A stretch of DNA of 64,000 bases from Amphritea atlantica. Its GTDB lineage: Bacteria; Pseudomonadota; Gammaproteobacteria; Pseudomonadales; Balneatricaceae. Positions 1 through 64,000 of this stretch are shown here, one piece after another (the first letter of the stretch is position 1; every line of letters starts with the position of its first letter). Both the position numbers and the translations under genes were made by a program. The notes under the pieces are model-generated. The model was given only the letters and a program-made list of their open reading frames with translations, ran no database searches and was not told the DNA's origin. The stretch spans positions 2,967,001 to 3,031,000 of the forward strand of contig CP073344.1 in the NCBI GenBank assembly GCA_024397875.1, in the 5' to 3' direction.

Positions 1-349
1 TGCGCCGGCAATCCGCTGCGCCAATCAGTTCCCACTCATCACTTTTCTGAATCTGCAGGATATCGTAAAGCTCTACCACGGTTTTATTGACGCCATTTTT
101 CCAGAGGATATTACAGACCTCTTTGGCACTGTCATTGCGCTTTTCGCCGTCTTCCCGGGGTAACATACCGATCGCCAGAATACCGCCATCCGACCACCAC
201 ACCGGCGTAGCCGGATACTGATCGGGCTGAGCCGCCAGATCGGCCTCAACTGCGGCACGCTGCTCGATCGGCAGAGGTTCTTCGTAAAGGTAGTAAGTGA
301 CGGCTGCAGTAATGGCGATCAAGATAAACAAAATAGTTTTTTTATCCAT
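1..349 (-). CDS. Hypothetical membrane-anchored protein, 3' part cut off
   Basis: The frame opens with ATG at 349 and runs off the left edge, giving 116 visible residues. The N-terminus (MDKK followed by about 15 hydrophobic residues and YYLYEE) looks like a signal anchor or an uncleaved export signal, so the rest is probably periplasmic. The visible part contains a short PVWWSDGG segment and two cysteines (one in KEVCNILW, one near the edge). A GGA ribosome-binding site lies 6 nt before the start. It has its own promoter and is separated from pilA by a terminator, so it is probably not part of the pilus operon. I do not recognise the family. Confidence 0.6.
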   Translation of the reverse strand, partial: MDKKTILFILIAITAAVTYYLYEEPLPIEQRAAVEADLAAQPDQYPATPVWWSDGGILAIGMLPREDGEKRNDSAKEVCNILWKNGVNKTVVELYDILQIQKSDEWELIGAADCRR

Positions 350-392
350 TATATTCCGGAGATTTTTTTAAAAAGAGAAAGAACGAAAAGTC

Positions 393-422
393 ATTATATT
401 ATTGAGGCACTTAAAAATTCAA
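393..422 (-). promoter_or_regulatory. Sigma-70-like promoter for the edge gene
   Basis: Read on the minus strand, TTGAAT (417-422) and TATAAT (393-398) are separated by 18 bp, about 45 bp upstream of the ATG at 349. The perfect -10 box and its position just after the pilA terminator support a separate transcript. No start site has been mapped. Confidence 0.5.
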
Positions 423-423
423 A

Positions 424-450
424 ATAAAAAAACCCCGTAATCACGAGGTT
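424..450 (-). terminator. Intrinsic terminator of pilA
   Basis: On the minus strand an 8-bp stem (AACCTCGT with ACGGGGTT, one G-T pair, loop GATT) is followed by a run of seven T and more T-rich sequence. It lies about 20 nt after the pilA stop codon and would end a monocistronic pilin transcript. Confidence 0.85.
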
Positions 451-470
451 TTTTTGCCTATCAATACAGG

Positions 471-899
471 TTACTCTTTACAGAAGCCAGCGCCTTCACA
501 AGTACCACTCTGAGTCCAAGAAATAATTGAATTTCCTACTGCCGGTGTATTGATATAAGTATACCCGCCAGCTTCGGCGTCAGCTGTAAAGTTTACTGCT
601 CCAGTAGAAGCCGTAAGTGTAACAGCTCCAGCATATTTCATATCTGCATCGTTAGGTAAGGTTAAGCTTAGTTCAGCAGCAGTATCACATGATGTACCTA
701 TACCGTTATTCTCTTGGAGACATAAAGATATCGCTGTTTCAACCGCAGCAACTGAACTTATATTATCTTGAAACTTAGCTTTAGATACATAATCCTGATA
801 AGCAGGAATAGCAATCGCAGCCAGAATACCGATAATCGCGACAACAATCATCAATTCAATCAGGGTGAAGCCTTGTTGCTTCTTAAGTGTGTTTTTCAT
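471..899 (-). CDS. pilA: Type IV major pilin (prepilin PilA)
   Basis: Structural subunit of type IV pili, made as a prepilin and processed by PilD at the inner membrane. The leader [10 protein letters not shown] is followed by [20 protein letters not shown], the class IVa signature with Phe+1 and Glu+5. The mature chain is about 132 residues. Two cysteines near the C-terminus (in the [11 protein letters not shown] ending) could form the disulfide loop. A longer frame starts upstream at 935, but the ATG at 899 gives the correct leader and has a GGAGAG ribosome-binding site. It is transcribed divergently from pilB, as in many pseudomonads. The body of the pilin is AT-rich and variable, as expected for a surface-exposed subunit. 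Confidence 0.95.
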
Positions 900-981
900 T
901 ATTAACTCTCCAGCGAGTAAAGTATTCATCATCATCCTTGCTCCGAACGACTCCTTCCCTTGCCATAAGGCTCTTCATCCC

Positions 982-997
982 TGCTCCATACGAGCCT
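982..997 (-). promoter_or_regulatory. Possible sigma-54 promoter of pilA
   Basis: In the 336-bp gap between pilA and pilB, the minus strand carries GG-N10-GC in the context AGGCTCG....GAGCA, about 80 bp before the pilA ATG. PilA genes of this group are normally driven by sigma-54 with PilR. The match keeps the invariant GG and GC, but several other positions deviate. No other feature was recognised in the gap, which is AT-rich toward pilB. Confidence 0.3.
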
Positions 998-1271
998 GGT
1001 ACGATAGTAACCTATTATTTATGGCTGTCCAGTGACTTGAAGCAAGCGTCTGTTGATTCTCAAACCGACCGATAGATGTTACTTTACAAATAGATAATAA
1101 TACAAGGCGGTTTAGGTTAAAGGCTATGAACTTATATTACGTACTTTTTTATAAGTAATTTTTTATAAACACTTTGCGATAAGTGCTTCATATCACTGGC
1201 TACTAACTTAAGCTATCCTTTCTGTCGCCGATAGCCGCAGTTAAATGCAGATAAAATGGATTCTCTGAATA

Positions 1272-2990
1272 ATGAGCGTACAACCCTTTCAGCCGCTGAG
1301 TGGCCTGGCCAGACGACTGGTTAATGACGGTGTGTTTTCATCCGATGTGGCGATGGATGCACTGAAATCCGCCCGCAAAGACAATAAACCCTTTATCGCC
1401 CATATTATCGAAAACCGGCTGGTGAGTGCCTATCGGGCCGCAGCCGCAGCGGCCGATGAGTTCGGCATGCCCCTGTTTGATCTCGACGTGCTCGATGTCG
1501 AAGCCCTGCCTCAGGGACTGGTCGATGAAAAGCTCATTACCAAACACCACGCACTGCCACTGATTAAACGGGAAAACCGCCTCTATGTCGCGATCTCCGA
1601 CCCTACCAATATTCAGGCACTGGATGAGTTTAAGTTCCATACCGGCACCACCACCGAAGGGGTGATTGTTGAGGAAGATAAGCTCTCCCATCTGATCGAC
1701 ACTTTTCTCGACGAGCAGAACTCCGCCCTGGAAGGACTGGAAGATGCGGACCTGGACAATCTTGAGATCGACGAGGGGGTTAATGAGCAGCAGGAGGATA
1801 CTGGCGAAGATGCCGCAAACGATGCACCGATTGTACGTTTCGTTAACAAAATACTGCTGGATGCCATAAAAACCGGAGCGTCGGATATCCACTTCGAGCC
1901 CTATGAGAAGTCCTACCGCATCCGCTGCCGGATTGATGGTATTTTGCAGGAGGTCGCCAAACCACCAGCGAATCTGGCATCCCGCCTCTGCGCCCGCCTT
2001 AAAGTGATGTCGCAGATGGATATCTCGGAACGCCGGGTGCCTCAGGACGGCCGGATCAAGATGAAGATATCCAAAAACCGGGCGATCGATTTCCGGGTCA
2101 ACACACTGCCGACCCTCTGGGGCGAGAAAGTGGTACTACGTATTCTCGACCCCACCAGTGCGCAGATGGGAATCGAAGCCCTCGGTTATGATGAAGATCA
2201 GAAAGGGCTGTTTATGCAGACCCTGCATAAACCTCAGGGGATGATTCTGGTGACCGGCCCGACCGGTAGCGGTAAAACCGTATCGCTCTATACCGGTCTG
2301 AATATACTCAATACGGTTGAACGTAATATATCCACCGCAGAAGATCCGGTAGAGATCAATCTGGAGGGTATCAACCAGGTACATGTAAACAATAAGGTAG
2401 GTCTGACCTTCGCTGAAGCGCTACGCTCCTTCCTGCGTCAGGACCCGGATGTGGTGATGGTAGGTGAGATCCGGGACCTGGAAACTGCCGAGATCGCCAT
2501 TAAAGCTGCCCAGACAGGTCATATGGTTCTGTCAACCCTGCACACCAACAGTGCGGCGGAAACACTAACAAGACTACGCAATATGGGTGTTCCGGCATTT
2601 AATATTGCCACATCTGTGTCTATGATTATCGCTCAGCGACTGGGGCGACGTTTATGCACCGGCTGTAAAAAACCAGTGACGATCCCGGAAGCCACCCTGC
2701 TTGAAGAGGGCTTCACACCGGAACAAATCAATACAGGTTTTAACCTGTTTGAACATAACCCGGAAGGCTGCAATAAATGCAATAAGGGCTATAAAGGCCG
2801 GGTCGGCATCTACGAAACCATGGCAATGAGTTCTGAAATAGCGCAGGTGATAATGGATAACGGCACCTCGCTGGATATCCTGTCGACCGCTAAACAGCAG
2901 GGGTTCAGAGCGCTAAGGGAATCAGGTCTGCGTAAAGTAATCCAGGGGGTTACCAGCCTGGAAGAGATGAACCGGGTTATCAAGCTTTAA
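1272..2990 (+). CDS. pilB: Type IV pilus extension ATPase PilB
   Basis: Cytoplasmic hexameric ATPase that powers pilus extension. At 572 residues it has the usual PilB length. The N-terminal third is a GspE/MshEN-type domain. The C-terminal ATPase has Walker A GPTGSGKT at residues 329-336, an Asp box and Walker B around DPDVVMVGEIRD (391-402), and a His box in GHMVLSTLHTNSA. A tetracysteine zinc motif (C462, C465, C500, C503) is typical of PilB/GspE and absent from the retraction ATPase PilT. It is followed by pilC after 47 nt, so pilBCD is probably one transcript. The ribosome-binding site before the ATG is weak. Confidence 0.97.
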   Translation: MSVQPFQPLSGLARRLVNDGVFSSDVAMDALKSARKDNKPFIAHIIENRLVSAYRAAAAAADEFGMPLFDLDVLDVEALPQGLVDEKLITKHHALPLIKRENRLYVAISDPTNIQALDEFKFHTGTTTEGVIVEEDKLSHLIDTFLDEQNSALEGLEDADLDNLEIDEGVNEQQEDTGEDAANDAPIVRFVNKILLDAIKTGASDIHFEPYEKSYRIRCRIDGILQEVAKPPANLASRLCARLKVMSQMDISERRVPQDGRIKMKISKNRAIDFRVNTLPTLWGEKVVLRILDPTSAQMGIEALGYDEDQKGLFMQTLHKPQGMILVTGPTGSGKTVSLYTGLNILNTVERNISTAEDPVEINLEGINQVHVNNKVGLTFAEALRSFLRQDPDVVMVGEIRDLETAEIAIKAAQTGHMVLSTLHTNSAAETLTRLRNMGVPAFNIATSVSMIIAQRLGRRLCTGCKKPVTIPEATLLEEGFTPEQINTGFNLFEHNPEGCNKCNKGYKGRVGIYETMAMSSEIAQVIMDNGTSLDILSTAKQQGFRALRESGLRKVIQGVTSLEEMNRVIKL

Positions 2991-3037
2991 GATTTTCTAC
3001 CTAATTAATACAAAACCTGTATACGGAAACCAAGCGG

Positions 3038-4264
3038 ATGGCTAAGAAAGCAGCAGACAAAACACCTCTTACCTTTAATTGGCAAGGTAAAGACAAGAGT
3101 GGTAATGCCAGCAAAGGCTCAATCAATGCTGGAAACCTGGCCGAAGCCAAAGCGATGCTGCGCAAACAGGGGATTATGCCGAAAAAGGTTCGTAAACAAA
3201 CCTACAGCATGTTTAGCAACCATAATAAGCCGATAAAGCCTATGGACATTGCTCTGTTTACCCGCCAGACCGCGACCATGCTGAAATCCGGTGTGCCGCT
3301 GCTCCAGGGATTTGATATTGTCGCTAACGGTATCGAAAAGGATCAGATGAAAAAGGTTATCTATGATCTCAAAGCCGATGTCAGTGGAGGAACCAGCTTT
3401 GCCAAAGCGCTGGAACGCCACCCAAAATATTTCGATGATCTTTACTGTAATCTTGTACATGCCGGTGAAAACTCGGGCTCACTGGAAACTATGCTTGACC
3501 GGATAGCAACCTATAAAGAGAAGATCGAAACCCTTAAAAAGAAAATCAAGAAAGCCATGACCTACCCGATCGCCGTTATTGTGATTGGTCTGGTGGTTTC
3601 CGCAATCCTGTTGATAAAAGTGGTGCCCCAGTTTGAAAGCGTTTTCTCCAGTTTCGGGGCAGACCTGCCTGCCTTTACGATGTTTGTGGTTGGTCTGTCA
3701 AAAATTGCTCAGGACTGGTGGTTTATTGCACTTATCGCAATTGCTGCCACTGGTTTCGCTTTTACCAAAGCCCATGAAAAGTCGCGGGGGTTCCGCGAGT
3801 GGTTAGACAGAACGGTGCTTAAATTACCGATTGTTGGTCAGATCCTTCACAAATCAGCGATCGCTCGCTTTGCCCGGACCCTGGCAACAACCTTTGCCGC
3901 AGGGGTTCCACTGGTTGATGCACTGGAATCAGCAGCAGGCGCTTCAGGTAATGTCGTCTACGAAAAAGCGATCATACAGATTAAGAACGGTGTATCCACC
4001 GGTCAGTCACTGCAAAACGCGGTGACCATGACGGGGATATTCCCAGCCATGGCCACCCAGATGATCGCTATCGGCGAGGAAGCAGGCTCCCTTGAGATGA
4101 TGCTCGATAAGGTCGCCAGTTACTATGAAGAGGAGGTGGACAACGCCGTTGATAACCTGGCTACGCTGATCGAACCCATGATCATGTCGGTTCTGGGTGT
4201 ACTGGTAGGCGGCCTGGTTATTGCCATGTATCTGCCGATCTTCCAGCTGGGTAATGTTGTGTAA
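3038..4264 (+). CDS. pilC: Type IV pilus inner-membrane platform protein PilC
   Basis: Polytopic inner-membrane platform of the pilus machine, partner of PilB. The 408-residue protein has the two tandem T2SS-F repeats: the first (about 70-195) begins with MDIALFTRQTATMLKSGVPL, the second (about 270-400) with FARTLATTFAAGVPL. Membrane segments are predicted around residues 175-196, 223-245 and 382-403. The basic N-terminus (MAKKAADK) is cytoplasmic. It sits between pilB and pilD in the standard order. Confidence 0.97.
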   Translation: MAKKAADKTPLTFNWQGKDKSGNASKGSINAGNLAEAKAMLRKQGIMPKKVRKQTYSMFSNHNKPIKPMDIALFTRQTATMLKSGVPLLQGFDIVANGIEKDQMKKVIYDLKADVSGGTSFAKALERHPKYFDDLYCNLVHAGENSGSLETMLDRIATYKEKIETLKKKIKKAMTYPIAVIVIGLVVSAILLIKVVPQFESVFSSFGADLPAFTMFVVGLSKIAQDWWFIALIAIAATGFAFTKAHEKSRGFREWLDRTVLKLPIVGQILHKSAIARFARTLATTFAAGVPLVDALESAAGASGNVVYEKAIIQIKNGVSTGQSLQNAVTMTGIFPAMATQMIAIGEEAGSLEMMLDKVASYYEEEVDNAVDNLATLIEPMIMSVLGVLVGGLVIAMYLPIFQLGNVV

Positions 4265-4337
4265 AGAACGTTTTAAAACTTAGCTAAGCCGAAAATAACA
4301 ACGCTTCATTCTAAGAAGATAGCGGAACCTGACTAAT

Positions 4338-5252
4338 ATGTTTTTCGAACTGATTGCAGCGAATATCTGGCTGTCGGTGGCACTCACCTTTGTTTTCTCA
4401 CTCATGGTTGGCAGCTTCCTGAATGTGGTGATTCATCGTCTACCGCTGATGATGGAACGCGAGTGGCTACAGATGGCGGAGGAGGCGGCAAACCCGCCAC
4501 CCGCCGGGACAGCAGCGGATCAACCGGCAGCTCCCTCTGAGAGCCCGCCAGAGACTGCAGAGACCTTCAACCTGGCCCAGCCCGCCTCAACCTGCCCGCA
4601 CTGTGGCCATCTGATTCGCTGGTATGAAAACATTCCGCTTATCAGTTATTTTTTGATTCTGGGTGGAAACTGCAGCAGCTGTAAAAGTGCAATATCGCTG
4701 CGCTATCCGCTGATTGAACTGGTAACAGCGCTGATATCCGGTTTTATTGTCTGGCAGTTCGGTTTTAATCTGGCCGCCCTGGCTATTGTATTCTTCAGCT
4801 GGTGTCTGATTGCGCTGACAGCTATCGATATAGACCACCAGTTACTGCCGGATAAAATCACTCTGCCACTGCTCTGGATCGGCCTGATCCTCAATAGTTT
4901 TGACTATTTCACTTCTCTTCCCTCTGCGCTTTGGGGAGCGGTGCTGGGTTACCTCTCGCTCTGGTCAGTCTACTGGCTCTTCAAACTGGTAACCGGTAAA
5001 GAGGGGATGGGCTACGGGGATTTCAAACTCCTTGCCGCGCTGGGCGCCTGGGCCGGAGCAGAGATGCTTCCGCTAATTATTCTGCTCTCCTCTCTGATCG
5101 GGGCGATAGTCGGCGGTTTAATGATCGCTTTCAGCCGTCATGAGTCACAAACGCCGATCCCTTTTGGTCCCTACCTGGCGGGCGCCGGGTGGATCGCTCT
5201 TTTATGGGGTGATGAGCTGACAGGTTGGTATCTGCAGCTGCTAAACTTATAA
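4338..5252 (+). CDS. pilD: Prepilin peptidase / N-methyltransferase PilD
   Basis: Inner-membrane aspartyl protease that cleaves prepilin leaders and methylates the new N-terminal Phe; it also processes type II secretion pseudopilins. The cytoplasmic loop has the zinc-binding C86-P-H-C89 ... C112-S-S-C115 motif. The catalytic aspartates are visible as D164 (in AIDIDHQLLPD) and D228 (in GMGYGD). Several hydrophobic helices follow. Residues roughly 50-80 form a Pro/Ala/Glu-rich linker before the zinc motif. At 304 residues the protein is slightly longer than typical PilD. Confidence 0.96.
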   Translation: MFFELIAANIWLSVALTFVFSLMVGSFLNVVIHRLPLMMEREWLQMAEEAANPPPAGTAADQPAAPSESPPETAETFNLAQPASTCPHCGHLIRWYENIPLISYFLILGGNCSSCKSAISLRYPLIELVTALISGFIVWQFGFNLAALAIVFFSWCLIALTAIDIDHQLLPDKITLPLLWIGLILNSFDYFTSLPSALWGAVLGYLSLWSVYWLFKLVTGKEGMGYGDFKLLAALGAWAGAEMLPLIILLSSLIGAIVGGLMIAFSRHESQTPIPFGPYLAGAGWIALLWGDELTGWYLQLLNL

Positions 5253-5333
5253 AATAACTCTTATAGAACAATACTTATAAGGCAGTACTTAGTAAGACTG
5301 TACTTATAGAACAATAAACTCAGAGATACTGAT

Positions 5334-5963
5334 ATGTTTGTAGTGGGCCTTACGGGTGGAATTGGCAGTGGTAAATCTGCAGTTTCCCGCCTATTTGAAC
5401 AACGCAATATCACGGTAATTGATGCGGATCAGGTTGCCAGGGAAGTTGTCGAACCCGGCGAACCCGCACTGAGTAAGATTGCCCAGCGATTCGGAGACGG
5501 TATTCTGTTAGCGGACGGCAACCTTGATCGTAAAGCACTGCGAAAAATCGTCTTTGAGACCCCTCGTCAGCGGGACTGGCTGGAGCAACTGCTGCATCCC
5601 CTGATCAGAGATCGCATTCTGCTTAAACTGGAGCAATCCCAGCCCCATTCAAACGCTGAGTATGCTATTCTGGCCTCGCCCCTGCTTCTGGAAACAGATC
5701 AGCATCTGCTGGTTAATCATATCGTTGTGGTGGACGTGGATGAAGCGATCCAGATCAGTCGCACAACCGCCCGGGATATGAGTGATACTGAGCAGGTCAA
5801 AGCTATCATCGCAGCACAGATCCCCCGGGCGGAGCGTATCGCTAAAGCGGATGATCTGATCGATAACAGCGGCACAATAGATGACCTTAAACCGCTGATT
5901 GAACAATTGCACAACAAGTTCCTGCATCAGGCACGACAGGAACGGGAGTCTGATCATGGATAA
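5334..5963 (+). CDS. coaE: Dephospho-CoA kinase
   Basis: Catalyses the last step of coenzyme A synthesis, ATP-dependent phosphorylation of the ribose 3'-OH of dephospho-CoA, in the cytoplasm. The P-loop GGIGSGKS lies at residues 8-15, followed by the family motif [15 protein letters not shown]. The length of 209 residues is normal. It follows pilD and overlaps yacG by 8 nt, the common pilD-coaE-yacG arrangement. The 81-bp gap before it contains a short direct repeat (CTTATAGAACAATA, twice). Confidence 0.96.
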
Positions 5964-6192
5964 GCCGGTAACGAAAAAACCTCTGGTAGCCTGCCCAACC
6001 TGCAGTAAAGAGCAGGAATGGAGCAGCGACAACCCTTATCGCCCATTTTGCAGCGAGCGGTGTAAAATGATCGACCTTGGCGCCTGGGCTTCAGAAGAAT
6101 ACCAGATCCCCGCCGAACCCAGTGTCGATGACTACAGCAGTAGCTTTGAAGACAGTGAAAGCGCTGACTATTTGGATCGGCCGCTGCACTGA
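5956..6192 (+). CDS. yacG: DNA gyrase inhibitor YacG (zinc protein)
   Basis: Small zinc-binding protein that in E. coli binds GyrB and inhibits gyrase. The four zinc cysteines are C13 and C16 (CPTC) and C32 and C36 (FCSERC). The following [18 protein letters not shown] segment is the family signature, and the tail is acidic. The start at 5956 overlaps the end of coaE by 8 nt and gives a 78-residue protein; a longer in-frame start at 5899 lies inside coaE and is unlikely. Confidence 0.93.
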
Positions 6193-6309
6193 TAGTGCTG
6201 CTTCTGTGAAGTATTTTTACGTCGAAGAGCCACCGAGAAAAGCTGATTTATGACTTCAGACTTTAAGCTTTCCTGTATGAGAGGCTTATAACGGCAATAA
6301 CCTGCACTG

Positions 6310-6860
6310 GTAGAGAACCTTATCGCTGCAAGATGCAGCTCCTACTAATTTGTGCCCTCTGTGAGGAATCTGTTTTATATTGTAGGAGCCGCTTCCAGCG
6401 GCGAAGGCCTGCACTGGTAGCAAGTTTTATCGCTGCTGGATGCAGCTCCTACTAACCTGAGACCTCGGTGGTAAGTCTATTTTATATTTGTGGGAGCCGC
6501 TTCCAGCGGCGAGGGCCTGCACTGGTAGCAAGTTTTATCGCTGCAGGACGCAGCGCATACTAACCTGAGACCTCGGTGGTAAGTCTATTTTATATTTGTA
6601 GGAGCCGCTTCCAGCGGCGAAGGCCTGTACTGGTAGCAAGTTTTATCGCTGCAGGACGCAGCTCCTACTAATCTGAAACTTCGGCGATGAGTCTGTTTTA
6701 TAGCGTAGGAGCCGCTTCCAGCGGCGAAGGGATATTCAGGTGCAGAGGCATTATCGCTGCAAGATGCAGCGCATACTAACCTGAGACCTCGGTGGTAAGT
6801 CTATTTTATATTTGTAGGAGCCGCCGCAAGCTTTATCGCTGCAGGATGCAGCTCCTACGG
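6310..6860. repeat. Tandem REP/BIME array, period about 108 bp
   Basis: The 702-bp gap between the convergent genes yacG and the MutT-ThiE gene holds about five tandem units. The GTAGGAG head recurs at 6382, 6490 (as GTGGGAG), 6598, 6705 and 6814, a spacing of 107-109 bp. Each unit has one palindrome read forward (GTAGGAGCCGCTTCCAGCGG type) and one read in reverse (CGCTGCAGGACGCAG then CTCCTAC), the paired layout of bacterial interspersed mosaic elements. The last unit is internally shortened. No gene was seen. About 115 bp just after yacG show nothing recognisable. Confidence 0.9.
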
Positions 6861-6894
6861 ATTTGAGACCCCGGCAGTTTCACAATCCCCTGCT

Positions 6895-7827
6895 TCAACA
6901 AAAACAACTGATAGCTGCAATCCCCTGACCACCTGCCTGAATCGTTCGATCAAGATCTTCCATTGATACTCCACCCAGCGCATAGACGGGCAGAGAGGAC
7001 TCGTTCGCCAAGCGGGAATATTCGGCCCACCCCATTGGAGTGACTTCCGGATGACTTGAGGTTGTTTGCACCGGGGAGAGAGTAATGTAATCCACGCCAA
7101 CCTGCTCCGCCCGGCGTATCTGCTCTTCATTATGGCAGGAAGCCCCGAGCCAGCGACCGCAGTACGCCTCACGATGGTTCAGTTGCATCAACCTGGCTGA
7201 ACTCAGATGAAGGGCTGATACAGCGGCCCCGTTAGCGATATCAACCGAACCATTCCAGATAATCAGCCTCCCCTGACACTGAGCAGAAAGCTGCTGATAG
7301 AGATGAAACTGCTCAGGCTCACTGAGGTGCTTCGCCCGCAACATAATGGCCTGAGCCCCCTTCAGGAACGCCTGATGAACAAATTCACTATATTGCTCCG
7401 GCTGCAACTGCGGAGTAATCGCTATCGCAGAGGGCAACAACAGCGCATTCACAATCGGTCGGTTTGCCGCCGGGAACTGATAACCACTCAGATCGCTCAG
7501 CTTAACCCAGTCAAGCGGCTGCCCCTCCCGGCCATACGCCTGCCCTATAAAACGGTTGACGCGGAAGACATCCAGTAACACGGATTTATCAGGGTAGTGA
7601 TAGGGAACCTGTATCAGGGGGACAGTAGATGACTGATCAATCTCAATCCCCAACTCCTCCTGCAACTCCCTGGCCAGGGCGCTATGAACATCTTCCCCAG
7701 ATTCAACCTTACCCCCCGGGAACTCCCATAAGCCCCCCTGATGCTGTGCTTTATCGCGCAGCGCCAGCAACAGCTCGCCGGAGTCATTGAAGATCGCCGC
7801 CGCAGCGACATGGATCAATTTCGACAC
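6895..7827 (-). CDS. mutT: Nudix hydrolase MutT fused to a ThiE-like domain
   Basis: Residues 1-130 are a MutT-type Nudix domain that should hydrolyse oxidised nucleotides such as 8-oxo-dGTP; the Nudix box GX5EX7REUXEEXGU is intact at residues 39-61. Residues about 175-310 resemble thiamine-phosphate synthase (ThiE/TenI barrel), with the LGASCHNEEQIRRAE and YITLSPVQTTSSHP segments and a phosphate-binding YALGGVS loop. The fusion is known in gammaproteobacteria; whether the ThiE-like half still makes thiamine phosphate is unclear. The start is GTG at 7827 with a poor ribosome-binding site. The gene follows argJ after 30 nt and is probably cotranscribed. Confidence 0.9.
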   Translation of the reverse strand: MSKLIHVAAAAIFNDSGELLLALRDKAQHQGGLWEFPGGKVESGEDVHSALARELQEELGIEIDQSSTVPLIQVPYHYPDKSVLLDVFRVNRFIGQAYGREGQPLDWVKLSDLSGYQFPAANRPIVNALLLPSAIAITPQLQPEQYSEFVHQAFLKGAQAIMLRAKHLSEPEQFHLYQQLSAQCQGRLIIWNGSVDIANGAAVSALHLSSARLMQLNHREAYCGRWLGASCHNEEQIRRAEQVGVDYITLSPVQTTSSHPEVTPMGWAEYSRLANESSLPVYALGGVSMEDLDRTIQAGGQGIAAISCFC

Positions 7828-7857
7828 AACCTATACCAACCCAGCTCTGTGTATCGA

Positions 7858-9075
7858 CTAAGAACGGTAATCTGCATTGATAGCCACATAATCCTTACTC
7901 AGATCAGTGGTCCAGACAGTTTCCTGCTTATCACCCCGATTAAGGATAATACGGATTGTGATCTCTTCACGATTCATCACCGCCTGCCCGGCTTCTTCAG
8001 TATAACTGGCGGCCCGCCCACCGTTTTCAACAATACAAGCTTCTCCCAGCCAGATCTGCAGGGTATCAACATCAAGATTGTCGATTCCCGCATAACCTAC
8101 TGCCGCCAGAATCCGTCCCCAGTTTGGATCGCTGGCAAACAGTGCGGTTTTAACCAACGGCGAATGGGCTACTGCATAGGCGGTTTTAAGTGCCTCTTCG
8201 GAGCTCGCAGCCTGCTCAACGCTGATGGTGACGAACTTCGTTGCGCCTTCACCATCGCGGATAATCGCCTGAGCCAGCTCCAGTAACACCTTGTCCACTG
8301 CGGCAGCAAACTGCGCTAACAGCTCACCGTTATCTTCAGTCACTTCTACACCACTGGCACCAGTCGCAACCAGCATGCAGGAATCATTGGTCGATGTATC
8401 ACCATCAATGGTAATGCGGTTGAATGACTGGTCTGCAGAACGGCTTAACAGCGATTGCAGCAAGGCCGGCTCAACCCGTGCATCGGTCGCTATATAGGCC
8501 AGCATAGTCGCCATATTCGGCTTAATCATACCCGCACCTTTAGAGATACCGGTGAGAGTAATCACCTGCCCCTGATACTCCAGTTGCATCGAATACGCTT
8601 TTGGCCGGGTATCAGTCGTCATAATGCCGCTGGCGGCTTCCAGCCAGCCAACCTCAGAAAGGGCATCAAAAGCTGCCGGAATCGCGGTAATGATGCGATC
8701 TTTCGGCAGTTTTTCTCCAATCACTCCGGTAGAGAAAGGCAGAACCTCAGCGAGGTTTACCCCAGCGCGATCGGCAACGGCCTGGCAGACATCCAGTGCA
8801 TCCTGATGTCCCTGTTTACCGGTGCCGGCATTAGCATTACCGGTATTAATCACCAGATATGACGGCATCCCCTGTTGCAGATTCGCCTGACAAATTCTCA
8901 CGGGTGCAGCACAAAACTGATTCAGGGTAAAAACCCCAGCAGTGCTGGCTCCCTTTGCGATTTCCATTAATACCAGATCCTTTCGACCCGGCGTTTTAAC
9001 GCCCGCAGATGTTGTACCTATACGAAAACCTGCAACCGGGTGCAGCGTTGGAAGCGTGCCAGGACCTACCGCCAT
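7858..9075 (-). CDS. argJ: Bifunctional ornithine acetyltransferase / N-acetylglutamate synthase ArgJ
   Basis: Transfers the acetyl group from N-acetylornithine to glutamate in the arginine pathway and can also acetylate glutamate from acetyl-CoA. The precursor of 405 residues carries the autoproteolysis site in KGAGMIKPNMATML, between A189 and T190; T190 becomes the catalytic nucleophile of the beta chain. The DGDTSTNDS motif and the EIT...AVNADYRS-type C-terminus are also typical. The ATG at 9075 has an AAGGAG ribosome-binding site 7 nt upstream. It lies between secA and the MutT-ThiE gene, the order seen in related gammaproteobacteria. Confidence 0.96.
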   Translation of the reverse strand: MAVGPGTLPTLHPVAGFRIGTTSAGVKTPGRKDLVLMEIAKGASTAGVFTLNQFCAAPVRICQANLQQGMPSYLVINTGNANAGTGKQGHQDALDVCQAVADRAGVNLAEVLPFSTGVIGEKLPKDRIITAIPAAFDALSEVGWLEAASGIMTTDTRPKAYSMQLEYQGQVITLTGISKGAGMIKPNMATMLAYIATDARVEPALLQSLLSRSADQSFNRITIDGDTSTNDSCMLVATGASGVEVTEDNGELLAQFAAAVDKVLLELAQAIIRDGEGATKFVTISVEQAASSEEALKTAYAVAHSPLVKTALFASDPNWGRILAAVGYAGIDNLDVDTLQIWLGEACIVENGGRAASYTEEAGQAVMNREEITIRIILNRGDKQETVWTTDLSKDYVAINADYRS

Positions 9076-9109
9076 TACAGACTCCTTAAACCTTATCTTT
9101 AATCTATAG

Positions 9110-9137
9110 AAAAAAAGAAAGCAGCTTCGCTGCTTTC
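9110..9137 (-). terminator. Intrinsic terminator of secA
   Basis: On the minus strand GAAAGCAG and CTGCTTTC form an 8-bp stem (extendable) followed by TTTTTTC. It lies between the secA stop (9186) and the argJ start (9075), so argJ and the MutT-ThiE gene probably have their own promoter or depend on read-through. Confidence 0.85.
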
Positions 9138-9185
9138 TGTGTCTTAATCAATAACCAGATCGGGGTAAATGCCAAACATTAGCGA

Positions 9186-11921
9186 TCAGCTCAGTTTACC
9201 GTGACACTGCTTGTACTTCTTTCCGGAACCACATGGGCAGGGGTCATTACGTCCCACTTTCTTACCTTCGCGAACAAAAGGTTCTGCGCCGGCAACCGCT
9301 TCTTCCTCACCGGGCTCATCAGCAGCCATCGCTGATGATTGCTCATGCTGGAAATTCATCTGTTGCTGCGCCGCCTGTTCACGTCGCTGACGCTCCATCT
9401 CTTCAAGCTCTTCTGGCTGACGGACCTGAACATGGCTCAGAATTTTAATCACATCGGTTTTAATATTTTCCAGCAGTTGCTCAAACAGAATAAAGGATTC
9501 GCGCTTATATTCCTGTTTAGGATTTTTCTGGGCATATCCGCGCAGATGAATACCCTGACGCAGCATATCCATCGACTGCAGGTGTTCTTTCCACAGTGTA
9601 TCCAGCACCTGCAACATCACCTGCTTTTCAAACAGGCGCATATTTTCTACGCCAACAATCGCCGCTTTCGCCTGATAATCCTCGACAATATCCCGCAGGA
9701 TACGCTGACGGAGGGTCTCTTCATGCAGAGTATCATCTTTATCCAGCCACTCCTGCAGTGGCATCTCAAGTCCAAATTCAGACTGCAGATGTTTTTCCAG
9801 CCCCGGGATATCCCACTGCTCTTCCAGACTCTGTGGCTTGATATAGTCACTGATCGCATTATCGACCACTTCCGCACGAACCGCTTCGATAGTCTCGGAG
9901 ATATCGTTGGTCGCCATCAGCTCATTGCGCTGATCATAAACCGCACGACGCTGGTCATTAGCAACATCGTCATATTCCAGCAACTGCTTACGGATATCAT
10001 AGTTGCGACCCTCTACCTTTCGCTGAGCTTTCTCGATCGCATTGGAGACCATCTTATGCTCGATCGCTTCACCTTTCTCCATCCCCAGCGCTTTCATAAA
10101 CTGACGCACCCGGTCTGAGGCGAAGATACGCATCAGATCATCTTCCAGCGACAGGAAGAAACGGGAAGAACCGTTATCCCCCTGACGACCGGCACGGCCC
10201 CGCAACTGGTTATCGATCCGGCGTGATTCATGACGTTCAGTACCGATGATATGCAGGCCTCCCGCTTCCAGCACCGCATCATGACGCTTCTGCCACTCTG
10301 CTTTCGCCTCAGCGATCTGCTCTTCCGTCGGGTTATCCATCGCTTCCAGGACCGACTCAAACTTACCGCCCAGAACAATATCGGTACCCCGACCGGCCAT
10401 ATTGGTGGCGATAGTCACAGCGCCGGCACGACCGGCATCAGTAATAATCCCGGCCTCTTTGCCGTGGTTCTTGGCGTTCAATACGTTGTGTGGGATGTTT
10501 TTCTTTTTCAGAAACGCTGAGATCAGCTCAGACGATTCAACCGACGCAGTACCCACCAGTACCGGGCGTTTCTGCTCAACACAGTGTTCTATTTCTTTCA
10601 GAATCGCTTCATATTTCTCTTCAATCGTCAGAAATACCAGATCATTATAATCGATCCGTGCAACCGGCACGTTAGTCGGGATAACCACAACATCCAGACC
10701 GTAGATCTGATTAAGCTCGAACGCTTCGGTATCCGCAGTACCGGTCATACCGGAGAGTTTTTCATAAAGACGGAAGTAATTCTGAAAGGTCGTTGAAGCC
10801 AGGGTCTGGCTTTCCTGATTAATATGCACACCTTCTTTAGCTTCTACCGCCTGATGCAAACCTTCAGACCAGCGACGTCCCGGCATAATACGGCCGGTAT
10901 GCTCATCAACGATAACCACCTGGCCATCCTGAACGATGTAGTCCACATCACGCTGAAACAGGTTGTGCGCCCGCAGTGCCGCCAGCACATGATGAAGCAG
11001 ACTCAGATTCTGTGGCGCATAAAGACTTTCGCCCTCAGTCAGAATACCCTCTTTCGCCAGCATATCCTCAATTCGCTGATGACCCCGTTCAGTCAGTTCA
11101 ACGGAGCGGTTCTTCTCATCAACCGCAAAATCGCCATCAATCTCTTCTTCACTTTTAGGATCAATCTCGCCGTCATATTTCTCTAACGCAGGGATCAGAG
11201 TATTCATCTTGCGATACATCTCTGAGCTGTCTTCCGCAGCACCGGAGATAATCAGTGGCGTACGCGCTTCATCGATCAGGATGGAGTCAACCTCATCCAC
11301 CACGGCAAAAAAGAAATCCCGCTGAACTTTATCCTCTACGCTGAACGCCATATTGTCGCGCAGGTAGTCAAAACCAAACTCATTATTGGTTCCGTAAGTA
11401 ATATCCGCATGATAGGCATCACGCTTGGTTTGCGGATCCTGACCCGACAGAACCACGCCAACGCTCAGCCCCAGAAATTCATACAGTGGACGCATCCACT
11501 CAGCATCACGGCTGGCAAGATAATCGTTTACGGTGACAACATGAACACCACGTCCCTCTAACGCATTCAGATAAACGGGCAGCGTAGCAACCAGGGTTTT
11601 ACCTTCACCGGTGCGCATCTCCGCGACTTTACCATCATTCAGGGTAATACCACCGATCATCTGTACATCGAAGTGGCGCATCCCCATAACCCGCCGAGAG
11701 GCTTCCCGGACAACCGCAAACGCTTCCGGCAAAATAGCCTCTAGCGGCTCTCCCTGCTCGAGACGCGCTTTAAACTCAACTGTCTTCGCTTTCAGGTCAT
11801 CATCGGAGAGTTGTTCGACTTCGCTTTCATAGCTATTGATCTGCTTAACGACCTTACCCATCTGCTTGAGTACACGCTCGTTCTTACTACCAAAAACCTT
11901 CTTTAACATCGAAGTGAACAT
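9186..11921 (-). CDS. secA: Preprotein translocase ATPase SecA
   Basis: Motor ATPase that pushes preproteins through SecYEG. At 911 residues it is full length. Walker A is in [14 protein letters not shown] near residue 100, followed by the DEAD-type [17 protein letters not shown] and the second nucleotide-binding fold with [13 protein letters not shown] and [10 protein letters not shown]. The C-terminal zinc-binding tail ([16 protein letters not shown], pattern CxCx8CH), which binds SecB, is intact. It lies just downstream of lpxC. No secM-like arrest gene fits in the 188-nt gap, so the SecM control known from enterobacteria appears absent. Confidence 0.98.
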
Positions 11922-12061
11922 AATCTGATTATTTACCTGTTAGAAGCGGCGGTCTTAAGCCGGTTAAAGTATTAAATTAACGCAACATTCTACCTCTATT
12001 GGGGCATCAAATTGAATCTCAATAGGGATATTTTTTTTGAGGGTAAATCGGCCTTAAAAAA

Positions 12062-12090
12062 AGTAAAAAGCCGGACTGAGTAGTCCGGCT
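12062..12090 (-). terminator. Intrinsic terminator of lpxC
   Basis: On the minus strand AGCCGGACT and AGTCCGGCT form a 9-bp stem with a 4-nt loop, followed by TTTTTAC. It ends 20 nt after the lpxC stop and separates the dcw/lpxC transcripts from secA. Confidence 0.88.
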
Positions 12091-12109
12091 TTCAGAGTGT
12101 TTATGCTAA

Positions 12110-13024
12110 TCAGCTTACAGCAGCTGGCTGCAAATATGAGATCGGCACTGCTTGCTCGCGCCCTTCAAAGGTTACAATCTCCCATGCATCCTCTGTTTCC
12201 AGCAACTTGCGCAGCAGCAGATTGTTCAGATAGTGGCCGGATTTAAAGCCGTGAAACTCTCCGATCAGACTTTTACCCAGCAGGTAAAGGTCGCCTACCG
12301 CATCCAGCACCTTATGCTTTACGAACTCATCATCGTAACGCAGGCCATCCTCGTTGAGGATACGATAATCATCCACCACAATCGCATTATCCATGCTTCC
12401 ACCCAGTGCCAGATTCTGAGCACGAAGGTATTCAATATCACGCATGAAGCCAAACGTACGGGCCCGGCTGACCTCTTTCACGAATGAGGTGCTGGAGAAA
12501 TCGAGGCTGGCTTCCATATTACGGTCTGCAAAAGCCGGATGATCAAAATCGATGGTAAAGCCAACCTTGAAACCGTTAAACGGTTTAAAGGTTGCGATCT
12601 TATCCTCAATCTGAACGGTAACCTCTTTCTTGATCCGGATAAACTGTTTAGGCGCATCCTGCTCCTGAATTCCGGCAGACTGAATCAGGAATACGAATGG
12701 CGCGGCACTGCCATCCATAATCGGAACCTCTTCGGCACTCAGTTCAACATAAGCATTATCGATCCCCAGTCCCGCCATCGCTGACAACAGGTGCTCAACA
12801 GTGGAGACACGCACATCCCCCTTCTGCAGGTTCGTTGACAGCGTGGTATCCCCGACATTTTTTGCCCGGGCATGGATTTCGACAGCCGGTTCAAGATCCA
12901 CCCGACGGAAAACAATACCGGTATCCACAGGCGCCGGTTTCAGTGTCAAATACACTTTCTGACCGGTATGAAGGCCTACGCCAGTTGCTTTAATGCTGTT
13001 CCGTAATGTACGTTGTCCGATCAT
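12110..13024 (-). CDS. lpxC: UDP-3-O-acyl-N-acetylglucosamine deacetylase LpxC
   Basis: Zinc amidase that performs the committed step of lipid A synthesis. The start chosen is ATG at 13024 (MIGQRTLRN...), which matches the usual N-terminus and puts the zinc His at residue 78 in STVEHLLSA; a TTG four codons upstream (13036) is possible. The other zinc ligands are in the [13 protein letters not shown] segment (His and Asp). The length of 304 residues is normal. It lies at the distal end of the dcw cluster after ftsZ, as in E. coli, with its own promoter and terminator. Confidence 0.96.
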
Positions 13025-13075
13025 ATTTTCTGCCAAGGCTCTTTGGTGTGTTCTTGTGTGGCGAATTAACGCGCC

Positions 13076-13105
13076 ATATTAACAAAAATACCGCTATATC
13101 AGCAA
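13076..13105 (-). promoter_or_regulatory. Probable lpxC promoter
   Basis: On the minus strand TTGCTG (13100-13105) and TAATAT (13076-13081) are 18 bp apart, about 50 bp before the lpxC start and inside the 129-bp ftsZ-lpxC gap. A separate lpxC promoter is known in E. coli; here it is a prediction from the boxes only. Confidence 0.5.
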
Positions 13106-13153
13106 TAACTGATTAGTTTAATCCCTGCAACGCCAGACCATCCGCCATACGGT

Positions 13154-14350
13154 TTAATCCGCCTGGCGCCGCAGAAATGTCGGGATATCCAGATAGGTCT
13201 CGGTTTCCCCTTTTGTGCCTCTCTTCGACTCCGGAGATCCGGAAAGTTCCCGCTGTGGTGCTCTATTTTTTTCAGCGCTGATGTGGTCTGCCTTCCGCCG
13301 GTGTACAGCAGGCAGCTCCAGTTGATTCAGATCCAGCGGTGCATCGGGCTTACGGTTGTTACTGACCACCTTAACCGTAGTATCTTCCTGCTTCGCTCTC
13401 TGCAGACCAGTAGCAACCACCGTCACCTTAATATCATCCACCATCTCCGGATCGATAACGGTTCCGACCACCACAATCGCATTATCAGAGGCAAACTCTT
13501 CGATCACCTGACCGACATCACTGAACTCGCCCAGTCCCAGATCCAGACCGGCCGTGATATTCACCAGAATACCCCGGGCCCCCATCAGATCGACATCTTC
13601 CAGCAACGGACTGCGCACAGCCGCTTCAGCCGCCTCAATCGCACGGTTTTCACCCCGCGCCATGCCGGTTCCCATCATTGATGTGCCCATCTCGGACATA
13701 ACGGTGCGCACGTCTGCAAAGTCGACGTTGATCATCCCCGGACGGATAATCAGGTCAGAAATCCCCTGCACCGCCCCTTTGAGGACATCGTTGGCTTCGT
13801 TGAATGCTTTCATCAGGGTGCAGTTTTTACCCAGCACCTGCAGCAGCTTTTCGTTGGGCACGATAATCAGCGAATCAACGTGCTCTGACAGCTCTTTGAT
13901 TCCCTGATCGGCGATCAGCATCCGCTTTTTGCCTTCGAACGGGAATGGCTTGGTCACCACGGCAACAGTCAGGATACCCAGCTCTTTTGCCACCTGAGCA
14001 ACAACAGGCGCCGCACCGGTACCGGTACCGCCGCCCATTCCGGCGGTGATAAACACCATATCCGCACCGCTGAGCATCTCAACAATCTGATCGCGATCCT
14101 CCAGCGCAGCCTGACGACCGATATCGGGATTGGCGCCTGCACCCAGCCCCTTGGTGATCTCACCACCCAGCTGCAAAACGCTGCGTGAGCCCATATTGTT
14201 GAGCGCCTGTGCATCGGTATTGGCACAGATAAATTCAACCCCATCAACATCCGATGAGACCATGTGCTGCACGGCATTACCGCCGCCACCACCTACGCCA
14301 ATAACCTTAATGACGGCGTTCTGTGCGATATTATTAACTAGTTCAAACAT
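13154..14350 (-). CDS. ftsZ: Cell division GTPase FtsZ
   Basis: Tubulin-like GTPase that forms the Z-ring and recruits the division machinery. The N-terminal glycine-rich VGGGGGNAV loop and the tubulin signature GGGTGTG (residues 106-112) bind GTP, and the synergy loop NVDFADVRTVM is present. The C-terminal peptide YLDIPTFLRRQAD, which binds FtsA and ZipA, is intact after a charged variable linker. The length of 398 residues is typical. A strong GGAGGGAAGGGAT ribosome-binding site precedes the ATG. A GC-rich inverted repeat (CGGGGG/CCCCCG) lies in the 179-nt gap after ftsA. Confidence 0.98.
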   Translation of the reverse strand: MFELVNNIAQNAVIKVIGVGGGGGNAVQHMVSSDVDGVEFICANTDAQALNNMGSRSVLQLGGEITKGLGAGANPDIGRQAALEDRDQIVEMLSGADMVFITAGMGGGTGTGAAPVVAQVAKELGILTVAVVTKPFPFEGKKRMLIADQGIKELSEHVDSLIIVPNEKLLQVLGKNCTLMKAFNEANDVLKGAVQGISDLIIRPGMINVDFADVRTVMSEMGTSMMGTGMARGENRAIEAAEAAVRSPLLEDVDLMGARGILVNITAGLDLGLGEFSDVGQVIEEFASDNAIVVVGTVIDPEMVDDIKVTVVATGLQRAKQEDTTVKVVSNNRKPDAPLDLNQLELPAVHRRKADHISAEKNRAPQRELSGSPESKRGTKGETETYLDIPTFLRRQAD

Positions 14351-14529
14351 ATCCCTTCCCTCCAGGTTCAGTGCCCAACCCGCACCTGTTTTTATTGCAT
14401 TCTGTTTTGTTGCTGTCTGTCACATCCTGTGAACACGTCAATCACCGGGGGTTTATATCCGGGAACCACCCCCGCTAAACTTGTCTTACGAGACCTATCA
14501 GTCTGCGCCGAATTTCATTTAGTAAGTCA

Positions 14530-15801
14530 TTAGAAATTCCCCTGAAACCAGGCTTTCATCCGGTTCAATACATTTGGTAGCTCCACTGTATCTTCAACCG
14601 CTACCGCTTCGCCCAGATGCTGAATATCCTGTTTGGCGTATTGCAACAGACCGATGCCGGTGGCATAGATTGGGCTATTGAGGATATCCCCCATGCCCCG
14701 CACACCTTTCGGCAGCGCCAGTCGCACCGGCATGTGGAAGATCTCTTCCGCCAGCTCTACTGCCCCTTCCATCTTTGCAGTGCCGCCGGTGAGTACAATA
14801 CCGGCAGCCACTAAATCTTCAAAACCACTGCGACGCAATTCCGCCTGCACCAGAGTAAACAGTTCGTCATAGCGGGGTTCAACCACCTCAGCCAGAGCCT
14901 GACGGGATAGATCCCGGGCCGGACGGTCGCCGACACTGGGCACCTTAATGGTGTCCTCGGCACTGGCCAGTTGTGCCAGTGCGCAGGCATACTTAATCTT
15001 GATCTCTTCAGCATGAGGTGTCGGTGTGCGCAGCGCCATGGCGATATCGTTAGTCACCTGATCACCGGCGATCGGAATCACCGCGGTATGTCGGATAGAA
15101 CCACCGGTGAAGATTGCAATATCGGTGGTGCCACCGCCCATATCCACCATACAGACACCCAGCTCTTTCTCATCCTCGGTCAATACCGCATAACTGGATG
15201 CAAGTTGCTCCAGCACCGCATTATCCATCGCCAGGCCGCAGCGTTTAACGCACTTCTCGATGTTCTGCACCGCATTTACCGCACCGGTCACCAGATGTAC
15301 TTTGGCTTCCAGCCGCACCCCGGACATCCCCAGAGGCTCGCGGATCCCTTCCTGGTTATCGATGACATATTCCTGCGGTAAAATATGCAGGATCTTCTGG
15401 TCCGCGGGAATCGCCACCGCCCGGGCAGCATCAATCACCCGCTCCAGATCATGTTCCATCACCTCACCGTCGCGTACAGCAACGATACCGTGAGAGTTCA
15501 TGCTGTTGATATGACTGCCAGCGACACCTACGGTGACCGAGTGGATTTTGCAGCCCGCCATCAGCTCGGCTTCTTCCACCGCCCGCTGAATAGAGTGCAC
15601 GGTGGATTCAATGTTCACCACCACGCCCCGCTTCAGCCCCCGCGACTCATGGGAGCCAATACCAACGATATCGATCGTGCCATCCAGGCCAACCTCACCC
15701 ACCAGACAGACCACTTTCGAGGTGCCGATATCCAGTGCCACGATCATATTATTTCCAGGCTTCATCGCCATATTCACAGTATCAACCTTTTTGTTGTTCA
15801 T
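14530..15801 (-). CDS. ftsA: Cell division protein FtsA
   Basis: Actin-like membrane tether of FtsZ. MIVALDIGTSKVVCLVGE is the phosphate-1 segment, MVDMGGGTTDIAIF the phosphate-2 segment, and the C-terminal amphipathic membrane-targeting helix is the end NRMKAWFQGNF. Several starts are possible: 15834 (longest), 15801 (AGG ribosome-binding site about 9 nt upstream) and 15771 (closest to the usual N-terminus). I use 15801, which overlaps the end of ftsQ by 20 nt. All give an otherwise normal protein of about 413-434 residues. Confidence 0.95.
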   Translation of the reverse strand: MNNKKVDTVNMAMKPGNNMIVALDIGTSKVVCLVGEVGLDGTIDIVGIGSHESRGLKRGVVVNIESTVHSIQRAVEEAELMAGCKIHSVTVGVAGSHINSMNSHGIVAVRDGEVMEHDLERVIDAARAVAIPADQKILHILPQEYVIDNQEGIREPLGMSGVRLEAKVHLVTGAVNAVQNIEKCVKRCGLAMDNAVLEQLASSYAVLTEDEKELGVCMVDMGGGTTDIAIFTGGSIRHTAVIPIAGDQVTNDIAMALRTPTPHAEEIKIKYACALAQLASAEDTIKVPSVGDRPARDLSRQALAEVVEPRYDELFTLVQAELRRSGFEDLVAAGIVLTGGTAKMEGAVELAEEIFHMPVRLALPKGVRGMGDILNSPIYATGIGLLQYAKQDIQHLGEAVAVEDTVELPNVLNRMKAWFQGNF

Positions 15802-16759
15802 CTGTGGCTGCCTCAGGGCGCCACTTAACGGCAATGCCGTTGTTGTATCGAATATCTATCTGCTCTATCCGTCCAGCGTCAGCTTCTGCCTGCAAGCGCT
15901 GCTGATAGACTGTCAGAAACCGTTCCAGTCTGGCCACGACCTGATCCCGTCCAACGACTACTTTAATGCCGTTATTCAAAATCAGAGTCCAGGCCCCCCG
16001 CGCCTCCAGATTCAGCTCAACCAGCTGTAATCCGGCATTACGAAGCATCTGATTCAGATCGTAATACTCCGACATCATCATCGTGGTATTACCAGAGGGC
16101 CCTTTCAGGAGTGGAAGAGCGCTGTATCTGGCAGTCTGATCCGGCCAGAAAATATCCCCTTCATGATTCAAAAGGCCATCACTCCCCCAGCGAGCAACCG
16201 GGACCTCTTCTGTTATTTTCAAATACAGCGATGCAGGCCAGCGCCGGGTCACACCCACCTGATAAACCCAGGGATTCTCCTGTATGCCCGCCTTTACCGC
16301 ATGCAGATCTGCACTCAGCAGACCTCCGTTCATCAACGCGACAGAGCGGGTCGCCAGGTGCTGCCGATCCAGATGCCGGGTATTACCCTCAAAAGTAACC
16401 CGCGCAACCGGCTGATCCAGCCAGTTATAGAGTGAACCAAAGCAATAATTAGCCAGCGCAACAAACACCGCCAGGGCGGTCATGATTGTCGCGGGCTTAA
16501 TCCACCAGTCGCCGTCAATACCATGCCAGCGCTGTACTTCGCCGGTTGTCGCTAGCGGTTCACTTTTAGCGCCATCAGAACGCCCCTTTATCCTTGTTAC
16601 CTTTGTTACCTGTTTTTCATCCGTCACCGAGGATCGCTCTGATCTCCAGAAGCGTTTTATTCCGACACTGGATTCTGCTTTTCCGTAAACGGTCGCAGAA
16701 GCCCCCCTTTTCGGGGGCTCCTGTTGCTGTTCAGTTGCAGAAAACAGTTTTTTCAGCAT
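15782..16759 (-). CDS. ftsQ: Cell division protein FtsQ
   Basis: Bitopic inner-membrane divisome protein that links FtsB/FtsL to early division proteins. A long cytoplasmic N-terminus of about 90 residues, charged and Ser/Thr-rich, precedes one membrane helix (about 92-111, PATIMTALAVFVALANYCFG). A periplasmic POTRA domain follows (VARVTFEGNTRHLDRQHL), then the beta domain with WPASLYLKITEEVPVARWG. At 325 residues it is longer than E. coli FtsQ (276), because of the N-terminal tail. It starts 3 nt after ddlB ends. Confidence 0.94.
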   Translation of the reverse strand: MLKKLFSATEQQQEPPKRGASATVYGKAESSVGIKRFWRSERSSVTDEKQVTKVTRIKGRSDGAKSEPLATTGEVQRWHGIDGDWWIKPATIMTALAVFVALANYCFGSLYNWLDQPVARVTFEGNTRHLDRQHLATRSVALMNGGLLSADLHAVKAGIQENPWVYQVGVTRRWPASLYLKITEEVPVARWGSDGLLNHEGDIFWPDQTARYSALPLLKGPSGNTTMMMSEYYDLNQMLRNAGLQLVELNLEARGAWTLILNNGIKVVVGRDQVVARLERFLTVYQQRLQAEADAGRIEQIDIRYNNGIAVKWRPEAATDEQQKG

Positions 16760-16762
16760 GAC

Positions 16763-19148
<2,386 letters not shown>

Positions 19149-19152
<4 letters not shown>

Positions 19153-20246
19153 TTTTTCATTACCTCCAGACAGATATCAGCTACCGTTTGACTCGCTTCA
19201 GGCTGGCCCAGCTGGCGCGCTTTTTGCGCCATATCTAATAGCACCTGTCGATCATTCAGCTGCTCAGTCAATATATTGATCAGGCGATCCCGATCCAGAT
19301 CTTTCTGCTGAATCAGAATAGCGGCACCCGCTTCAGCCAGAAACCGGGCATTCCCTGTCTGATGATCATCCACTGCAAACGGAAAAGGCACCAGCACTGA
19401 GGCCACACCCGCTATACTCAGTTCACTGACCGTCAATGCTCCGGAACGGCACAATACAAGATCGGCCCAGCCATAGGCTTCATCCATCCGCTCGATAAAG
19501 GGCACCACCCGGATCGTTTCCCGGTCATCGAGTCCCGCGGCCTTATAGAGCGCCTGAGTCTGGACCAGATTCCGCTTGCCCACCTGATGCAAAACTTCCA
19601 GGGCTGCATCATCAGGCAGATGGCTTAATACTGCGGGCAGCAACTCATTAATGGCGGTTGCCCCCAGGCTGCCCCCCACCACCAGCAGACGAACAGGCCC
19701 CTGCCGTCCAACAAAACGCTGTTGTGGATCGGGCAAATTAAGAATATCGCCCCGAACCGGGTTGCCAACGACCGTGGTTTCAACTTTATCCCGAAACGCA
19801 CCACCAAAAGCTTCAAGTACCCGGCGGGCTATCCGTGCCAGGATCTTATTGGTCATTCCGGCATAAGCATTCTGCTCATGCACCACAACCGGAACGCCGC
19901 TAAGCCATGCCGCCAGGCCTCCCGGTCCGGAGGCAAAGCCTCCCATACCCAGCACCACATCAGGCTTAACCTGACGCAACACGCCAAACGCCTGATATAA
20001 AGCGTGCAGCAGCCGGAAGGGTGCCAGTAGTAAGCTTAACTTCCCCTTACCACGCAAACCTTTTACATCGATACAGTGCAATCGGATATCCGCAGCGGGT
20101 ACCACATCCGCTTCGATACCCGCCGCAGTTCCAAGCCACTCAACCGCTACGTCCTGCTTTCGCAGACAGTCTGCGGTTGCCAGCGCAGGGAACACATGCC
20201 CTCCGGTTCCCCCTGCCATGATCAGTACTTTGCGGTTATTTTTCAT
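19149..20246 (-). CDS. murG: Lipid II synthase MurG (N-acetylglucosaminyltransferase)
   Basis: Peripheral membrane GT-B enzyme that adds GlcNAc to lipid I. The N-terminal [14 protein letters not shown] loop and the second [16 protein letters not shown] loop are the lipid-side signatures; [15 protein letters not shown] binds UDP-GlcNAc. The ATG at 20246 ([13 protein letters not shown]) has an AGGCGG ribosome-binding site and overlaps ftsW by 11 nt. A longer frame upstream to 20300 would sit inside ftsW and is not favoured. The protein is 365 residues. Confidence 0.96.
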
Positions 20247-21441
20247 CAGTACCGCCTGCTTTCGGTTTTTTCCGTTTGACTGAAGAGGGTGCAGCGTCAC
20301 TCGCCTGCAACCGTTTCAACTCATAATCGACACGCATCACAATGGCTATCATGACGCAGCTGACCAACAGACTGCTGCCGCCATAACTCACCAGTGGTAA
20401 AGTCAGCCCTTTGGTGGGTAACGCACCAACATTCACGCCGATATTGATCAGCGCCTGACCTGTCAGCATGATGGCGAAACCATAAGAGATATAAGCCATA
20501 AAAAACTGCTGCAGTTTTTCCGCTCTGCGACCAATACGGAACATGCGTACCGCTATAAGGCCATAAAGCCCCACCACCAGCAGCGCAAAAACCAACCCCA
20601 TCTCTTCCGCCAGCACTGAAAAAACAAAATCGGTGTGCGCTTCGGGCAGATAAAACAGTTTCTGAACACTGTTACCCAGGCCTTCGCCAAACCAGTCCCC
20701 GCGGCCGAAAGCGATCTGCGCCTGCGCCAGCTGATAACCGGAACCAAACGGGTCCGCCCAAGGGTCAAGGAAGGTTTTCAAACGTACAACCCGGTAAGGC
20801 TGAAGCATTGCCAGTGAGGGAATTACCACGGCACAACCAATCACAATCAGAGCAAACTGACTGAACTTCATCCCGCCGAGGAAGATCATCCCCATAACGC
20901 TGCCCAGCAACACCACAGCGGCCCCGAAATCCGGCTCCAGGATCATCAGAAAGACAAAAAATGCCAGCGGCAGTGCAGGCTTGGCAATCCCCTTCCAACT
21001 GCTCCTGACCTCGGTCAGTCGTCGCACCAGATAGCCCGCCAGATAGATAACCATGGCAAACTTTGCCACTTCCGAAGCCTGAAGATTTATCGGCCCGAGA
21101 GAGATCCACCGAACCGAACCATTTACCTCCCGGCCCACAACCAACACCAGTACCAGCAACAAAAAGCCTACCAACAACAACCAGGGACCACTGCGTTGCC
21201 AGAAACTGATCGGAATTCTCAGTACCACAATCGCCACAGCCAGCCCCAGCAGAATAAACACCCCGTGACGAATCATATAAAAAAACGGGTTACTGTTGCG
21301 TACTGCGGCCACCTCAATAGAGGCGGAGCTGATCATCACAAAACCGATCAGAATCAGGCAAATTACAGCAGCAAGAAACAGCGGATCGAATGGCAGAACC
21401 CGATTGCCTGTCGTTGCTGGCGCGGTAGCCGCAATGCTCAT
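20236..21441 (-). CDS. ftsW: Septal peptidoglycan glycosyltransferase FtsW (SEDS)
   Basis: SEDS-family membrane protein that polymerises lipid II at the septum with FtsI. About ten hydrophobic helices are visible. SEDS signatures include WISLGPINLQASEVAKFAMV, ILEPDFGAAVVLLG and the C-terminal LPTKGLTLPLVSYGGSSLL. The length of 401 residues is usual, with a basic cytoplasmic tail. ATG at 21441 overlaps the murD stop (ATGA). Confidence 0.97.
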   Translation of the reverse strand: MSIAATAPATTGNRVLPFDPLFLAAVICLILIGFVMISSASIEVAAVRNSNPFFYMIRHGVFILLGLAVAIVVLRIPISFWQRSGPWLLLVGFLLLVLVLVVGREVNGSVRWISLGPINLQASEVAKFAMVIYLAGYLVRRLTEVRSSWKGIAKPALPLAFFVFLMILEPDFGAAVVLLGSVMGMIFLGGMKFSQFALIVIGCAVVIPSLAMLQPYRVVRLKTFLDPWADPFGSGYQLAQAQIAFGRGDWFGEGLGNSVQKLFYLPEAHTDFVFSVLAEEMGLVFALLVVGLYGLIAVRMFRIGRRAEKLQQFFMAYISYGFAIMLTGQALINIGVNVGALPTKGLTLPLVSYGGSSLLVSCVMIAIVMRVDYELKRLQASDAAPSSVKRKKPKAGGTDEK

Positions 21442-22790
21442 AGCGCCTCCACCGATTCAATAAAAGCATCACCCCGTGCCGGAAAGCCACTGAACATATC
21501 AAAACTAGCACAGGCAGGAGACAGTAATACGATGTCTCCGGGTCGGGCCTGTCCGGCAGCTATTGAAACGGCCTCCTGCATGGTGGCGGCATACTGCCCT
21601 TCCAGACAACTGACCGCCTGATCAATCAATCCGCCATCCTGACCAATCAGCACCAGAGCCCGTCCCGCTGTCTGTAGCGGTGCGTTCAGATCGCTGAAAT
21701 CAGCCCCTTTTCCAACACCACCGGCAATCAGCACAATCTTGTTATCGGGTGCCAGGTTTGCAGCCAGACCATTGATTGCGGCTACCGTAGCGCCTACGTT
21801 AGTGCCTTTACTGTCATTAAAGAAGGTAACGCCCTGCTTATCATCGACCCACTGGCAGCGATGTTTCAGTCCGGCAAAGTTCTTCAGCGTTTGCAGCATC
21901 GACGCCAGCGGAATATTCACCGCCTCACCCAACGCCAGCGATGCCAGCGCATTGGCGATATTGTGCTGGCCCTGAATATTTAGTTCGCTGACCGCCAGCA
22001 ATGGCTTCAGCCCACGGGCCAGATACAGCTCACCGTTCTGTTCTGATAAACCAAACTGGTTAAGATCCGGACGCCCCAGGCCAAAACTGGAGACTTTCAC
22101 GCCCGTACTGACCAGTGGTGATGTCAACGGATCATCGCGATTGATAATGACGTTCGCTGCGCCTTTGAATATGCGGTGCTTCGCCTGATAGTAAAGCGGC
22201 AGACTGTTGCTGTAACGATCCAGATGATCAGGACTGACATTCAGGACTGTTGCGGCGGCGGCCCGCAGATCATTGACGGTCTCCAACTGGAAGCTGGACA
22301 GTTCGAGCACATAGAGTTGCTGCTCGCCACGACTCAGCATATCCAGCACCGGAGTCCCCAGATTGCCACCGATACCGGTATCGATCCCGGCATCCAGCGC
22401 CATCTGGCCGACCAGCGTTGTCACGGTACTCTTGGCATTGGAACCGGTGATCGCAACAATTGGGGCGGTGACCGCCTGACAGAACAGATCAATATCACCG
22501 CTCAGCTTAACGCCGGCCGCAACCGCAGCCTGAATCGCCGGCTGATCTTTAGCTACCCCGGGGCTCAGCAGAATTTCAGTGGCGCGGCACAGCAGCGCCT
22601 GATCCAGCTCGCCGCAGTGCAGTTCTGCCTCAGGAAATTCTGCGCGAATCAACTCCAGATTGGGGGGCGCATCACGGGTATCAACCAGAATGAACGGAAC
22701 ACCTTTGCCTGCCAGATAACGGGCGCAGGAAAGCCCGGTCTGTCCCAGACCGATAATAATCCGCAGTTGATCCGTTGCTATCAGGCTCAC
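21438..22790 (-). CDS. murD: UDP-N-acetylmuramoyl-L-alanine--D-glutamate ligase MurD
   Basis: Adds D-Glu to UDP-MurNAc-L-Ala. The IIIGLGQTGLSCARYL segment binds the UDP part, AITGSNAKSTVTTLV is the ATP loop, and FFNDSKGTNVGATVAAI is the MurD signature. The length of 450 residues is normal. The start is GTG at 22790 with a GGAGC ribosome-binding site 6 nt upstream; 10 nt separate it from mraY. Confidence 0.96.
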   Translation of the reverse strand: MSLIATDQLRIIIGLGQTGLSCARYLAGKGVPFILVDTRDAPPNLELIRAEFPEAELHCGELDQALLCRATEILLSPGVAKDQPAIQAAVAAGVKLSGDIDLFCQAVTAPIVAITGSNAKSTVTTLVGQMALDAGIDTGIGGNLGTPVLDMLSRGEQQLYVLELSSFQLETVNDLRAAAATVLNVSPDHLDRYSNSLPLYYQAKHRIFKGAANVIINRDDPLTSPLVSTGVKVSSFGLGRPDLNQFGLSEQNGELYLARGLKPLLAVSELNIQGQHNIANALASLALGEAVNIPLASMLQTLKNFAGLKHRCQWVDDKQGVTFFNDSKGTNVGATVAAINGLAANLAPDNKIVLIAGGVGKGADFSDLNAPLQTAGRALVLIGQDGGLIDQAVSCLEGQYAATMQEAVSIAAGQARPGDIVLLSPACASFDMFSGFPARGDAFIESVEAL

Positions 22791-22800
22791 AATCGCTCCG

Positions 22801-23883
22801 TTAACGTATTTTCAGGGTGGCCAGCCCAATCAGAACCAGGACCACGGTAATAATCCAGAAGCGCACAATTACGCGGGGTTCAGGCCAGCCTTTCAGTTCA
22901 AAATGGTGGTGCAGCGGTGCCATTCTGAAGATCCGTCTTCCAGTCAGCTTAAATGACGCCACCTGAAGAATCACCGAGACCGTTTCAATCACAAATACGC
23001 CGCCCATAATCATCAGCACCAGCTCCTGGCGAACGATAACGGCGATAACACCCAGTGCAGCGCCCAGCGCCAGCGCCCCTACATCCCCCATAAAGACCTG
23101 AGCGGGATAAGTGTTAAACCAGAGAAACCCCAGCCCGGCACCAACAATCGAACCACAGATAATAATCAGCTCACCGGAGCCGGCGATATAAGGTATATGC
23201 AGATAGCTGGCAAAGTTAACGTTACCTCCGAGATAGGCAAAAAATCCCAGCGCACCGGCAACCAGCACCGTGGGAAGAATGGCCAGACCATCCAGACCAT
23301 CGGTCAGGTTAACCGCATTGGAGGTTCCTACAATCACGAAATAGGTAAAGACAATAAAGAACAGCCCCATCTCGATAGCAACATCTTTAAAGATCGGAAT
23401 AATCAGCTGCGTCTCTGCCGGCCCTGTCGCGGTCATGTAAAGTACAATAGCGGCACCCAGACCACCGACCGATTGCCAGAAATATTTCCAGCGTGCCGGC
23501 AACCCACGGGTGCTCTTCTCAATTACCATCCGGTAATCATCGACCCAGCCAACCGCACCAAAGATAAAGGTCACACCCAGCACGATCCAGGTATACCGGT
23601 TGCTCAGGTCAGACCAGAGCAGACTGCTAATCATGATCGCCAGAATGATCAGCGCACCACCCATCGTCGGCGTGCCCGCTTTACTGAAATGGGATTCAGG
23701 CCCGTCACTGCGTACAGTCTGGCCAATCTGCTTACTCTTAAGCTTGCGGATCAGCGCAGGCCCCAGCATCAGCGAGATCGCCAGCGCTGTAAGCACGCCA
23801 AGTATTCCGCGCAACGTCAGATAGCTGAATACGGAGAAAAAACTACTATATTCAGCCAGCCAGTTGGCCAAAAGCAATAACAT
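22801..23883 (-). CDS. mraY: Phospho-MurNAc-pentapeptide transferase MraY (lipid I synthase)
   Basis: Ten-helix inner-membrane enzyme that transfers phospho-MurNAc-pentapeptide to undecaprenyl phosphate. Visible signatures: [33 protein letters not shown] (DD motif), [25 protein letters not shown], and the [13 protein letters not shown] histidine motif. The length of 360 residues equals E. coli MraY. ATG at 23883 shares one base with the murF stop (TGATG). Confidence 0.98.
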
Positions 23884-25271
23884 CAGTGACTACCCCCATC
23901 GGTAGAGCCTGTCTTAGTCAGGCCTGTTACAATTTGATCCATTCCCGCACTGCGGGATCCTTTCACCAGCACAGAACGCTTACGCTTTGGCAACTGCCGC
24001 AGATAGCTCAACAGCTCAGCTTTATCGTTAAAGTGTCGGGCGTTATTGCCTCCAGCCACGATAAACCCATCATGTGTTGCCGCACAGAGTGTGCCGCAGC
24101 TCAATAACAGGTCGATCGGCCGGGTCGCGGCAAACTCGCCCACCTCCCGGTGTTTTTCGTCGGCTCCGGCACCCAGTTCACCCATATCCCCCAGCACCAG
24201 AACCTTTTCCCCCTCCAGCTCTGACAACGCATCGATTGCCGCCTTCACTGCATCAGGATTAGCGTTATAACTGTCATCGATAATCAGCGTGGATTTATCC
24301 AGCTGTATCGGACGCATCCGTCCTGCAACCCCCTGAAACTCACTCAGTCCCTGCACTGCAACGTCAGGCTGACAACCATCAGCCAGCACTGCAGCGGCCG
24401 CGGCAAGCGCATTGCTCACATTGTGCCGCCCCATCACCGCAAGGCTTAGCGGATATTGCTGGCCCCGGTAATTGAGGCCGAAGGCATAACAGCCGTTCGG
24501 CTGCAAACAGATATCTGAGGCAAAAACCGAAGCCTCGCGGTCCTCTGTCGAAAACGTCATCACGGGTTGCTGCTGTAACATGCTCAGCCAGATATCCGCA
24601 TGCGGATCATCCAGATTAACCACCGCAGTACCGCTTTCCGACAACCCTTCAAAAATTTCTGCCTTCGCCTGCACCACACCTCTGAGAGAGCCAAACCCTT
24701 CAAGGTGGGCACCAAAGGCATTATTCAGAATCGCGACATCCGGCTTTGTCAGATGAGTACTGTAAGCGATCTCATGAGCACCACTGGCGCCCATTTCAAT
24801 CACCCCGTAGCGATCACCGACTGACAGTCTTAACAGGGTCAGCGGCACTCCGATATCGTTGTTCAGGTTCCCCTGAGTCGCCAGAGTCTGCCCACGGAGA
24901 CGGTTGATTGATGCCAGCATCTCTTTCACCGTGGTTTTTCCACTACTACCGGTCACCGCAAACATCGAACCGCTAAACCGGTCACGGTTATAGGCCGCTG
25001 TATTGCCCAGTGCCATGCGGGTATTACTGACCACCAGCTGAGGGACATCTACATCGACCTCATGCTCAACTACCACAGCAACAGCACCATCAGCAACCGC
25101 CTGAGTTACAAAGTCATGGGCATCAAAATGTTCCCCCCGCAGAGCGATAAAAAGATCACCCGCACAGATGTTTCGTGTATCGGTGCTTACGCCCTGCACA
25201 TCGCAACTGCCGCCAATCAGTCGGGCTGACAGCGCTGTCGCCAGCTCACTGAGACTAAAGGGACCATTCAC
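23883..25271 (-). CDS. murF: UDP-MurNAc-tripeptide--D-Ala-D-Ala ligase MurF
   Basis: Completes the UDP-MurNAc-pentapeptide by adding D-Ala-D-Ala. The ATP loop is [14 protein letters not shown], with [14 protein letters not shown] and [15 protein letters not shown] as MurF-specific segments. The length of 462 residues is normal. The start is GTG at 25271, overlapping the murE stop as GTGA, so translation is probably coupled. Confidence 0.96.
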
Positions 25272-26770
25272 CGTGAACGCTCCTGCTTTTCAGTCTGCTC
25301 AGCGGGCATACCCAATGCGTCTCTGGCCACCGCCAGATCATCGAATGGCATCTTCACACCTTGTATATCCTGATAATTTTCATGTCCTTTTCCGGCAATC
25401 AATAAAATATCCTGCAGCTGCAGAGCCGCTATTGCCTGTTCGATAGCGCGCTTTCGATCAGCTTCACAGATCACATTCTCTGTACTGCCAAAGCCCGCCA
25501 TAATCATGCTGGTAATGTGTTGCGGATCTTCTGTCCGGGGGTTGTCGCTGGTGACCACGATACGATCAGCCAGCCGCTCTGCCACTTCTGCCATCTGGGC
25601 TCTTTTACCCGTATCCCGGTCACCGCCACAACCAAACACACACCATAGCAGTCCCTCGCAGTGGCTGCGCAGGGCTTCAAGCGCTTTTTCCAGCGCATCC
25701 GGGGTATGGGCATAATCCACCACAACCAGCGGCTGCTTCCGGGACACCAACTGCATCCGTCCGGCAACTGGCGTCAGGTTACCCAGAGCAGTCTCAATCT
25801 GATTCAGCGGGTAACCCATTTTTTCTATGAGAGCGATAGCCAGCAGCAGATTACTCAGGTTAAAGCGCCCGATAAGACCTGTATCCAGCCCAAAGGTTCC
25901 CTGAGGCGTCTCAATCCGGGCGCTAATTCCGGTTGCCGACAACTTCACCCCGCTGGCTCGTACTAGCGCCCGCTCAGACTCGCCAAAACCAATCCTGTCC
26001 TGGCCATCTTTACGCGCCAGAATAGTTGCTCCATAAGGGTCATCGGCATTCACCACCTGATGCTCAATATCCATGTCGAAAAACAGTCGTGCTTTAGCCG
26101 CACCGTAGTTCTCCATATCACCGTGATAATCAAGGTGATCCCGCGACAGATTGGTAAATCCTGCAGCCCTGAAATGCACACCACTGACCCGCTGCTGATC
26201 CAGTGCGTGACTGGATACCTCCATCACCACGGCTGTTGCCCCTTCACTGCGCAATTCAGCCAACAGACGATGCACACCAATGGCGTCCGGCGTGGTATGG
26301 CTCGCTTCGCTAAGCTGCCCCAGCAGACCATTGCCTACGGTTCCAATCAGGCCACAGACCTCTCCGCACCCTTCCAGCAGCTGAGCGATATAGTGGGCAC
26401 AGGAGGTTTTACCGTTGGTGCCGGTAACACCCACCACCCGCATATGAAGAGAAGGTTCCCCAAAGAAACGCGAAGCCACCTCGCCAATCAGTGCGGCAAC
26501 ATCTGTCACACCGATCAGCGGGATGGTCACATCAATAGAGTCCGCTGCAGCCAGTTCTGCGTCATCAACAATCGCAGCAACTGCCCCTTCTGCTGCAGCG
26601 GAGCAAACAAAATCGATCCCTTTATGGTTCACACCATTACGGGCAAAAAACAGATCGCCCGGTTTAACTATTCGACTATCCTGACAAATACCGCTGATCT
26701 TCAGCTGCGCCAGATCACTGCCAGCCAGTTGCGGTATCAGTTCGGCCAGATGAAAGTGGGCCCGGCTCAT
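25268..26770 (-). CDS. murE: UDP-MurNAc-L-Ala-D-Glu--meso-diaminopimelate ligase MurE
   Basis: Adds meso-diaminopimelate to the stem peptide. The ATP loop is VTGTNGKTSCAHYIAQLL; FGCGGDRDTGKRAQMAEVA and the DNPRTEDP motif (the segment specific for meso-DAP) indicate the gram-negative form. The length of 500 residues is normal. ATG at 26770 overlaps the ftsI stop (ATGA). Confidence 0.97.
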   Translation of the reverse strand: MSRAHFHLAELIPQLAGSDLAQLKISGICQDSRIVKPGDLFFARNGVNHKGIDFVCSAAAEGAVAAIVDDAELAAADSIDVTIPLIGVTDVAALIGEVASRFFGEPSLHMRVVGVTGTNGKTSCAHYIAQLLEGCGEVCGLIGTVGNGLLGQLSEASHTTPDAIGVHRLLAELRSEGATAVVMEVSSHALDQQRVSGVHFRAAGFTNLSRDHLDYHGDMENYGAAKARLFFDMDIEHQVVNADDPYGATILARKDGQDRIGFGESERALVRASGVKLSATGISARIETPQGTFGLDTGLIGRFNLSNLLLAIALIEKMGYPLNQIETALGNLTPVAGRMQLVSRKQPLVVVDYAHTPDALEKALEALRSHCEGLLWCVFGCGGDRDTGKRAQMAEVAERLADRIVVTSDNPRTEDPQHITSMIMAGFGSTENVICEADRKRAIEQAIAALQLQDILLIAGKGHENYQDIQGVKMPFDDLAVARDALGMPAEQTEKQERSR

Positions 26771-28482
26771 TTCATCACCATCTGAGTCTTCACGGGCTGC
26801 CAGTTATCCGGTGCCACATTCAACATTCTCAGTGCACCGCCGACCACCCGCGAAAACAGCGGCGCAGCCACTTCACCACCGTAGTACTCCTGTCCTTTCG
26901 GATTATCAACCATAACCACGGCGACGATTTCAGGATTATCAATCGGTGCCACACCGGCAAAAATGGACACGTACTGATCGTCCTCATAGCCTCCGGTTCC
27001 GACCTTATGCACCGTACCGGTCTTACCCCCAACCCGATAACCCTCAATGGCTGCACGACGCCCGGTGCCACCACTCTGAGTTACCGTTTCCATCATTTCC
27101 AGAACCTCACGGGCCACCTTTTCAGGCATGACCCGGGTACCCGGCTCCGGCCGGTCAAGCTTCAGCAGCGATACATGCCGCACCAGACCACCGGTTGCAA
27201 ATGGCAGATACGCCTGTGCCAGCTGCAGTGGTGTTACTGAGAGACCATAGCCATAGGCCATGGTGGCACGCTCGACAAGCTGCCTTTCTGACAGATATGG
27301 CAACACGCCTGGCTGCTCTCCGGGAAATCCGGTACCGGGCACCTGACCCAGACCAACATTCTGGAACACGTTACGCACAGCATCACCGTGCATACTCAGC
27401 GCCAGCTTGGTAACCCCGACGTTACTGGACTTGGTAATAATGCGTCCCAGATCGAGCTCACCATAATTACGATGATCACGGATCGTATTGCCTTTCACCC
27501 GGATATAGCCCGGCGAGGTATCGATCACACTATCCTGGGTATACTTCCCACTCATCAGCGCGGCAGCGATCGTCAGCGGCTTCATGGTGGAACCCGGCTC
27601 AAAAGTGTCTGTCACCGCCCGGTTTCGCAGTGATTTCATATCACTGCCAAGATTACTCCGGTCATTCGGGTTGTAAGAGGGCTGATTAACCATCGCCAGC
27701 ACTTCACCCGTATGTACATCAAGCACTACCATCGCGGCTGAATCGGCCTTATGGGCCTGCACCGCCGCTTTAAGCTCACGATACGCCAGATACTGTAGCC
27801 GCAGATCAATACTCAACTGCAAATCCTTACCCTGAGCCATCGGCTCCAGCTCACGGATATGCTTCACTGTGCGTCCGAGCAGATCCCGCATCACCAGTTT
27901 TTTGCCCGGCACACCCTGTAACCAGTCCTCGAACGCCAACTCAATGCCTTCCTGCCCTACGCCATCAACACTGGTAAAACCTACCAAATGGGTAGCAACC
28001 TCAGCAGCGGGATAGAAACGTTTATACTCACGATCAACATAGACTCCGGGTATATGAAGACCTTCGACCTGTTCCGCCTGATTCGGCGTCATCTGCCGTT
28101 TCAGATAGATAAACTGCTTATCGCGGAACTGCGCTACCCGCTTCAGCAGAGCGGTTTTATTGGTGTCGGTCAGAGTCGCCAGCTTATTGATCGAAGCATT
28201 TTGCAGATCAAACTCTTTCGGATTCATCCATACCGTTGAGACCGGTGCACTCACAGACAGCGGCAGCCCGTTACGGTCGCTGATCATACCCCGATGAGCA
28301 GGAATGACAGCAGTACGCAGAACCCGGGCATCCCCCTGACGCTTCAGAAACGCCTGCTCCTGAACATTCAGTGACAGCATCTTACCGGCAATGGCTGCTG
28401 CAATCAGAAACAGCAGCAAAAACACCAGCCATAAGCGCCAGCCCCTTGCAGCACGAGCTTGAAAGTCCTGCTCATCGCTCAT
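26767..28482 (-). CDS. ftsI: Septal peptidoglycan transpeptidase FtsI (PBP3)
   Basis: Class B penicillin-binding protein that cross-links septal peptidoglycan. One N-terminal membrane anchor (WRLWLVFLLLFLIAAAIAG) is followed by a pedestal domain. The transpeptidase domain has S298-T-M-K301 as nucleophile motif, the SSNVG motif and K487-T-G-T. The length of 571 residues is close to E. coli PBP3 (588). The start at 28482 overlaps ftsL by 11 nt. Confidence 0.97.
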   Translation of the reverse strand: MSDEQDFQARAARGWRLWLVFLLLFLIAAAIAGKMLSLNVQEQAFLKRQGDARVLRTAVIPAHRGMISDRNGLPLSVSAPVSTVWMNPKEFDLQNASINKLATLTDTNKTALLKRVAQFRDKQFIYLKRQMTPNQAEQVEGLHIPGVYVDREYKRFYPAAEVATHLVGFTSVDGVGQEGIELAFEDWLQGVPGKKLVMRDLLGRTVKHIRELEPMAQGKDLQLSIDLRLQYLAYRELKAAVQAHKADSAAMVVLDVHTGEVLAMVNQPSYNPNDRSNLGSDMKSLRNRAVTDTFEPGSTMKPLTIAAALMSGKYTQDSVIDTSPGYIRVKGNTIRDHRNYGELDLGRIITKSSNVGVTKLALSMHGDAVRNVFQNVGLGQVPGTGFPGEQPGVLPYLSERQLVERATMAYGYGLSVTPLQLAQAYLPFATGGLVRHVSLLKLDRPEPGTRVMPEKVAREVLEMMETVTQSGGTGRRAAIEGYRVGGKTGTVHKVGTGGYEDDQYVSIFAGVAPIDNPEIVAVVMVDNPKGQEYYGGEVAAPLFSRVVGGALRMLNVAPDNWQPVKTQMVMK

Positions 28483-28822
28483 CTCTGATCACCTCGACCT
28501 GCTCAGGAATTCGCATTCCCAGGCGTTTAATTGCCACCGACTCGACCCTGTTATTGGCGGCCAGCGTCCCCTGCTCCAGTAGTAGTTGCCCCCATTCAAC
28601 CTGCAACTCATCCCACTGTTGTACCAATTCCTGCTGCTGGTTAAAAAGAATCCGGTACTGATGTGCAGACCAGATAACCAACAGCGATGACACCACAACC
28701 AGACAAACCATACAAAACAGCATCAACGCTGGCTTAACCAGCTCAACAGGCTCTATCACCGCGTCAACCTGCGGCTCTTCCTGAGCCTTCAGCCACCCCG
28801 GCAGCGGCACACTCAGTTTCAT
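28472..28822 (-). CDS. ftsL: Cell division protein FtsL
   Basis: Small bitopic divisome protein of 116 residues. A cytoplasmic N-terminus of about 30 residues precedes a hydrophobic helix (about 31-53), then a periplasmic coiled-coil rich in Gln/Glu/Leu ([19 protein letters not shown]) and the family ending [12 protein letters not shown]. It forms a complex with FtsB and FtsQ. The gene lies between rsmH and ftsI, overlapping rsmH by ATGA. Sequence conservation in FtsL is low, so position and architecture carry the call. Confidence 0.93.
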
Positions 28823-29757
28823 CGTACTTTTTTCGCTGCCCGCATGACTGCACTGCGTGAACGGGGATTACCGGACACCTCATCCTGACCCGCTTTAACC
28901 GCCTTACCCACCGCTTTCAGACGTATATTCAACATATCATCGGTCACTGGAATACCCGGCGGCAGGTGCTCATCACCCTTCACATATTTGCGGATGAAAC
29001 GCTTCACAATCCGGTCTTCCAGTGAGTGAAAGCTGATTACCACAAGACGCCCGCCTGGTTTTAACACGTCCAGCGCCTGATCGAGACAGTCCTCCAGATC
29101 TTCCAGCTCCCGGTTGATAAAGATCCGGATTCCCTGAAAAGCACGGGTCGCTGGATTTTTACCCTTTTCCCATGCCGGGTTGGCCTCGGTAATAATTTTC
29201 GCCAGACGTCCGGTTGTTACGATGGGCTCCTGTTCTCGCTCATTAATAATGGCACGGGCCATCCGTCTCGAATGACGCTCTTCACCGTAGGTATAGAGCA
29301 CATCCGCAATTTCTTTCTCTGCCGCCCTGGCGATCCACTCTGCAGCGCTCTCGCCCACATCCGGATTCATCCGCATATCCAGCGGACCATCCGCCATAAA
29401 ACTGAATCCCCGGTTCGGGTCATCCAGCTGCGGCGATGAAACCCCCAGATCCAGTAACACGCCATCAACCTTACCCGCCAGTTCACGCCGGCGCACGAAC
29501 TCTTCCAGTTGAGCAAATGAGCCCCGTTCAATACTGAAACGCGCATCATCACCAAACCGTTCGGCTGCGCAGGCAATCGCCTCAGGGTCCTTATCAATCC
29601 CCATCAATCGTCCCTGTTCTGACAACCGGCTCAACACCAGCTCTGAATGGCCACCACGACCAAAGGTGCCATCAATATAGAAACCGTCCGGATCTTCGAC
29701 CAGGGTATCCACAGCCTCATTCAGCAGAACCGTGATATGCTTATACTCTGCACTCAT
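28819..29757 (-). CDS. rsmH: 16S rRNA m4C1402 methyltransferase RsmH
   Basis: SAM-dependent enzyme that N4-methylates C1402 of 16S rRNA in the decoding centre. The start [17 protein letters not shown], the SAM-binding [16 protein letters not shown] segment, [20 protein letters not shown] and [15 protein letters not shown] are diagnostic. The length of 312 residues is normal. Second gene of the dcw operon, 18 nt after mraZ. The partner enzyme RsmI, acting on the same nucleotide, is encoded 1.6 kb upstream at 31.4 kb. Confidence 0.97.
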
Positions 29758-29775
29758 GTGCTAACCCCTGTCGGT

Positions 29776-30231
29776 TTAAAGTGATAAATTCTGTAATTCT
29801 TCCGGTAGCTCCGCGCCACCGTCAGCTTCTGCAAGATACTCTTCGCGCGTCGCCAACCAGCGCTCTTCGCTCCAGATCTCAAACTTGTTACCCTGCCCCA
29901 GCAAGACGATTTTCTTACTCAGCTCGGCATATTCACGCAACGGCGCAGGCAATAATAACCGACCATTTCCATCCATATCCAGATCGGTCGCATGACCAAT
30001 CAGTAATCGCTGAATACGACGTACCGCAGGCTTAAAACTTGACAGCGCCTGAATCTTAGCCTGAATATCGTCCCATTCGGCAAGGGGATAGAGCAACAGG
30101 CAACGTTCCTCGGTATCAATCGTTGCTACCAACTGGCCGCAGCAGTGCTCCGTGATCGTGTCACGGTAGCGTGCTGGTATGGCCATACGGCCTTTAGCAT
30201 CCAGATTGATAGGATTGACCCCTCGAAACAC
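29776..30231 (-). CDS. mraZ: Transcriptional repressor MraZ
   Basis: AbrB-fold DNA-binding protein that represses the dcw promoter. Two SpoVT/AbrB-like repeats are visible: FRGVNPINLDAKGRMAIPAR and GHATDLDMDGNGRLLLPAPL. The start used is GTG at 30231, which fits the usual first residues and has a GGAG ribosome-binding site about 7 nt upstream; a TTG at 30246 is less likely. The length is 151 residues. First gene of the dcw operon, with three MraZ boxes directly upstream. Confidence 0.95.
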   Translation of the reverse strand: MFRGVNPINLDAKGRMAIPARYRDTITEHCCGQLVATIDTEERCLLLYPLAEWDDIQAKIQALSSFKPAVRRIQRLLIGHATDLDMDGNGRLLLPAPLREYAELSKKIVLLGQGNKFEIWSEERWLATREEYLAEADGGAELPEELQNLSL

Positions 30232-30259
30232 GAAAAAGTTCTCCAAAAAACCAAATTAA

Positions 30260-30284
30260 CCCACATTTACCCACAATTCCCCAC
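30260..30284 (-). promoter_or_regulatory. MraZ operator: three GTGGG boxes with 5-nt spacers
   Basis: On the minus strand GTGGG occurs at 30280-30284, 30270-30274 and 30260-30264, exactly 10 bp apart. This is the direct-repeat arrangement reported for MraZ binding upstream of mraZ in E. coli and other bacteria. The boxes lie between the predicted transcription start and the mraZ start codon. A fourth GTGGG (30307-30311) lies between the -35 and -10 boxes but is out of phase. Confidence 0.88.
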
Positions 30285-30292
30285 TAGTGCAC

Positions 30293-30321
30293 ACTATAGA
30301 AATTAACCCACGGGTTTGCAA
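30293..30321 (-). promoter_or_regulatory. Main dcw promoter (Pmra)
   Basis: On the minus strand TTGCAA (30316-30321) and TATAGT (30293-30298) are 17 bp apart, the ideal sigma-70 spacing. The predicted start is near 30286, right at the first MraZ box, so MraZ would block initiation or early elongation. Confidence 0.75.
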
Positions 30322-30549
30322 GGGAGAAACTCCTCGTGACCGGGTTATAAAGAGACTGTTTATTAGCAAGACAGATACAGAAAATCGGGAAGTTGAAAGA
30401 CTAAATAAAAACCGTTTGAATTACAGAGAGTTAAAAATACAAATACCCACCATTACAGAAAGTAATCAGGTCTAAGATGAAAAAAAAGAAATAAATAAAG
30501 TATGCGACATATCAAAAGTTCAAAATCAGCAGCAGGTAAAACGACTCAC

Positions 30550-30599
30550 CCAAAACCGGAGATCAGCTAACTGCAGGTCAGACTATATAGCTGATCAAT
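30550..30599. other. Inverted repeat downstream of the rnpB repeats
   Basis: GATCAGCTA and TAGCTGATC form a 9-bp stem around an 18-nt loop (about 30561-30596), between the end of the rnpB-derived repeats and the dcw promoter. No U-run follows on either strand, so it is a weak terminator candidate. The AT-rich stretch 30322-30550 shows no credible gene; a 62-codon frame there has no ribosome-binding site or recognisable product. Confidence 0.35.
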
Positions 30600-30607
30600 T
30601 CAAAAAG

Positions 30608-30988
30608 AACTCATCATTCACGATAAGCCCTGCGCCTTCTGATGAGCTGTCGGGGACAATCACTCATCTGAACAAAAAATAAATTGCAGCACTCGTCGAT
30701 GAGCCCTGTTTCTTCTGATGAGCTGTCGGGGACAATCACTCATCTAAACAAAAAATAAATTGTAGCACTCGTCGATGAGCCCTGTTTCTTCTGATGAGCT
30801 GTCGGGGACAATCACTCATCTGAACAAAAAATAAATTGCAGCACTCGCCGATAAGCCCTGTTTCTTCTGATGAGCTGTCGGGGACAATCACTCATCTGAA
30901 CAAATAATAAAGTGTAGAGTTCGTCGATGAGCCCTGTTTCTTCTGATGAGCTGTCAGGGACAATCACTCATCTGAACAAATAATAAAG
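30608..30988 (-). repeat. Five 76-bp tandem repeats derived from the rnpB 3' end
   Basis: The motif GACAATCACTCATCT recurs at 30655, 30731, 30807, 30883 and 30959, exactly 76 bp apart; the related GACAATCATTCATCT inside rnpB itself lies at 31023. Each unit repeats the last part of rnpB (the TAGAGTTCG.CGATAAGCC region in variants) plus about 12 extra bp. In the RNA each unit would form a hairpin (GAUGAG with CUCAUC, inner UUGUC with GACAG) followed by an AU-rich stretch. E. coli rnpB is also followed by tandem repeats that include its 3' end. Confidence 0.9.
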
Positions 30989-31347
<359 letters not shown>

Positions 31348-31354
31348 GGCGCAC

Positions 31355-31382
31355 AGGATACCAGTAAGACTGTCATAAGCAA
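31355..31382 (-). promoter_or_regulatory. rnpB promoter
   Basis: On the minus strand TTGCTT (31377-31382) and TATCCT (31355-31360) are 16 bp apart, with the start of P1 8 nt after the -10 box. The position fits a transcript that begins at the mature 5' end. Confidence 0.7.
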
Positions 31383-31407
31383 GCAGAACCAAGCTGCAGG
31401 CAATGAA

Positions 31408-32259
31408 TTATTTACGATCCAGAGCCGCCTGATACATCACCTTCTTTTTGACCCCGGTGATTTTTGCCGCCAGCGCACTCGCCTGCTTGACCGAAAGCTC
31501 CTCCAGCAGAATATCCAGCACCTCACTGCTGCGGGGATCAAGCAGACTATCATCCTGCTGAGGCGCCCCCTCAATCATCAACACAAACTCCCCCTTACGC
31601 TGATTAGGATCAGCCTCGACCTTCGCCAGAACCTCTGCGGCGGCACCGCTGATAAACGTCTCAAACGTTTTGGTCAACTCCCGGGCAATCGCGATAGGAC
31701 GATCGGCACCAAACGCCGTAACAATGTCTTTTAAACTATCAATAATCCGGTGGGGCGACTCATAAAACATTAGCGTCCGGTTTTCAGCCGCCAGCGCAGT
31801 ATAAAAATTAACCCGCTGCTGGGATTTAGCCGGTGGAAAGCCTTCAAAAGCAAAACGATCAGACGGCACGCCTGACGCACAAAGCGCAGCAATCAGCGCA
31901 CAACACCCGGGAAGCGGCACAACCCTGAACCCGGCAGACCTCACCTCCCGCACCAGCACAAATCCCGGATCAGAAATCAGCGGCGTCCCGGCGTCAGAAA
32001 TAAGGGCGATATCATCCCCCCGCTGTAATTTTTCAATAATTTTTTGCTGCTGCTGGCGTTCATTATGGTCATGAACTGCTATCATCGGCGTTTTGATATT
32101 AAAATGTGACAGCAAACGGCCACTATGGCGGGTATCTTCAGCCGCAATTAATGCAACCGACTCCAGTACACGGAGCGCGCGCGGCGTCATATCTTCTAAA
32201 TTGCCAATCGGCGTTGCGACTACATACAAAACTGCTTCGGACATCGGTATTCGAGCCAT
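31408..32259 (-). CDS. rsmI: 16S rRNA 2'-O-C1402 methyltransferase RsmI
   Basis: Tetrapyrrole-methylase-fold enzyme that 2'-O-methylates C1402, the same base modified by RsmH. VLYVVATPIGNLEDMTPRAL is the N-terminal signature; AEDTRHSGRLL, LISDAGTPLISDPG and FEGFPPAKSQQR follow in order, with ESPHRIIDSLKDI in the second half. The length is 283 residues from ATG 32259; ATG 32244 (MSEAVLYVV) is equally plausible. Divergent from lpoA with only 25 bp between, so promoters must overlap. Confidence 0.96.
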   Translation of the reverse strand: MARIPMSEAVLYVVATPIGNLEDMTPRALRVLESVALIAAEDTRHSGRLLSHFNIKTPMIAVHDHNERQQQQKIIEKLQRGDDIALISDAGTPLISDPGFVLVREVRSAGFRVVPLPGCCALIAALCASGVPSDRFAFEGFPPAKSQQRVNFYTALAAENRTLMFYESPHRIIDSLKDIVTAFGADRPIAIARELTKTFETFISGAAAEVLAKVEADPNQRKGEFVLMIEGAPQQDDSLLDPRSSEVLDILLEELSVKQASALAAKITGVKKKVMYQAALDRK

Positions 32260-32284
32260 TTATAAATTCAGGATGTGAAAGTAT

Positions 32285-34108
32285 ATGACGTTTCCAAGCC
32301 GCCTGTCTCTGATGCTGACCGCCAGCATGGTACTTTTTCTTAACGGCTGCGGTTCCCAACAGGGCAACATCGCAACACAAATCTCTGACAACCCCATGCA
32401 GCAGGTTGCTGAGCTGATTCAGCAAGCGGAAACCGCCGCGCCGATCAAAAGCGCTCAGCTAAAAGCAGAAGCGGCCCGAATCCTGATCCTGCAGGACCGG
32501 CAAGAAGACGCCTCACGCCTGCTGAATGAGATTGACATGCAACGCCTGACCCCCGCACTGCAGTTCGAAATATCTGAATTGAAGGCACGCACCGCCCTGG
32601 AACAGCAAGATGGACAAAGCGCCCTGCGCTACCTGCAGCAGCTATCACCTGAAACCACCAAAAACCTGCTGCCTGAGCAGCAATACCAGATAGGCGAAAT
32701 GCAGGCAGATGCATACCGCTACCAGCAAGAGCCGCTCAGCGAACTACAACAGCTGATCCAGCTAAGCAGCTACAGTCCGGCAGACAAAGCCCAGGCGCTC
32801 CACAACCGGATATGGACACTACTGATCCAGCTACCAACGCATCAGCTACAGCAACTGAGCCTGCGACCCGACAACAGCTACTATCAACAGGGCTGGTATG
32901 AACTCGCTCTGGCTGCGACCAGCGCACAGGACCTGAGCCAACAAAACAAACTGATGCAGCAATGGGAGATCCTCTGGCAATCGCACCCGGCGCAGCAAAC
33001 GCCACCAGAAGCCCTTCTGGCAGCCGCCGTTACCGACACCCTCAGTGCCGAGCATATAGCACTCTATCTGCCGATGAGTGGCAGCCTGGAAAAACCTGCA
33101 GAAGCAATCTCAACAGGATTTATGACCGCTTATTACAATGCGGTGAAAGCAGGCAGAACCAGCGCCAGAATCACCCAGCTCGATTCCACCAGAATCACCT
33201 CCCCGGAGCAGCTTTACCAACTGGCAGAGGAAAGAGGGATAGACCTGATCATCGGCCCGCTGGAGAAAGAGATGGTAGAAAGCCTGATCAACTTTGGACC
33301 AGCCCCTATTCCAACACTGACACTTAACACTGCCCCAGGCAGCCAGCAAACCAATGTTTACCAATTTGGCCTTGCCATAGAAGATGAAGCCATTCAGGCA
33401 GCCGAACAAGCCTGGCAGGACCAGAAAAAACAGGTTCTTATATACACCCCCGATAACGACTGGGGAACGCGCTCCGCCATTGCATTCAGACAGCACTTTA
33501 CCGCACTGGGCGGCACCATTCTTGATAGCTATACCTACGGCAGCGATGCCAACTATTCGGAACAGATTGCAACCCTGCTGGGCACAGAAAAGAGCAACGA
33601 ACGCAATACCCAGCTCACCCGGATTATCGGGGAACGACCTGAGTTCGAGAGCCGCAGACGCCAGGATGTGGACGCCATCTTCCTCTCAGCACTGCCACAA
33701 ACCGCTCGCCAGATCAAACCCACACTGGCGTTTCACTACGCTGGCAACATTCCGGTTTATGCCACATCTCAGATCTATTCAGGCACTGAGTCAGCGATTG
33801 AAGATCAGGACCTGAACGGCATTCGATTTGTTGCGACCCCCTGGTTAAGCAGCCCGCCATCCTCAGCCCATCTGCAACTGGCACAACTGCGGGACAACAC
33901 TGAAAGCCGCTTTGGCCGGCTGTACGCCCTGGGCATAGATGCTTTCAACCTGTTCCCCTATCTTGCCCAACTCTCCGCTACACCATCAGCCAGAGTAGAA
34001 GGCGAAACCGGTTCACTCTCAATTGGCAGAGACAATCAGATTGTACGCACCCTTAACTGGGTTACCTTCAAGCAGGGAATTGCCCAACCGATAAACGGAA
34101 ACAACTAA
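32285..34108 (+). CDS. lpoA: Penicillin-binding protein activator lipoprotein LpoA
   Basis: Outer-membrane lipoprotein that activates PBP1A from the periplasm. The signal peptide ends in the lipobox LNGC, with Cys at residue 22. The N-terminal half is helical and Gln-rich (TPR-like), and the C-terminal half (from about 255, HIALYLPMSGSLEKPAEAI) is a periplasmic-binding-protein-like fold with LIIGPLEKEMVESL and VDAIFLSALPQTARQI. At 607 residues it is in the family range. It is followed by yraN, diaA and dolP, the same order as in E. coli. Confidence 0.95.
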   Translation: MTFPSRLSLMLTASMVLFLNGCGSQQGNIATQISDNPMQQVAELIQQAETAAPIKSAQLKAEAARILILQDRQEDASRLLNEIDMQRLTPALQFEISELKARTALEQQDGQSALRYLQQLSPETTKNLLPEQQYQIGEMQADAYRYQQEPLSELQQLIQLSSYSPADKAQALHNRIWTLLIQLPTHQLQQLSLRPDNSYYQQGWYELALAATSAQDLSQQNKLMQQWEILWQSHPAQQTPPEALLAAAVTDTLSAEHIALYLPMSGSLEKPAEAISTGFMTAYYNAVKAGRTSARITQLDSTRITSPEQLYQLAEERGIDLIIGPLEKEMVESLINFGPAPIPTLTLNTAPGSQQTNVYQFGLAIEDEAIQAAEQAWQDQKKQVLIYTPDNDWGTRSAIAFRQHFTALGGTILDSYTYGSDANYSEQIATLLGTEKSNERNTQLTRIIGERPEFESRRRQDVDAIFLSALPQTARQIKPTLAFHYAGNIPVYATSQIYSGTESAIEDQDLNGIRFVATPWLSSPPSSAHLQLAQLRDNTESRFGRLYALGIDAFNLFPYLAQLSATPSARVEGETGSLSIGRDNQIVRTLNWVTFKQGIAQPINGNN

Positions 34109-34120
34109 ATTGAGCGACGC

Positions 34121-34504
34121 ATGGACAGACAGCAGATCGGCAGGGACGCCGAACAGAGAGCATTGAACTACCTGAAACAAAAAGGCCTTAAACTGATCAG
34201 CAGGAACTACCACTGCCGTTTTGGCGAAATTGATCTGATTATGCAGGATGGCGGACAACTGGTATTCATTGAGGTACGCAGCCGGCGCCACACCCTCTGG
34301 GGCGGCGCCGGACTCTCTGTCGATTTCCGAAAACAGAAGAAATTAATAAAAACAGCCAGTTACTTTCTCAGCCAGCAAAAAAGCAGTAACCTGCCTGTAT
34401 GCCGGTTTGATGTAATAGCATTTGAAGCCAATAGGGAGAACGGGAGTGGAGATTCCTGCCCTATATGGTATAAAGACGCCTTCAGACCTGAAGCCACTTT
34501 CTGA
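34121..34504 (+). CDS. yraN: YraN / UPF0102 family endonuclease-fold protein
   Basis: Small protein of 127 residues with the Holliday-junction-resolvase-like (PD-D/EXK) core: GRDAEQRALNYLKQKGLKLI, then NYHCRFGEIDLIMQDGGQLVFIEVRSR, where E, D, E and the following R residues form the conserved site. Its cellular role is unproven. It lies 12 nt after lpoA, between lpoA and diaA. Confidence 0.9.
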   Translation: MDRQQIGRDAEQRALNYLKQKGLKLISRNYHCRFGEIDLIMQDGGQLVFIEVRSRRHTLWGGAGLSVDFRKQKKLIKTASYFLSQQKSSNLPVCRFDVIAFEANRENGSGDSCPIWYKDAFRPEATF

Positions 34505-34515
34505 CAGGAGCACCG

Positions 34516-35106
34516 ATGGTACTTCAAGACCGAGTTATTAGCCTGTTCCATAACAGCATGGAGGTTAATGCCCAAACCATCGAAGAATACACACCTCTGA
34601 TCTCTCATGCCGGCGAGCTGCTGCTGAGCTGCCTGATGTCAGAAAATAAGATCCTTTGCTGCGGCAATGGTGGCAGCGCAGCACTTTCTCAGCATTTTAG
34701 CAGCTTACTGATGAATCAGTTTCGTCATGAGCGACCGGGACTACCGGCTATATCCCTCAGCGCCGATGGCTCAGCACTGACCGGCATCGCCCATGATGAT
34801 CAGTTTAATGAGGTGTTCTCCAAGCAGGTCCGCGCGCTCGGCCAGCCAGGCGATCTGCTACTGATACTCTCGAATGACGGGCGCGCAGCAAATCTGGTCC
34901 AGGCGATTCAGGCAGCACATGACCGCGATATGCTGGTAATTGCGCTCACCGGGGGAACTAATGACAACATTCACTCTCTATTACTCCCGGACGAGGTCGA
35001 ATTTTGCATCCCGGCAGATGATCCGGCGCTTATTTTTGGCGCCCAGACGTTGATTCTGCACGCCCTGTGCGACCTGATAGACTACCAACTTTTTGGCGGA
35101 GAATAA
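34516..35106 (+). CDS. diaA: SIS-domain protein, DiaA/GmhA-like
   Basis: A 196-residue sugar-isomerase (SIS) domain protein. ILCCGNGGSAALSQHFSSLL and LLILSNDGRAANLVQAI are the two phosphosugar-binding loops. In sequence it resembles phosphoheptose isomerase GmhA, but the lpoA-yraN-X-dolP position matches DiaA, the DnaA-binding initiation regulator. I favour DiaA on context; GmhA activity cannot be excluded. Confidence 0.82.
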   Translation: MVLQDRVISLFHNSMEVNAQTIEEYTPLISHAGELLLSCLMSENKILCCGNGGSAALSQHFSSLLMNQFRHERPGLPAISLSADGSALTGIAHDDQFNEVFSKQVRALGQPGDLLLILSNDGRAANLVQAIQAAHDRDMLVIALTGGTNDNIHSLLLPDEVEFCIPADDPALIFGAQTLILHALCDLIDYQLFGGE

Positions 35107-35109
35107 TTG

Positions 35110-35676
35110 ATGAAACGGATAGCTGTTCTGATTCTTGCAGGCCTGTTAAGCAGCGGCTGCTCAACTGTTGTCAGCAGTTTCAAAGAGGAACCGATAAAAG
35201 AGAATCCCACTGACCGCACCACCGGCAGCTTTGTCGATGACGAGCTCATTGAGATCAAATCGAATGTTAATATCAGCAAAGGCTCCGTAGAGCTCAGCAG
35301 CAGCCACGTCAACGTCACCAGCTTTAACGGCATCGTCCTGCTCACCGGACAGGTTGCCACCGAAGAGAGCCGTATGGAAGCTGAACAGATTGTCAGCCAG
35401 GTGCGCAAAATACGCCGCATCCACAATGAACTGACAGTTACCAGCCCCACTTCAACACTAACCCGCGCCAGCGACACCTGGATCACCGCCAAGATCAAAG
35501 CCAATATGATTGGCGACAAGCAGGTCGATGCCACTCAGATTAAAGTTGTGACTGAAAATGGCGTCGTTTATCTGATGGGACTGGTCACCCGTGCCCAGGC
35601 AGACAACGCCATCCGTATTGTGCGCAGCGTTAACGGTATTCAGAAAATTGTTAAAATCTTTGAGTATATCGATTAA
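35110..35676 (+). CDS. dolP: BON-domain outer-membrane lipoprotein DolP (YraP)
   Basis: Periplasm-facing lipoprotein involved in outer-membrane integrity. Signal peptide of about 16 residues ending LLSSGC, with the lipid-accepting Cys at 17. Two BON domains follow: the first with VNVTSFNGIVLLTGQVATEE, the second with KVVTENGVVYLMGLVTRAQA. The ATG at 35110 is preferred to the in-frame TTG at 35107. Length is 188 residues, as in E. coli DolP (191). It ends the lpoA operon. Confidence 0.92.
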   Translation: MKRIAVLILAGLLSSGCSTVVSSFKEEPIKENPTDRTTGSFVDDELIEIKSNVNISKGSVELSSSHVNVTSFNGIVLLTGQVATEESRMEAEQIVSQVRKIRRIHNELTVTSPTSTLTRASDTWITAKIKANMIGDKQVDATQIKVVTENGVVYLMGLVTRAQADNAIRIVRSVNGIQKIVKIFEYID

Positions 35677-35700
35677 AGGCCGAGGTCCGATCACTCCCCC

Positions 35701-35727
35701 TGTGGGAGCGACGTCCCGTCGCGATGA
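35701..35727 (+). repeat. Solitary REP palindrome
   Basis: GTGGGAG followed by CGACG-TCC-CGTCG and CGATGA: the same head-stem-TCC-stem-GA layout as the REP arrays elsewhere in the window, with a stem of different sequence. It lies just after the dolP stop, in the convergent gap with sspB. Confidence 0.75.
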
Positions 35728-35796
35728 TTTCCAGTAGTTATAGCAAGTGAAGCGTCCAGACCTCAAACCTTAAAACCTCAGACGCTCAAACCTACT

Positions 35797-35826
35797 AAAA
35801 AAAACCGCCTGAGGCGGTTTTTTTTA
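35797..35826. terminator. Bidirectional terminator between dolP and sspB
   Basis: AAACCGCC-TGA-GGCGGTTT forms an 8-bp stem with an A-run before and a run of eight T after it, so it works in both directions between the convergent genes dolP (+) and sspB (-). The right end touches the sspB stop region. Confidence 0.88.
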
Positions 35827-36234
35827 CTTAACAACTTTTAAAGAGGCACGACTCTTCGGTTTTGGCTTTGGATCTTCTGGCGGAGGATCATTATCAGGTT
35901 CATCACTATACAAGGCCTCAACACCCGGCTCAGCGCCAAACCCCATCCCCTGACCATTCTCACGGGCATAAATCGCCATCACTGCAACCATGGGTGCAAA
36001 TACATTCATCGGCACGCCACCGAAGCGCGCGCTGAAGCTGACAGCATCATTCTCAATCGTTAGCCCCTGCACAGCACTCGGAGCGACATTCAGAACGATC
36101 TGACCATCACTGATGAACTGCTGCGGTACCATCACCCCCTGGATCTCAGCATCGATAACCAGATGAGGTGTCCAGCCACTGTCCAGAATCCACTCATTCA
36201 ACGCACGGAGAAGATATCCACGACTTGATTGCAT
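35824..36234 (-). CDS. sspB: ClpXP adaptor SspB
   Basis: Delivers ssrA-tagged proteins to ClpXP. The N-terminal substrate-binding domain begins MQSSRGYLLRALNEWILDSG and contains TPHLVIDAEIQGVMVP and FSARFGGVPMNVFAPM. An acidic, Pro-rich linker (about 112-130) leads to the basic C-terminal ClpX-binding tail RASLKVVK. The ATG at 36234 has a GGAG ribosome-binding site; a longer frame to 36270 would begin inside the upstream terminator. The protein is 136 residues. It follows sspA. Confidence 0.94.
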   Translation of the reverse strand: MQSSRGYLLRALNEWILDSGWTPHLVIDAEIQGVMVPQQFISDGQIVLNVAPSAVQGLTIENDAVSFSARFGGVPMNVFAPMVAVMAIYARENGQGMGFGAEPGVEALYSDEPDNDPPPEDPKPKPKSRASLKVVK

Positions 36235-36244
36235 TACACACTCC

Positions 36245-36276
36245 AAAAAAAAGGATGAGTAACAACCCATCCTTTA
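36245..36276 (-). terminator. Terminator hairpin between sspA and sspB
   Basis: On the minus strand AAGGATGGGT and ACTCATCCTT form a 10-bp stem (one G-T pair, 4-nt loop) followed by about eight T. The T-run ends directly at the GGAG ribosome-binding site of sspB, so sspB expression must come from read-through or be attenuated. Confidence 0.8.
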
Positions 36277-36297
36277 TTTATTATTAGCGACAGACTA

Positions 36298-36927
36298 TCA
36301 GTCCCGCATTTCACGCTCTTCTTCGGACAGACTGATCTGAAATGCCTCACGCTCAAACAGGCGAGTCATATACTTGATCAGATCTTTACACTGAGCCTCT
36401 GGCAATTCAACACCCAGGATCTCCAGACGCCACAGCAGCGGAGCGATACAGCAATCCACCAGCGTAAACTCTTCGCTCATGAAAAAATCTTTTTCACCAA
36501 AAATCGGTGAAACTGCCACCAGACTGTCACGCAACGCTTTGCGGGCTTCATCTGCCTCGTCAGCATCTTCAGAGGTCAGAATAACATCCGCCAGAGAACA
36601 CCAGTCACGCTGAATACGGTACATATACAGGCGACTTTCAGCACGTGCAACAGGATAGACAGGCAGCAGCGGCGGATGAGGAAAACGCTCATCCAGATAC
36701 TCCATCATCACATTTGGCTCATACAATACCAACTCACGATCCAGAAGGGTCGGCAAGCTGTTGTACGGATTCAGTGAAGCCAGATCCTCAGGCAAATTAT
36801 TCGGATCACAATCATTTATCTCAACTGCAACACCTTTTTCTGCCAGAACGATACGTACCCGATGGCTGTAATGATCATTACCATCGGAGTAAAAAGTCAT
36901 AGAAGAACGCTTGGCCACTACACCCAT
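36298..36927 (-). CDS. sspA: Stringent starvation protein A (SspA)
   Basis: RNA-polymerase-associated GST-fold protein involved in stationary-phase and acid tolerance. [26 protein letters not shown] is the thioredoxin-like start, [32 protein letters not shown] the SspA signature, and a helical C-terminal domain follows. The start used is ATG 36927 with a GGGGTG ribosome-binding site; an upstream ATG at 36954 lies within the preceding terminator's T-run. Length 209 residues. It lies downstream of petABC, a common arrangement. Confidence 0.94.
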
Positions 36928-36954
36928 TAAATCACCCCGTTTCACATGTTCCAT

Positions 36955-36994
36955 AAAAAAAACATACGCGGACCAACTAAATTGGACCGCGTAT
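36955..36994 (-). terminator. Terminator after petC
   Basis: On the minus strand ATACGCGG-T-CCAA and TTGG-T-CCGCGTAT pair with a single T-T mismatch and a 5-nt loop, followed by a run of eight T. It separates the cytochrome bc1 operon from sspA. Confidence 0.85.
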
Positions 36995-37017
36995 CGGCAT
37001 TACTGACCAGCAGACGT

Positions 37018-37779
37018 TTAGTGAACGTCTTTCCAGTACTCTTTCTTCAGGGCGTAAGCAAAGAAGAAGAAGATGAACAGGAAGATCAGTACTTTATAAC
37101 CAATTGCCTGAGACTCCAGCTTAACAGGATTACCCATATAAGACATGAAGTTCACCAGGTCATAGATCGTTTTGTCGAACTCTTCAACAGAAAGGGAACC
37201 TTTCTCAGCAACGCTCAGACAACCACCCATCTGCAGTCCTGTCAGAGGATCGATAGTCTTCTCATGATGAGCCATCTCCTCTTTAGTACAGTGATTAACC
37301 TGAAGACCCTGAAGCCCTTCCAGAACGTTTGGCATACCAACATCCGGGAATACAACGTTATTCACACCCCATGGACGGGCAGGATCTTTGTAGAAGCTAC
37401 GCAGGTAAGTATACACCCAGCTCTCACCACGAAGACGTGTTTCCAGCGTCAGATCAGGCGGCGGCGTACCAAACCATGCGGCTGCATCCGTCTGAGGCAT
37501 AGCAATAGTCATCTGCTCACCCACTTTGGAATCACCAAAGATCAGGTTCTCTTCAACCAGCTCATTAGGAATACCCAGATCGGTTGCAGCACGCTCATAA
37601 CGCTGATAGTTAGCAGAGTGGCAACCCATGCAATAGTTTACAAAGGTTTTCATACCACGCTGTAGTGATTCCTTATTGGCATGGTCCGGAGACATAGAAT
37701 CCAGCGGAGCCCCACCCGTACTCGCACTAGCAGCCACTGGTGCCAGCACTAACATAATTGCGATAAAAAACTTTTTCAT
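37018..37779 (-). CDS. petC: Ubiquinol-cytochrome c reductase, cytochrome c1
   Basis: Heme c subunit of complex III that passes electrons to soluble cytochrome c. A signal peptide of about 19 residues (VAASAS cut region) precedes the heme-binding motif C50-M-G-C53-H54. A C-terminal membrane anchor (VLIFLFIFFFFAYALKKEYWKDVH) is clear. The length of 253 residues is normal. It starts in a 1-base overlap with the cytochrome b stop (TAATG). Confidence 0.96.
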   Translation of the reverse strand: MKKFFIAIMLVLAPVAASASTGGAPLDSMSPDHANKESLQRGMKTFVNYCMGCHSANYQRYERAATDLGIPNELVEENLIFGDSKVGEQMTIAMPQTDAAAWFGTPPPDLTLETRLRGESWVYTYLRSFYKDPARPWGVNNVVFPDVGMPNVLEGLQGLQVNHCTKEEMAHHEKTIDPLTGLQMGGCLSVAEKGSLSVEEFDKTIYDLVNFMSYMGNPVKLESQAIGYKVLIFLFIFFFFAYALKKEYWKDVH

Positions 37780-39026
37780 TAGCCTGTCACCCTTTCCGGT
37801 ACCGGTTTAGTGCTTTCCATTCTGGTGTAGAACGGCATCAGGAAGAAGTATGCGAAATACAGTGCAGTACAGATCTGCGCCACCAGAGTACGGCCAGGAG
37901 AAGATGCAACAACCCCCAGGTAACCCAGAATAACGAAGCTGATTGCAAAGATAACCAGCCACACTTTGCTCATCCAGCCTTTATAACGCATGGATTTAAC
38001 CGGGCTGCGATCCAGCCATGGCAGCACAAACAGGATAGCAATCGCACCACCCATCACCACCACACCAGGGAACTGAGAGGCCGCAATAGGCGGAATCGCA
38101 CGCAGCATGGCGTAGAACGGTGTGAAGTACCATACCGGCGCGATATGCGGCGGCGTCTTCAGCGGGTTAGCAGGTTCAAAGTTAGGCTGCTCAATAAAGT
38201 AGCCACCCATCTCCGGGAAGAAGAAGATGATCAGGCAGAATACGAACAGGAATACCACAACACCAACAATATCTTTAACGGTGTAGTAAGGGTGGAATGG
38301 AATACCGTCCAGCGGAATACCGTTCTCATCCTTTTTCTCTTTAATTTCAACGCCGTCCGGGTTATTTGAACCCACTTCGTGCAGCGCAATAATGTGCATA
38401 ACAACCAGCCCCAGCAGGACGATTGGCAACGCAACAACGTGCAGTGAGAAGAAACGGTTCAGGGTAATACCAGAGATCAGGTAATCACCACGAATCCACT
38501 CAGCCAGATCGGGACCAATCACCGGCACAGCAGAGAACAGAGATACGATTACCTGAGCACCCCAGTAAGACATCTGCCCCCATGGCAGCAGGTAGCCCAT
38601 GAACGCTTCAGCCATCAGCGCCAGGTAGATCGTCATACCGAAGATCCACACCAGTTCACGGGGCTTACGGTAAGAACCGTACAGCAGACCACGGAACATG
38701 TGCAGGTAAACAACGGCAAAGAAGGCAGACGCGCCGGTAGAGTGCATATAACGTAGCAGCCAGCCATAATCCACATCACGCATGATGTATTCAACAGAAG
38801 CGAACGCACCCTCTGCAGTCGGGTTATAGCTCATAGTCAACCAGATACCGGTCAGTAGCTGGTTAACCAGCACCAGCAACGCCAGTGAACCGAAGAAATA
38901 CCAGAAGTTAAAGTTCTTCGGAGCGTAGTATTTTGCTAAGTGATCATCCCACATCGCTGTCAGAGGGAAACGATCATCGATCCAGCCTATGAAGCCCGGA
39001 TTTCCTTTATTACGTGCGCCAGCCAT
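37779..39026 (-). CDS. petB: Ubiquinol-cytochrome c reductase, cytochrome b
   Basis: Eight-helix membrane subunit of complex III carrying two b hemes. WLLRYMHSTGASAFFAVVYLHMFRGLLY supplies the first pair of heme His, FFSLHVVALPIVLLGLVVMHIIALHEVGS the second pair, and the Qo-site PEWY-equivalent is PVWYFTPFYAMLRAIP. The length of 415 residues is typical for proteobacteria. Middle gene of petABC. Confidence 0.97.
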   Translation of the reverse strand: MAGARNKGNPGFIGWIDDRFPLTAMWDDHLAKYYAPKNFNFWYFFGSLALLVLVNQLLTGIWLTMSYNPTAEGAFASVEYIMRDVDYGWLLRYMHSTGASAFFAVVYLHMFRGLLYGSYRKPRELVWIFGMTIYLALMAEAFMGYLLPWGQMSYWGAQVIVSLFSAVPVIGPDLAEWIRGDYLISGITLNRFFSLHVVALPIVLLGLVVMHIIALHEVGSNNPDGVEIKEKKDENGIPLDGIPFHPYYTVKDIVGVVVFLFVFCLIIFFFPEMGGYFIEQPNFEPANPLKTPPHIAPVWYFTPFYAMLRAIPPIAASQFPGVVVMGGAIAILFVLPWLDRSPVKSMRYKGWMSKVWLVIFAISFVILGYLGVVASSPGRTLVAQICTALYFAYFFLMPFYTRMESTKPVPERVTG

Positions 39027-39622
39027 TATGCAGTCTCCTGATCCACACCAACGATGATCACATTATCGCTCTCATAAAAATGAGGCGGAATCACCAGGTT
39101 AGTAGGTGCCGGAACACCCTTCAATACTCGACCAGACAGGTCAAAACGGGAACCGTGACATGGGCAGTAGAAACCACCAACCCACTCCTCACCCAGATCT
39201 TCAGGGGCAAGTTCAGGCCGGTAGGTCGGAGAACAACCCAGATGGGTACAGATACCAACCATTACCGCGATATCTTCACGCAGTGACCGTGCAGCAGTGT
39301 GAGGTATATACACAGGCTGCTGAGGTGCCTCAGACTTAGGGTCAGCCAGACTACCATCCAGCTTTGCCAGATTCGCCAGCGCTTCAGGCCCACGACGCAC
39401 AATCCATACAGGCTTGCCGCGCCATTTGACGATCATCTGCTGACCGACTTCCAGCTTGCTGATATCAGCTTTAACCGGAGCACCAGCGGTTTTCGCCTTC
39501 GCACTCGGATTCCATGAAGCCACGAACGGAACTGCAGCTCCTACGGCACCCACTGCCCCAACAGCAGAGGTGGCACCGATCAGGAGACGTCGCCGCCCCT
39601 TATTCACGCCGTCATTACTCAT
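39026..39622 (-). CDS. petA: Ubiquinol-cytochrome c reductase, Rieske iron-sulfur subunit
   Basis: 2Fe-2S subunit of complex III. A twin-arginine region (KGRRRLLIG) precedes a long Ala/Gly/Val helix, consistent with Tat insertion as an uncleaved anchor. The cluster ligands are C125-T-H127-L-G-C130 and C153-P-C155-H156. The length of 198 residues is normal. First gene of the operon, sharing one base with petB at its stop. Confidence 0.97.
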
Positions 39623-39733
39623 TAAGATTATCTCCCCTCACTCAACCCTCAAACCCCTGCACTATTGCAGCGCAGCAATTTTCCGGTTGCTCAGTAATGA
39701 ATACCGAATTAACGGATTTTTAAAATGGCACAA

Positions 39734-39762
39734 ATAGTAATGAAATTCCCCCCTTCTTACAA
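39734..39762 (-). promoter_or_regulatory. Probable petABC promoter
   Basis: On the minus strand TTGTAA (39757-39762) and TACTAT (39734-39739) are 17 bp apart, giving a leader of about 105 nt to petA. The 292-bp gap holds this, the rpsI terminator and nothing else recognisable. Confidence 0.45.
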
Positions 39763-39842
39763 GGCCAATTCAGGCCAAAACGGCCTTTTTACGCCTATAG
39801 TCGACCCACTTCCGACATGCTCACGCAACAGCACAAATTAAA

Positions 39843-39880
39843 CAAAAAAAAACGCCCGGACCATTTCTGATCCGGGCGTT
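39843..39880 (-). terminator. Intrinsic terminator of rplM-rpsI
   Basis: On the minus strand AACGCCCGGA and TCCGGGCGTT form a 10-bp stem with a 10-nt loop, followed by about nine T. It lies 35 nt after the rpsI stop. Confidence 0.92.
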
Positions 39881-39914
39881 TTCTGAGGCGATACAGAAGC
39901 TGTATCGCAGCGAA

Positions 39915-40307
39915 TTAACGCTTGGAGAACTGTGGCTTCTTACGCGCTTTACGCAGACCCACTTTCTTACGCTCAACTTCACGAGCATCACGGGTAACGA
40001 AACCAGCAGCACGCAGTTCAGGACGCAGAGTCTCATCATATTCCATCAGGGCGCGAGTGATACCGTGACGGATCGCACCAGCCTGACCGAAACCACCACC
40101 GCCTTTAACGGTAATGTAAACATCAAATTTTTCTGTGTTACCAGTCAGATCCAGAGGCTGACGAACGATCATGCGAGCAGTTTCGCGACCGAAGTAAACA
40201 TCAAGCTCACGCTGGTTAACAGTGATTTTACCTGTACCCGGACGCAGGAATACACGTGCAGTAGAGGATTTACGACGGCCTGTGCCGTAATACTGAGTTG
40301 TAGACAT
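39915..40307 (-). CDS. rpsI: 30S ribosomal protein S9
   Basis: Small-subunit protein whose C-terminal tail reaches the P-site t[22 protein letters not shown] at the N-terminus, [19 protein letters not shown] in the middle and the basic tail ending KKPQFSKR are diagnostic. The length of 130 residues equals E. coli S9. Cotranscribed after rplM (13-nt gap). Confidence 0.99.
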
Positions 40308-40320
40308 ATTGACCTGCCCC

Positions 40321-40749
40321 TTAGACGTTCAGTTCTTGTGGCTGTTGAGCCGCATGCGGATGTTCTGCACCAGCGTACACTTTCATCTTAGTGTACATAG
40401 CACGACCCAGGGGACCTTTAGGTAGCATACCTTTAACGGCCAGTTCGATGGTGCGTGTTGGATGAGTTTCAACCATCTTCTCGAAAGAAGTTTCACGCAG
40501 ACCACCCGGGTAACCAGTGTGGCGATAGTACATTTTGTCCTTACGCTTATTACCGGTTACGTTTACTTTCTCAGCGTTGATAACGATGATGTAATCGCCA
40601 GTGTCAACGTGAGGAGTGAATTCTGCTTTATGCTTGCCACGCAGACGACGAGCGATTTCAGTAGCCATACGACCCAGAGTTTTACCCTCAGCGTCGATAA
40701 CATACCAGTCGCGTTTAACCTCTGCAGGCTTTGCGCTAAATGTAGTCAT
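40321..40749 (-). CDS. rplM: 50S ribosomal protein L13
   Basis: Early-assembly large-subunit protein. The start [40 protein letters not shown] and [19 protein letters not shown] are family signatures. The length of 142 residues equals E. coli L13. First gene of the rplM-rpsI operon, behind a leader of about 127 nt. Confidence 0.99.
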
Positions 40750-40850
40750 GATAAATTTACCTATACATCAGTCTGATTACTGCCAATTCAATCGATTAGC
40801 AATGCTCGACGACCTTATAATTATTGGTTGCAAACAGTGTTTACAACGTC

Positions 40851-40911
40851 AAAAATCCCCGGACCTATCCGAAGGAGCGCGGATTATACTGCAAGTTAAA
40901 AAATATGCCAA
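40851..40911 (-). promoter_or_regulatory. rplM-rpsI promoter and leader hairpin
   Basis: On the minus strand TTGGCA (40906-40911) and TATAAT (40883-40888) are 17 bp apart, a near-consensus promoter with predicted start near 40876. Immediately after it, CTTCGGA and TCCGGGG (40857-40874) form a 7-bp stem with a 4-nt loop followed by ATTTTT, resembling an early attenuator. The promoter is strong; the attenuator role is inference. Confidence 0.7.
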
Positions 40912-40924
40912 TAATAAATTCAGT

Positions 40925-41190
40925 CGCTAGCGACCAGAACGCGACTTCGTCGCTTGCCAGACGCAAAGCTCCGCTTTGCTTGCTAGAAAAAGAAAAAACA
41001 AAAACCTGTAACTTCACTTGGGAGCAACACCAGCGCGCTACAGATCATCCCGTCTCACTTAACTGAAAAGCCCAAACACAACCGCGGCCTTCAACGACCC
41101 ACAAAACAAGCCTTCACAGGTGACTTTCTTTTCTAGCTAGTCGCGCAGCGACGTCTAACCACTAGCAAGCGGCGAAGCCGCGTCTGACAA
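40925..41190. repeat. Cluster of short GC-rich hairpins between rplM and zapE
   Basis: The 447-bp gap contains four small perfect palindromes: GCGAC-TTC-GTCGC, GCAAAGC-TCC-GCTTTGC, GTCGC-GCA-GCGAC and GCGGC-GAA-GCCGC, set among repeated CTAGC/CTAG and GTCT(A/G)AC elements at 40928-40987 and 41134-41190. No U-run follows them. No gene was recognised. They look like a second small interspersed-repeat family, different from the GTAGGAG type. Confidence 0.5.
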
Positions 41191-41196
41191 CTGCTC

Positions 41197-42306
41197 TTAA
41201 GCCCGATGCTCTTTCGCCAGATATTCGTGGGACTGCATTTCTAACAGACGACTCTGGGTACGCTGTATTTCAAATTCCAGCCGCCCTTCGCTATAGATCT
41301 CATGGATAGATTTTTCAGCAGAAAGAATCAGCTTCACCCCACTATCATAAAACTCATCCACCAGGTTTACGAAACGACGAGCCGCATCATCATTGCTCCG
41401 CCCCAGCTGAGGCACATTACTGATCAGCACCGCATGAAAAATCTTACCCAGCTCGATATAGTCATTCTGACTGCGGGGGCCTTCACACAGCTCGGCAAAG
41501 TCAAACCAGACCACATCCTCACAACAGCGACGCACGTTGATATTGCGACCATTAATATCCAGTACACCACCGTCAACCACCTCTTCAAGATCGGGTGCAA
41601 GACTTTCAAAACTGTTATTCAGACTGACATCCGCGGTTCCATCCAGGGGATAGTGATACAACTCAGCCTGCTCCAGAGTCCGCAAGCGGTAATCAACACC
41701 ACTATCCACATTAACAACGTTGGTAAACTTATTGAGCATATCTATCGCAGGTAAAAAACGGGCACGCTGCAAACCATTCTCATACAAACCGTCAGGGACA
41801 ATATTTGACGTCGCGACCAGCGATACACCGTTTTTAAACAGCTCTTCTAACAGGCCACCGAGAATCATTGCATCCGTAATATCGGTCACAAAGAATTCAT
41901 CAAAGCAGATAATCTGAAACTCGCTGGCATACTTCTTACCAATAGCGACCAGTGGATTAGGTGTACCATCCAGCAATTTCAGTTCTTTATGGACCCGCTG
42001 CATAAAGCGGTGAAAGTGGGTTCGCTCTTTATTCTCAAACGGCAGGCTATCGAAGAAGGTGTCCATCAGATAGGTTTTACCCCGACCGACACCACCCCAG
42101 AAATACAGCCCCTGAACCGGCTCAGTCTGCGATTTTTTTAACTTAGTCGACAACCGCCCCATCAACCCCCGGGGCTTTGGCTGATTCTGCCTGGCAACCA
42201 GATCGTCATAAAGGCGCTGCAGATGCTTAACCGCCTCCTCCTGTGCTGCATCATAGGAAAAGTCGTCGCGTTCAAGATCTTTTTTATAACGATCAATAGG
42301 AGTCAT
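41197..42306 (-). CDS. zapE: Cell division AFG1-like ATPase ZapE
   Basis: P-loop ATPase linked to Z-ring function under stress in E. coli. The N-terminus MTPIDRYKKDLERDDFSYD, the Walker A GGVGRGKTYLMD and the Walker B FDEFFVTDITDAMILGGL are typical of the AFG1 family, as is LVATSNIVPDGLYENGLQR. The length of 369 residues matches E. coli ZapE (375). It appears monocistronic upstream of the rplM operon. Confidence 0.94.
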   Translation of the reverse strand: MTPIDRYKKDLERDDFSYDAAQEEAVKHLQRLYDDLVARQNQPKPRGLMGRLSTKLKKSQTEPVQGLYFWGGVGRGKTYLMDTFFDSLPFENKERTHFHRFMQRVHKELKLLDGTPNPLVAIGKKYASEFQIICFDEFFVTDITDAMILGGLLEELFKNGVSLVATSNIVPDGLYENGLQRARFLPAIDMLNKFTNVVNVDSGVDYRLRTLEQAELYHYPLDGTADVSLNNSFESLAPDLEEVVDGGVLDINGRNINVRRCCEDVVWFDFAELCEGPRSQNDYIELGKIFHAVLISNVPQLGRSNDDAARRFVNLVDEFYDSGVKLILSAEKSIHEIYSEGRLEFEIQRTQSRLLEMQSHEYLAKEHRA

Positions 42307-42489
42307 GCCGAAACCGTACCATTCAAACTAGTTCAGAGAATAAAGAGATAAAAGAAGGTTGGGCACTTTACTCTCAGCCCCCGGATTTTGCAACGCAACA
42401 AAGGGATGAGAGCCTAAGTCCGTTGTCCGGGCGCTGCACTTGCCCGAGGTCAGGAAGAGCATAAAGCAATTTTCACCACAGAGGATACG

Positions 42490-43360
42490 GAGGCAAGAGA
42501 TTTAATTTAAGACTACGCGCCGATATACCCATCAGAGCCACGGCGATGAATTATTCCGCCGACTGCTGATGGCTTATCGCTGCTGGAAGCAGCTCCTACA
42601 AGGTGTAATGTGTTGTAGGAGTGGCGTCCCGCCGCGATGATTTTATCGCCCCTGGAAGGGGCTCCTACGGGGCCGGGCATGTATTGTAGGAGCGACATAA
42701 GTATGCCCTCTGGGTGCTTGCCGCGAAAAGTTTTATCGCCCCGGGACGGGGTTCCTACACAAAACAGATCATTGCGCCTAAACAGGAGCCCTTTTTAAGG
42801 GCGATTGATTATTTTCAACAGAGAAACAGAGGGAAGAGATTTAATTTGAGGCTGCGCGCTGATATACCCATCAGAGCCACGGGGATGAATTATTTCTCCG
42901 CCTGTTGATGGTTTATCGCTGCTGGAAGCAGCTCCTACAAGGTGTAATGCGTTGTAGGAGTGGCGTCCCGCCGCGATGATTATATCGTCCCTGAAAGGGG
43001 GCTCCTACGGGGAGGGATGTATTTGTAGGAGCGGCATTAGCATGCCCTCTGGGTGCTTGCCGCGAAGGGTTTTATCGCCCCGGGACGGGGCTCCTACACA
43101 AGACAGATCATTGCGCCTATGCAGGAGCCCTTTGTAAGGGCGATTTATTATTTTCAACAGAGAAACAGAGGGAAGAGATTTAATTTGGGGCTGCGCGCTG
43201 ATATTCCCATTAGAGCCACAGCGATGAATTATTCCGCCGACTGCTAATGGCTTTATCGCTGCTGGAAGCAGCTCCTACAAGGTGTAATGTGTTGTAGGAG
43301 TGGCGTCCCGCCGCGATGATTTTATCGCCCCGGGACGGGGCTCCTACACAAAACAGACCT
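42490..43360. repeat. Tandem triplication (339-bp units) containing REP palindromes
   Basis: The 1163-bp gap between zapE and lrgB contains three direct copies. GATTTAATTT starts at 42499, 42838 and 43177, and the inner GTAGGAGTGGCG palindrome at 42615, 42954 and 43294, so the period is 339-340 bp. Each full unit holds about five REP palindromes of both orientations plus a unique spacer (GAAACAGAGGGAAGAGA). The third copy has an internal deletion of roughly 130 bp and ends near 43360. Open frames in it are translations of the palindromes, not genes. The flanks (42307-42490, 43360-43469) show nothing recognisable. Confidence 0.9.
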
Positions 43361-43469
43361 CTGCATCCTCTGCGGTAAGTCCTTTTCGAAGCCCGGGATG
43401 CGAATAAGCGGACAAGCAGCCGCAAGCTGCATTCGGACACACGAAGCAATTGAACCTCTGATCCGGTTT

Positions 43470-44180
43470 TTACCCTATCCCCAGCAACGGCACCAGCAAT
43501 GGCAGCATAAATGCAGTGAATGCACCGGTCATACCCATCGCCAGCCCACCAAACGCACCGGCCATCAATCCATATTCGAAGGCAAAAGCAGTCCCCATAC
43601 CATGCGCAGAGACACCCAGAGTAAACCCCTTTACCGCCTCATCAGTAACATTAAGAATGCGATAGATCGGCGGTGCCAGCATACAACCCAGCGCACCGGT
43701 AATCAGCACTAAACCTGACGCCAATGAAGGATACCCCCCCAACTTTTCCGCCACACCGATAGCGATCGCCGAGGTGACCGACTTGGGGGCGATAGACAAC
43801 AACGTACCCAGCGAGGCATCAAGCGCCTGAGCAACCAGCAGAGCAGAGGCCGCCGCAGTCACAGCACCCGCCAGACACGCCAGCAGCAGCGGCAGAAGCA
43901 ACCGTTTCACCCGCTCAAAATGATCAAATAACGGCACAGCAAGCGCCACCGTCGCAGGCCCCAGCAGAAAGTGGATAAACTGCGCCCCCTCAAAATAGGT
44001 CTCATATGAGGTTCCGGTCAATAACAGAAAAACAATAATCAGAGACAGCGATACCAGCACCGGATGCAATAACGGAGTGCCACCAAGGCGTCGGTTAAAC
44101 CAGGAGGTCGCTATAAAAGTGCTGATAGTAATAATCAGCCACATCAGAGGCTTGGCAGCAAAGAAGGTCCAGAACTCCAT
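43470..44180 (-). CDS. lrgB: LrgB/CidB family inner-membrane protein
   Basis: A 236-residue polytopic membrane protein (YohK/LrgB family) with about seven hydrophobic helices. FLLGPATVALAVPLF, LLSIAPKSVTSAIAIGVAEKLGG and GVSAHGMGTAFAFE are family signatures. LrgB proteins are associated with control of murein hydrolase activity or small-metabolite export; the exact function here is not shown. ATG at 44180 shares a base with the lrgA stop. Confidence 0.9.
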   Translation of the reverse strand: MEFWTFFAAKPLMWLIITISTFIATSWFNRRLGGTPLLHPVLVSLSLIIVFLLLTGTSYETYFEGAQFIHFLLGPATVALAVPLFDHFERVKRLLLPLLLACLAGAVTAAASALLVAQALDASLGTLLSIAPKSVTSAIAIGVAEKLGGYPSLASGLVLITGALGCMLAPPIYRILNVTDEAVKGFTLGVSAHGMGTAFAFEYGLMAGAFGGLAMGMTGAFTAFMLPLLVPLLGIG

Positions 44181-44557
44181 CAGCGATCATCCCCTGCCGA
44201 CGCATCTTCAGTCAGCTTATGCAGCTTCTTTGCAGACGGATTGAGAATCAGCGCGGTCACTACAATGGTCAGGGCGGTACTGACAATCAGAGCAATCAGA
44301 ATTGCCAGCCAATCCTGTTTAAGCAACCCGAAATGAGTCATCAGCCCCACGCCTGCGGGCACAAACAGCAGGGCCAGATGCTTCAACAAAGCCTCACTGG
44401 GGATACGCAGATAATCCGGAACACTGCCATTTAAAACCAGGGCGACCAGCAGAAGCACCATGCCGACCACAGGCCCCGGCACCGGCATCCCCGCAATAGT
44501 AACAACCAGTTCTCCGACAAACTGAAACAGCAGTAAAACCAGGAATCCAATTAACAT
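44180..44557 (-). CDS. lrgA: LrgA/CidA family holin-like membrane protein
   Basis: A 125-residue protein with four predicted helices, holin-like in size. FLVLLLFQFVGELVVTIAGMPVPGPVVGMVLLLVAL is the family N-terminal signature, and LLFVPAGVGLMTHFGLL the conserved third-helix region. It is coupled to lrgB by a one-base overlap, as in other lrgAB pairs. Confidence 0.9.
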   Translation of the reverse strand: MLIGFLVLLLFQFVGELVVTIAGMPVPGPVVGMVLLLVALVLNGSVPDYLRIPSEALLKHLALLFVPAGVGLMTHFGLLKQDWLAILIALIVSTALTIVVTALILNPSAKKLHKLTEDASAGDDR

Positions 44558-44587
44558 CTCATCCCCTGAGCAGTCAGGCCTGCGTCA

Positions 44588-45175
44588 TCAAACCATCAAC
44601 AATACAGCTTCCGTTCCGGCATAAAAAGCATACAGCGCAAAAGTAATAAACAGCACCCCTGATGCCCGATGCAACCAGATTACCGAAACATAACGCATTA
44701 ACGCCCTGCCGGCCAAAACACCCAGCGCCGAAGTTGACACCAGCGCCAGCGTCGAACCAATCCAGACGAGCAGCCCTGGCTCGGTGCTCGCTAACCCCAC
44801 TACAGCCAACTGAGTCTTGTCCCCCAGCTCTGCAAAAAACAGCATCAACAGCGCCGATACAAAGACACTCTTCACTGAGAGCGAAACATTGTCATCAGCC
44901 TCATCCTCCTCTGTTCTGAAGGACTGAATACCGAACCAGAGAAATAGAACCGCAACCACACCCAAAACCACAGGCCGTGGCAACCAGGTTGCCGCAACCG
45001 CGCCAACCAGAACAGCCAGCAGATTCAAAACCGCAAACGCAACAACCGCCCCCATCAGCACAGGAAAAATGCGGTAACGGGTAGCCAGGGTCATACAGAC
45101 CAACTGACTCTTATCACCGAACTCGGCCAGAAACACCAATAGGAAGGCACCCACTACACTCGCCAACTGGTCCAT
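44588..45175 (-). CDS. GDT1/TMEM165-type cation exchanger (UPF0016)
   Basis: Six-helix membrane protein with the two inverted family motifs: E-F-G-D-K-S in the first half (residues 18-23) and E-L-G-D-K-T in the second half. Bacterial relatives (MneA/Mnx) export manganese; calcium or manganese transport is therefore likely. The ATG at 45175 has an AAGGG ribosome-binding site about 8 nt upstream; a TTG at 45199 is less likely. Length 195 residues. It is 31 nt upstream of lrgA on the same strand. Confidence 0.88.
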   Translation of the reverse strand: MDQLASVVGAFLLVFLAEFGDKSQLVCMTLATRYRIFPVLMGAVVAFAVLNLLAVLVGAVAATWLPRPVVLGVVAVLFLWFGIQSFRTEEDEADDNVSLSVKSVFVSALLMLFFAELGDKTQLAVVGLASTEPGLLVWIGSTLALVSTSALGVLAGRALMRYVSVIWLHRASGVLFITFALYAFYAGTEAVLLMV

Positions 45176-45291
45176 CAAACACAACCCTTGAGAAATCAAA
45201 GTCGGCGATTATACAGAGTTTTTATGCAGAGTCTTTAATCACAGACCTTATGCCGAGCCCTGATACACAGCCCTCAGAAACAATCTTGCAC

Positions 45292-45879
45292 CTAGCTCTC
45301 AGACTTTAACGCTTCCAGAGACTGGAGTTCCTGAAAAGTATTAAGATTGCATAACTGCTCAGACAGATCGGAAATATCGACCAACTGCATCGGATGGATG
45401 CGCATCCAGCGTTGCACTGCACGCTGCCCTCCTTTCAGCCATTGTTCCAGGTCATCAGCAAGCAGCCGGGGCATCACTGCATGCAGCGGATGCAACTTAT
45501 CATCTTCTGATAACACGGTAATACTTTGAGGCGCGCGACCGGCAGCATCCAGCAATCGCTCAATAAGAGAGGGTTCAAGCAACGGCGTATCACAGGGCAA
45601 CACTAACACCTGATCAGACCGACACACCCTGAGCCCCGCCATAATCCCGGCCAGAGGACCCTGAAATCCCTCCAGCGAATCCTCCACAACCTGATCACCA
45701 AGAACCGCATACTCCGGCAGATGCCGGTTACAACTAATCACAACCTGCTCGACAAAAGGCCGGACCAGCTCAACTGCAAAAGCCACCATCGGCTGCGACT
45801 TAAATGGCACCAGGCCTTTATCACAACCACCCATGCGGCGCCCCTCGCCACCTGCCAGGATAATAACATCCAAGCGCAT
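45292..45879 (-). CDS. mobA: Molybdenum cofactor guanylyltransferase MobA
   Basis: Links GMP to molybdopterin to form the bis-MGD cofactor. The nucleotide-binding LAGGEGRRMGGCDKG lies at residues 8-22, VLPCDTPLLEPSLIERLL carries the metal-binding Asp, and GPLAGIMAGL is also typical. The length of 195 residues is normal. ATG at 45879 overlaps the moaD stop. Confidence 0.93.
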   Translation of the reverse strand: MRLDVIILAGGEGRRMGGCDKGLVPFKSQPMVAFAVELVRPFVEQVVISCNRHLPEYAVLGDQVVEDSLEGFQGPLAGIMAGLRVCRSDQVLVLPCDTPLLEPSLIERLLDAAGRAPQSITVLSEDDKLHPLHAVMPRLLADDLEQWLKGGQRAVQRWMRIHPMQLVDISDLSEQLCNLNTFQELQSLEALKSES

Positions 45880-46124
45880 TAACCGCCGGTCACAGGAGGA
45901 AAGAACGCCACTTCATCACCGTCTGAAATAACAGTATCCAATGGCACAATATCCTGGTTAACAGAACAGAGCAGCTGCCCGCTTAACGCCTTTTGCCACT
46001 CAACACCCTGCGCCTGCAGCTGCTCCACCAACCCGGCAGCACTGACAGAACAATCTAACTGATAACTTACCTGACCAACACCCAGCGCCTCGCGCAGGGA
46101 AGCAAAAAAAAGCACATTTACCAT
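45879..46124 (-). CDS. moaD: Molybdopterin synthase small subunit MoaD
   Basis: Ubiquitin-like sulfur carrier of 81 residues ending in the essential Gly-Gly (FFPPVTGG), which is thiocarboxylated and donates sulfur to precursor Z. The start MVNVLFFASLREALGV is typical. The usual partner moaE is not next to it and must lie elsewhere in the genome. Between moeA (53-nt gap) and mobA. Confidence 0.92.
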   Translation of the reverse strand: MVNVLFFASLREALGVGQVSYQLDCSVSAAGLVEQLQAQGVEWQKALSGQLLCSVNQDIVPLDTVISDGDEVAFFPPVTGG

Positions 46125-46177
46125 TACAACAACTCACTCATTTAATAGCCTGCTCTTGCAGCAGCCATCTGCCGCAC

Positions 46178-47419
46178 TTAATTCATCACTTCACTAAACG
46201 GAATGAACATCAGCCGGCCACCCTCTTCAACCACCTGGTTCGGCGGCACCACAAGATAACCCGCAGCCATTACTGATGAACTCAACACGCCCGAACTTTG
46301 GCTGGCGCCGAGCACCGCTCGCCCATCTTGCAGCTGAACCCTGAGGTATTCCTGGCGACTAATCGCTTTAGGCCGGCTAAAGCCGACCTCCACGGAAAAA
46401 CCGTTGGCTGCCACATTGCCAGCCCCCATTGAGCGAAGCAGAAAAGGACGCGCCAGTATATTAAATGTCACCAATACCGCCGCAGGATTACCCGGCAATC
46501 CAAGCAATGGCTTACCGTTGACATAACCAAAGGCCATCGGCTTACCTGGTTTAATCGCCAGTTTCCATAGTCTCAGTTCCCCCTGAGCCTCAACAGCCGC
46601 TTTAACATGATCCTCTTCACCCACAGAGACACCACCACTGGTGATAATACAGTCTGCCTGCTCAGACGCTTGCCTCAGAGCGGCTTTAGTCCCCTCCAGA
46701 GTATCTTCAACAACCGCCGAATCGACAACTTCACACCCCAGCCCCTGTAATAATCCCCGGATAGTATACAGATTAGAGTTATATATCTGGCCCGGTTCAA
46801 GCGGATTCCCCGGCATCACCAGCTCATCACCGGTCGCCAGCACTGCAACCTTTAAACGCCGGTAAACTCTGACTTGGGAAACACCTACCGATGCAAGAAC
46901 GCCGACATGGTGCGCCTGAAGCCGCATACCGGCCGGAATAACAACCTGTCCGGTACGGATATCCTGCCCCTGACGACGAATATTGTTACCGACGGACGGC
47001 ACTTCAGTCACTTCAACCCATTGCTGACCATCACTCTCACCCGCCGTGGCATTCTCCTGCATCACAACGGCATCAGCACCCAATGGAATTTCAGAGCCGG
47101 TAAAGATACGCGCGGCAGACCCGGATTTCAGCGGCAGGGGCGCTGTTCCGGCAGGAATGCGTTGCGATACGTTAAGACGTCCACCTGCGGCAAGGTCTGC
47201 AATTTTTAATGCATAACCATCCATGGCACTGTTATCTGCGGGCGGCACATCAACAGTTGACAACTGGTCTTCAGCCAGCACCCGCCCCAGAGCATCACTG
47301 ATACTCACCTCTTCAGTCGCAACCGGCAACGTCACTTCCGCCAGCAGCCTTTCCAGCGCTTCACCAACCGGCATCAGCTGAGGTGCAGGTGCATCACAAT
47401 CGCTATGTTGACTACTCAT
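46178..47419 (-). CDS. moeA: Molybdopterin molybdenumtransferase MoeA
   Basis: Inserts molybdenum into adenylylated molybdopterin. The N-terminal domain has PPADNSAMDGYAL, then IPAGTAPLPLKSGSAARIFTGSEIPLGADAVVMQE; the MoCF-binding core has ITSGGVSVGEEDHVK, and PGKPMAFGYVNGKPLLGLPGNPAAVLVTF follows. The ATG at 47419 overlaps the moaB stop as ATGA; an upstream TTG at 47434 is unlikely. Length 413 residues. Confidence 0.95.
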   Translation of the reverse strand: MSSQHSDCDAPAPQLMPVGEALERLLAEVTLPVATEEVSISDALGRVLAEDQLSTVDVPPADNSAMDGYALKIADLAAGGRLNVSQRIPAGTAPLPLKSGSAARIFTGSEIPLGADAVVMQENATAGESDGQQWVEVTEVPSVGNNIRRQGQDIRTGQVVIPAGMRLQAHHVGVLASVGVSQVRVYRRLKVAVLATGDELVMPGNPLEPGQIYNSNLYTIRGLLQGLGCEVVDSAVVEDTLEGTKAALRQASEQADCIITSGGVSVGEEDHVKAAVEAQGELRLWKLAIKPGKPMAFGYVNGKPLLGLPGNPAAVLVTFNILARPFLLRSMGAGNVAANGFSVEVGFSRPKAISRQEYLRVQLQDGRAVLGASQSSGVLSSSVMAAGYLVVPPNQVVEEGGRLMFIPFSEVMN

Positions 47420-47970
47420 CCGCGCGGCCCACAAGCAGTATCGACAGGTCTCGCTGTCATCACCATCTCAACAAAATTACAGGGCCGGTGACGCGCATCA
47501 AGTTGCTCCCGGATAATACCGTTCCAGGCGGTCTTACAGGCGCCGGTCGAGCCCGGCATACAGAAAATAACGGTTCGGTTCGCAACACCGGCAAACGCCC
47601 GGGACTGAACCGTCGAAGTGCCGATCTCCTCATAGGAAAGTTGGCGAAACAGCTCCCCATAACCCTCGATGGCTTTATCAAACAGCGGCATCAATGCTTC
47701 CGGGGTTGTATCCCGCAGGGTAAAGCCGGTTCCCCCGGTCACCAGAATAGCCTGAACCGAGGCATCGGCGATCCATCCAGAGACGACCGCACGTAGCTGA
47801 TACACATCATCTTTGCAGATCACTCTCTCAGCCAGCCGGTGTCCAGCTTCAGTTAATCCGTCCACCAGCGCATCACCCGAGGTATCATTTTCCGGAGTAC
47901 GGGTATCAGAAACAGTCAACACAGCGATCTGTAACGGCTGAAACGGTACATTTGTTTTTGTATGACTCAT
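47416..47970 (-). CDS. moaB: Molybdenum cofactor biosynthesis protein MoaB (adenylyltransferase fold)
   Basis: MogA/MoaB-family protein acting before MoeA in molybdopterin adenylylation. IAVLTVSDTRTPENDTSGD, ILVTGGTGFTLRDTTPEAL and FCMPGSTGACKTAWNGII are the family motifs. The ATG at 47970 (MSHTKTNV) has a GAGGA ribosome-binding site; the frame is open to 48051 without better starts. Length 184 residues. First gene of the moaB-moeA-moaD-mobA cluster. Confidence 0.93.
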   Translation of the reverse strand: MSHTKTNVPFQPLQIAVLTVSDTRTPENDTSGDALVDGLTEAGHRLAERVICKDDVYQLRAVVSGWIADASVQAILVTGGTGFTLRDTTPEALMPLFDKAIEGYGELFRQLSYEEIGTSTVQSRAFAGVANRTVIFCMPGSTGACKTAWNGIIREQLDARHRPCNFVEMVMTARPVDTACGPRG

Positions 47971-48279
47971 AAAATCCTCATAAGAAGGGGTCATGCCATA
48001 TAAACAGAACATGAAAATAAAACGATAAATAAAATATGACCGGGTGTCCAAGCCTCTTTACAAGACAATTATAGAAAGACAACACCCGGGAACACAGAAA
48101 ATGTTAGCTTTCAAGCAATAGCAGCATAAAACATACCCACTTAGAGGCATCAGTGAGTACCGCTATAAAAAAGTGCATGGTACTATTAGCCGATATTGAA
48201 ACTCTATGGTTCATTTGATGCTTTTCATAACGCGGACAATGAACAAAATATTACATTTTAAAGTGACACATAAGGACAT
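47971..48279. other. Divergent intergenic region, moaB / polysaccharide genes
   Basis: A 309-bp AT-rich gap that must hold the promoters of the molybdenum cofactor operon (minus) and of the exopolysaccharide operon (plus). I found no convincing -35/-10 pair or operator on either strand. No coding frame is supported. Confidence 0.5.
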
Positions 48280-49485
48280 ATGCCGATGAAATACCGGACT
48301 TTAGCACGTTTAATTACCCCTACTGCGTTTATCTTCTCGCTGCCAGCTGTAGCCGCTATCGAACCTGCAGCCATTGACGCAGGTCCGGTTAAAATTGTCC
48401 CAATGATCAGTGCTCAGGTGGGTTATGACGATAACTTTTTCAGCACCTCTGCTAACGAAGAAGACGACACCATTACTGTTCTGTCTCCCTCAGTTCAACT
48501 GATCGCCGAAGATGGACTGAACGCATACCGCTTAACCTACCAGCTCAGCGAAGGTATCAACCAGGATCATTCGACGGATAACTACACAGATCATAACTTG
48601 TCCGCTGACGTACATCTTGAATTCAGTCAGCGCAGCGTGATGGATCTGAACGCAGCCTACAACAAAGGTCATGAAGCACGCGGCACCGGACTTAGCGGAA
48701 CCGGCGGTATCGCAAACAGCATTGATGCCCCTCTGGAATATGACACACAAACCGTAGGTTTCAGCTACATCTATGGTGCTCCGGAGGCAACCGGCCGGAT
48801 TCAGGTTTACGGTGAGCACCTTGACCGCGAATACCAGAACTTCCGCTCAATAACCGAAGGCCGGGACGACACAGAAGTGACTCTGGGTGCAGTTTTCTAC
48901 TACCAGGTGATGCCGAAAACATCTCTGCTGTTTGAAGTCCGCAACAAAGATATAGACTACGATGTTGATCCGGCCAACTCTCTTGACAGCGAAACCCGCA
49001 AGTATTTTGTCGGTGCGACCTGGGAAGGCACTGCAAAAACAACGGGTACCGTTAAAGTCGGTGTGAGCGAAAAAGATTTCGATTCAGCCAGCCGTAAGGA
49101 TTTCACCAGCGGCAGCTGGGAAGCATCAGTTCGCTGGGCGCCACGCACCTATTCCGTCGTCGACATCAGCACCAGCCGAAGCGCTGCTGAAAGTACCGGC
49201 AACGGAAACTTCATTGATACCAAGAGCTATAACGTCAACTGGAATCACGCCTGGAGCGACATTGTTAACACTGACCTGGGTCTCGGATATACCAACGAAG
49301 CCTATGAAGGTGCTGCTGATGGACGGGAAGATGACACTACATCGGTTAATATGGGTGTGAATTACGATATGCGACGCTGGCTGACCTTTGGTCTGAATTA
49401 CAAATACAGTGATATCGATTCAAACCTGGCCAATACCGATTACAGCAAAAACCTGGTTATGCTGACAGTTAACGCATCGCTCTAA
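48280..49485 (+). CDS. Outer-membrane beta-barrel protein of exopolysaccharide locus (VpsM-like)
   Basis: A 401-residue protein with a cleavable signal peptide (about 26 residues, ending LPAVAA). The mature chain consists of alternating short strands with aromatic ends and Asp/Asn-rich turns (for example QVGYDDNFFSTSANEEDD, RLTYQLSEGINQDHS), the pattern of beta-barrel porin family 2 proteins such as V. cholerae VpsM. It probably forms or assists the outer-membrane exit for the polysaccharide. Starts at 48280 and 48286 are both possible; the AAGGA ribosome-binding site suits 48286 better. It is followed 23 nt later by the export-protein gene. Confidence 0.8.
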   Translation: MPMKYRTLARLITPTAFIFSLPAVAAIEPAAIDAGPVKIVPMISAQVGYDDNFFSTSANEEDDTITVLSPSVQLIAEDGLNAYRLTYQLSEGINQDHSTDNYTDHNLSADVHLEFSQRSVMDLNAAYNKGHEARGTGLSGTGGIANSIDAPLEYDTQTVGFSYIYGAPEATGRIQVYGEHLDREYQNFRSITEGRDDTEVTLGAVFYYQVMPKTSLLFEVRNKDIDYDVDPANSLDSETRKYFVGATWEGTAKTTGTVKVGVSEKDFDSASRKDFTSGSWEASVRWAPRTYSVVDISTSRSAAESTGNGNFIDTKSYNVNWNHAWSDIVNTDLGLGYTNEAYEGAADGREDDTTSVNMGVNYDMRRWLTFGLNYKYSDIDSNLANTDYSKNLVMLTVNASL

Positions 49486-49508
49486 ACTGTTACAATCGAG
49501 ATATATCT

Positions 49509-50054
49509 ATGTTATTCGGTTTTAATACTATCAGGGTAGCCTTTATGGCTACTCTGCTTCTCTTCTGCTCAGTCGTTTCGGCTGAGTCGACCACACTTTC
49601 CGACTACCGTCTTGGTTCCGGAGATCTCCTCAGCATCCAGGTATTCGGCGAAGAAGACCTGAGCATGGAGATCCGCCTCAGCGACGCAGGCACCATTGCT
49701 TATCCTTTTTTAGGCGAGCTCAGAGTGCTGAATATGACTATAGGCAACCTTAGCAAAATGATTGAACAGGGCCTGGCCGATGGTTATCTGCTTGACCCAC
49801 ATGTCAGCATCACAGTCGCGGAATATCGGCAGTTCTTTATCAATGGCGAAGTTCAGGAGCCCGGTGGCTACCCGTTCCAGCCAGGGCTGACACTACAGAA
49901 AGCGGTTGCACTGGCCGGCGGATTTACTGAACGCGCCTCCAAGAGCAAGCTATTTGTCTCCCATGATGGTGAAACCACCGACCCACGCCTGGTTCAGCTC
50001 AACACCCAGATCAAACCCGGCGATATTATTACTATCGAACAGAGCTTCTTCTAA
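49509..50054 (+). CDS. Wza/VpsN-type polysaccharide export protein
   Basis: A 181-residue periplasmic or outer-membrane export protein. The signal peptide ends around VVSAES without a lipobox Cys. YRLGSGDLLSIQVFGEEDLS begins the Poly_export domain (about 29-110), followed by one SLBB domain with FFINGEVQEPGGYPFQPGLTLQKAVALAGGF. It is much shorter than Wza (359 in E. coli) and has a single SLBB, so it may need the beta-barrel protein to cross the outer membrane. It lies 79 nt before the Wzc-like gene. Confidence 0.88.
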   Translation: MLFGFNTIRVAFMATLLLFCSVVSAESTTLSDYRLGSGDLLSIQVFGEEDLSMEIRLSDAGTIAYPFLGELRVLNMTIGNLSKMIEQGLADGYLLDPHVSITVAEYRQFFINGEVQEPGGYPFQPGLTLQKAVALAGGFTERASKSKLFVSHDGETTDPRLVQLNTQIKPGDIITIEQSFF

Positions 50055-50133
50055 ATTGCTGCTGTCACTCAGCACAACTAATAAGCAAAGCTAAACCGTT
50101 CCGCATACATATTACAGAGACAAGCCAGAAAGT

Positions 50134-52347
50134 ATGGATACGAATAGATCCCAGGAAAGCATGACCCGCCTGATGAGCGACGATGTAATCGATCTGCGCC
50201 AATACTGGAACACCATTAACCGGCACAAGTGGGGAATATTCGGATTCGCCATCGTCATAACGATGCTGGCGACATTGGTCGTCTTCTCGATGAAACCGGT
50301 CTATCGCGCTGAAGCGACGCTGCTGATTGAGTCAAAAAATGCCAATGTGGTATCGATTGAAGAGGTCTACGGCCTCGATGCAGGCAACAGTGAATACTAC
50401 CTGACACAGTTTGAAATTCTCAAATCCAGGCAACTGGCGGAACGGGTTATTGAGAAACTAAACCTGATAGATAACCCTGAATTCAACCAGAAGCCCGGTT
50501 TTATCGCTGCAACGATCACTTCAGCTAAGAACCTGCTACCGCTGGGCGTTGAAGCAGAGCTTTCCGAAGAGGAACAGGCCCGTATCAGACTTCAAGAGGT
50601 CACCGATCAGTTTCTTGCGAACCTGACAATCTCACCCATCCGTAAAACACAGCTGGTCAAAATCAGCTACGATTCTTACGATTCGCTGCTGTCGGCCCGG
50701 ATAGCCAACGCCATAGGCGACGCTTATATTGAAAACAACCTGGAAGCACGCCTGCAACTGACCTATAAAGCCTCCGAATGGCTGATGGAAAGACTGAGTG
50801 GTCTCAGAGATAAACTTAAACAATCTGAACAAAATTTACAGGAATACCGGGAAAAGGAACAGATTGTTGGTAATGACGGCGGGTTTGATATCGCTAACAG
50901 CGAACTGGACCTGGTGGCCAGCAAGCTTGTTGATGCACGACGTGAACGTATGGCGCTCGAAAGCCTGAACAATCAGATAAAGAAAGTAGACAAGCGCCAT
51001 CCCGAGAACTTTGAGCTGATCCCTGCGGTTCTTCAGCACCCCTTAGTACAGAGTCTGAAAGGCTCTGTTCTTCAGGTAGAGCTCAAGAGGTCTGAACTGT
51101 CGAAGCGCTACGGTGCCAAGCATCCTAAGATGCAAGCCGCTCAGTCTGAACTTGAAAATGCACAGCGTAGCCTGCACGAGCAGGTCCTGTCTATCGTCAA
51201 TGGTATTGAAAATGAATACCGGCTGGCGCTCTCCGCTGAACGTTCACTTAAATCTGCGGTTAATAACACCAAGCAAGAACTGCAATCGATCAACCGGAAA
51301 GATTACCGTTTGAAAGAGCTTGAGAAAGAGGTGGATGCCAACCGCCAGCTGTATGACACGTTCTTCACACGCCTGAGCGAAACCAATGCAACCGGCGATC
51401 TGCAATCAGCCAACGCCCGTATTTCCGATCCGGCACACCCGCCACAGAGCGCGGAAAAGCCGAAGAAAGGACTTATTATCGCGCTGACATTCATCGTCGG
51501 AATCATGTTTGGAACTATGCTCTCATTCCTGCTGGAAGCGCTGAACAATACGCTGAAAACGGCTCAGGATGTTGAAAACAAACTCGGCGCCACGATGCTG
51601 GGCCTGCTGCCGAAACTGGCGAAAAAAGGGGGTACGGAAAACATCAGTTACAGCGCTTACCTGAACGATCAGCAGTCGGCCTTTGCTGAATCAGTAAGAA
51701 CCATTCGTACCGGCATCGTCCTCTCTGCGCTGGACAACCCCCATAAAATCTTATGTATCACCTCTTCGGTCCCCGGTGAGGGCAAAACATCGCTTACCCT
51801 CAGCCTTGCCTTCTCGATTGGACAGATGGAGAAAGTACTGCTGATTGATGCCGATATGCGCCGTCCGTCAATAGCCAAAAACTTTGGTCTGTCTGGCAAA
51901 ACACCGGGATTATCGAATCTGGTTGCCGGCACTGCCCGACTGGAAGAAACCATTCACAAAGATGAAAAATCCGGTATTGATGTACTGCCATCGGGGATTA
52001 TTCCCCCTAACCCGCTGGAGCTGCTTTCATCAGAGCGTTTCGCGAAGGTACTGGCAGTTCTGGAAACAAAATACGACCGGATCATCATCGACACGGCACC
52101 GACACAAGCCGTCAGTGATGCGCTGGTGCTGTCATCGCATGTAGGCGCAATGATCTACGTGGTCAAAGCGGATGCGACAAACTACCAGTTGGCTAAAAAT
52201 GGTCTCAAGCGTCTGAATGAAGTGAAAGCCCCGGTTATCGGCGTAGTGCTTAATCAGGTCGATATTAAAAAGGCCGCAAAGTATGGTGGTGACTACAGTG
52301 GTTACTATGATACGTACGGCTATACCGCAGAAGAAAAGACAGCCTGA
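50134..52347 (+). CDS. Polysaccharide co-polymerase and BY-tyrosine kinase (Wzc/VpsO-like)
   Basis: A 737-residue inner-membrane protein controlling chain length and export. An N-terminal Wzz domain starts at about 18 (DVIDLRQYWNTINRHKWGI), with a membrane helix at about 33-53, a long periplasmic coiled-coil (about 200-420), a second helix near 450 and a cytoplasmic kinase. The kinase has Walker A with G550-K-T, Walker A' VLLIDADMRRP and Walker B IIIDTAPT. The C-terminus has a tyrosine cluster (Y717, Y721, Y724, Y725, Y728, Y730) as expected for autophosphorylation. Its stop overlaps the phosphatase start. Confidence 0.94.
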   Translation: MDTNRSQESMTRLMSDDVIDLRQYWNTINRHKWGIFGFAIVITMLATLVVFSMKPVYRAEATLLIESKNANVVSIEEVYGLDAGNSEYYLTQFEILKSRQLAERVIEKLNLIDNPEFNQKPGFIAATITSAKNLLPLGVEAELSEEEQARIRLQEVTDQFLANLTISPIRKTQLVKISYDSYDSLLSARIANAIGDAYIENNLEARLQLTYKASEWLMERLSGLRDKLKQSEQNLQEYREKEQIVGNDGGFDIANSELDLVASKLVDARRERMALESLNNQIKKVDKRHPENFELIPAVLQHPLVQSLKGSVLQVELKRSELSKRYGAKHPKMQAAQSELENAQRSLHEQVLSIVNGIENEYRLALSAERSLKSAVNNTKQELQSINRKDYRLKELEKEVDANRQLYDTFFTRLSETNATGDLQSANARISDPAHPPQSAEKPKKGLIIALTFIVGIMFGTMLSFLLEALNNTLKTAQDVENKLGATMLGLLPKLAKKGGTENISYSAYLNDQQSAFAESVRTIRTGIVLSALDNPHKILCITSSVPGEGKTSLTLSLAFSIGQMEKVLLIDADMRRPSIAKNFGLSGKTPGLSNLVAGTARLEETIHKDEKSGIDVLPSGIIPPNPLELLSSERFAKVLAVLETKYDRIIIDTAPTQAVSDALVLSSHVGAMIYVVKADATNYQLAKNGLKRLNEVKAPVIGVVLNQVDIKKAAKYGGDYSGYYDTYGYTAEEKTA

Positions 52348-53075
52348 TGATTGATCTGCATAACCATATACTGCCAGGAATAGATGATGGGCCAGCGACG
52401 CTTTCTGAGTCGCTGGAACTGGCTAAGATCGCTGTTGATGACGGTATTCGTCATATTGTCGTAACCCCCCATATCCATCCCGGGCGTTACGAAAATCAGA
52501 TCAGTACCATACAGCCGGTATTGCAGACCCTGCAACAGGCTATCGCTGATGCCGATATCCCACTCACGCTGAGCATGGGCGCAGAACTACGTATCTCTGC
52601 CGAAATGATCAGCATGATACCCTCCGGTAAAGTCCCCTTTCTGGGAAGCTGGAAGGGTAAGAAAGTCTTACTCCTGGAACTGCCTCACAGCCATATTCCC
52701 CCAGGGACAGATAAGCTGATCAACTGGCTGTTAAGCCAGAACATTCAGCCGATGATTGCGCATCCGGAGCGCAACAAAGAGATCATCGACAATATCGATA
52801 AACTCAACCCTCTGGTTGCCCAGGGCTGCTTATTGCAGGTAACCGCGATGTCCGTTGCCGGACGCTTTGGCGACGCTGCCAGAGAGATCTCCGAAATACT
52901 GCTTCAGCGGGACTGGGTAACCATACTCGCTACGGATGCCCATAATAGCCGCCATCGTCCCCCCGTACTAACGGAAGGGGTTCAGGCCGCTATTCAGATC
53001 GTTGGTGAAGATGCAGCCCGGGCACTGGTAACCTCAATACCCGAATATATAATCTCCAACCATGCCGAAACCTGA
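52347..53075 (+). CDS. PHP-type tyrosine-protein phosphatase (CpsB/CapC family)
   Basis: Manganese-dependent phosphatase expected to dephosphorylate the preceding tyrosine kinase. The PHP metal motifs are visible: D-L-H-N-H at residues 3-7, VVTPHIHPGRYEN, MIAHPERN and LATDAHNSRHRP. The length of 242 residues is normal. ATG overlaps the kinase stop by one base. Such phosphatases are usual in gram-positive capsule loci; many gammaproteobacterial loci use low-molecular-weight Wzb instead. Confidence 0.9.
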   Translation: MIDLHNHILPGIDDGPATLSESLELAKIAVDDGIRHIVVTPHIHPGRYENQISTIQPVLQTLQQAIADADIPLTLSMGAELRISAEMISMIPSGKVPFLGSWKGKKVLLLELPHSHIPPGTDKLINWLLSQNIQPMIAHPERNKEIIDNIDKLNPLVAQGCLLQVTAMSVAGRFGDAAREISEILLQRDWVTILATDAHNSRHRPPVLTEGVQAAIQIVGEDAARALVTSIPEYIISNHAET

Positions 53076-53748
53076 CGCTGTCCGCAAAACTTTTGTCTTC
53101 GCAATACTCATTATTCTTGTTTCGGCTGCCGTCATCGCCACCCGGGGCGGTATTGCAGACGTCTACGCATACTCTCCTAGACAGCACCTCGAACAATGGC
53201 AAAAAACAGACAAAATCCCGTCGGAAGAAAAACTGGCTACGCAGCTGGCGAATATAAGAAGCGCTATAGAGTGGCAGCCAAACAGAGCTGAATACAGGGA
53301 CATTGAAGCGCTATTATTATACTATCAGGCATTACATCACTATCAGGCAGGCAGCTCTTCAGGCTACCGTGAATCAACCCTTAAGGCGATAGCGGGCTAT
53401 CGAAACGCGACGCAGGAACGCCCTAACTGGCCCTATAGCTGGGCCAATCTGGCACTGATGAAGGCCTCAATTCAACAGTTTGATCACGAGTTTGAAGCGG
53501 CGCTCATTAAGGCGATAAAACTCGGCCCCTGGGAAAACTCGGTTAACATCAGTGTCGCTGAAGCCGGTCTTTTAGGATGGGCAGCACTTGCTCCCGCCAC
53601 TCAGAATGCGGTAATAGAAAACATTGAGAGAGGCTTAAAGCGCAACACCCCGGTGCTTAAAAAGAGACTGAAAACTATCAATAAACTGGGGATGGCCTGT
53701 ATTTACCTCAAAGCCAGCAACGAACGAAAACGACTCTGCGGTTTTTGA
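53062..53748 (+). CDS. VpsP-like polysaccharide biosynthesis protein
   Basis: A 228-residue protein with one N-terminal membrane helix (TFVFAILIILVSAAVIATRG) and a helical, TPR-like periplasmic domain (IRSAIEWQPNRAEYRDIEALL, YRNATQERPNWPYSWANLALMKA). This architecture and its place after the Wzc-like gene match the VpsP family of V. cholerae exopolysaccharide loci. The molecular role of that family is not established. It overlaps the phosphatase gene by 14 nt. Confidence 0.75.
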   Translation: MPKPDAVRKTFVFAILIILVSAAVIATRGGIADVYAYSPRQHLEQWQKTDKIPSEEKLATQLANIRSAIEWQPNRAEYRDIEALLLYYQALHHYQAGSSSGYRESTLKAIAGYRNATQERPNWPYSWANLALMKASIQQFDHEFEAALIKAIKLGPWENSVNISVAEAGLLGWAALAPATQNAVIENIERGLKRNTPVLKKRLKTINKLGMACIYLKASNERKRLCGF

Positions 53749-53819
53749 TCGTTATCATAAAGGCTGAAGTTAGAATTTATTAAGACAATATCAGGACGAT
53801 ATAAAGGTCTGGAGCATAT

Positions 53820-54704
53820 ATGACAACCGTACGTAAAGCAGTAATCCCCGTTGCGGGTCTGGGAACACGGGTTCTCCCGGCAAGTAAAGCGATCCCGAAA
53901 GAGATGATGCCGGTTGTGGATAAGCCTGTCATCCAGCATGTTGTCGAAGAAGCAATCAAAGCCGGAATCAAAGAGATCATTCTGGTAACCCGTAGCGGTA
54001 AATCCGCAATTGAAGACCATTTTGACAGTCACTATGAGCTGGAGCACCAGCTGGATCTGAAAAATAAGACCCAGATTCTGGACTCAGTCAGCAAGATAAT
54101 CCCCAGTGACGTTACCATCTTATCGGTGCGTCAACCGGAAGCCCGCGGTCTCGGCCATGCCGTGCATTGCGCCGCGCGAATTGTCAATAATGAACCCTTT
54201 GTCGTCATTCTGCCGGACGTTCTGGTCAACAACTATCAACAGGATCAAAACGACCTGCAGCAGATGGTACATGCTTTCGATGAGCATAAGGCTGCCCAGA
54301 TCATGGTCGAATCGGTTCCTGAGGATCAGGTGCACCTCTATGGCGTAGCCGACTGTAATGGCGTGAAACCCGATGCAGGAGAGTCTGTTTCTATCTGCGC
54401 TATGGTAGAAAAGCCAAAGCGTGAAGATGCGCCCTCCGACCTTGCTGTCGTTGGCCGCTACGTTCTGCCCGCCCGGGTAATGGAACTTCTGGCTGCTACC
54501 AAACCGGGGGCCGGTAATGAGATCCAGCTCACCGACGCGCTGGATGAACTGTTAAAAGAACAAAAGGTCGAAGCCTACCGTATGACGGGTAAAACATACG
54601 ATTGCGGCAACAAGCTGGGCTACCTGCAGGCCAACGTTGCCTATGGTCTTCAGCACCCGGAAACCGCTGAAGCATTTAAGCAGTTCCTGACGAAACTGGA
54701 CTGA
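53820..54704 (+). CDS. galU: UTP--glucose-1-phosphate uridylyltransferase GalU
   Basis: Makes UDP-glucose. GLGTRVLPASKAIPKEMMPV is the nucleotide-binding signature with the catalytic Arg and Lys, followed by FVVILPDVLVNN and GRYVLPARVMELL. The length of 294 residues is normal. It lies 71 nt after the VpsP-like gene and 4 nt before pgi, starting the sugar-nucleotide supply module galU-pgi-ugd-like-vanZ-manB. Confidence 0.96.
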   Translation: MTTVRKAVIPVAGLGTRVLPASKAIPKEMMPVVDKPVIQHVVEEAIKAGIKEIILVTRSGKSAIEDHFDSHYELEHQLDLKNKTQILDSVSKIIPSDVTILSVRQPEARGLGHAVHCAARIVNNEPFVVILPDVLVNNYQQDQNDLQQMVHAFDEHKAAQIMVESVPEDQVHLYGVADCNGVKPDAGESVSICAMVEKPKREDAPSDLAVVGRYVLPARVMELLAATKPGAGNEIQLTDALDELLKEQKVEAYRMTGKTYDCGNKLGYLQANVAYGLQHPETAEAFKQFLTKLD

Positions 54705-54708
54705 CATT

Positions 54709-56346
54709 ATGACGGTTAATAATTCGCCAGCCTGGCAAGCACTGAGTGCTCATGCTAACAAGGTACGTGAGAAACATCTCACTGAGATGTTTGCAGAGGA
54801 TTCAGAGCGCTATGATAAGTTCAGTTTCAGGGCGGCCCACTGCCTGACTGATTTTTCCAAGCAGCGTATTACGTCAACCACTCTGCAACTACTCATTGAT
54901 CTGGCCGAACAGCAAAAACTGCCTCAGCGGATCGAAGCACTCTTCTCCGGTGAAAAGGTTAACCTGTCAGAAAATCGCCCTGCCCTGCATACCGCCCTGC
55001 GCCAGCCAGCAGATCAGCCACTGCTGGTTGAGGGGGTCGATATATCAGAGGAGATACACGCCTCTCTGGAAAAAATGGAAACCCTGGTTGACCAGATCCA
55101 CAACGGACAGTGGCGCGGCTATGACGGCAGTCCCATTAAAAACGTCGTCAATATCGGCGTTGGCGGCTCTGATCTCGGACCGTTGATGACCTGCAGGGCT
55201 TTAAGCATGTTTGCCCCAGAACACATCCGGGATATCGATATTCACTTTGTATCCTCAATGGATGGCAGCCACCTGGCAGGGCTGCTGACACACATTGACC
55301 CGGCATCAACCCTGTTTATTGTCTCATCCAAATCATTCTCCACTATCGACACGCTGGCGAACGCCAATACCGCCAGAGAATGGCTGGTAGACACCAGTGG
55401 ACTGCCGCTTGAACTGATCAGTCAACATCACTTTATCGGGATCACTGCCAGCCCTGAGAAAGCCGCGGACTGGGGTATCCCTGAAAAAAACCAACTGCAT
55501 TTCTGGGACTGGACCGGTGGACGCTATTCCATGTGGTCGGTCATCGGCATGGCTATTGCACTGCAAATCGGCAATAAAAACTTCCGCCAGATGCTGGCGG
55601 GTGCGCATCAGATGGATACTCACTTCCGCTCTGCTCCGCCAGCGGAGAACCTTCCGGTCCTGATGGCGATGATTGGTATCTGGAATATTAACTTTCTCGA
55701 TATACATGCGCATGCAGTGCTGCCTTACGATGGCCGCCTGGAACATGTTCCCGCCTATCTTGAACAGCTCGAGATGGAGAGTAACGGCAAGAGCGTCACC
55801 TTAAACGGAGAGAAGCTCAACTACGCCACCTGCCCCATTCTGTGGGGAGAGGTGGGCCCGAATGCGCAACATGCATTTTATCAGCTGCTTCATCAGGGTA
55901 CCGAATCCGTTATGTGTGATTTCATCGCACCTGCTCTGCGTTATCAGGATCAGGGCGAAGACCTGCAGGCCCAGCACCAACTGGCACTGGCCAACTGCCT
56001 TGCGCAGTCCCGCTTACTGGCGCTGGGTGATAGCGTACTCGACGACGCCGACACGGCGCCGGCACATAAACGCTACCGGGGTAACCAGCCAAGCACGACC
56101 ATCATGTTCGACACTCTCAGCCCGGCGAGCTTTGGTGCTCTCATCGCGATGTACGAGCACAAAGTATATGTCCAGTCAGTCATCTGGGAGATCAACCCGT
56201 TTGATCAGTGGGGTGTTGAACTGGGCAAGCAGGTGGCGACCTCGCTGCTGGATCAGTTTACTGAACAGACCTCATCAGCTACCGACAGCTCAACAGAGGG
56301 ACTGATACGTTATGTTCAACAGCAGCGCCGGGAGAATCAGTCATGA
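54709..56346 (+). CDS. pgi: Glucose-6-phosphate isomerase
   Basis: Interconverts glucose-6-phosphate and fructose-6-phosphate, connecting glycolysis with both UDP-glucose and mannose branches. Signature DWTGGRYSMWSVIGM and the sugar-binding SKSFSTIDTLANA are present, with the catalytic Glu, His and Lys segments (GQWRGYDGSPI, GTESVMCDFIAP, WEINPFDQWGVELGK). The length of 545 residues is normal. Its stop overlaps the next gene's start (ATGA). Confidence 0.96.
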   Translation: MTVNNSPAWQALSAHANKVREKHLTEMFAEDSERYDKFSFRAAHCLTDFSKQRITSTTLQLLIDLAEQQKLPQRIEALFSGEKVNLSENRPALHTALRQPADQPLLVEGVDISEEIHASLEKMETLVDQIHNGQWRGYDGSPIKNVVNIGVGGSDLGPLMTCRALSMFAPEHIRDIDIHFVSSMDGSHLAGLLTHIDPASTLFIVSSKSFSTIDTLANANTAREWLVDTSGLPLELISQHHFIGITASPEKAADWGIPEKNQLHFWDWTGGRYSMWSVIGMAIALQIGNKNFRQMLAGAHQMDTHFRSAPPAENLPVLMAMIGIWNINFLDIHAHAVLPYDGRLEHVPAYLEQLEMESNGKSVTLNGEKLNYATCPILWGEVGPNAQHAFYQLLHQGTESVMCDFIAPALRYQDQGEDLQAQHQLALANCLAQSRLLALGDSVLDDADTAPAHKRYRGNQPSTTIMFDTLSPASFGALIAMYEHKVYVQSVIWEINPFDQWGVELGKQVATSLLDQFTEQTSSATDSSTEGLIRYVQQQRRENQS

Positions 56347-57608
56347 AGATCAAAGTCTACGGCGTTAGCCTGACCGCCTGGGTCGCTGCCGCTTGCCTGG
56401 CCAGAGCCGGAAACGATGTTCTGATAGAAGGCCCTGACAGCCAGCTTGAAAAGCCACTTGAGGATATTTCTGCCCTTAGAGACGAGCCGGGGCTGCTTGA
56501 TCAGATAGAGCTGCAACTCAAAGCAGGCAGACTCCAGCGAACCCGTGACAAAGGCGCCTATGCCGAAATTCACTGGCTGGCACTGGAACATAATGAGTTT
56601 GATGCGGCCCGGCAAATAATTCGCTCGCTGGGTAAAGCGAATCCCGATAACCTGCTGATCGTAAACCAGTGTAATTTTGGCGTTGGTGCAACCGATCAGC
56701 TGCAGGACGAACTGAATCAGGACACTAATCAGGTTGTTGTATATATCCCTAACAACCTTCAGGAAGGTAAAGCGTTAGAGGGCTTCAGCCAGGCGAAACG
56801 GGTCATTATCGGCAGCGATAACAACTGGGCGATTACGATGACCCGGTCGCTGATTCGCCCTTTTATTCAGAATATCGAACACCTGCAACTGATGACCAGC
56901 AGGGAAGCGGAGTTTACCAAGTTTGCCATCACCGGCATGCTGGCGATTCGGCTGGGTTATATCAATGAACTCGCCAATCTTGCCGACCAGATGGATGTGG
57001 ATATTGATACCATCCGTGAAGGCATGGGGGCCGATCCCCGTATTGGTCGTCACTACCTTGCACCAGGCTGCGGCTTTGGTGGTCAGAACTTCAATCAGTA
57101 CATCGCTCGATTCTCTGAGATCTTTGAAAATAAGGGCAAAGACTCTCTGCTTAAAACCGTTATCTCAGAAAATGAGATTCAAAAAGAACTGCTGTTCAAA
57201 AAGCTATGGCAACACTACCGCTGCAATCTGACCGGAAAAACAATCGGGATCTGGGGCGCATCATTCAAGCCAGGCACTGCCAGCGTCGATAATGCGCCCA
57301 GCCTGAAGCTGATCGATGCCTTACTTGCACAGGGCGTGCAGGTCAGAGTCCATGATCCGGAAGCTTTGGGAAACCTGAAAAAGCACTATAGAAACGCGCC
57401 CCTGCTCAGCTTCTGTGATGACGCTTACGATGCGATCAAAGATACCGATGCCCTCCTGCTGGTGACCGAATGGCCGGAATACTGGTCACCGGATTATCGC
57501 AAGCTACTCGAAGCGATGCAGACACCACTGGTCATTGACGGGCGTAATATCTTCGACCGGGAAGCGCTGGAATTATATGGCTTCACCTATATGGGTGTGG
57601 GCCGATGA
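56343..57608 (+). CDS. ugd: UDP-glucose/GDP-mannose dehydrogenase homologue lacking the catalytic Cys
   Basis: A 421-residue protein with the three-domain layout of nucleotide-sugar 6-dehydrogenases. The middle domain has REAEFTKFAITGMLAIRLGYINELANL and the C-terminal domain GKTIGIWGASFKPGTASVDNAPSLKL plus LLLVTEWPEY. The active-site loop, normally GGSCFPKD, reads GGQNFNQY here: N249 replaces the catalytic Cys, and Lys and Asp are changed too. K193 is kept, but the usual active-site Asn is T197. The N-terminal NAD motif is also unusual (YGVSLTAWVAA). It may use another residue (C243 is nearby), another substrate, or be non-catalytic. The call as ugd rests on fold and context. Confidence 0.72.
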   Translation: MKIKVYGVSLTAWVAAACLARAGNDVLIEGPDSQLEKPLEDISALRDEPGLLDQIELQLKAGRLQRTRDKGAYAEIHWLALEHNEFDAARQIIRSLGKANPDNLLIVNQCNFGVGATDQLQDELNQDTNQVVVYIPNNLQEGKALEGFSQAKRVIIGSDNNWAITMTRSLIRPFIQNIEHLQLMTSREAEFTKFAITGMLAIRLGYINELANLADQMDVDIDTIREGMGADPRIGRHYLAPGCGFGGQNFNQYIARFSEIFENKGKDSLLKTVISENEIQKELLFKKLWQHYRCNLTGKTIGIWGASFKPGTASVDNAPSLKLIDALLAQGVQVRVHDPEALGNLKKHYRNAPLLSFCDDAYDAIKDTDALLLVTEWPEYWSPDYRKLLEAMQTPLVIDGRNIFDREALELYGFTYMGVGR

Positions 57609-58003
57609 TGCTGCGCTCTATCCTGTTCAGCCTTTGTGCTGCAGCGCTGTTCTACGGACTGTTCAGAGAAACTCCGCCCCCTAAACTATTCAACCAGTCT
57701 GACAAATTCGGCCACCTCTTAGGCTTTGCCGCGATGACGCTTATCGCTCTCTGGACGCTTTCCCGCCGATATTTTCCGCTGTTTATAGTGGGTATATTGA
57801 TACTGGCCTGTAGTGCAGAATTTATACAGGAATGGCTGCTACCGCATCGGCATTTCTCAATAAAAGATATGTATGCCAACCTTTCGGGTATCGCATTAAT
57901 CTTGGTTTCATGGGCAGTCTGGCGGACAGGTCGTCATTTTTTTTTAGCCGTCAGTTCAAAACCCGACACCCTCAATTTACAACCTTCAGAGAAGCATCAA
58001 TGA
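57605..58003 (+). CDS. VanZ-like membrane protein
   Basis: A 132-residue protein with four predicted membrane helices. The first loop has [18 protein letters not shown] and the third region [29 protein letters not shown], both typical of VanZ-like proteins (conserved D-K-x-x-H and Q-x-x-x-x-R/H-x-x-x-x-x-D). Function is unknown; such genes often accompany exopolysaccharide loci. It overlaps its neighbours by ATGA on both sides. Confidence 0.82.
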
Positions 58004-59370
58004 GCAAACTAGCCTGTTTCAAAGCCTACGATATCCGCGGCCAGCTGGGTACTCAGCTGGATGAAGACCTGACCTACCGCATCGGCCGTGCCTATGCAGA
58101 GTTCCTGAAACCTGAGACCGTTGTGGTTGGCGGCGATATGCGCCTGTCCACCGAGTCACTGAAACAGGCTCTGGCAAACGGCCTCAGGGATTCCGGGGTC
58201 AATGTTCTGGATATCGGCCTCTGTGGTACCGAAGAGATCTATTTCGCCACCGCGCACCTGAACACCGATGGCGGTATCGTTGTGACCGCGAGTCACAACC
58301 CCGAAGATTACAATGGTATGAAGCTGGTTAAGCAAGGCTCCCGACCAATCAGCGGCGATACCGGGCTGAATGACATTGAACAGCTGGCCCGTGAAAATAA
58401 TTTTGCCGCAGTCGATGAAGCCAGGCACGGCAGCTACGAAAAAGTGGATACCCTTGCGGCCTACATCGAACATCTGGAAGGCTATATAGACCTGCAAACC
58501 CTTAAACCGATGAAACTGGTGGTAAACGCCGGTAACGGTGTTGCCGGACATGTGATCGATGCCCTCGAAGCTCAGTTTAAAGCGGCATCCGTGCCGGTCG
58601 AATTTATCAAAATTCACCACCAGCCCGATGGCACCTTCCCCAATGGTATCCCCAACCCCATTCTGGAAGAGAATCGCGCCGACACCATCGCGGCCGTGCT
58701 GGAACATAAAGCCGACATGGGGATCGCCTGGGATGGCGACTTCGATCGCTGCTTCCTGTTTGATGAAAATGGCCGTTTTATCGAAGGCTACTATATCGTA
58801 GGACTGCTGGCCGAAGCCTTCCTGGCAAAAAACCCCGGGGCCGCGATTATCCACGACCCGCGCCTCACCTGGAACACTCTGGATATCGTTGAGGCCAGTG
58901 GCGGTAAAGCGATTCAAAGCAAAACCGGACATGCCTTTATCAAAGAAAGAATGCGTCAAGAAGATGCCGTGTACGGCGGAGAGATGAGTGCTCACCATTA
59001 CTTCCGTGACTTCTTCTACTGCGATAGCGGAATGGTGCCATGGCTGCTGGTCGCTGAACTCATCAGCAACAAGGGACAGACGCTATCGCAACTGGTTGAC
59101 GACCGGATTACCCGATACCCGTCCCCCGGCGAGATCAACAGCAAACTGGAAGACCCGAAAGCCGCTATCGAGCGAGTTCTCAGCACTTACAAGGATGCCG
59201 CAAAAGCGATCGACTACACCGACGGTATCAGCCTGGATATGGGTGAATGGCGCTTCAACCTGCGCTCATCCAACACCGAACCGGTGGTTCGGCTAAACGT
59301 TGAAACCCGGGGAGATGAAGCCCTGATGAAAACCAGAACCGACGAGCTTCTGACACTGCTGCGCAGTTAA
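58000..59370 (+). CDS. manB: Phosphomannomutase / phosphoglucomutase (CpsG/ManB type)
   Basis: Converts mannose-6-phosphate to mannose-1-phosphate (and probably glucose phosphates) for nucleotide-sugar synthesis. The start [17 protein letters not shown] is typical of CpsG. The phosphoserine loop is TASHNP with Ser98, and the magnesium loop is D245-G-D-F-D249-[17 protein letters not shown] is the C-terminal phosphate-binding loop. The start at 58000 gives 456 residues and overlaps the VanZ-like stop; the frame is open further upstream, but that part lies over the VanZ gene. No manC is nearby. Confidence 0.93.
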
Positions 59371-59392
59371 CCCGAGATTTTTTCGTTCGGAT

Positions 59393-59740
59393 GATAAAAC
59401 CATCGCGGCAGGATGCCGCTCCTACGTACATACCATCCCGTAGGAGCCCCTTCCAGGGGCGATATACCATCGCGGCAAGCACCCAGAGGGCATACTAATA
59501 CCGCTCCTACAAATACATCCCACCCCGTAGGAGCCCCGTCCCGGGGCGATAAAACCTTCGCGGCAGGATGCCGCTCCTACAATACATCCCACCCCGTAGG
59601 AGCCCCTTCCAGGGGCAATCAAACCATCGCGGCGAGCACCCAGAGGGCATACTAATACCGCTCCTACAATACATACCATCCCGTAGGAGCCCCTTCCAGG
59701 GGCGATAAAACCATCGCGGCGAGCACCCAGAGGGCGATCA
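59393..59740. repeat. REP array left of the RAYT gene
   Basis: Four units carry a forward GTAGGAGCCCC palindrome (59440, 59527, 59596, 59683) and an inverted CTCCTAC palindrome, with spacings of 69 or 87 bp. The 87-bp units carry an extra 18 bp within an AGCACCCAGAGGGCATACT segment. The array lies directly after manB and ends at the RAYT stop. Confidence 0.92.
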
Positions 59741-59748
59741 AACACCCC

Positions 59749-60195
59749 TTAAACCCAAACCGCATCCCACAACGAATACTCTCTGTAACTTTTCACTAAC
59801 CCTGCCCTAACCGGATTCATAACCATATAACGCGCGATCTCCGTTAAATCCTCTTCATTCCTGATAGCATGATCATGAAAACCTTTTTGCCAGATATGCC
59901 CCGACTGCCCCAGTCTTTTATTGATCTCTTTAGCTGAAAATGATTTGAGAGAATGGATTAAATGCTCAAGTGAACCATTACGTAGTTCCACCAGCCAGTG
60001 AACATGATCAGGCATGATTACATACGCAAGCGTCTCAACGTTATCGGCCATAAAAACCATTGAACGTATAACAACTCGTCCACAATAGAGATCTGTAAAG
60101 ATAGGTTTACGCTGACAGGTTACAAACGTAACCAGATAGATCCGACCAGGCTCAGAAAACCGGCCTTTTCGCAGAGCAGATGAATTCCCTTTCAT
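59749..60195 (-). CDS. REP-associated tyrosine transposase (RAYT, Y1 family)
   Basis: Single-strand nuclease of the IS200/IS605-like Y1 superfamily, related to E. coli TnpA-REP and thought to mobilise or maintain REP palindromes. The 148-residue protein has the HUH motif H64-V-H66 in AYVIMPDHVHWLVE and the candidate catalytic Tyr123 in ARYMVMNPVRAGLV, with SGHIWQKGFHDHAIRNEED between. The gene has no terminal inverted repeats of its own; it sits between two REP arrays whose palindromes begin with GTAG, the tetranucleotide recognised by characterised RAYTs. It appears intact. No gene partner is next to it. Confidence 0.93.
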   Translation of the reverse strand: MKGNSSALRKGRFSEPGRIYLVTFVTCQRKPIFTDLYCGRVVIRSMVFMADNVETLAYVIMPDHVHWLVELRNGSLEHLIHSLKSFSAKEINKRLGQSGHIWQKGFHDHAIRNEEDLTEIARYMVMNPVRAGLVKSYREYSLWDAVWV

Positions 60196-60224
60196 CTTTG
60201 ATTCCTTTTCCTAACATTATTGGT

Positions 60225-60838
60225 GTGAGGGCCCTTTCAGGGGCGATATAATCATCGCGGTGGGACACCACTCCGACAATACATCCCACCCCGTAGGAGC
60301 CCCTTCCAGGGGCGATCAAACCATCACGGCGGGACGCCGCTCCTACAATACATACCCAACCCCGTAGGAGCCCCTTCCAAGGGCGATAAAACCATCGCGG
60401 CGGGACGCCGCTCCTACAATACATTCCACCCCGTAGGAGCCCCTTCCAGGGGCGATAAAACCTTCGCGGCGGGACGCCGCTCCTACAATACATACCCAAC
60501 CCCGTAGGAGCCCCTTCCAGGGGCGATAAAACCATCGCGGCGGGACGCCGCTCCTACAATACATCCCACCCCGTAGGAGCCCCTTCCAGGGGCGATCAAA
60601 CCATCGCGGCGGGACGCCGTTCCTACAAATACATCCCACTCCTTAGGAGCCCCTTCCAGGGGCGATAAAACCTTCGCGGCGGGACGCCGCTCCTACAATA
60701 CATACCTCCCCCCGTAGGAGCCCCTTCCAGGGGCGATAAAACCTTCGCGGCGGGACGCCGCTCCTACAATACATACCTCCCCCCGTAGGAGCCCCTTCCA
60801 GGGGCGATAAAACCATCGCGGCAGAATGCCGCTCCTAC
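60225..60838. repeat. REP array right of the RAYT gene
   Basis: Nine tandem units of 69-71 bp. The forward head is at 60293, 60364, 60433, 60504, 60573, 60643 (TTAG variant), 60714 and 60785, with a degenerate unit near 60225. Each has a forward palindrome GCCCC-TTCCA-GGGGC and an inverted GCGGC-GGGAC-GCCGC ending CTCCTAC. Units are almost identical, implying recent amplification or gene-conversion. The array runs to the galE stop codon. Open frames inside it only translate the repeats. Confidence 0.95.
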
Positions 60839-60845
60839 TCAGCGC

Positions 60846-61856
60846 TTACCTATACCCCTCTGGATTATTGATCTGCCAGCGCCAGTGATCTTCAACCATC
60901 CGTTTAAGATCATACTTCGCAATCCAACCCAGTGCCCCCTGACTGAACGACGGATCAGCATAGCATTCTGCAATATCACCCGCGCGCCGCGCAACAATCT
61001 GATACGGAATCTCCCGCTCGGAGGCACAGGCAAACGCCTTTACGACCTCAAGCACTGAATAGCCATTGCCTGTGCCTAAGTTATACGCCCTGCAATCATG
61101 TTGCGGATTCAGGGCAGCTAACGCACACAGGTGCCCGGCCGCCAGGTCTTCTACATGGATATAATCACGCACACCGGTACCATCAACCGTTGGATAATCC
61201 CCGCCAAACACACTTAGTTTTTCACGTTTACCGACGGCAACCTGGGCGACAAACGGCATCAGGTTATTGGGAATACCCGCAGGATCTTCACCCATCAGAC
61301 CACTCGTGTGAGCCCCCACCGGATTGAAATAACGCAACAGGGATATCTGCCATGCACTATCTGACACAGCCAGATCCCTGAGGATATTTTCAATCATCAG
61401 CTTCGACTGACCATAGGGGTTGGTGGCTGACAGAGGGAAGTCTTCACGGATGGGAACCGAAGCCGGGTCGCCATAAACCGTCGCCGATGAACTAAACACA
61501 ATACGCTTGCAGCCATTGCTGGCCATCACATCAAAAAGGGTCAACGAGCCTTCGACATTGTTCTGATAATAGCGCAGAGGCTGAGCAACCGACTCCCCTA
61601 CCGCTTTTAATCCCGCAAAGTGGATAACCGACTCAATAGCATACTCAGAAAAAACCGTATTCAGACACACCCGGTCACGGATATCCCCTTCCACAAAAAC
61701 CGGGCGTTTTCCGGTGATCTGTTCGACCCGGTTAAAGACCTCAGGATGGCTGTTACACAGGTTATCAAGCACGACAACCTCATAGCCCGCCTCAAGTAAC
61801 ATAACAACGGTATGAGACCCAATGTAGCCAGCCCCGCCCGTAACCAGAATTGCCAT
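60846..61856 (-). CDS. galE: UDP-glucose 4-epimerase GalE
   Basis: Interconverts UDP-glucose and UDP-galactose. The N-terminal NAD motif is LVTGGAGYIGSHTVVMLLEAG, the catalytic Tyr/Lys pair is in NPYGQSKLMIENIL with the Ser in VFSSSATVYGDP, and RDYIHVEDLAAGH is conserved. The length of 336 residues is normal. It is on the opposite strand from the polysaccharide block but supplies the same sugar-nucleotide pool. Confidence 0.96.
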   Translation of the reverse strand: MAILVTGGAGYIGSHTVVMLLEAGYEVVVLDNLCNSHPEVFNRVEQITGKRPVFVEGDIRDRVCLNTVFSEYAIESVIHFAGLKAVGESVAQPLRYYQNNVEGSLTLFDVMASNGCKRIVFSSSATVYGDPASVPIREDFPLSATNPYGQSKLMIENILRDLAVSDSAWQISLLRYFNPVGAHTSGLMGEDPAGIPNNLMPFVAQVAVGKREKLSVFGGDYPTVDGTGVRDYIHVEDLAAGHLCALAALNPQHDCRAYNLGTGNGYSVLEVVKAFACASEREIPYQIVARRAGDIAECYADPSFSQGALGWIAKYDLKRMVEDHWRWQINNPEGYR

Positions 61857-61904
61857 ATAAAATCAGTCCTTAATTGATGAATATGTTAGACGTCCCCGCC
61901 GTTT

Positions 61905-62060
61905 CTCAGGTTTATCGCCCCGGGACGGGGCTCCCACAAGGGCAACTACTCCTGCCCCCGGGCACCCAGAGGGCATGCTAAAGGGGCTCCTACAATACAT
62001 TAAACCCCGTACCCGGGGCGATGGCTTTATAGCCGCGAGGAGCACCTCCTACAGCGGCTT
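61905..62060. repeat. REP palindrome cluster between galE and cysQ
   Basis: The 253-bp gap before cysQ's end contains an inverted CGCCCCGGGACGGGGC with CTCCCAC, a GGGCACCCAGAGGGCATGCT segment joined to CTCCTAC, a CCCCGTACCCGGGGCGAT palindrome without its head, and CTCCTAC again near 62047. They are degenerate relatives of the arrays around the RAYT gene. Confidence 0.75.
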
Positions 62061-62109
62061 CTTTTTCGGACCCGGACAAGCGCAGCGATCGGACAGCGAA
62101 CCTCGGCTT

Positions 62110-62889
62110 TCAACCCCACTTATCCGACTTTTCAGCGCAGACAATAAAGAATGGATTCAACAGCGTGTTCGGGCGGGTATTGTACAGCAGCGGTGTCAGC
62201 TCAGGGTATTGCAGAACCAGACCTCCGGCTGCACTGACCACAGCATGTGCCGCAGCAGTATCCCATTCACTGGTTAATCCCAGACGCGGATAAAGATCAG
62301 CGGCGCCCTCGGCAACCAGACACAGTTTCAGAGAACTGCCCATGGAAACCACTTCGGTATCCGGCAGCCCCTTAACAAACGCTTTGAATTCATCAGTCTG
62401 ATGTGAACGGCTTCCCACTACACGCCAGACGGCACCTTCAGCGGGAATAGCAGACACCTTGATTGACTCAACCTGTCCAGCGGACTCTTTAAACGCCCCG
62501 TCAGCATCACCCCAATACGTAACATCCAGTGCCGGCGCATAAACAACACCAAACACAGCTTTACCCTGATCGATCAGGGCAATATTGACGGTAAACTCGT
62601 CGTTCTTCTTGATAAACTCTTTGGTTCCATCGAGCGGATCAATCAGCCAGTATCGCTGCCATGACATACGCTCCAGATGTTCATCAGCATCGGACTCCTC
62701 AGATAAAACCGGAATCTGAGGCGTCAGTCGTTTAAGCCCGTCAACAATACAATGGTGAGAGGCTAAATCAGCTTCCGTCAGCGGACTTTCATCCTGCTTT
62801 TCATACACAGCAAAATCACGTTGATAGATCGCCATGATTGCAGCGCCCGCGTGTTTAGCCAGATCGATAATATCTTGATTATTGAACAT
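62110..62889 (-). CDS. cysQ: 3'(2'),5'-bisphosphate nucleotidase CysQ
   Basis: Inositol-monophosphatase-family enzyme that hydrolyses phosphoadenosine phosphate (PAP) from sulfate assimilation. Metal-binding motifs DESPLTEADLASH, SEESD and DPLDGTKEFIKKNDEFTVNIALI are in order, and TSEWDTAAAHAVVSAAGG is the second conserved block. The ATG at 62889 has a GAAGGA ribosome-binding site; the frame continues to 62910 without support. Length 259 residues. Confidence 0.93.
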   Translation of the reverse strand: MFNNQDIIDLAKHAGAAIMAIYQRDFAVYEKQDESPLTEADLASHHCIVDGLKRLTPQIPVLSEESDADEHLERMSWQRYWLIDPLDGTKEFIKKNDEFTVNIALIDQGKAVFGVVYAPALDVTYWGDADGAFKESAGQVESIKVSAIPAEGAVWRVVGSRSHQTDEFKAFVKGLPDTEVVSMGSSLKLCLVAEGAADLYPRLGLTSEWDTAAAHAVVSAAGGLVLQYPELTPLLYNTRPNTLLNPFFIVCAEKSDKWG

Positions 62890-62920
62890 GATGTCCTTCT
62901 CACTTTGCAAAAGTTAAAAC

Positions 62921-64000
62921 TTAAAAATGCCAGATCTGCGGAATCAGAAACAGTGACACCACCGCAACGGTTATACTAAGCGGTATACCTAACCGGGCAT
63001 AATCTGTAAAACGATACCCTCCCGGACCATACACCATCAAATTAGTCTGATAGCCCAGGGGGGTTATAAAGCTGGCAGAAGCCGCAAACATAATCGCGAT
63101 AATAAACGGCATATAGCTAACCCCCAACTGCTCCGCTAACGCCATAGCGATCGGGAACATCAGCACTGCGGCAGCATTGTTAGTAATCAGTTCCGTAAAT
63201 ATAACCGTTATAAGATAGATCAGTATCAATGCCTGCCAGGGAGTGATGCCATCAGAAAACAGCAACCCGTCTGCAATAAGGCGGGCATTGCCCGTTTTCA
63301 CCATGGCCGCGCCGAGTGCAAAAGAGGACGCGATCACCATCAGCACAGATAAATCGACGTTCCGACGGGCTTTGGATACGGATACACACCGGCTCGCCAG
63401 CATAATCCCCGCAGCCATAAAGGAGGCTTCAAGAATTGATAACAAGCCCGTTGCACTGACCAGCACCATCAACAGCAGCGTCCCGATGGCAACAGGCGCC
63501 CGGGCAAAATCGGGAGGGGTCGATTCATTCAGCGCACTCACCAACAGAAAGTCTCTTCGGGAGCGATACTGACTGACAAAATCATCACTGGCTTCCAGTA
63601 ATAGCGTATCGCCCATCTGCAGCTGGATATCACCGATCTTGCCGTCCAGACGCTGACCCTGCCGACACACAGATAAGATTGCCGCCCGGAAGCGACTGCG
63701 AAAGCGGGACTCTCTCACGGTCTGATCCAGCCCGAAAAACTCAGGACCAATCACCGCCTCAACCAGGCAGCGCTCCTGCAACGCGATCCCCAGGTTTTCC
63801 AGACCATCACCAGAGGGCAGCAACCCCCGTATCCCGCGAAGCTCATGCGCACTTTCAGCGGCACCAACAAACACCAGCACATCATCCGCTTCGAGCACAA
63901 CATCGGGAGAAACCGCCGTGATTAACTGCCCGCGCCGTCTGATATCAATAAGATATCCATACGTCAGGTGCCGCAAGCCCGCCTGAGCAACGGTTTTTCC
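62921..64000 (-). CDS. SLC13/DASS-type anion permease with RCK domains, 5' part cut off
   Basis: The frame is open to the right edge (reading GKTVAQAGLRHLTYGYLIDI at the border), so only the C-terminal 359 residues are present. Two TrkA-C/RCK-like segments are visible (LITAVSPDVVLEADDVLVFVG and RLDGKIGDIQLQMGDTLLLEAS), followed by the second permease half with about six helices. The signature ELITNNAAAVLMFPIAMALAEQLG and the ending SFITPLGYQTNLMVYGPGGYRF mark the divalent anion:sodium symporter family. Next to cysQ, a sulfate or other oxyanion substrate is plausible but not shown. Confidence 0.9.
   Translation of the reverse strand, partial: GKTVAQAGLRHLTYGYLIDIRRRGQLITAVSPDVVLEADDVLVFVGAAESAHELRGIRGLLPSGDGLENLGIALQERCLVEAVIGPEFFGLDQTVRESRFRSRFRAAILSVCRQGQRLDGKIGDIQLQMGDTLLLEASDDFVSQYRSRRDFLLVSALNESTPPDFARAPVAIGTLLLMVLVSATGLLSILEASFMAAGIMLASRCVSVSKARRNVDLSVLMVIASSFALGAAMVKTGNARLIADGLLFSDGITPWQALILIYLITVIFTELITNNAAAVLMFPIAMALAEQLGVSYMPFIIAIMFAASASFITPLGYQTNLMVYGPGGYRFTDYARLGIPLSITVAVVSLFLIPQIWHF

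Follow-up and report, generated by a model that had tools for sequence, protein, structure and literature searches.

The locus analysed here is, judged by its sequence, an ordinary group-3-like REPtron, consisting of one domesticated Y1 RAYT and its own REP hairpins, and two inverted REPs of its left array hold an exact 18-nt loop insert (genus consensus TAGCATGCCCTYTGGGTA) that was not mentioned in the preliminary description. It seems rather probable that the whole is built in two layers, the REPtron and, riding on it, an 18-nt very small non-autonomous mobile-like element whose putative mover acts in trans.

The window is a stretch of 64,000 nucleotides of the Amphritea atlantica genome, and the features on which the analysis is based are the following.

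6323..6858, unstranded: REP cluster with TGC/CGC stems, sharing the GTAGGAGC...GCGA frame
42699..42716, plus strand: 18-nt insert (one mismatch) in a REP of the 42.5 kb cluster
43038..43055, plus strand: 18-nt insert in a REP of the 42.5 kb cluster
Ending at 59370, plus strand: manB/algC, left neighbour of RAYT and the left array
59393..59738, unstranded: left REP array between manB/algC and the RAYT 3' end, four forward REPs and their inverted partners
59440, 59527, 59596 (one mismatch) and 59683: left forward REPs, with inverted partners
59480..59497, minus strand: 18-nt loop insert TAGTATGCCCTCTGGGTG in an inverted GGC-type REP
59637..59654, minus strand: 18-nt loop insert TAGTATGCCCTCTGGGTG in an inverted GGC-type REP
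59724..59735, minus strand: truncated inserted REP, in which the final 12 nt of the insert precede the right REP arm
59749..60195, minus strand: RAYT (TnpA-REP, Y1 HUH single-strand nuclease), 148 aa, from profile matches and motif
60220..60838, unstranded: right REP array between the RAYT start and the galE 3' end, nine forward/inverted units of 69-71 bp
About 60223-60246: first right forward REP, degenerate, identified by eye
60293, 60364, 60433, 60504, 60573, 60643 (one mismatch), 60714 and 60785: right forward REPs
60255-60816: nine right inverted REPs
60846-61856, minus strand: galE, right neighbour of RAYT and the right array
61963..61980, minus strand: 18-nt insert in a CCC-type REP upstream of galE, outside the interval of the preliminary description

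That the gene encodes a complete Y1 transposase with an HUH motif at residues 64-66 and Tyr123, as had been claimed, was confirmed by profiles, motif and invariant residues. RAYT matched Pfam Y1_Tnp with 46 bits and NCBIfam NF047646 (REP_Tyr_transpos) with 146 bits against a cut-off of 80; counted from its translation, HVH stands at residues 64-66 and the tyrosine at 123, and H64, H66 and Y123 were invariant across 10 aligned RAYT sequences. Among solved structures one match was obtained, 4er8, named TnpArep. RAYT alone matched Y1_Tnp in the whole genome (G000; 4.55 Mb, two contigs). Its closest relatives were found in an Oceanospirillales MAG (90%), A. pacifica (82%) and A. opalescens (66%). 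The dN/dS of the window RAYT was 0.117 against G010 and 0.256 against A. pacifica, its two nearest relatives, and by these ratios the gene is under purifying selection.

For comparison we used a genus set of 17 genomes, the window's own (G000) and 16 others. The order manB-RAYT-galE is kept in five species (G000, G010, A. pacifica, G006 and G013), and the single Y1_Tnp match, this synteny and the dN/dS values together characterize a vertically kept gene rather than an insertion sequence. In G001, manB and galE are present without RAYT and three insert-bearing REPs are still there, and the site looks as it would after RAYT loss; the RAYT of G001 lies at 24247-24690 on the same contig as its manB/galE. 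No match to manB was found in G007 within the 40 kb examined. We also noticed that galE shares only 65-66% identity with the galE of A. pacifica, G001, G006 and G013, manB in these genomes being 85-89% identical, and galE in G000 and G010 may be a replaced copy.

RAYT is flanked on both sides by REPs with a GTAG foot. When GTAGGAGC-N11-GCGA was searched with at most two mismatches, 58 matches were found in the window, compared with a mean of 4.75 and a maximum of 13 in shuffled sequences (n=100), and both arrays were thus confirmed as real and far above chance. The pattern search also agreed with the earlier count of about four units on the left and nine on the right, each with a forward and an inverted palindrome, and with palindromes that start with GTAG. 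The unit length of 69-71 bp, given previously for all units, is correct for the right array but not for the left one, where the forward REPs are spaced by 87, 69 and 87 bp because two of the three intervening inverted REPs carry 18 extra loop nucleotides. Similarly, relatives described as degenerate at 6.3, 35.7, 42.5 and 61.9 kb are indeed present, but simple degeneracy does not apply to the clusters at 6.3 and 42.5 kb, in which seven and six sites fit the frame exactly with different stems; 35.7 and 61.9 kb have one site each, with GTGG. In the own genome, 98 exact frames occur on both contigs, against two for the reversed-pattern control, in agreement with the dispersal of REPs beyond the locus that had been proposed.

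Near-identical head-to-tail units of fixed length are as compatible with local tandem duplication as with transposition. In G010 (RAYT 90% identical), the repeat on one side has a period of 89 bp, and its unit already contains the 18-nt insert. The arrays of L036/L117 and L037, from related species, differ from those of the window in the number and type of their units, a comparison at the level of species and not of strains of one species. Two of the three conditions that the preliminary description gave as refuting were not encountered: the genome has further copies, and the arrays vary among species. The system had been regarded as possibly lineage-specific; this goes too far for its REP architecture, since a foot, two spacer bases, a short stem and a small loop have been published for Marinomonas Mb (PMC8266576, in excerpt), whereas the 18-nt loop insert looks lineage-specific. 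An Rfam scan of 59300-62200 gave nothing above threshold; a sub-threshold match to STAXI RNA lay over the right array (60702-60833, minus strand; 22.1 bits, gathering 40.5).

The REPs follow the formula GTAG-GA-GCNNNN-TCC-N'N'N'N'GC-GA. In 88 distinct GTAGGAGC-N11-GCGA contexts of the own genome, which has 98 exact copies, the four loop-proximal stem pairs were Watson-Crick in 86, 88, 85 and 82 cases, three Watson-Crick pair types occurred at stem positions 1, 2 and 4, and the loop was TCC in 76; the most frequent 11-mers were TGCATCCTGCA (16), GGCTTCCAGCC (15) and CCCTTCCAGGG (13). Pairing, loop and frame are constant while the letters vary, so the stem letters are free, and it is therefore most likely that the enzyme reads the GTAG foot, the loop and the paired stem on single-stranded DNA and not the stem sequence, as covariation and published group-3 work jointly suggest. 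In experiments on a group-3 enzyme, the effect of a stem swap was moderate, cleavage was seriously reduced by mismatches, and certain loop positions allowed no change (PMC8266576, in excerpt). A short perfect palindrome with a conserved loop, as in group 3, is what the covariation set contains. The short form of 148 aa is only suggestive of this group, whose members are described in the passages of PMC8266576 drawn on here as lacking the C-terminal tail of the E. coli protein. The REP/RAYT part is nothing unusual: near group 3, it adds one more well-resolved system to the RAYT/REP kind. It is useful in that a single enzyme accompanies many stem types of one frame, so that stem-independent recognition can be put to the test.

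Across the 17 genus genomes, 310 exact frames were found, compared with eight for the reversed-pattern control; counts per genome were 98, 80, 53, 28, 17, 11, 9, 7, 3, 3 and 1, with none in six genomes. RAYT matches at E < 1e-50 were present in 7 of the 17. G008, G009 and G002 have 9, 11 and 7 frames without a RAYT at this threshold, and in G012 and G013 RAYT is present with 0 and 1 frames, so REP frames and RAYT do not coincide strictly across the genus. Where a RAYT belongs to the 58-64% group, the REPs beside it have different stems and loops, such as GTAGGAGGCGTGCCCTCACGCCGA in L039 and L042.

The hosts of the insert are REPs of several frames and, in addition, CTCTGTG repeats without evident flanking homology to REPs. 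When the own-genome sites with at most one mismatch (n=28) were classified by eye, 23 lay in REP frames, four in CTCTGTG repeats and one beside half a REP. At 179 sites, which take in two single matches from other genera (L181-L194), the flanks were GTRGGA REPs (89), GTRGCGA REPs (24), CTGTGGT repeats (21) and others (45), many of the last being, by eye, altered versions of the three main classes. The base to the right of the insert was C at 166 of these sites, and the base to the left T or C at 174. Orientation was examined at 190 sites, a set without the single matches of other genera (L181-L194): 126 REP and 32 CTCTGTG sites were alike, 31 were unclassified, and one site flagged as opposite by the script proved by eye to be a CTCTGTG site in the usual orientation. 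Orientation is thus uniform at all classified sites (159/190). At L244, three 18-nt units follow one another head to tail with no bases between them, one mismatch being present in the first, and the unit length is therefore fixed at 18 nt.

Several other repeats were seen in the course of this analysis. At 1844-2493 of A. pacifica locus L040, a CTCTGTG repeat with an 18-nt insert recurs in six units of about 127 bp, and the corresponding interval of G001 is about 1.4 kb shorter. A dispersed repeat of about 320 bp, with CTCTGTG units and a MITE-like look, lies at about 495-815 of L215 (G000:C1:2097894-2098214), with other copies at G000:C1:773438-773698 (without the insert-bearing middle) and in G001 C9, C22 and C23. 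Two further short dispersed repeat families with many genus-wide matches are found at about 632-700 and 1027-1102 of L212, and one of them sits in TTGTCCGAACGC sequences.

To compare filled and empty sites, the insert was excised in silico from 177 sites, loci L181-L194 having been set aside beforehand. Excision of exactly 18 nt yielded a 16-mer existing elsewhere in the sequence set at 77 sites (75 without two that are units of a tandem triple), and an exact empty 16-mer was not obtained for the other 100. At the inferred boundary, excision of 17, 19 and 20 nt restored 3, 27 and 0 sites; 18- and 19-nt cuts begun one base further left restored 21 and 24, and all other cuts (10-26 nt, shifts of -4 to +4) 0-8. 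The 19-nt and left-shifted matches are presumed to be due to variable C runs and alike flanks. Among the restored empty forms were CCCCTT^CCAGGGG, CCCCGT^CCCGGGG, TGCTT^CCAGCA, GACGC^CCTCGTC and GTGTCCT^CTGTGG.

An orthologous pair was found beside a second-type RAYT, where G001 (contig 16, 24102) reads GGAGGCGCGC-18 nt-CCTCGCGGCGATAAGTG and A. pacifica L040 reads GGAGGCGCGC-CCTCGCGGCGATAAGTG. The two differ by exactly 18 nt and are 96.5% identical over 202 aligned bases, the A. pacifica side of the comparison being two 12-kb loci. A search with insert-free queries gave at least 246 sites, many of them paralogous repeats and not orthologues, and only the G001/A. pacifica pair was used from it. 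Beside another conserved gene, G006 (L322) is filled and G001 (L318) and G010 (L320) are empty, and the loops of G006 and G001 additionally differ in length by one C. A third site, at 2098053, carries the insert in G000 and lacks it in G001, the two also differing by an 8-nt CTCTGTG unit. No target-site duplication was seen at the empty sites compared, and the insert has only TA at each end, so the terminal inverted repeats and target-site duplication of a MITE are both missing. As regards the second-type RAYT, A. pacifica L040 has two adjacent copies (6001-6444 and 6801-7244) inside a REP array of 105-bp units, both with the same match, 60.8%, to the window protein.

The insert core occurred in 153 copies, compared with two for the control, in 10 of the 17 genus genomes, with 0 to 32 insert copies per genome. 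The exact 18-mer was found in 1 of 369 genomes of the class, the own genome alone, in a search for exact 18-mers that diverged relatives elsewhere would escape. A core 15-mer was found in 14 of 244 genomes of the order, with 27 copies in the own genome, two in G618 and one in each other. These searches point to an insert confined to the genus, with isolated matches only elsewhere. G003 has four insert copies, no RAYT protein match at E <= 1e-3 and no exact frame; insert copies are absent from G007, which has two RAYTs, and from G012, which has one. A blastn search of plasmids with a 35-nt query and one of phages with a 41-nt query gave no match, and a plasmid or phage origin was rejected on these missing matches; one viral contig holds the exact 18-mer, outside any REP and followed by T. 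We also considered derivation of the insert from the RAYT 3' end (WDAVWV codons, identical at 14 of 18 positions), which was rejected when 32 of 1000 codon shuffles reached at least 14.

The free 18-mer folded no better than shuffled sequences (z -0.06). For three folds of filled REPs, z was -2.70, -2.07 and -1.09, for a filled CTCTGTG repeat 0.53, and the CCC-type filled REP, when folded as DNA, did not form the outer stem as the empty REP does. The predicted folds lend weak support to a single-strand or RNA step.

The following course of events may explain these observations. Local REP units would have multiplied mostly by tandem duplication, and the insert would have gone into hairpin loops (T^CC, C^CCT) and into CTCTGTG repeats (CT^CTGTGG), usually where a pyrimidine is followed by C, in one orientation and, as the comparison with empty copies shows, without target-site duplication. 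Later it would have multiplied together with its host repeats. An enzyme acting in trans could carry out a single-strand DNA or RNA step. Since the insert-free REP architecture is known far outside the genus (PMC8266576, in excerpt) and the insert is confined, insertion is a simpler direction than deletion. More tentatively, and with somewhat less than even confidence, we propose that the 18-nt sequence is an independent mobile element, among the smallest described, which would insert at single-stranded loops and Y^C sites in one orientation and without duplication, by a mechanism independent of the REP transposase, and would parasitise REPs, themselves genome parasites. Against mobility it can be argued that the fixed orientation and position could reflect few founding insertions and not many events, and that gene conversion inside arrays could swap filled and empty states.

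A cautious reader may prefer to see the insert as a mere REP loop variant of one or a few origins, which REPs carried along as they spread through RAYT transposition, tandem duplication and gene conversion, and which has no mobility of its own. The uniform orientation, the adjacent filled and empty units in one array (window 59393-59738; L040), the 89-bp block in which G010 amplified a filled unit and the published loop variants within one REP family, GTAG-3 (PMC3733652, in excerpt), all suit such an origin. The main obstacle is the CTCTGTG copies: the same 18 nt stand in REPs of different frames and in these repeats without evident shared flanks. The copies of G003, with neither RAYT-protein match nor exact frame, and the triple of bare units in L244 also argue against it, and we consider it rather doubtful.

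It is very improbable, in our view, that the insert is a protein-binding or processing site held in hairpin loops by selection and not by mobility, which might coexist with the other readings. Conservation is strong, the two commonest forms making up 96 of 211 distinct contexts (at most three mismatches; a set that includes some RAYT 3'-end matches and was used only for counting these two exact consensus forms), and no stop-to-stop frame of at least 150 codons spans the insert in 37 rows (28 distinct own sites). However, the copy number is patchy among relatives, and selection alone leaves an exact 18-nt insertion unexplained. IS200/IS605-type enzymes act on hairpins and insert without target duplication, behaviour that would suit RAYT itself as the mover, the insert being cut as a tiny hairpin and joined at Y^C, which is a special case of the two-layer explanation. 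The insert boundaries are mostly Y^C, and group-3 enzymes cleave at CT and CA (Mb) or CT (Sm) (PMC8266576, in excerpt), but insert presence does not follow RAYT presence in the 17 genus genomes and the 18-mer has no GTAG foot and folds no better than shuffled sequences; this is very improbable. Both of these readings overlap the others, and the likelihoods given need not add up to certainty.

Under the two-layer explanation, the insert weighs more than the REPtron, being a fixed 18-nt unit in at least two unrelated repeat classes of one genus. It raises the question of what enzyme moves so little DNA, which the genus-wide set of filled and empty sites helps to answer. Should it be mobile by itself, the lower size limit of mobile DNA falls and mosaic REPs in other genomes merit re-inspection.

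The closest known system is the group-3 REPtron Mb of Marinomonas sp. MWYL1, described in 2021, which likewise has a GTAG foot, 2 nt between foot and stem, a short perfect stem, a small loop and REPs clustered near the gene, with catalytic Tyr125 in place of Tyr123 (PMC8266576, in excerpt). In contrast to Mb (same source), the system described here, known from sequence, has many stem types in one TCC-loop frame and some REPs with the 18-nt insert. The REP families GTAG-1 and GTAG-2 (2013; PMC3733652, in excerpt) share the unpaired dinucleotide that separates foot from stem, with a conserved 3-bp motif on the opposite side. Loop variants coexist in GTAG-3 as well, but in the passages drawn on they are described within one family (PMC3733652), whereas here one insert is common to several families and to non-REP repeats; the words Amphritea and Oceanospirill* are absent from the main text of that article. 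REPINs (2011; PMC3116915, in excerpt) resemble the present REPs in their inverted pairs, although here these mostly form local arrays.

No report of the insert was among the matches listed in searches of the open-access literature, and its 14-mer cores were absent from the open-access texts searched. It comes nearest to the small dispersed repeats of cyanobacteria, being itself a fixed-length dispersed unit inside other repeats and confined to one coherent lineage. Elhai et al. are said to have described such repeats in 2008 as 21-27 nt long, embedded in other repeats within one lineage, and reportedly with copies adjacent to or inside other copies; at 18 nt, the insert falls short of this length. 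Small dispersed repeats reportedly share a hairpin or an RNA intermediate. The cyanobacterial repeats are described as about 20 bp long and possibly mobile (PMC2884548, in excerpt). The insert, known here from DNA only, differs from them in its 18 nt, in belonging to Gammaproteobacteria and in its position in REP loops, but both are about 20 nt long, dispersed, embedded in repeats and confined to a lineage, with copies adjoining copies.
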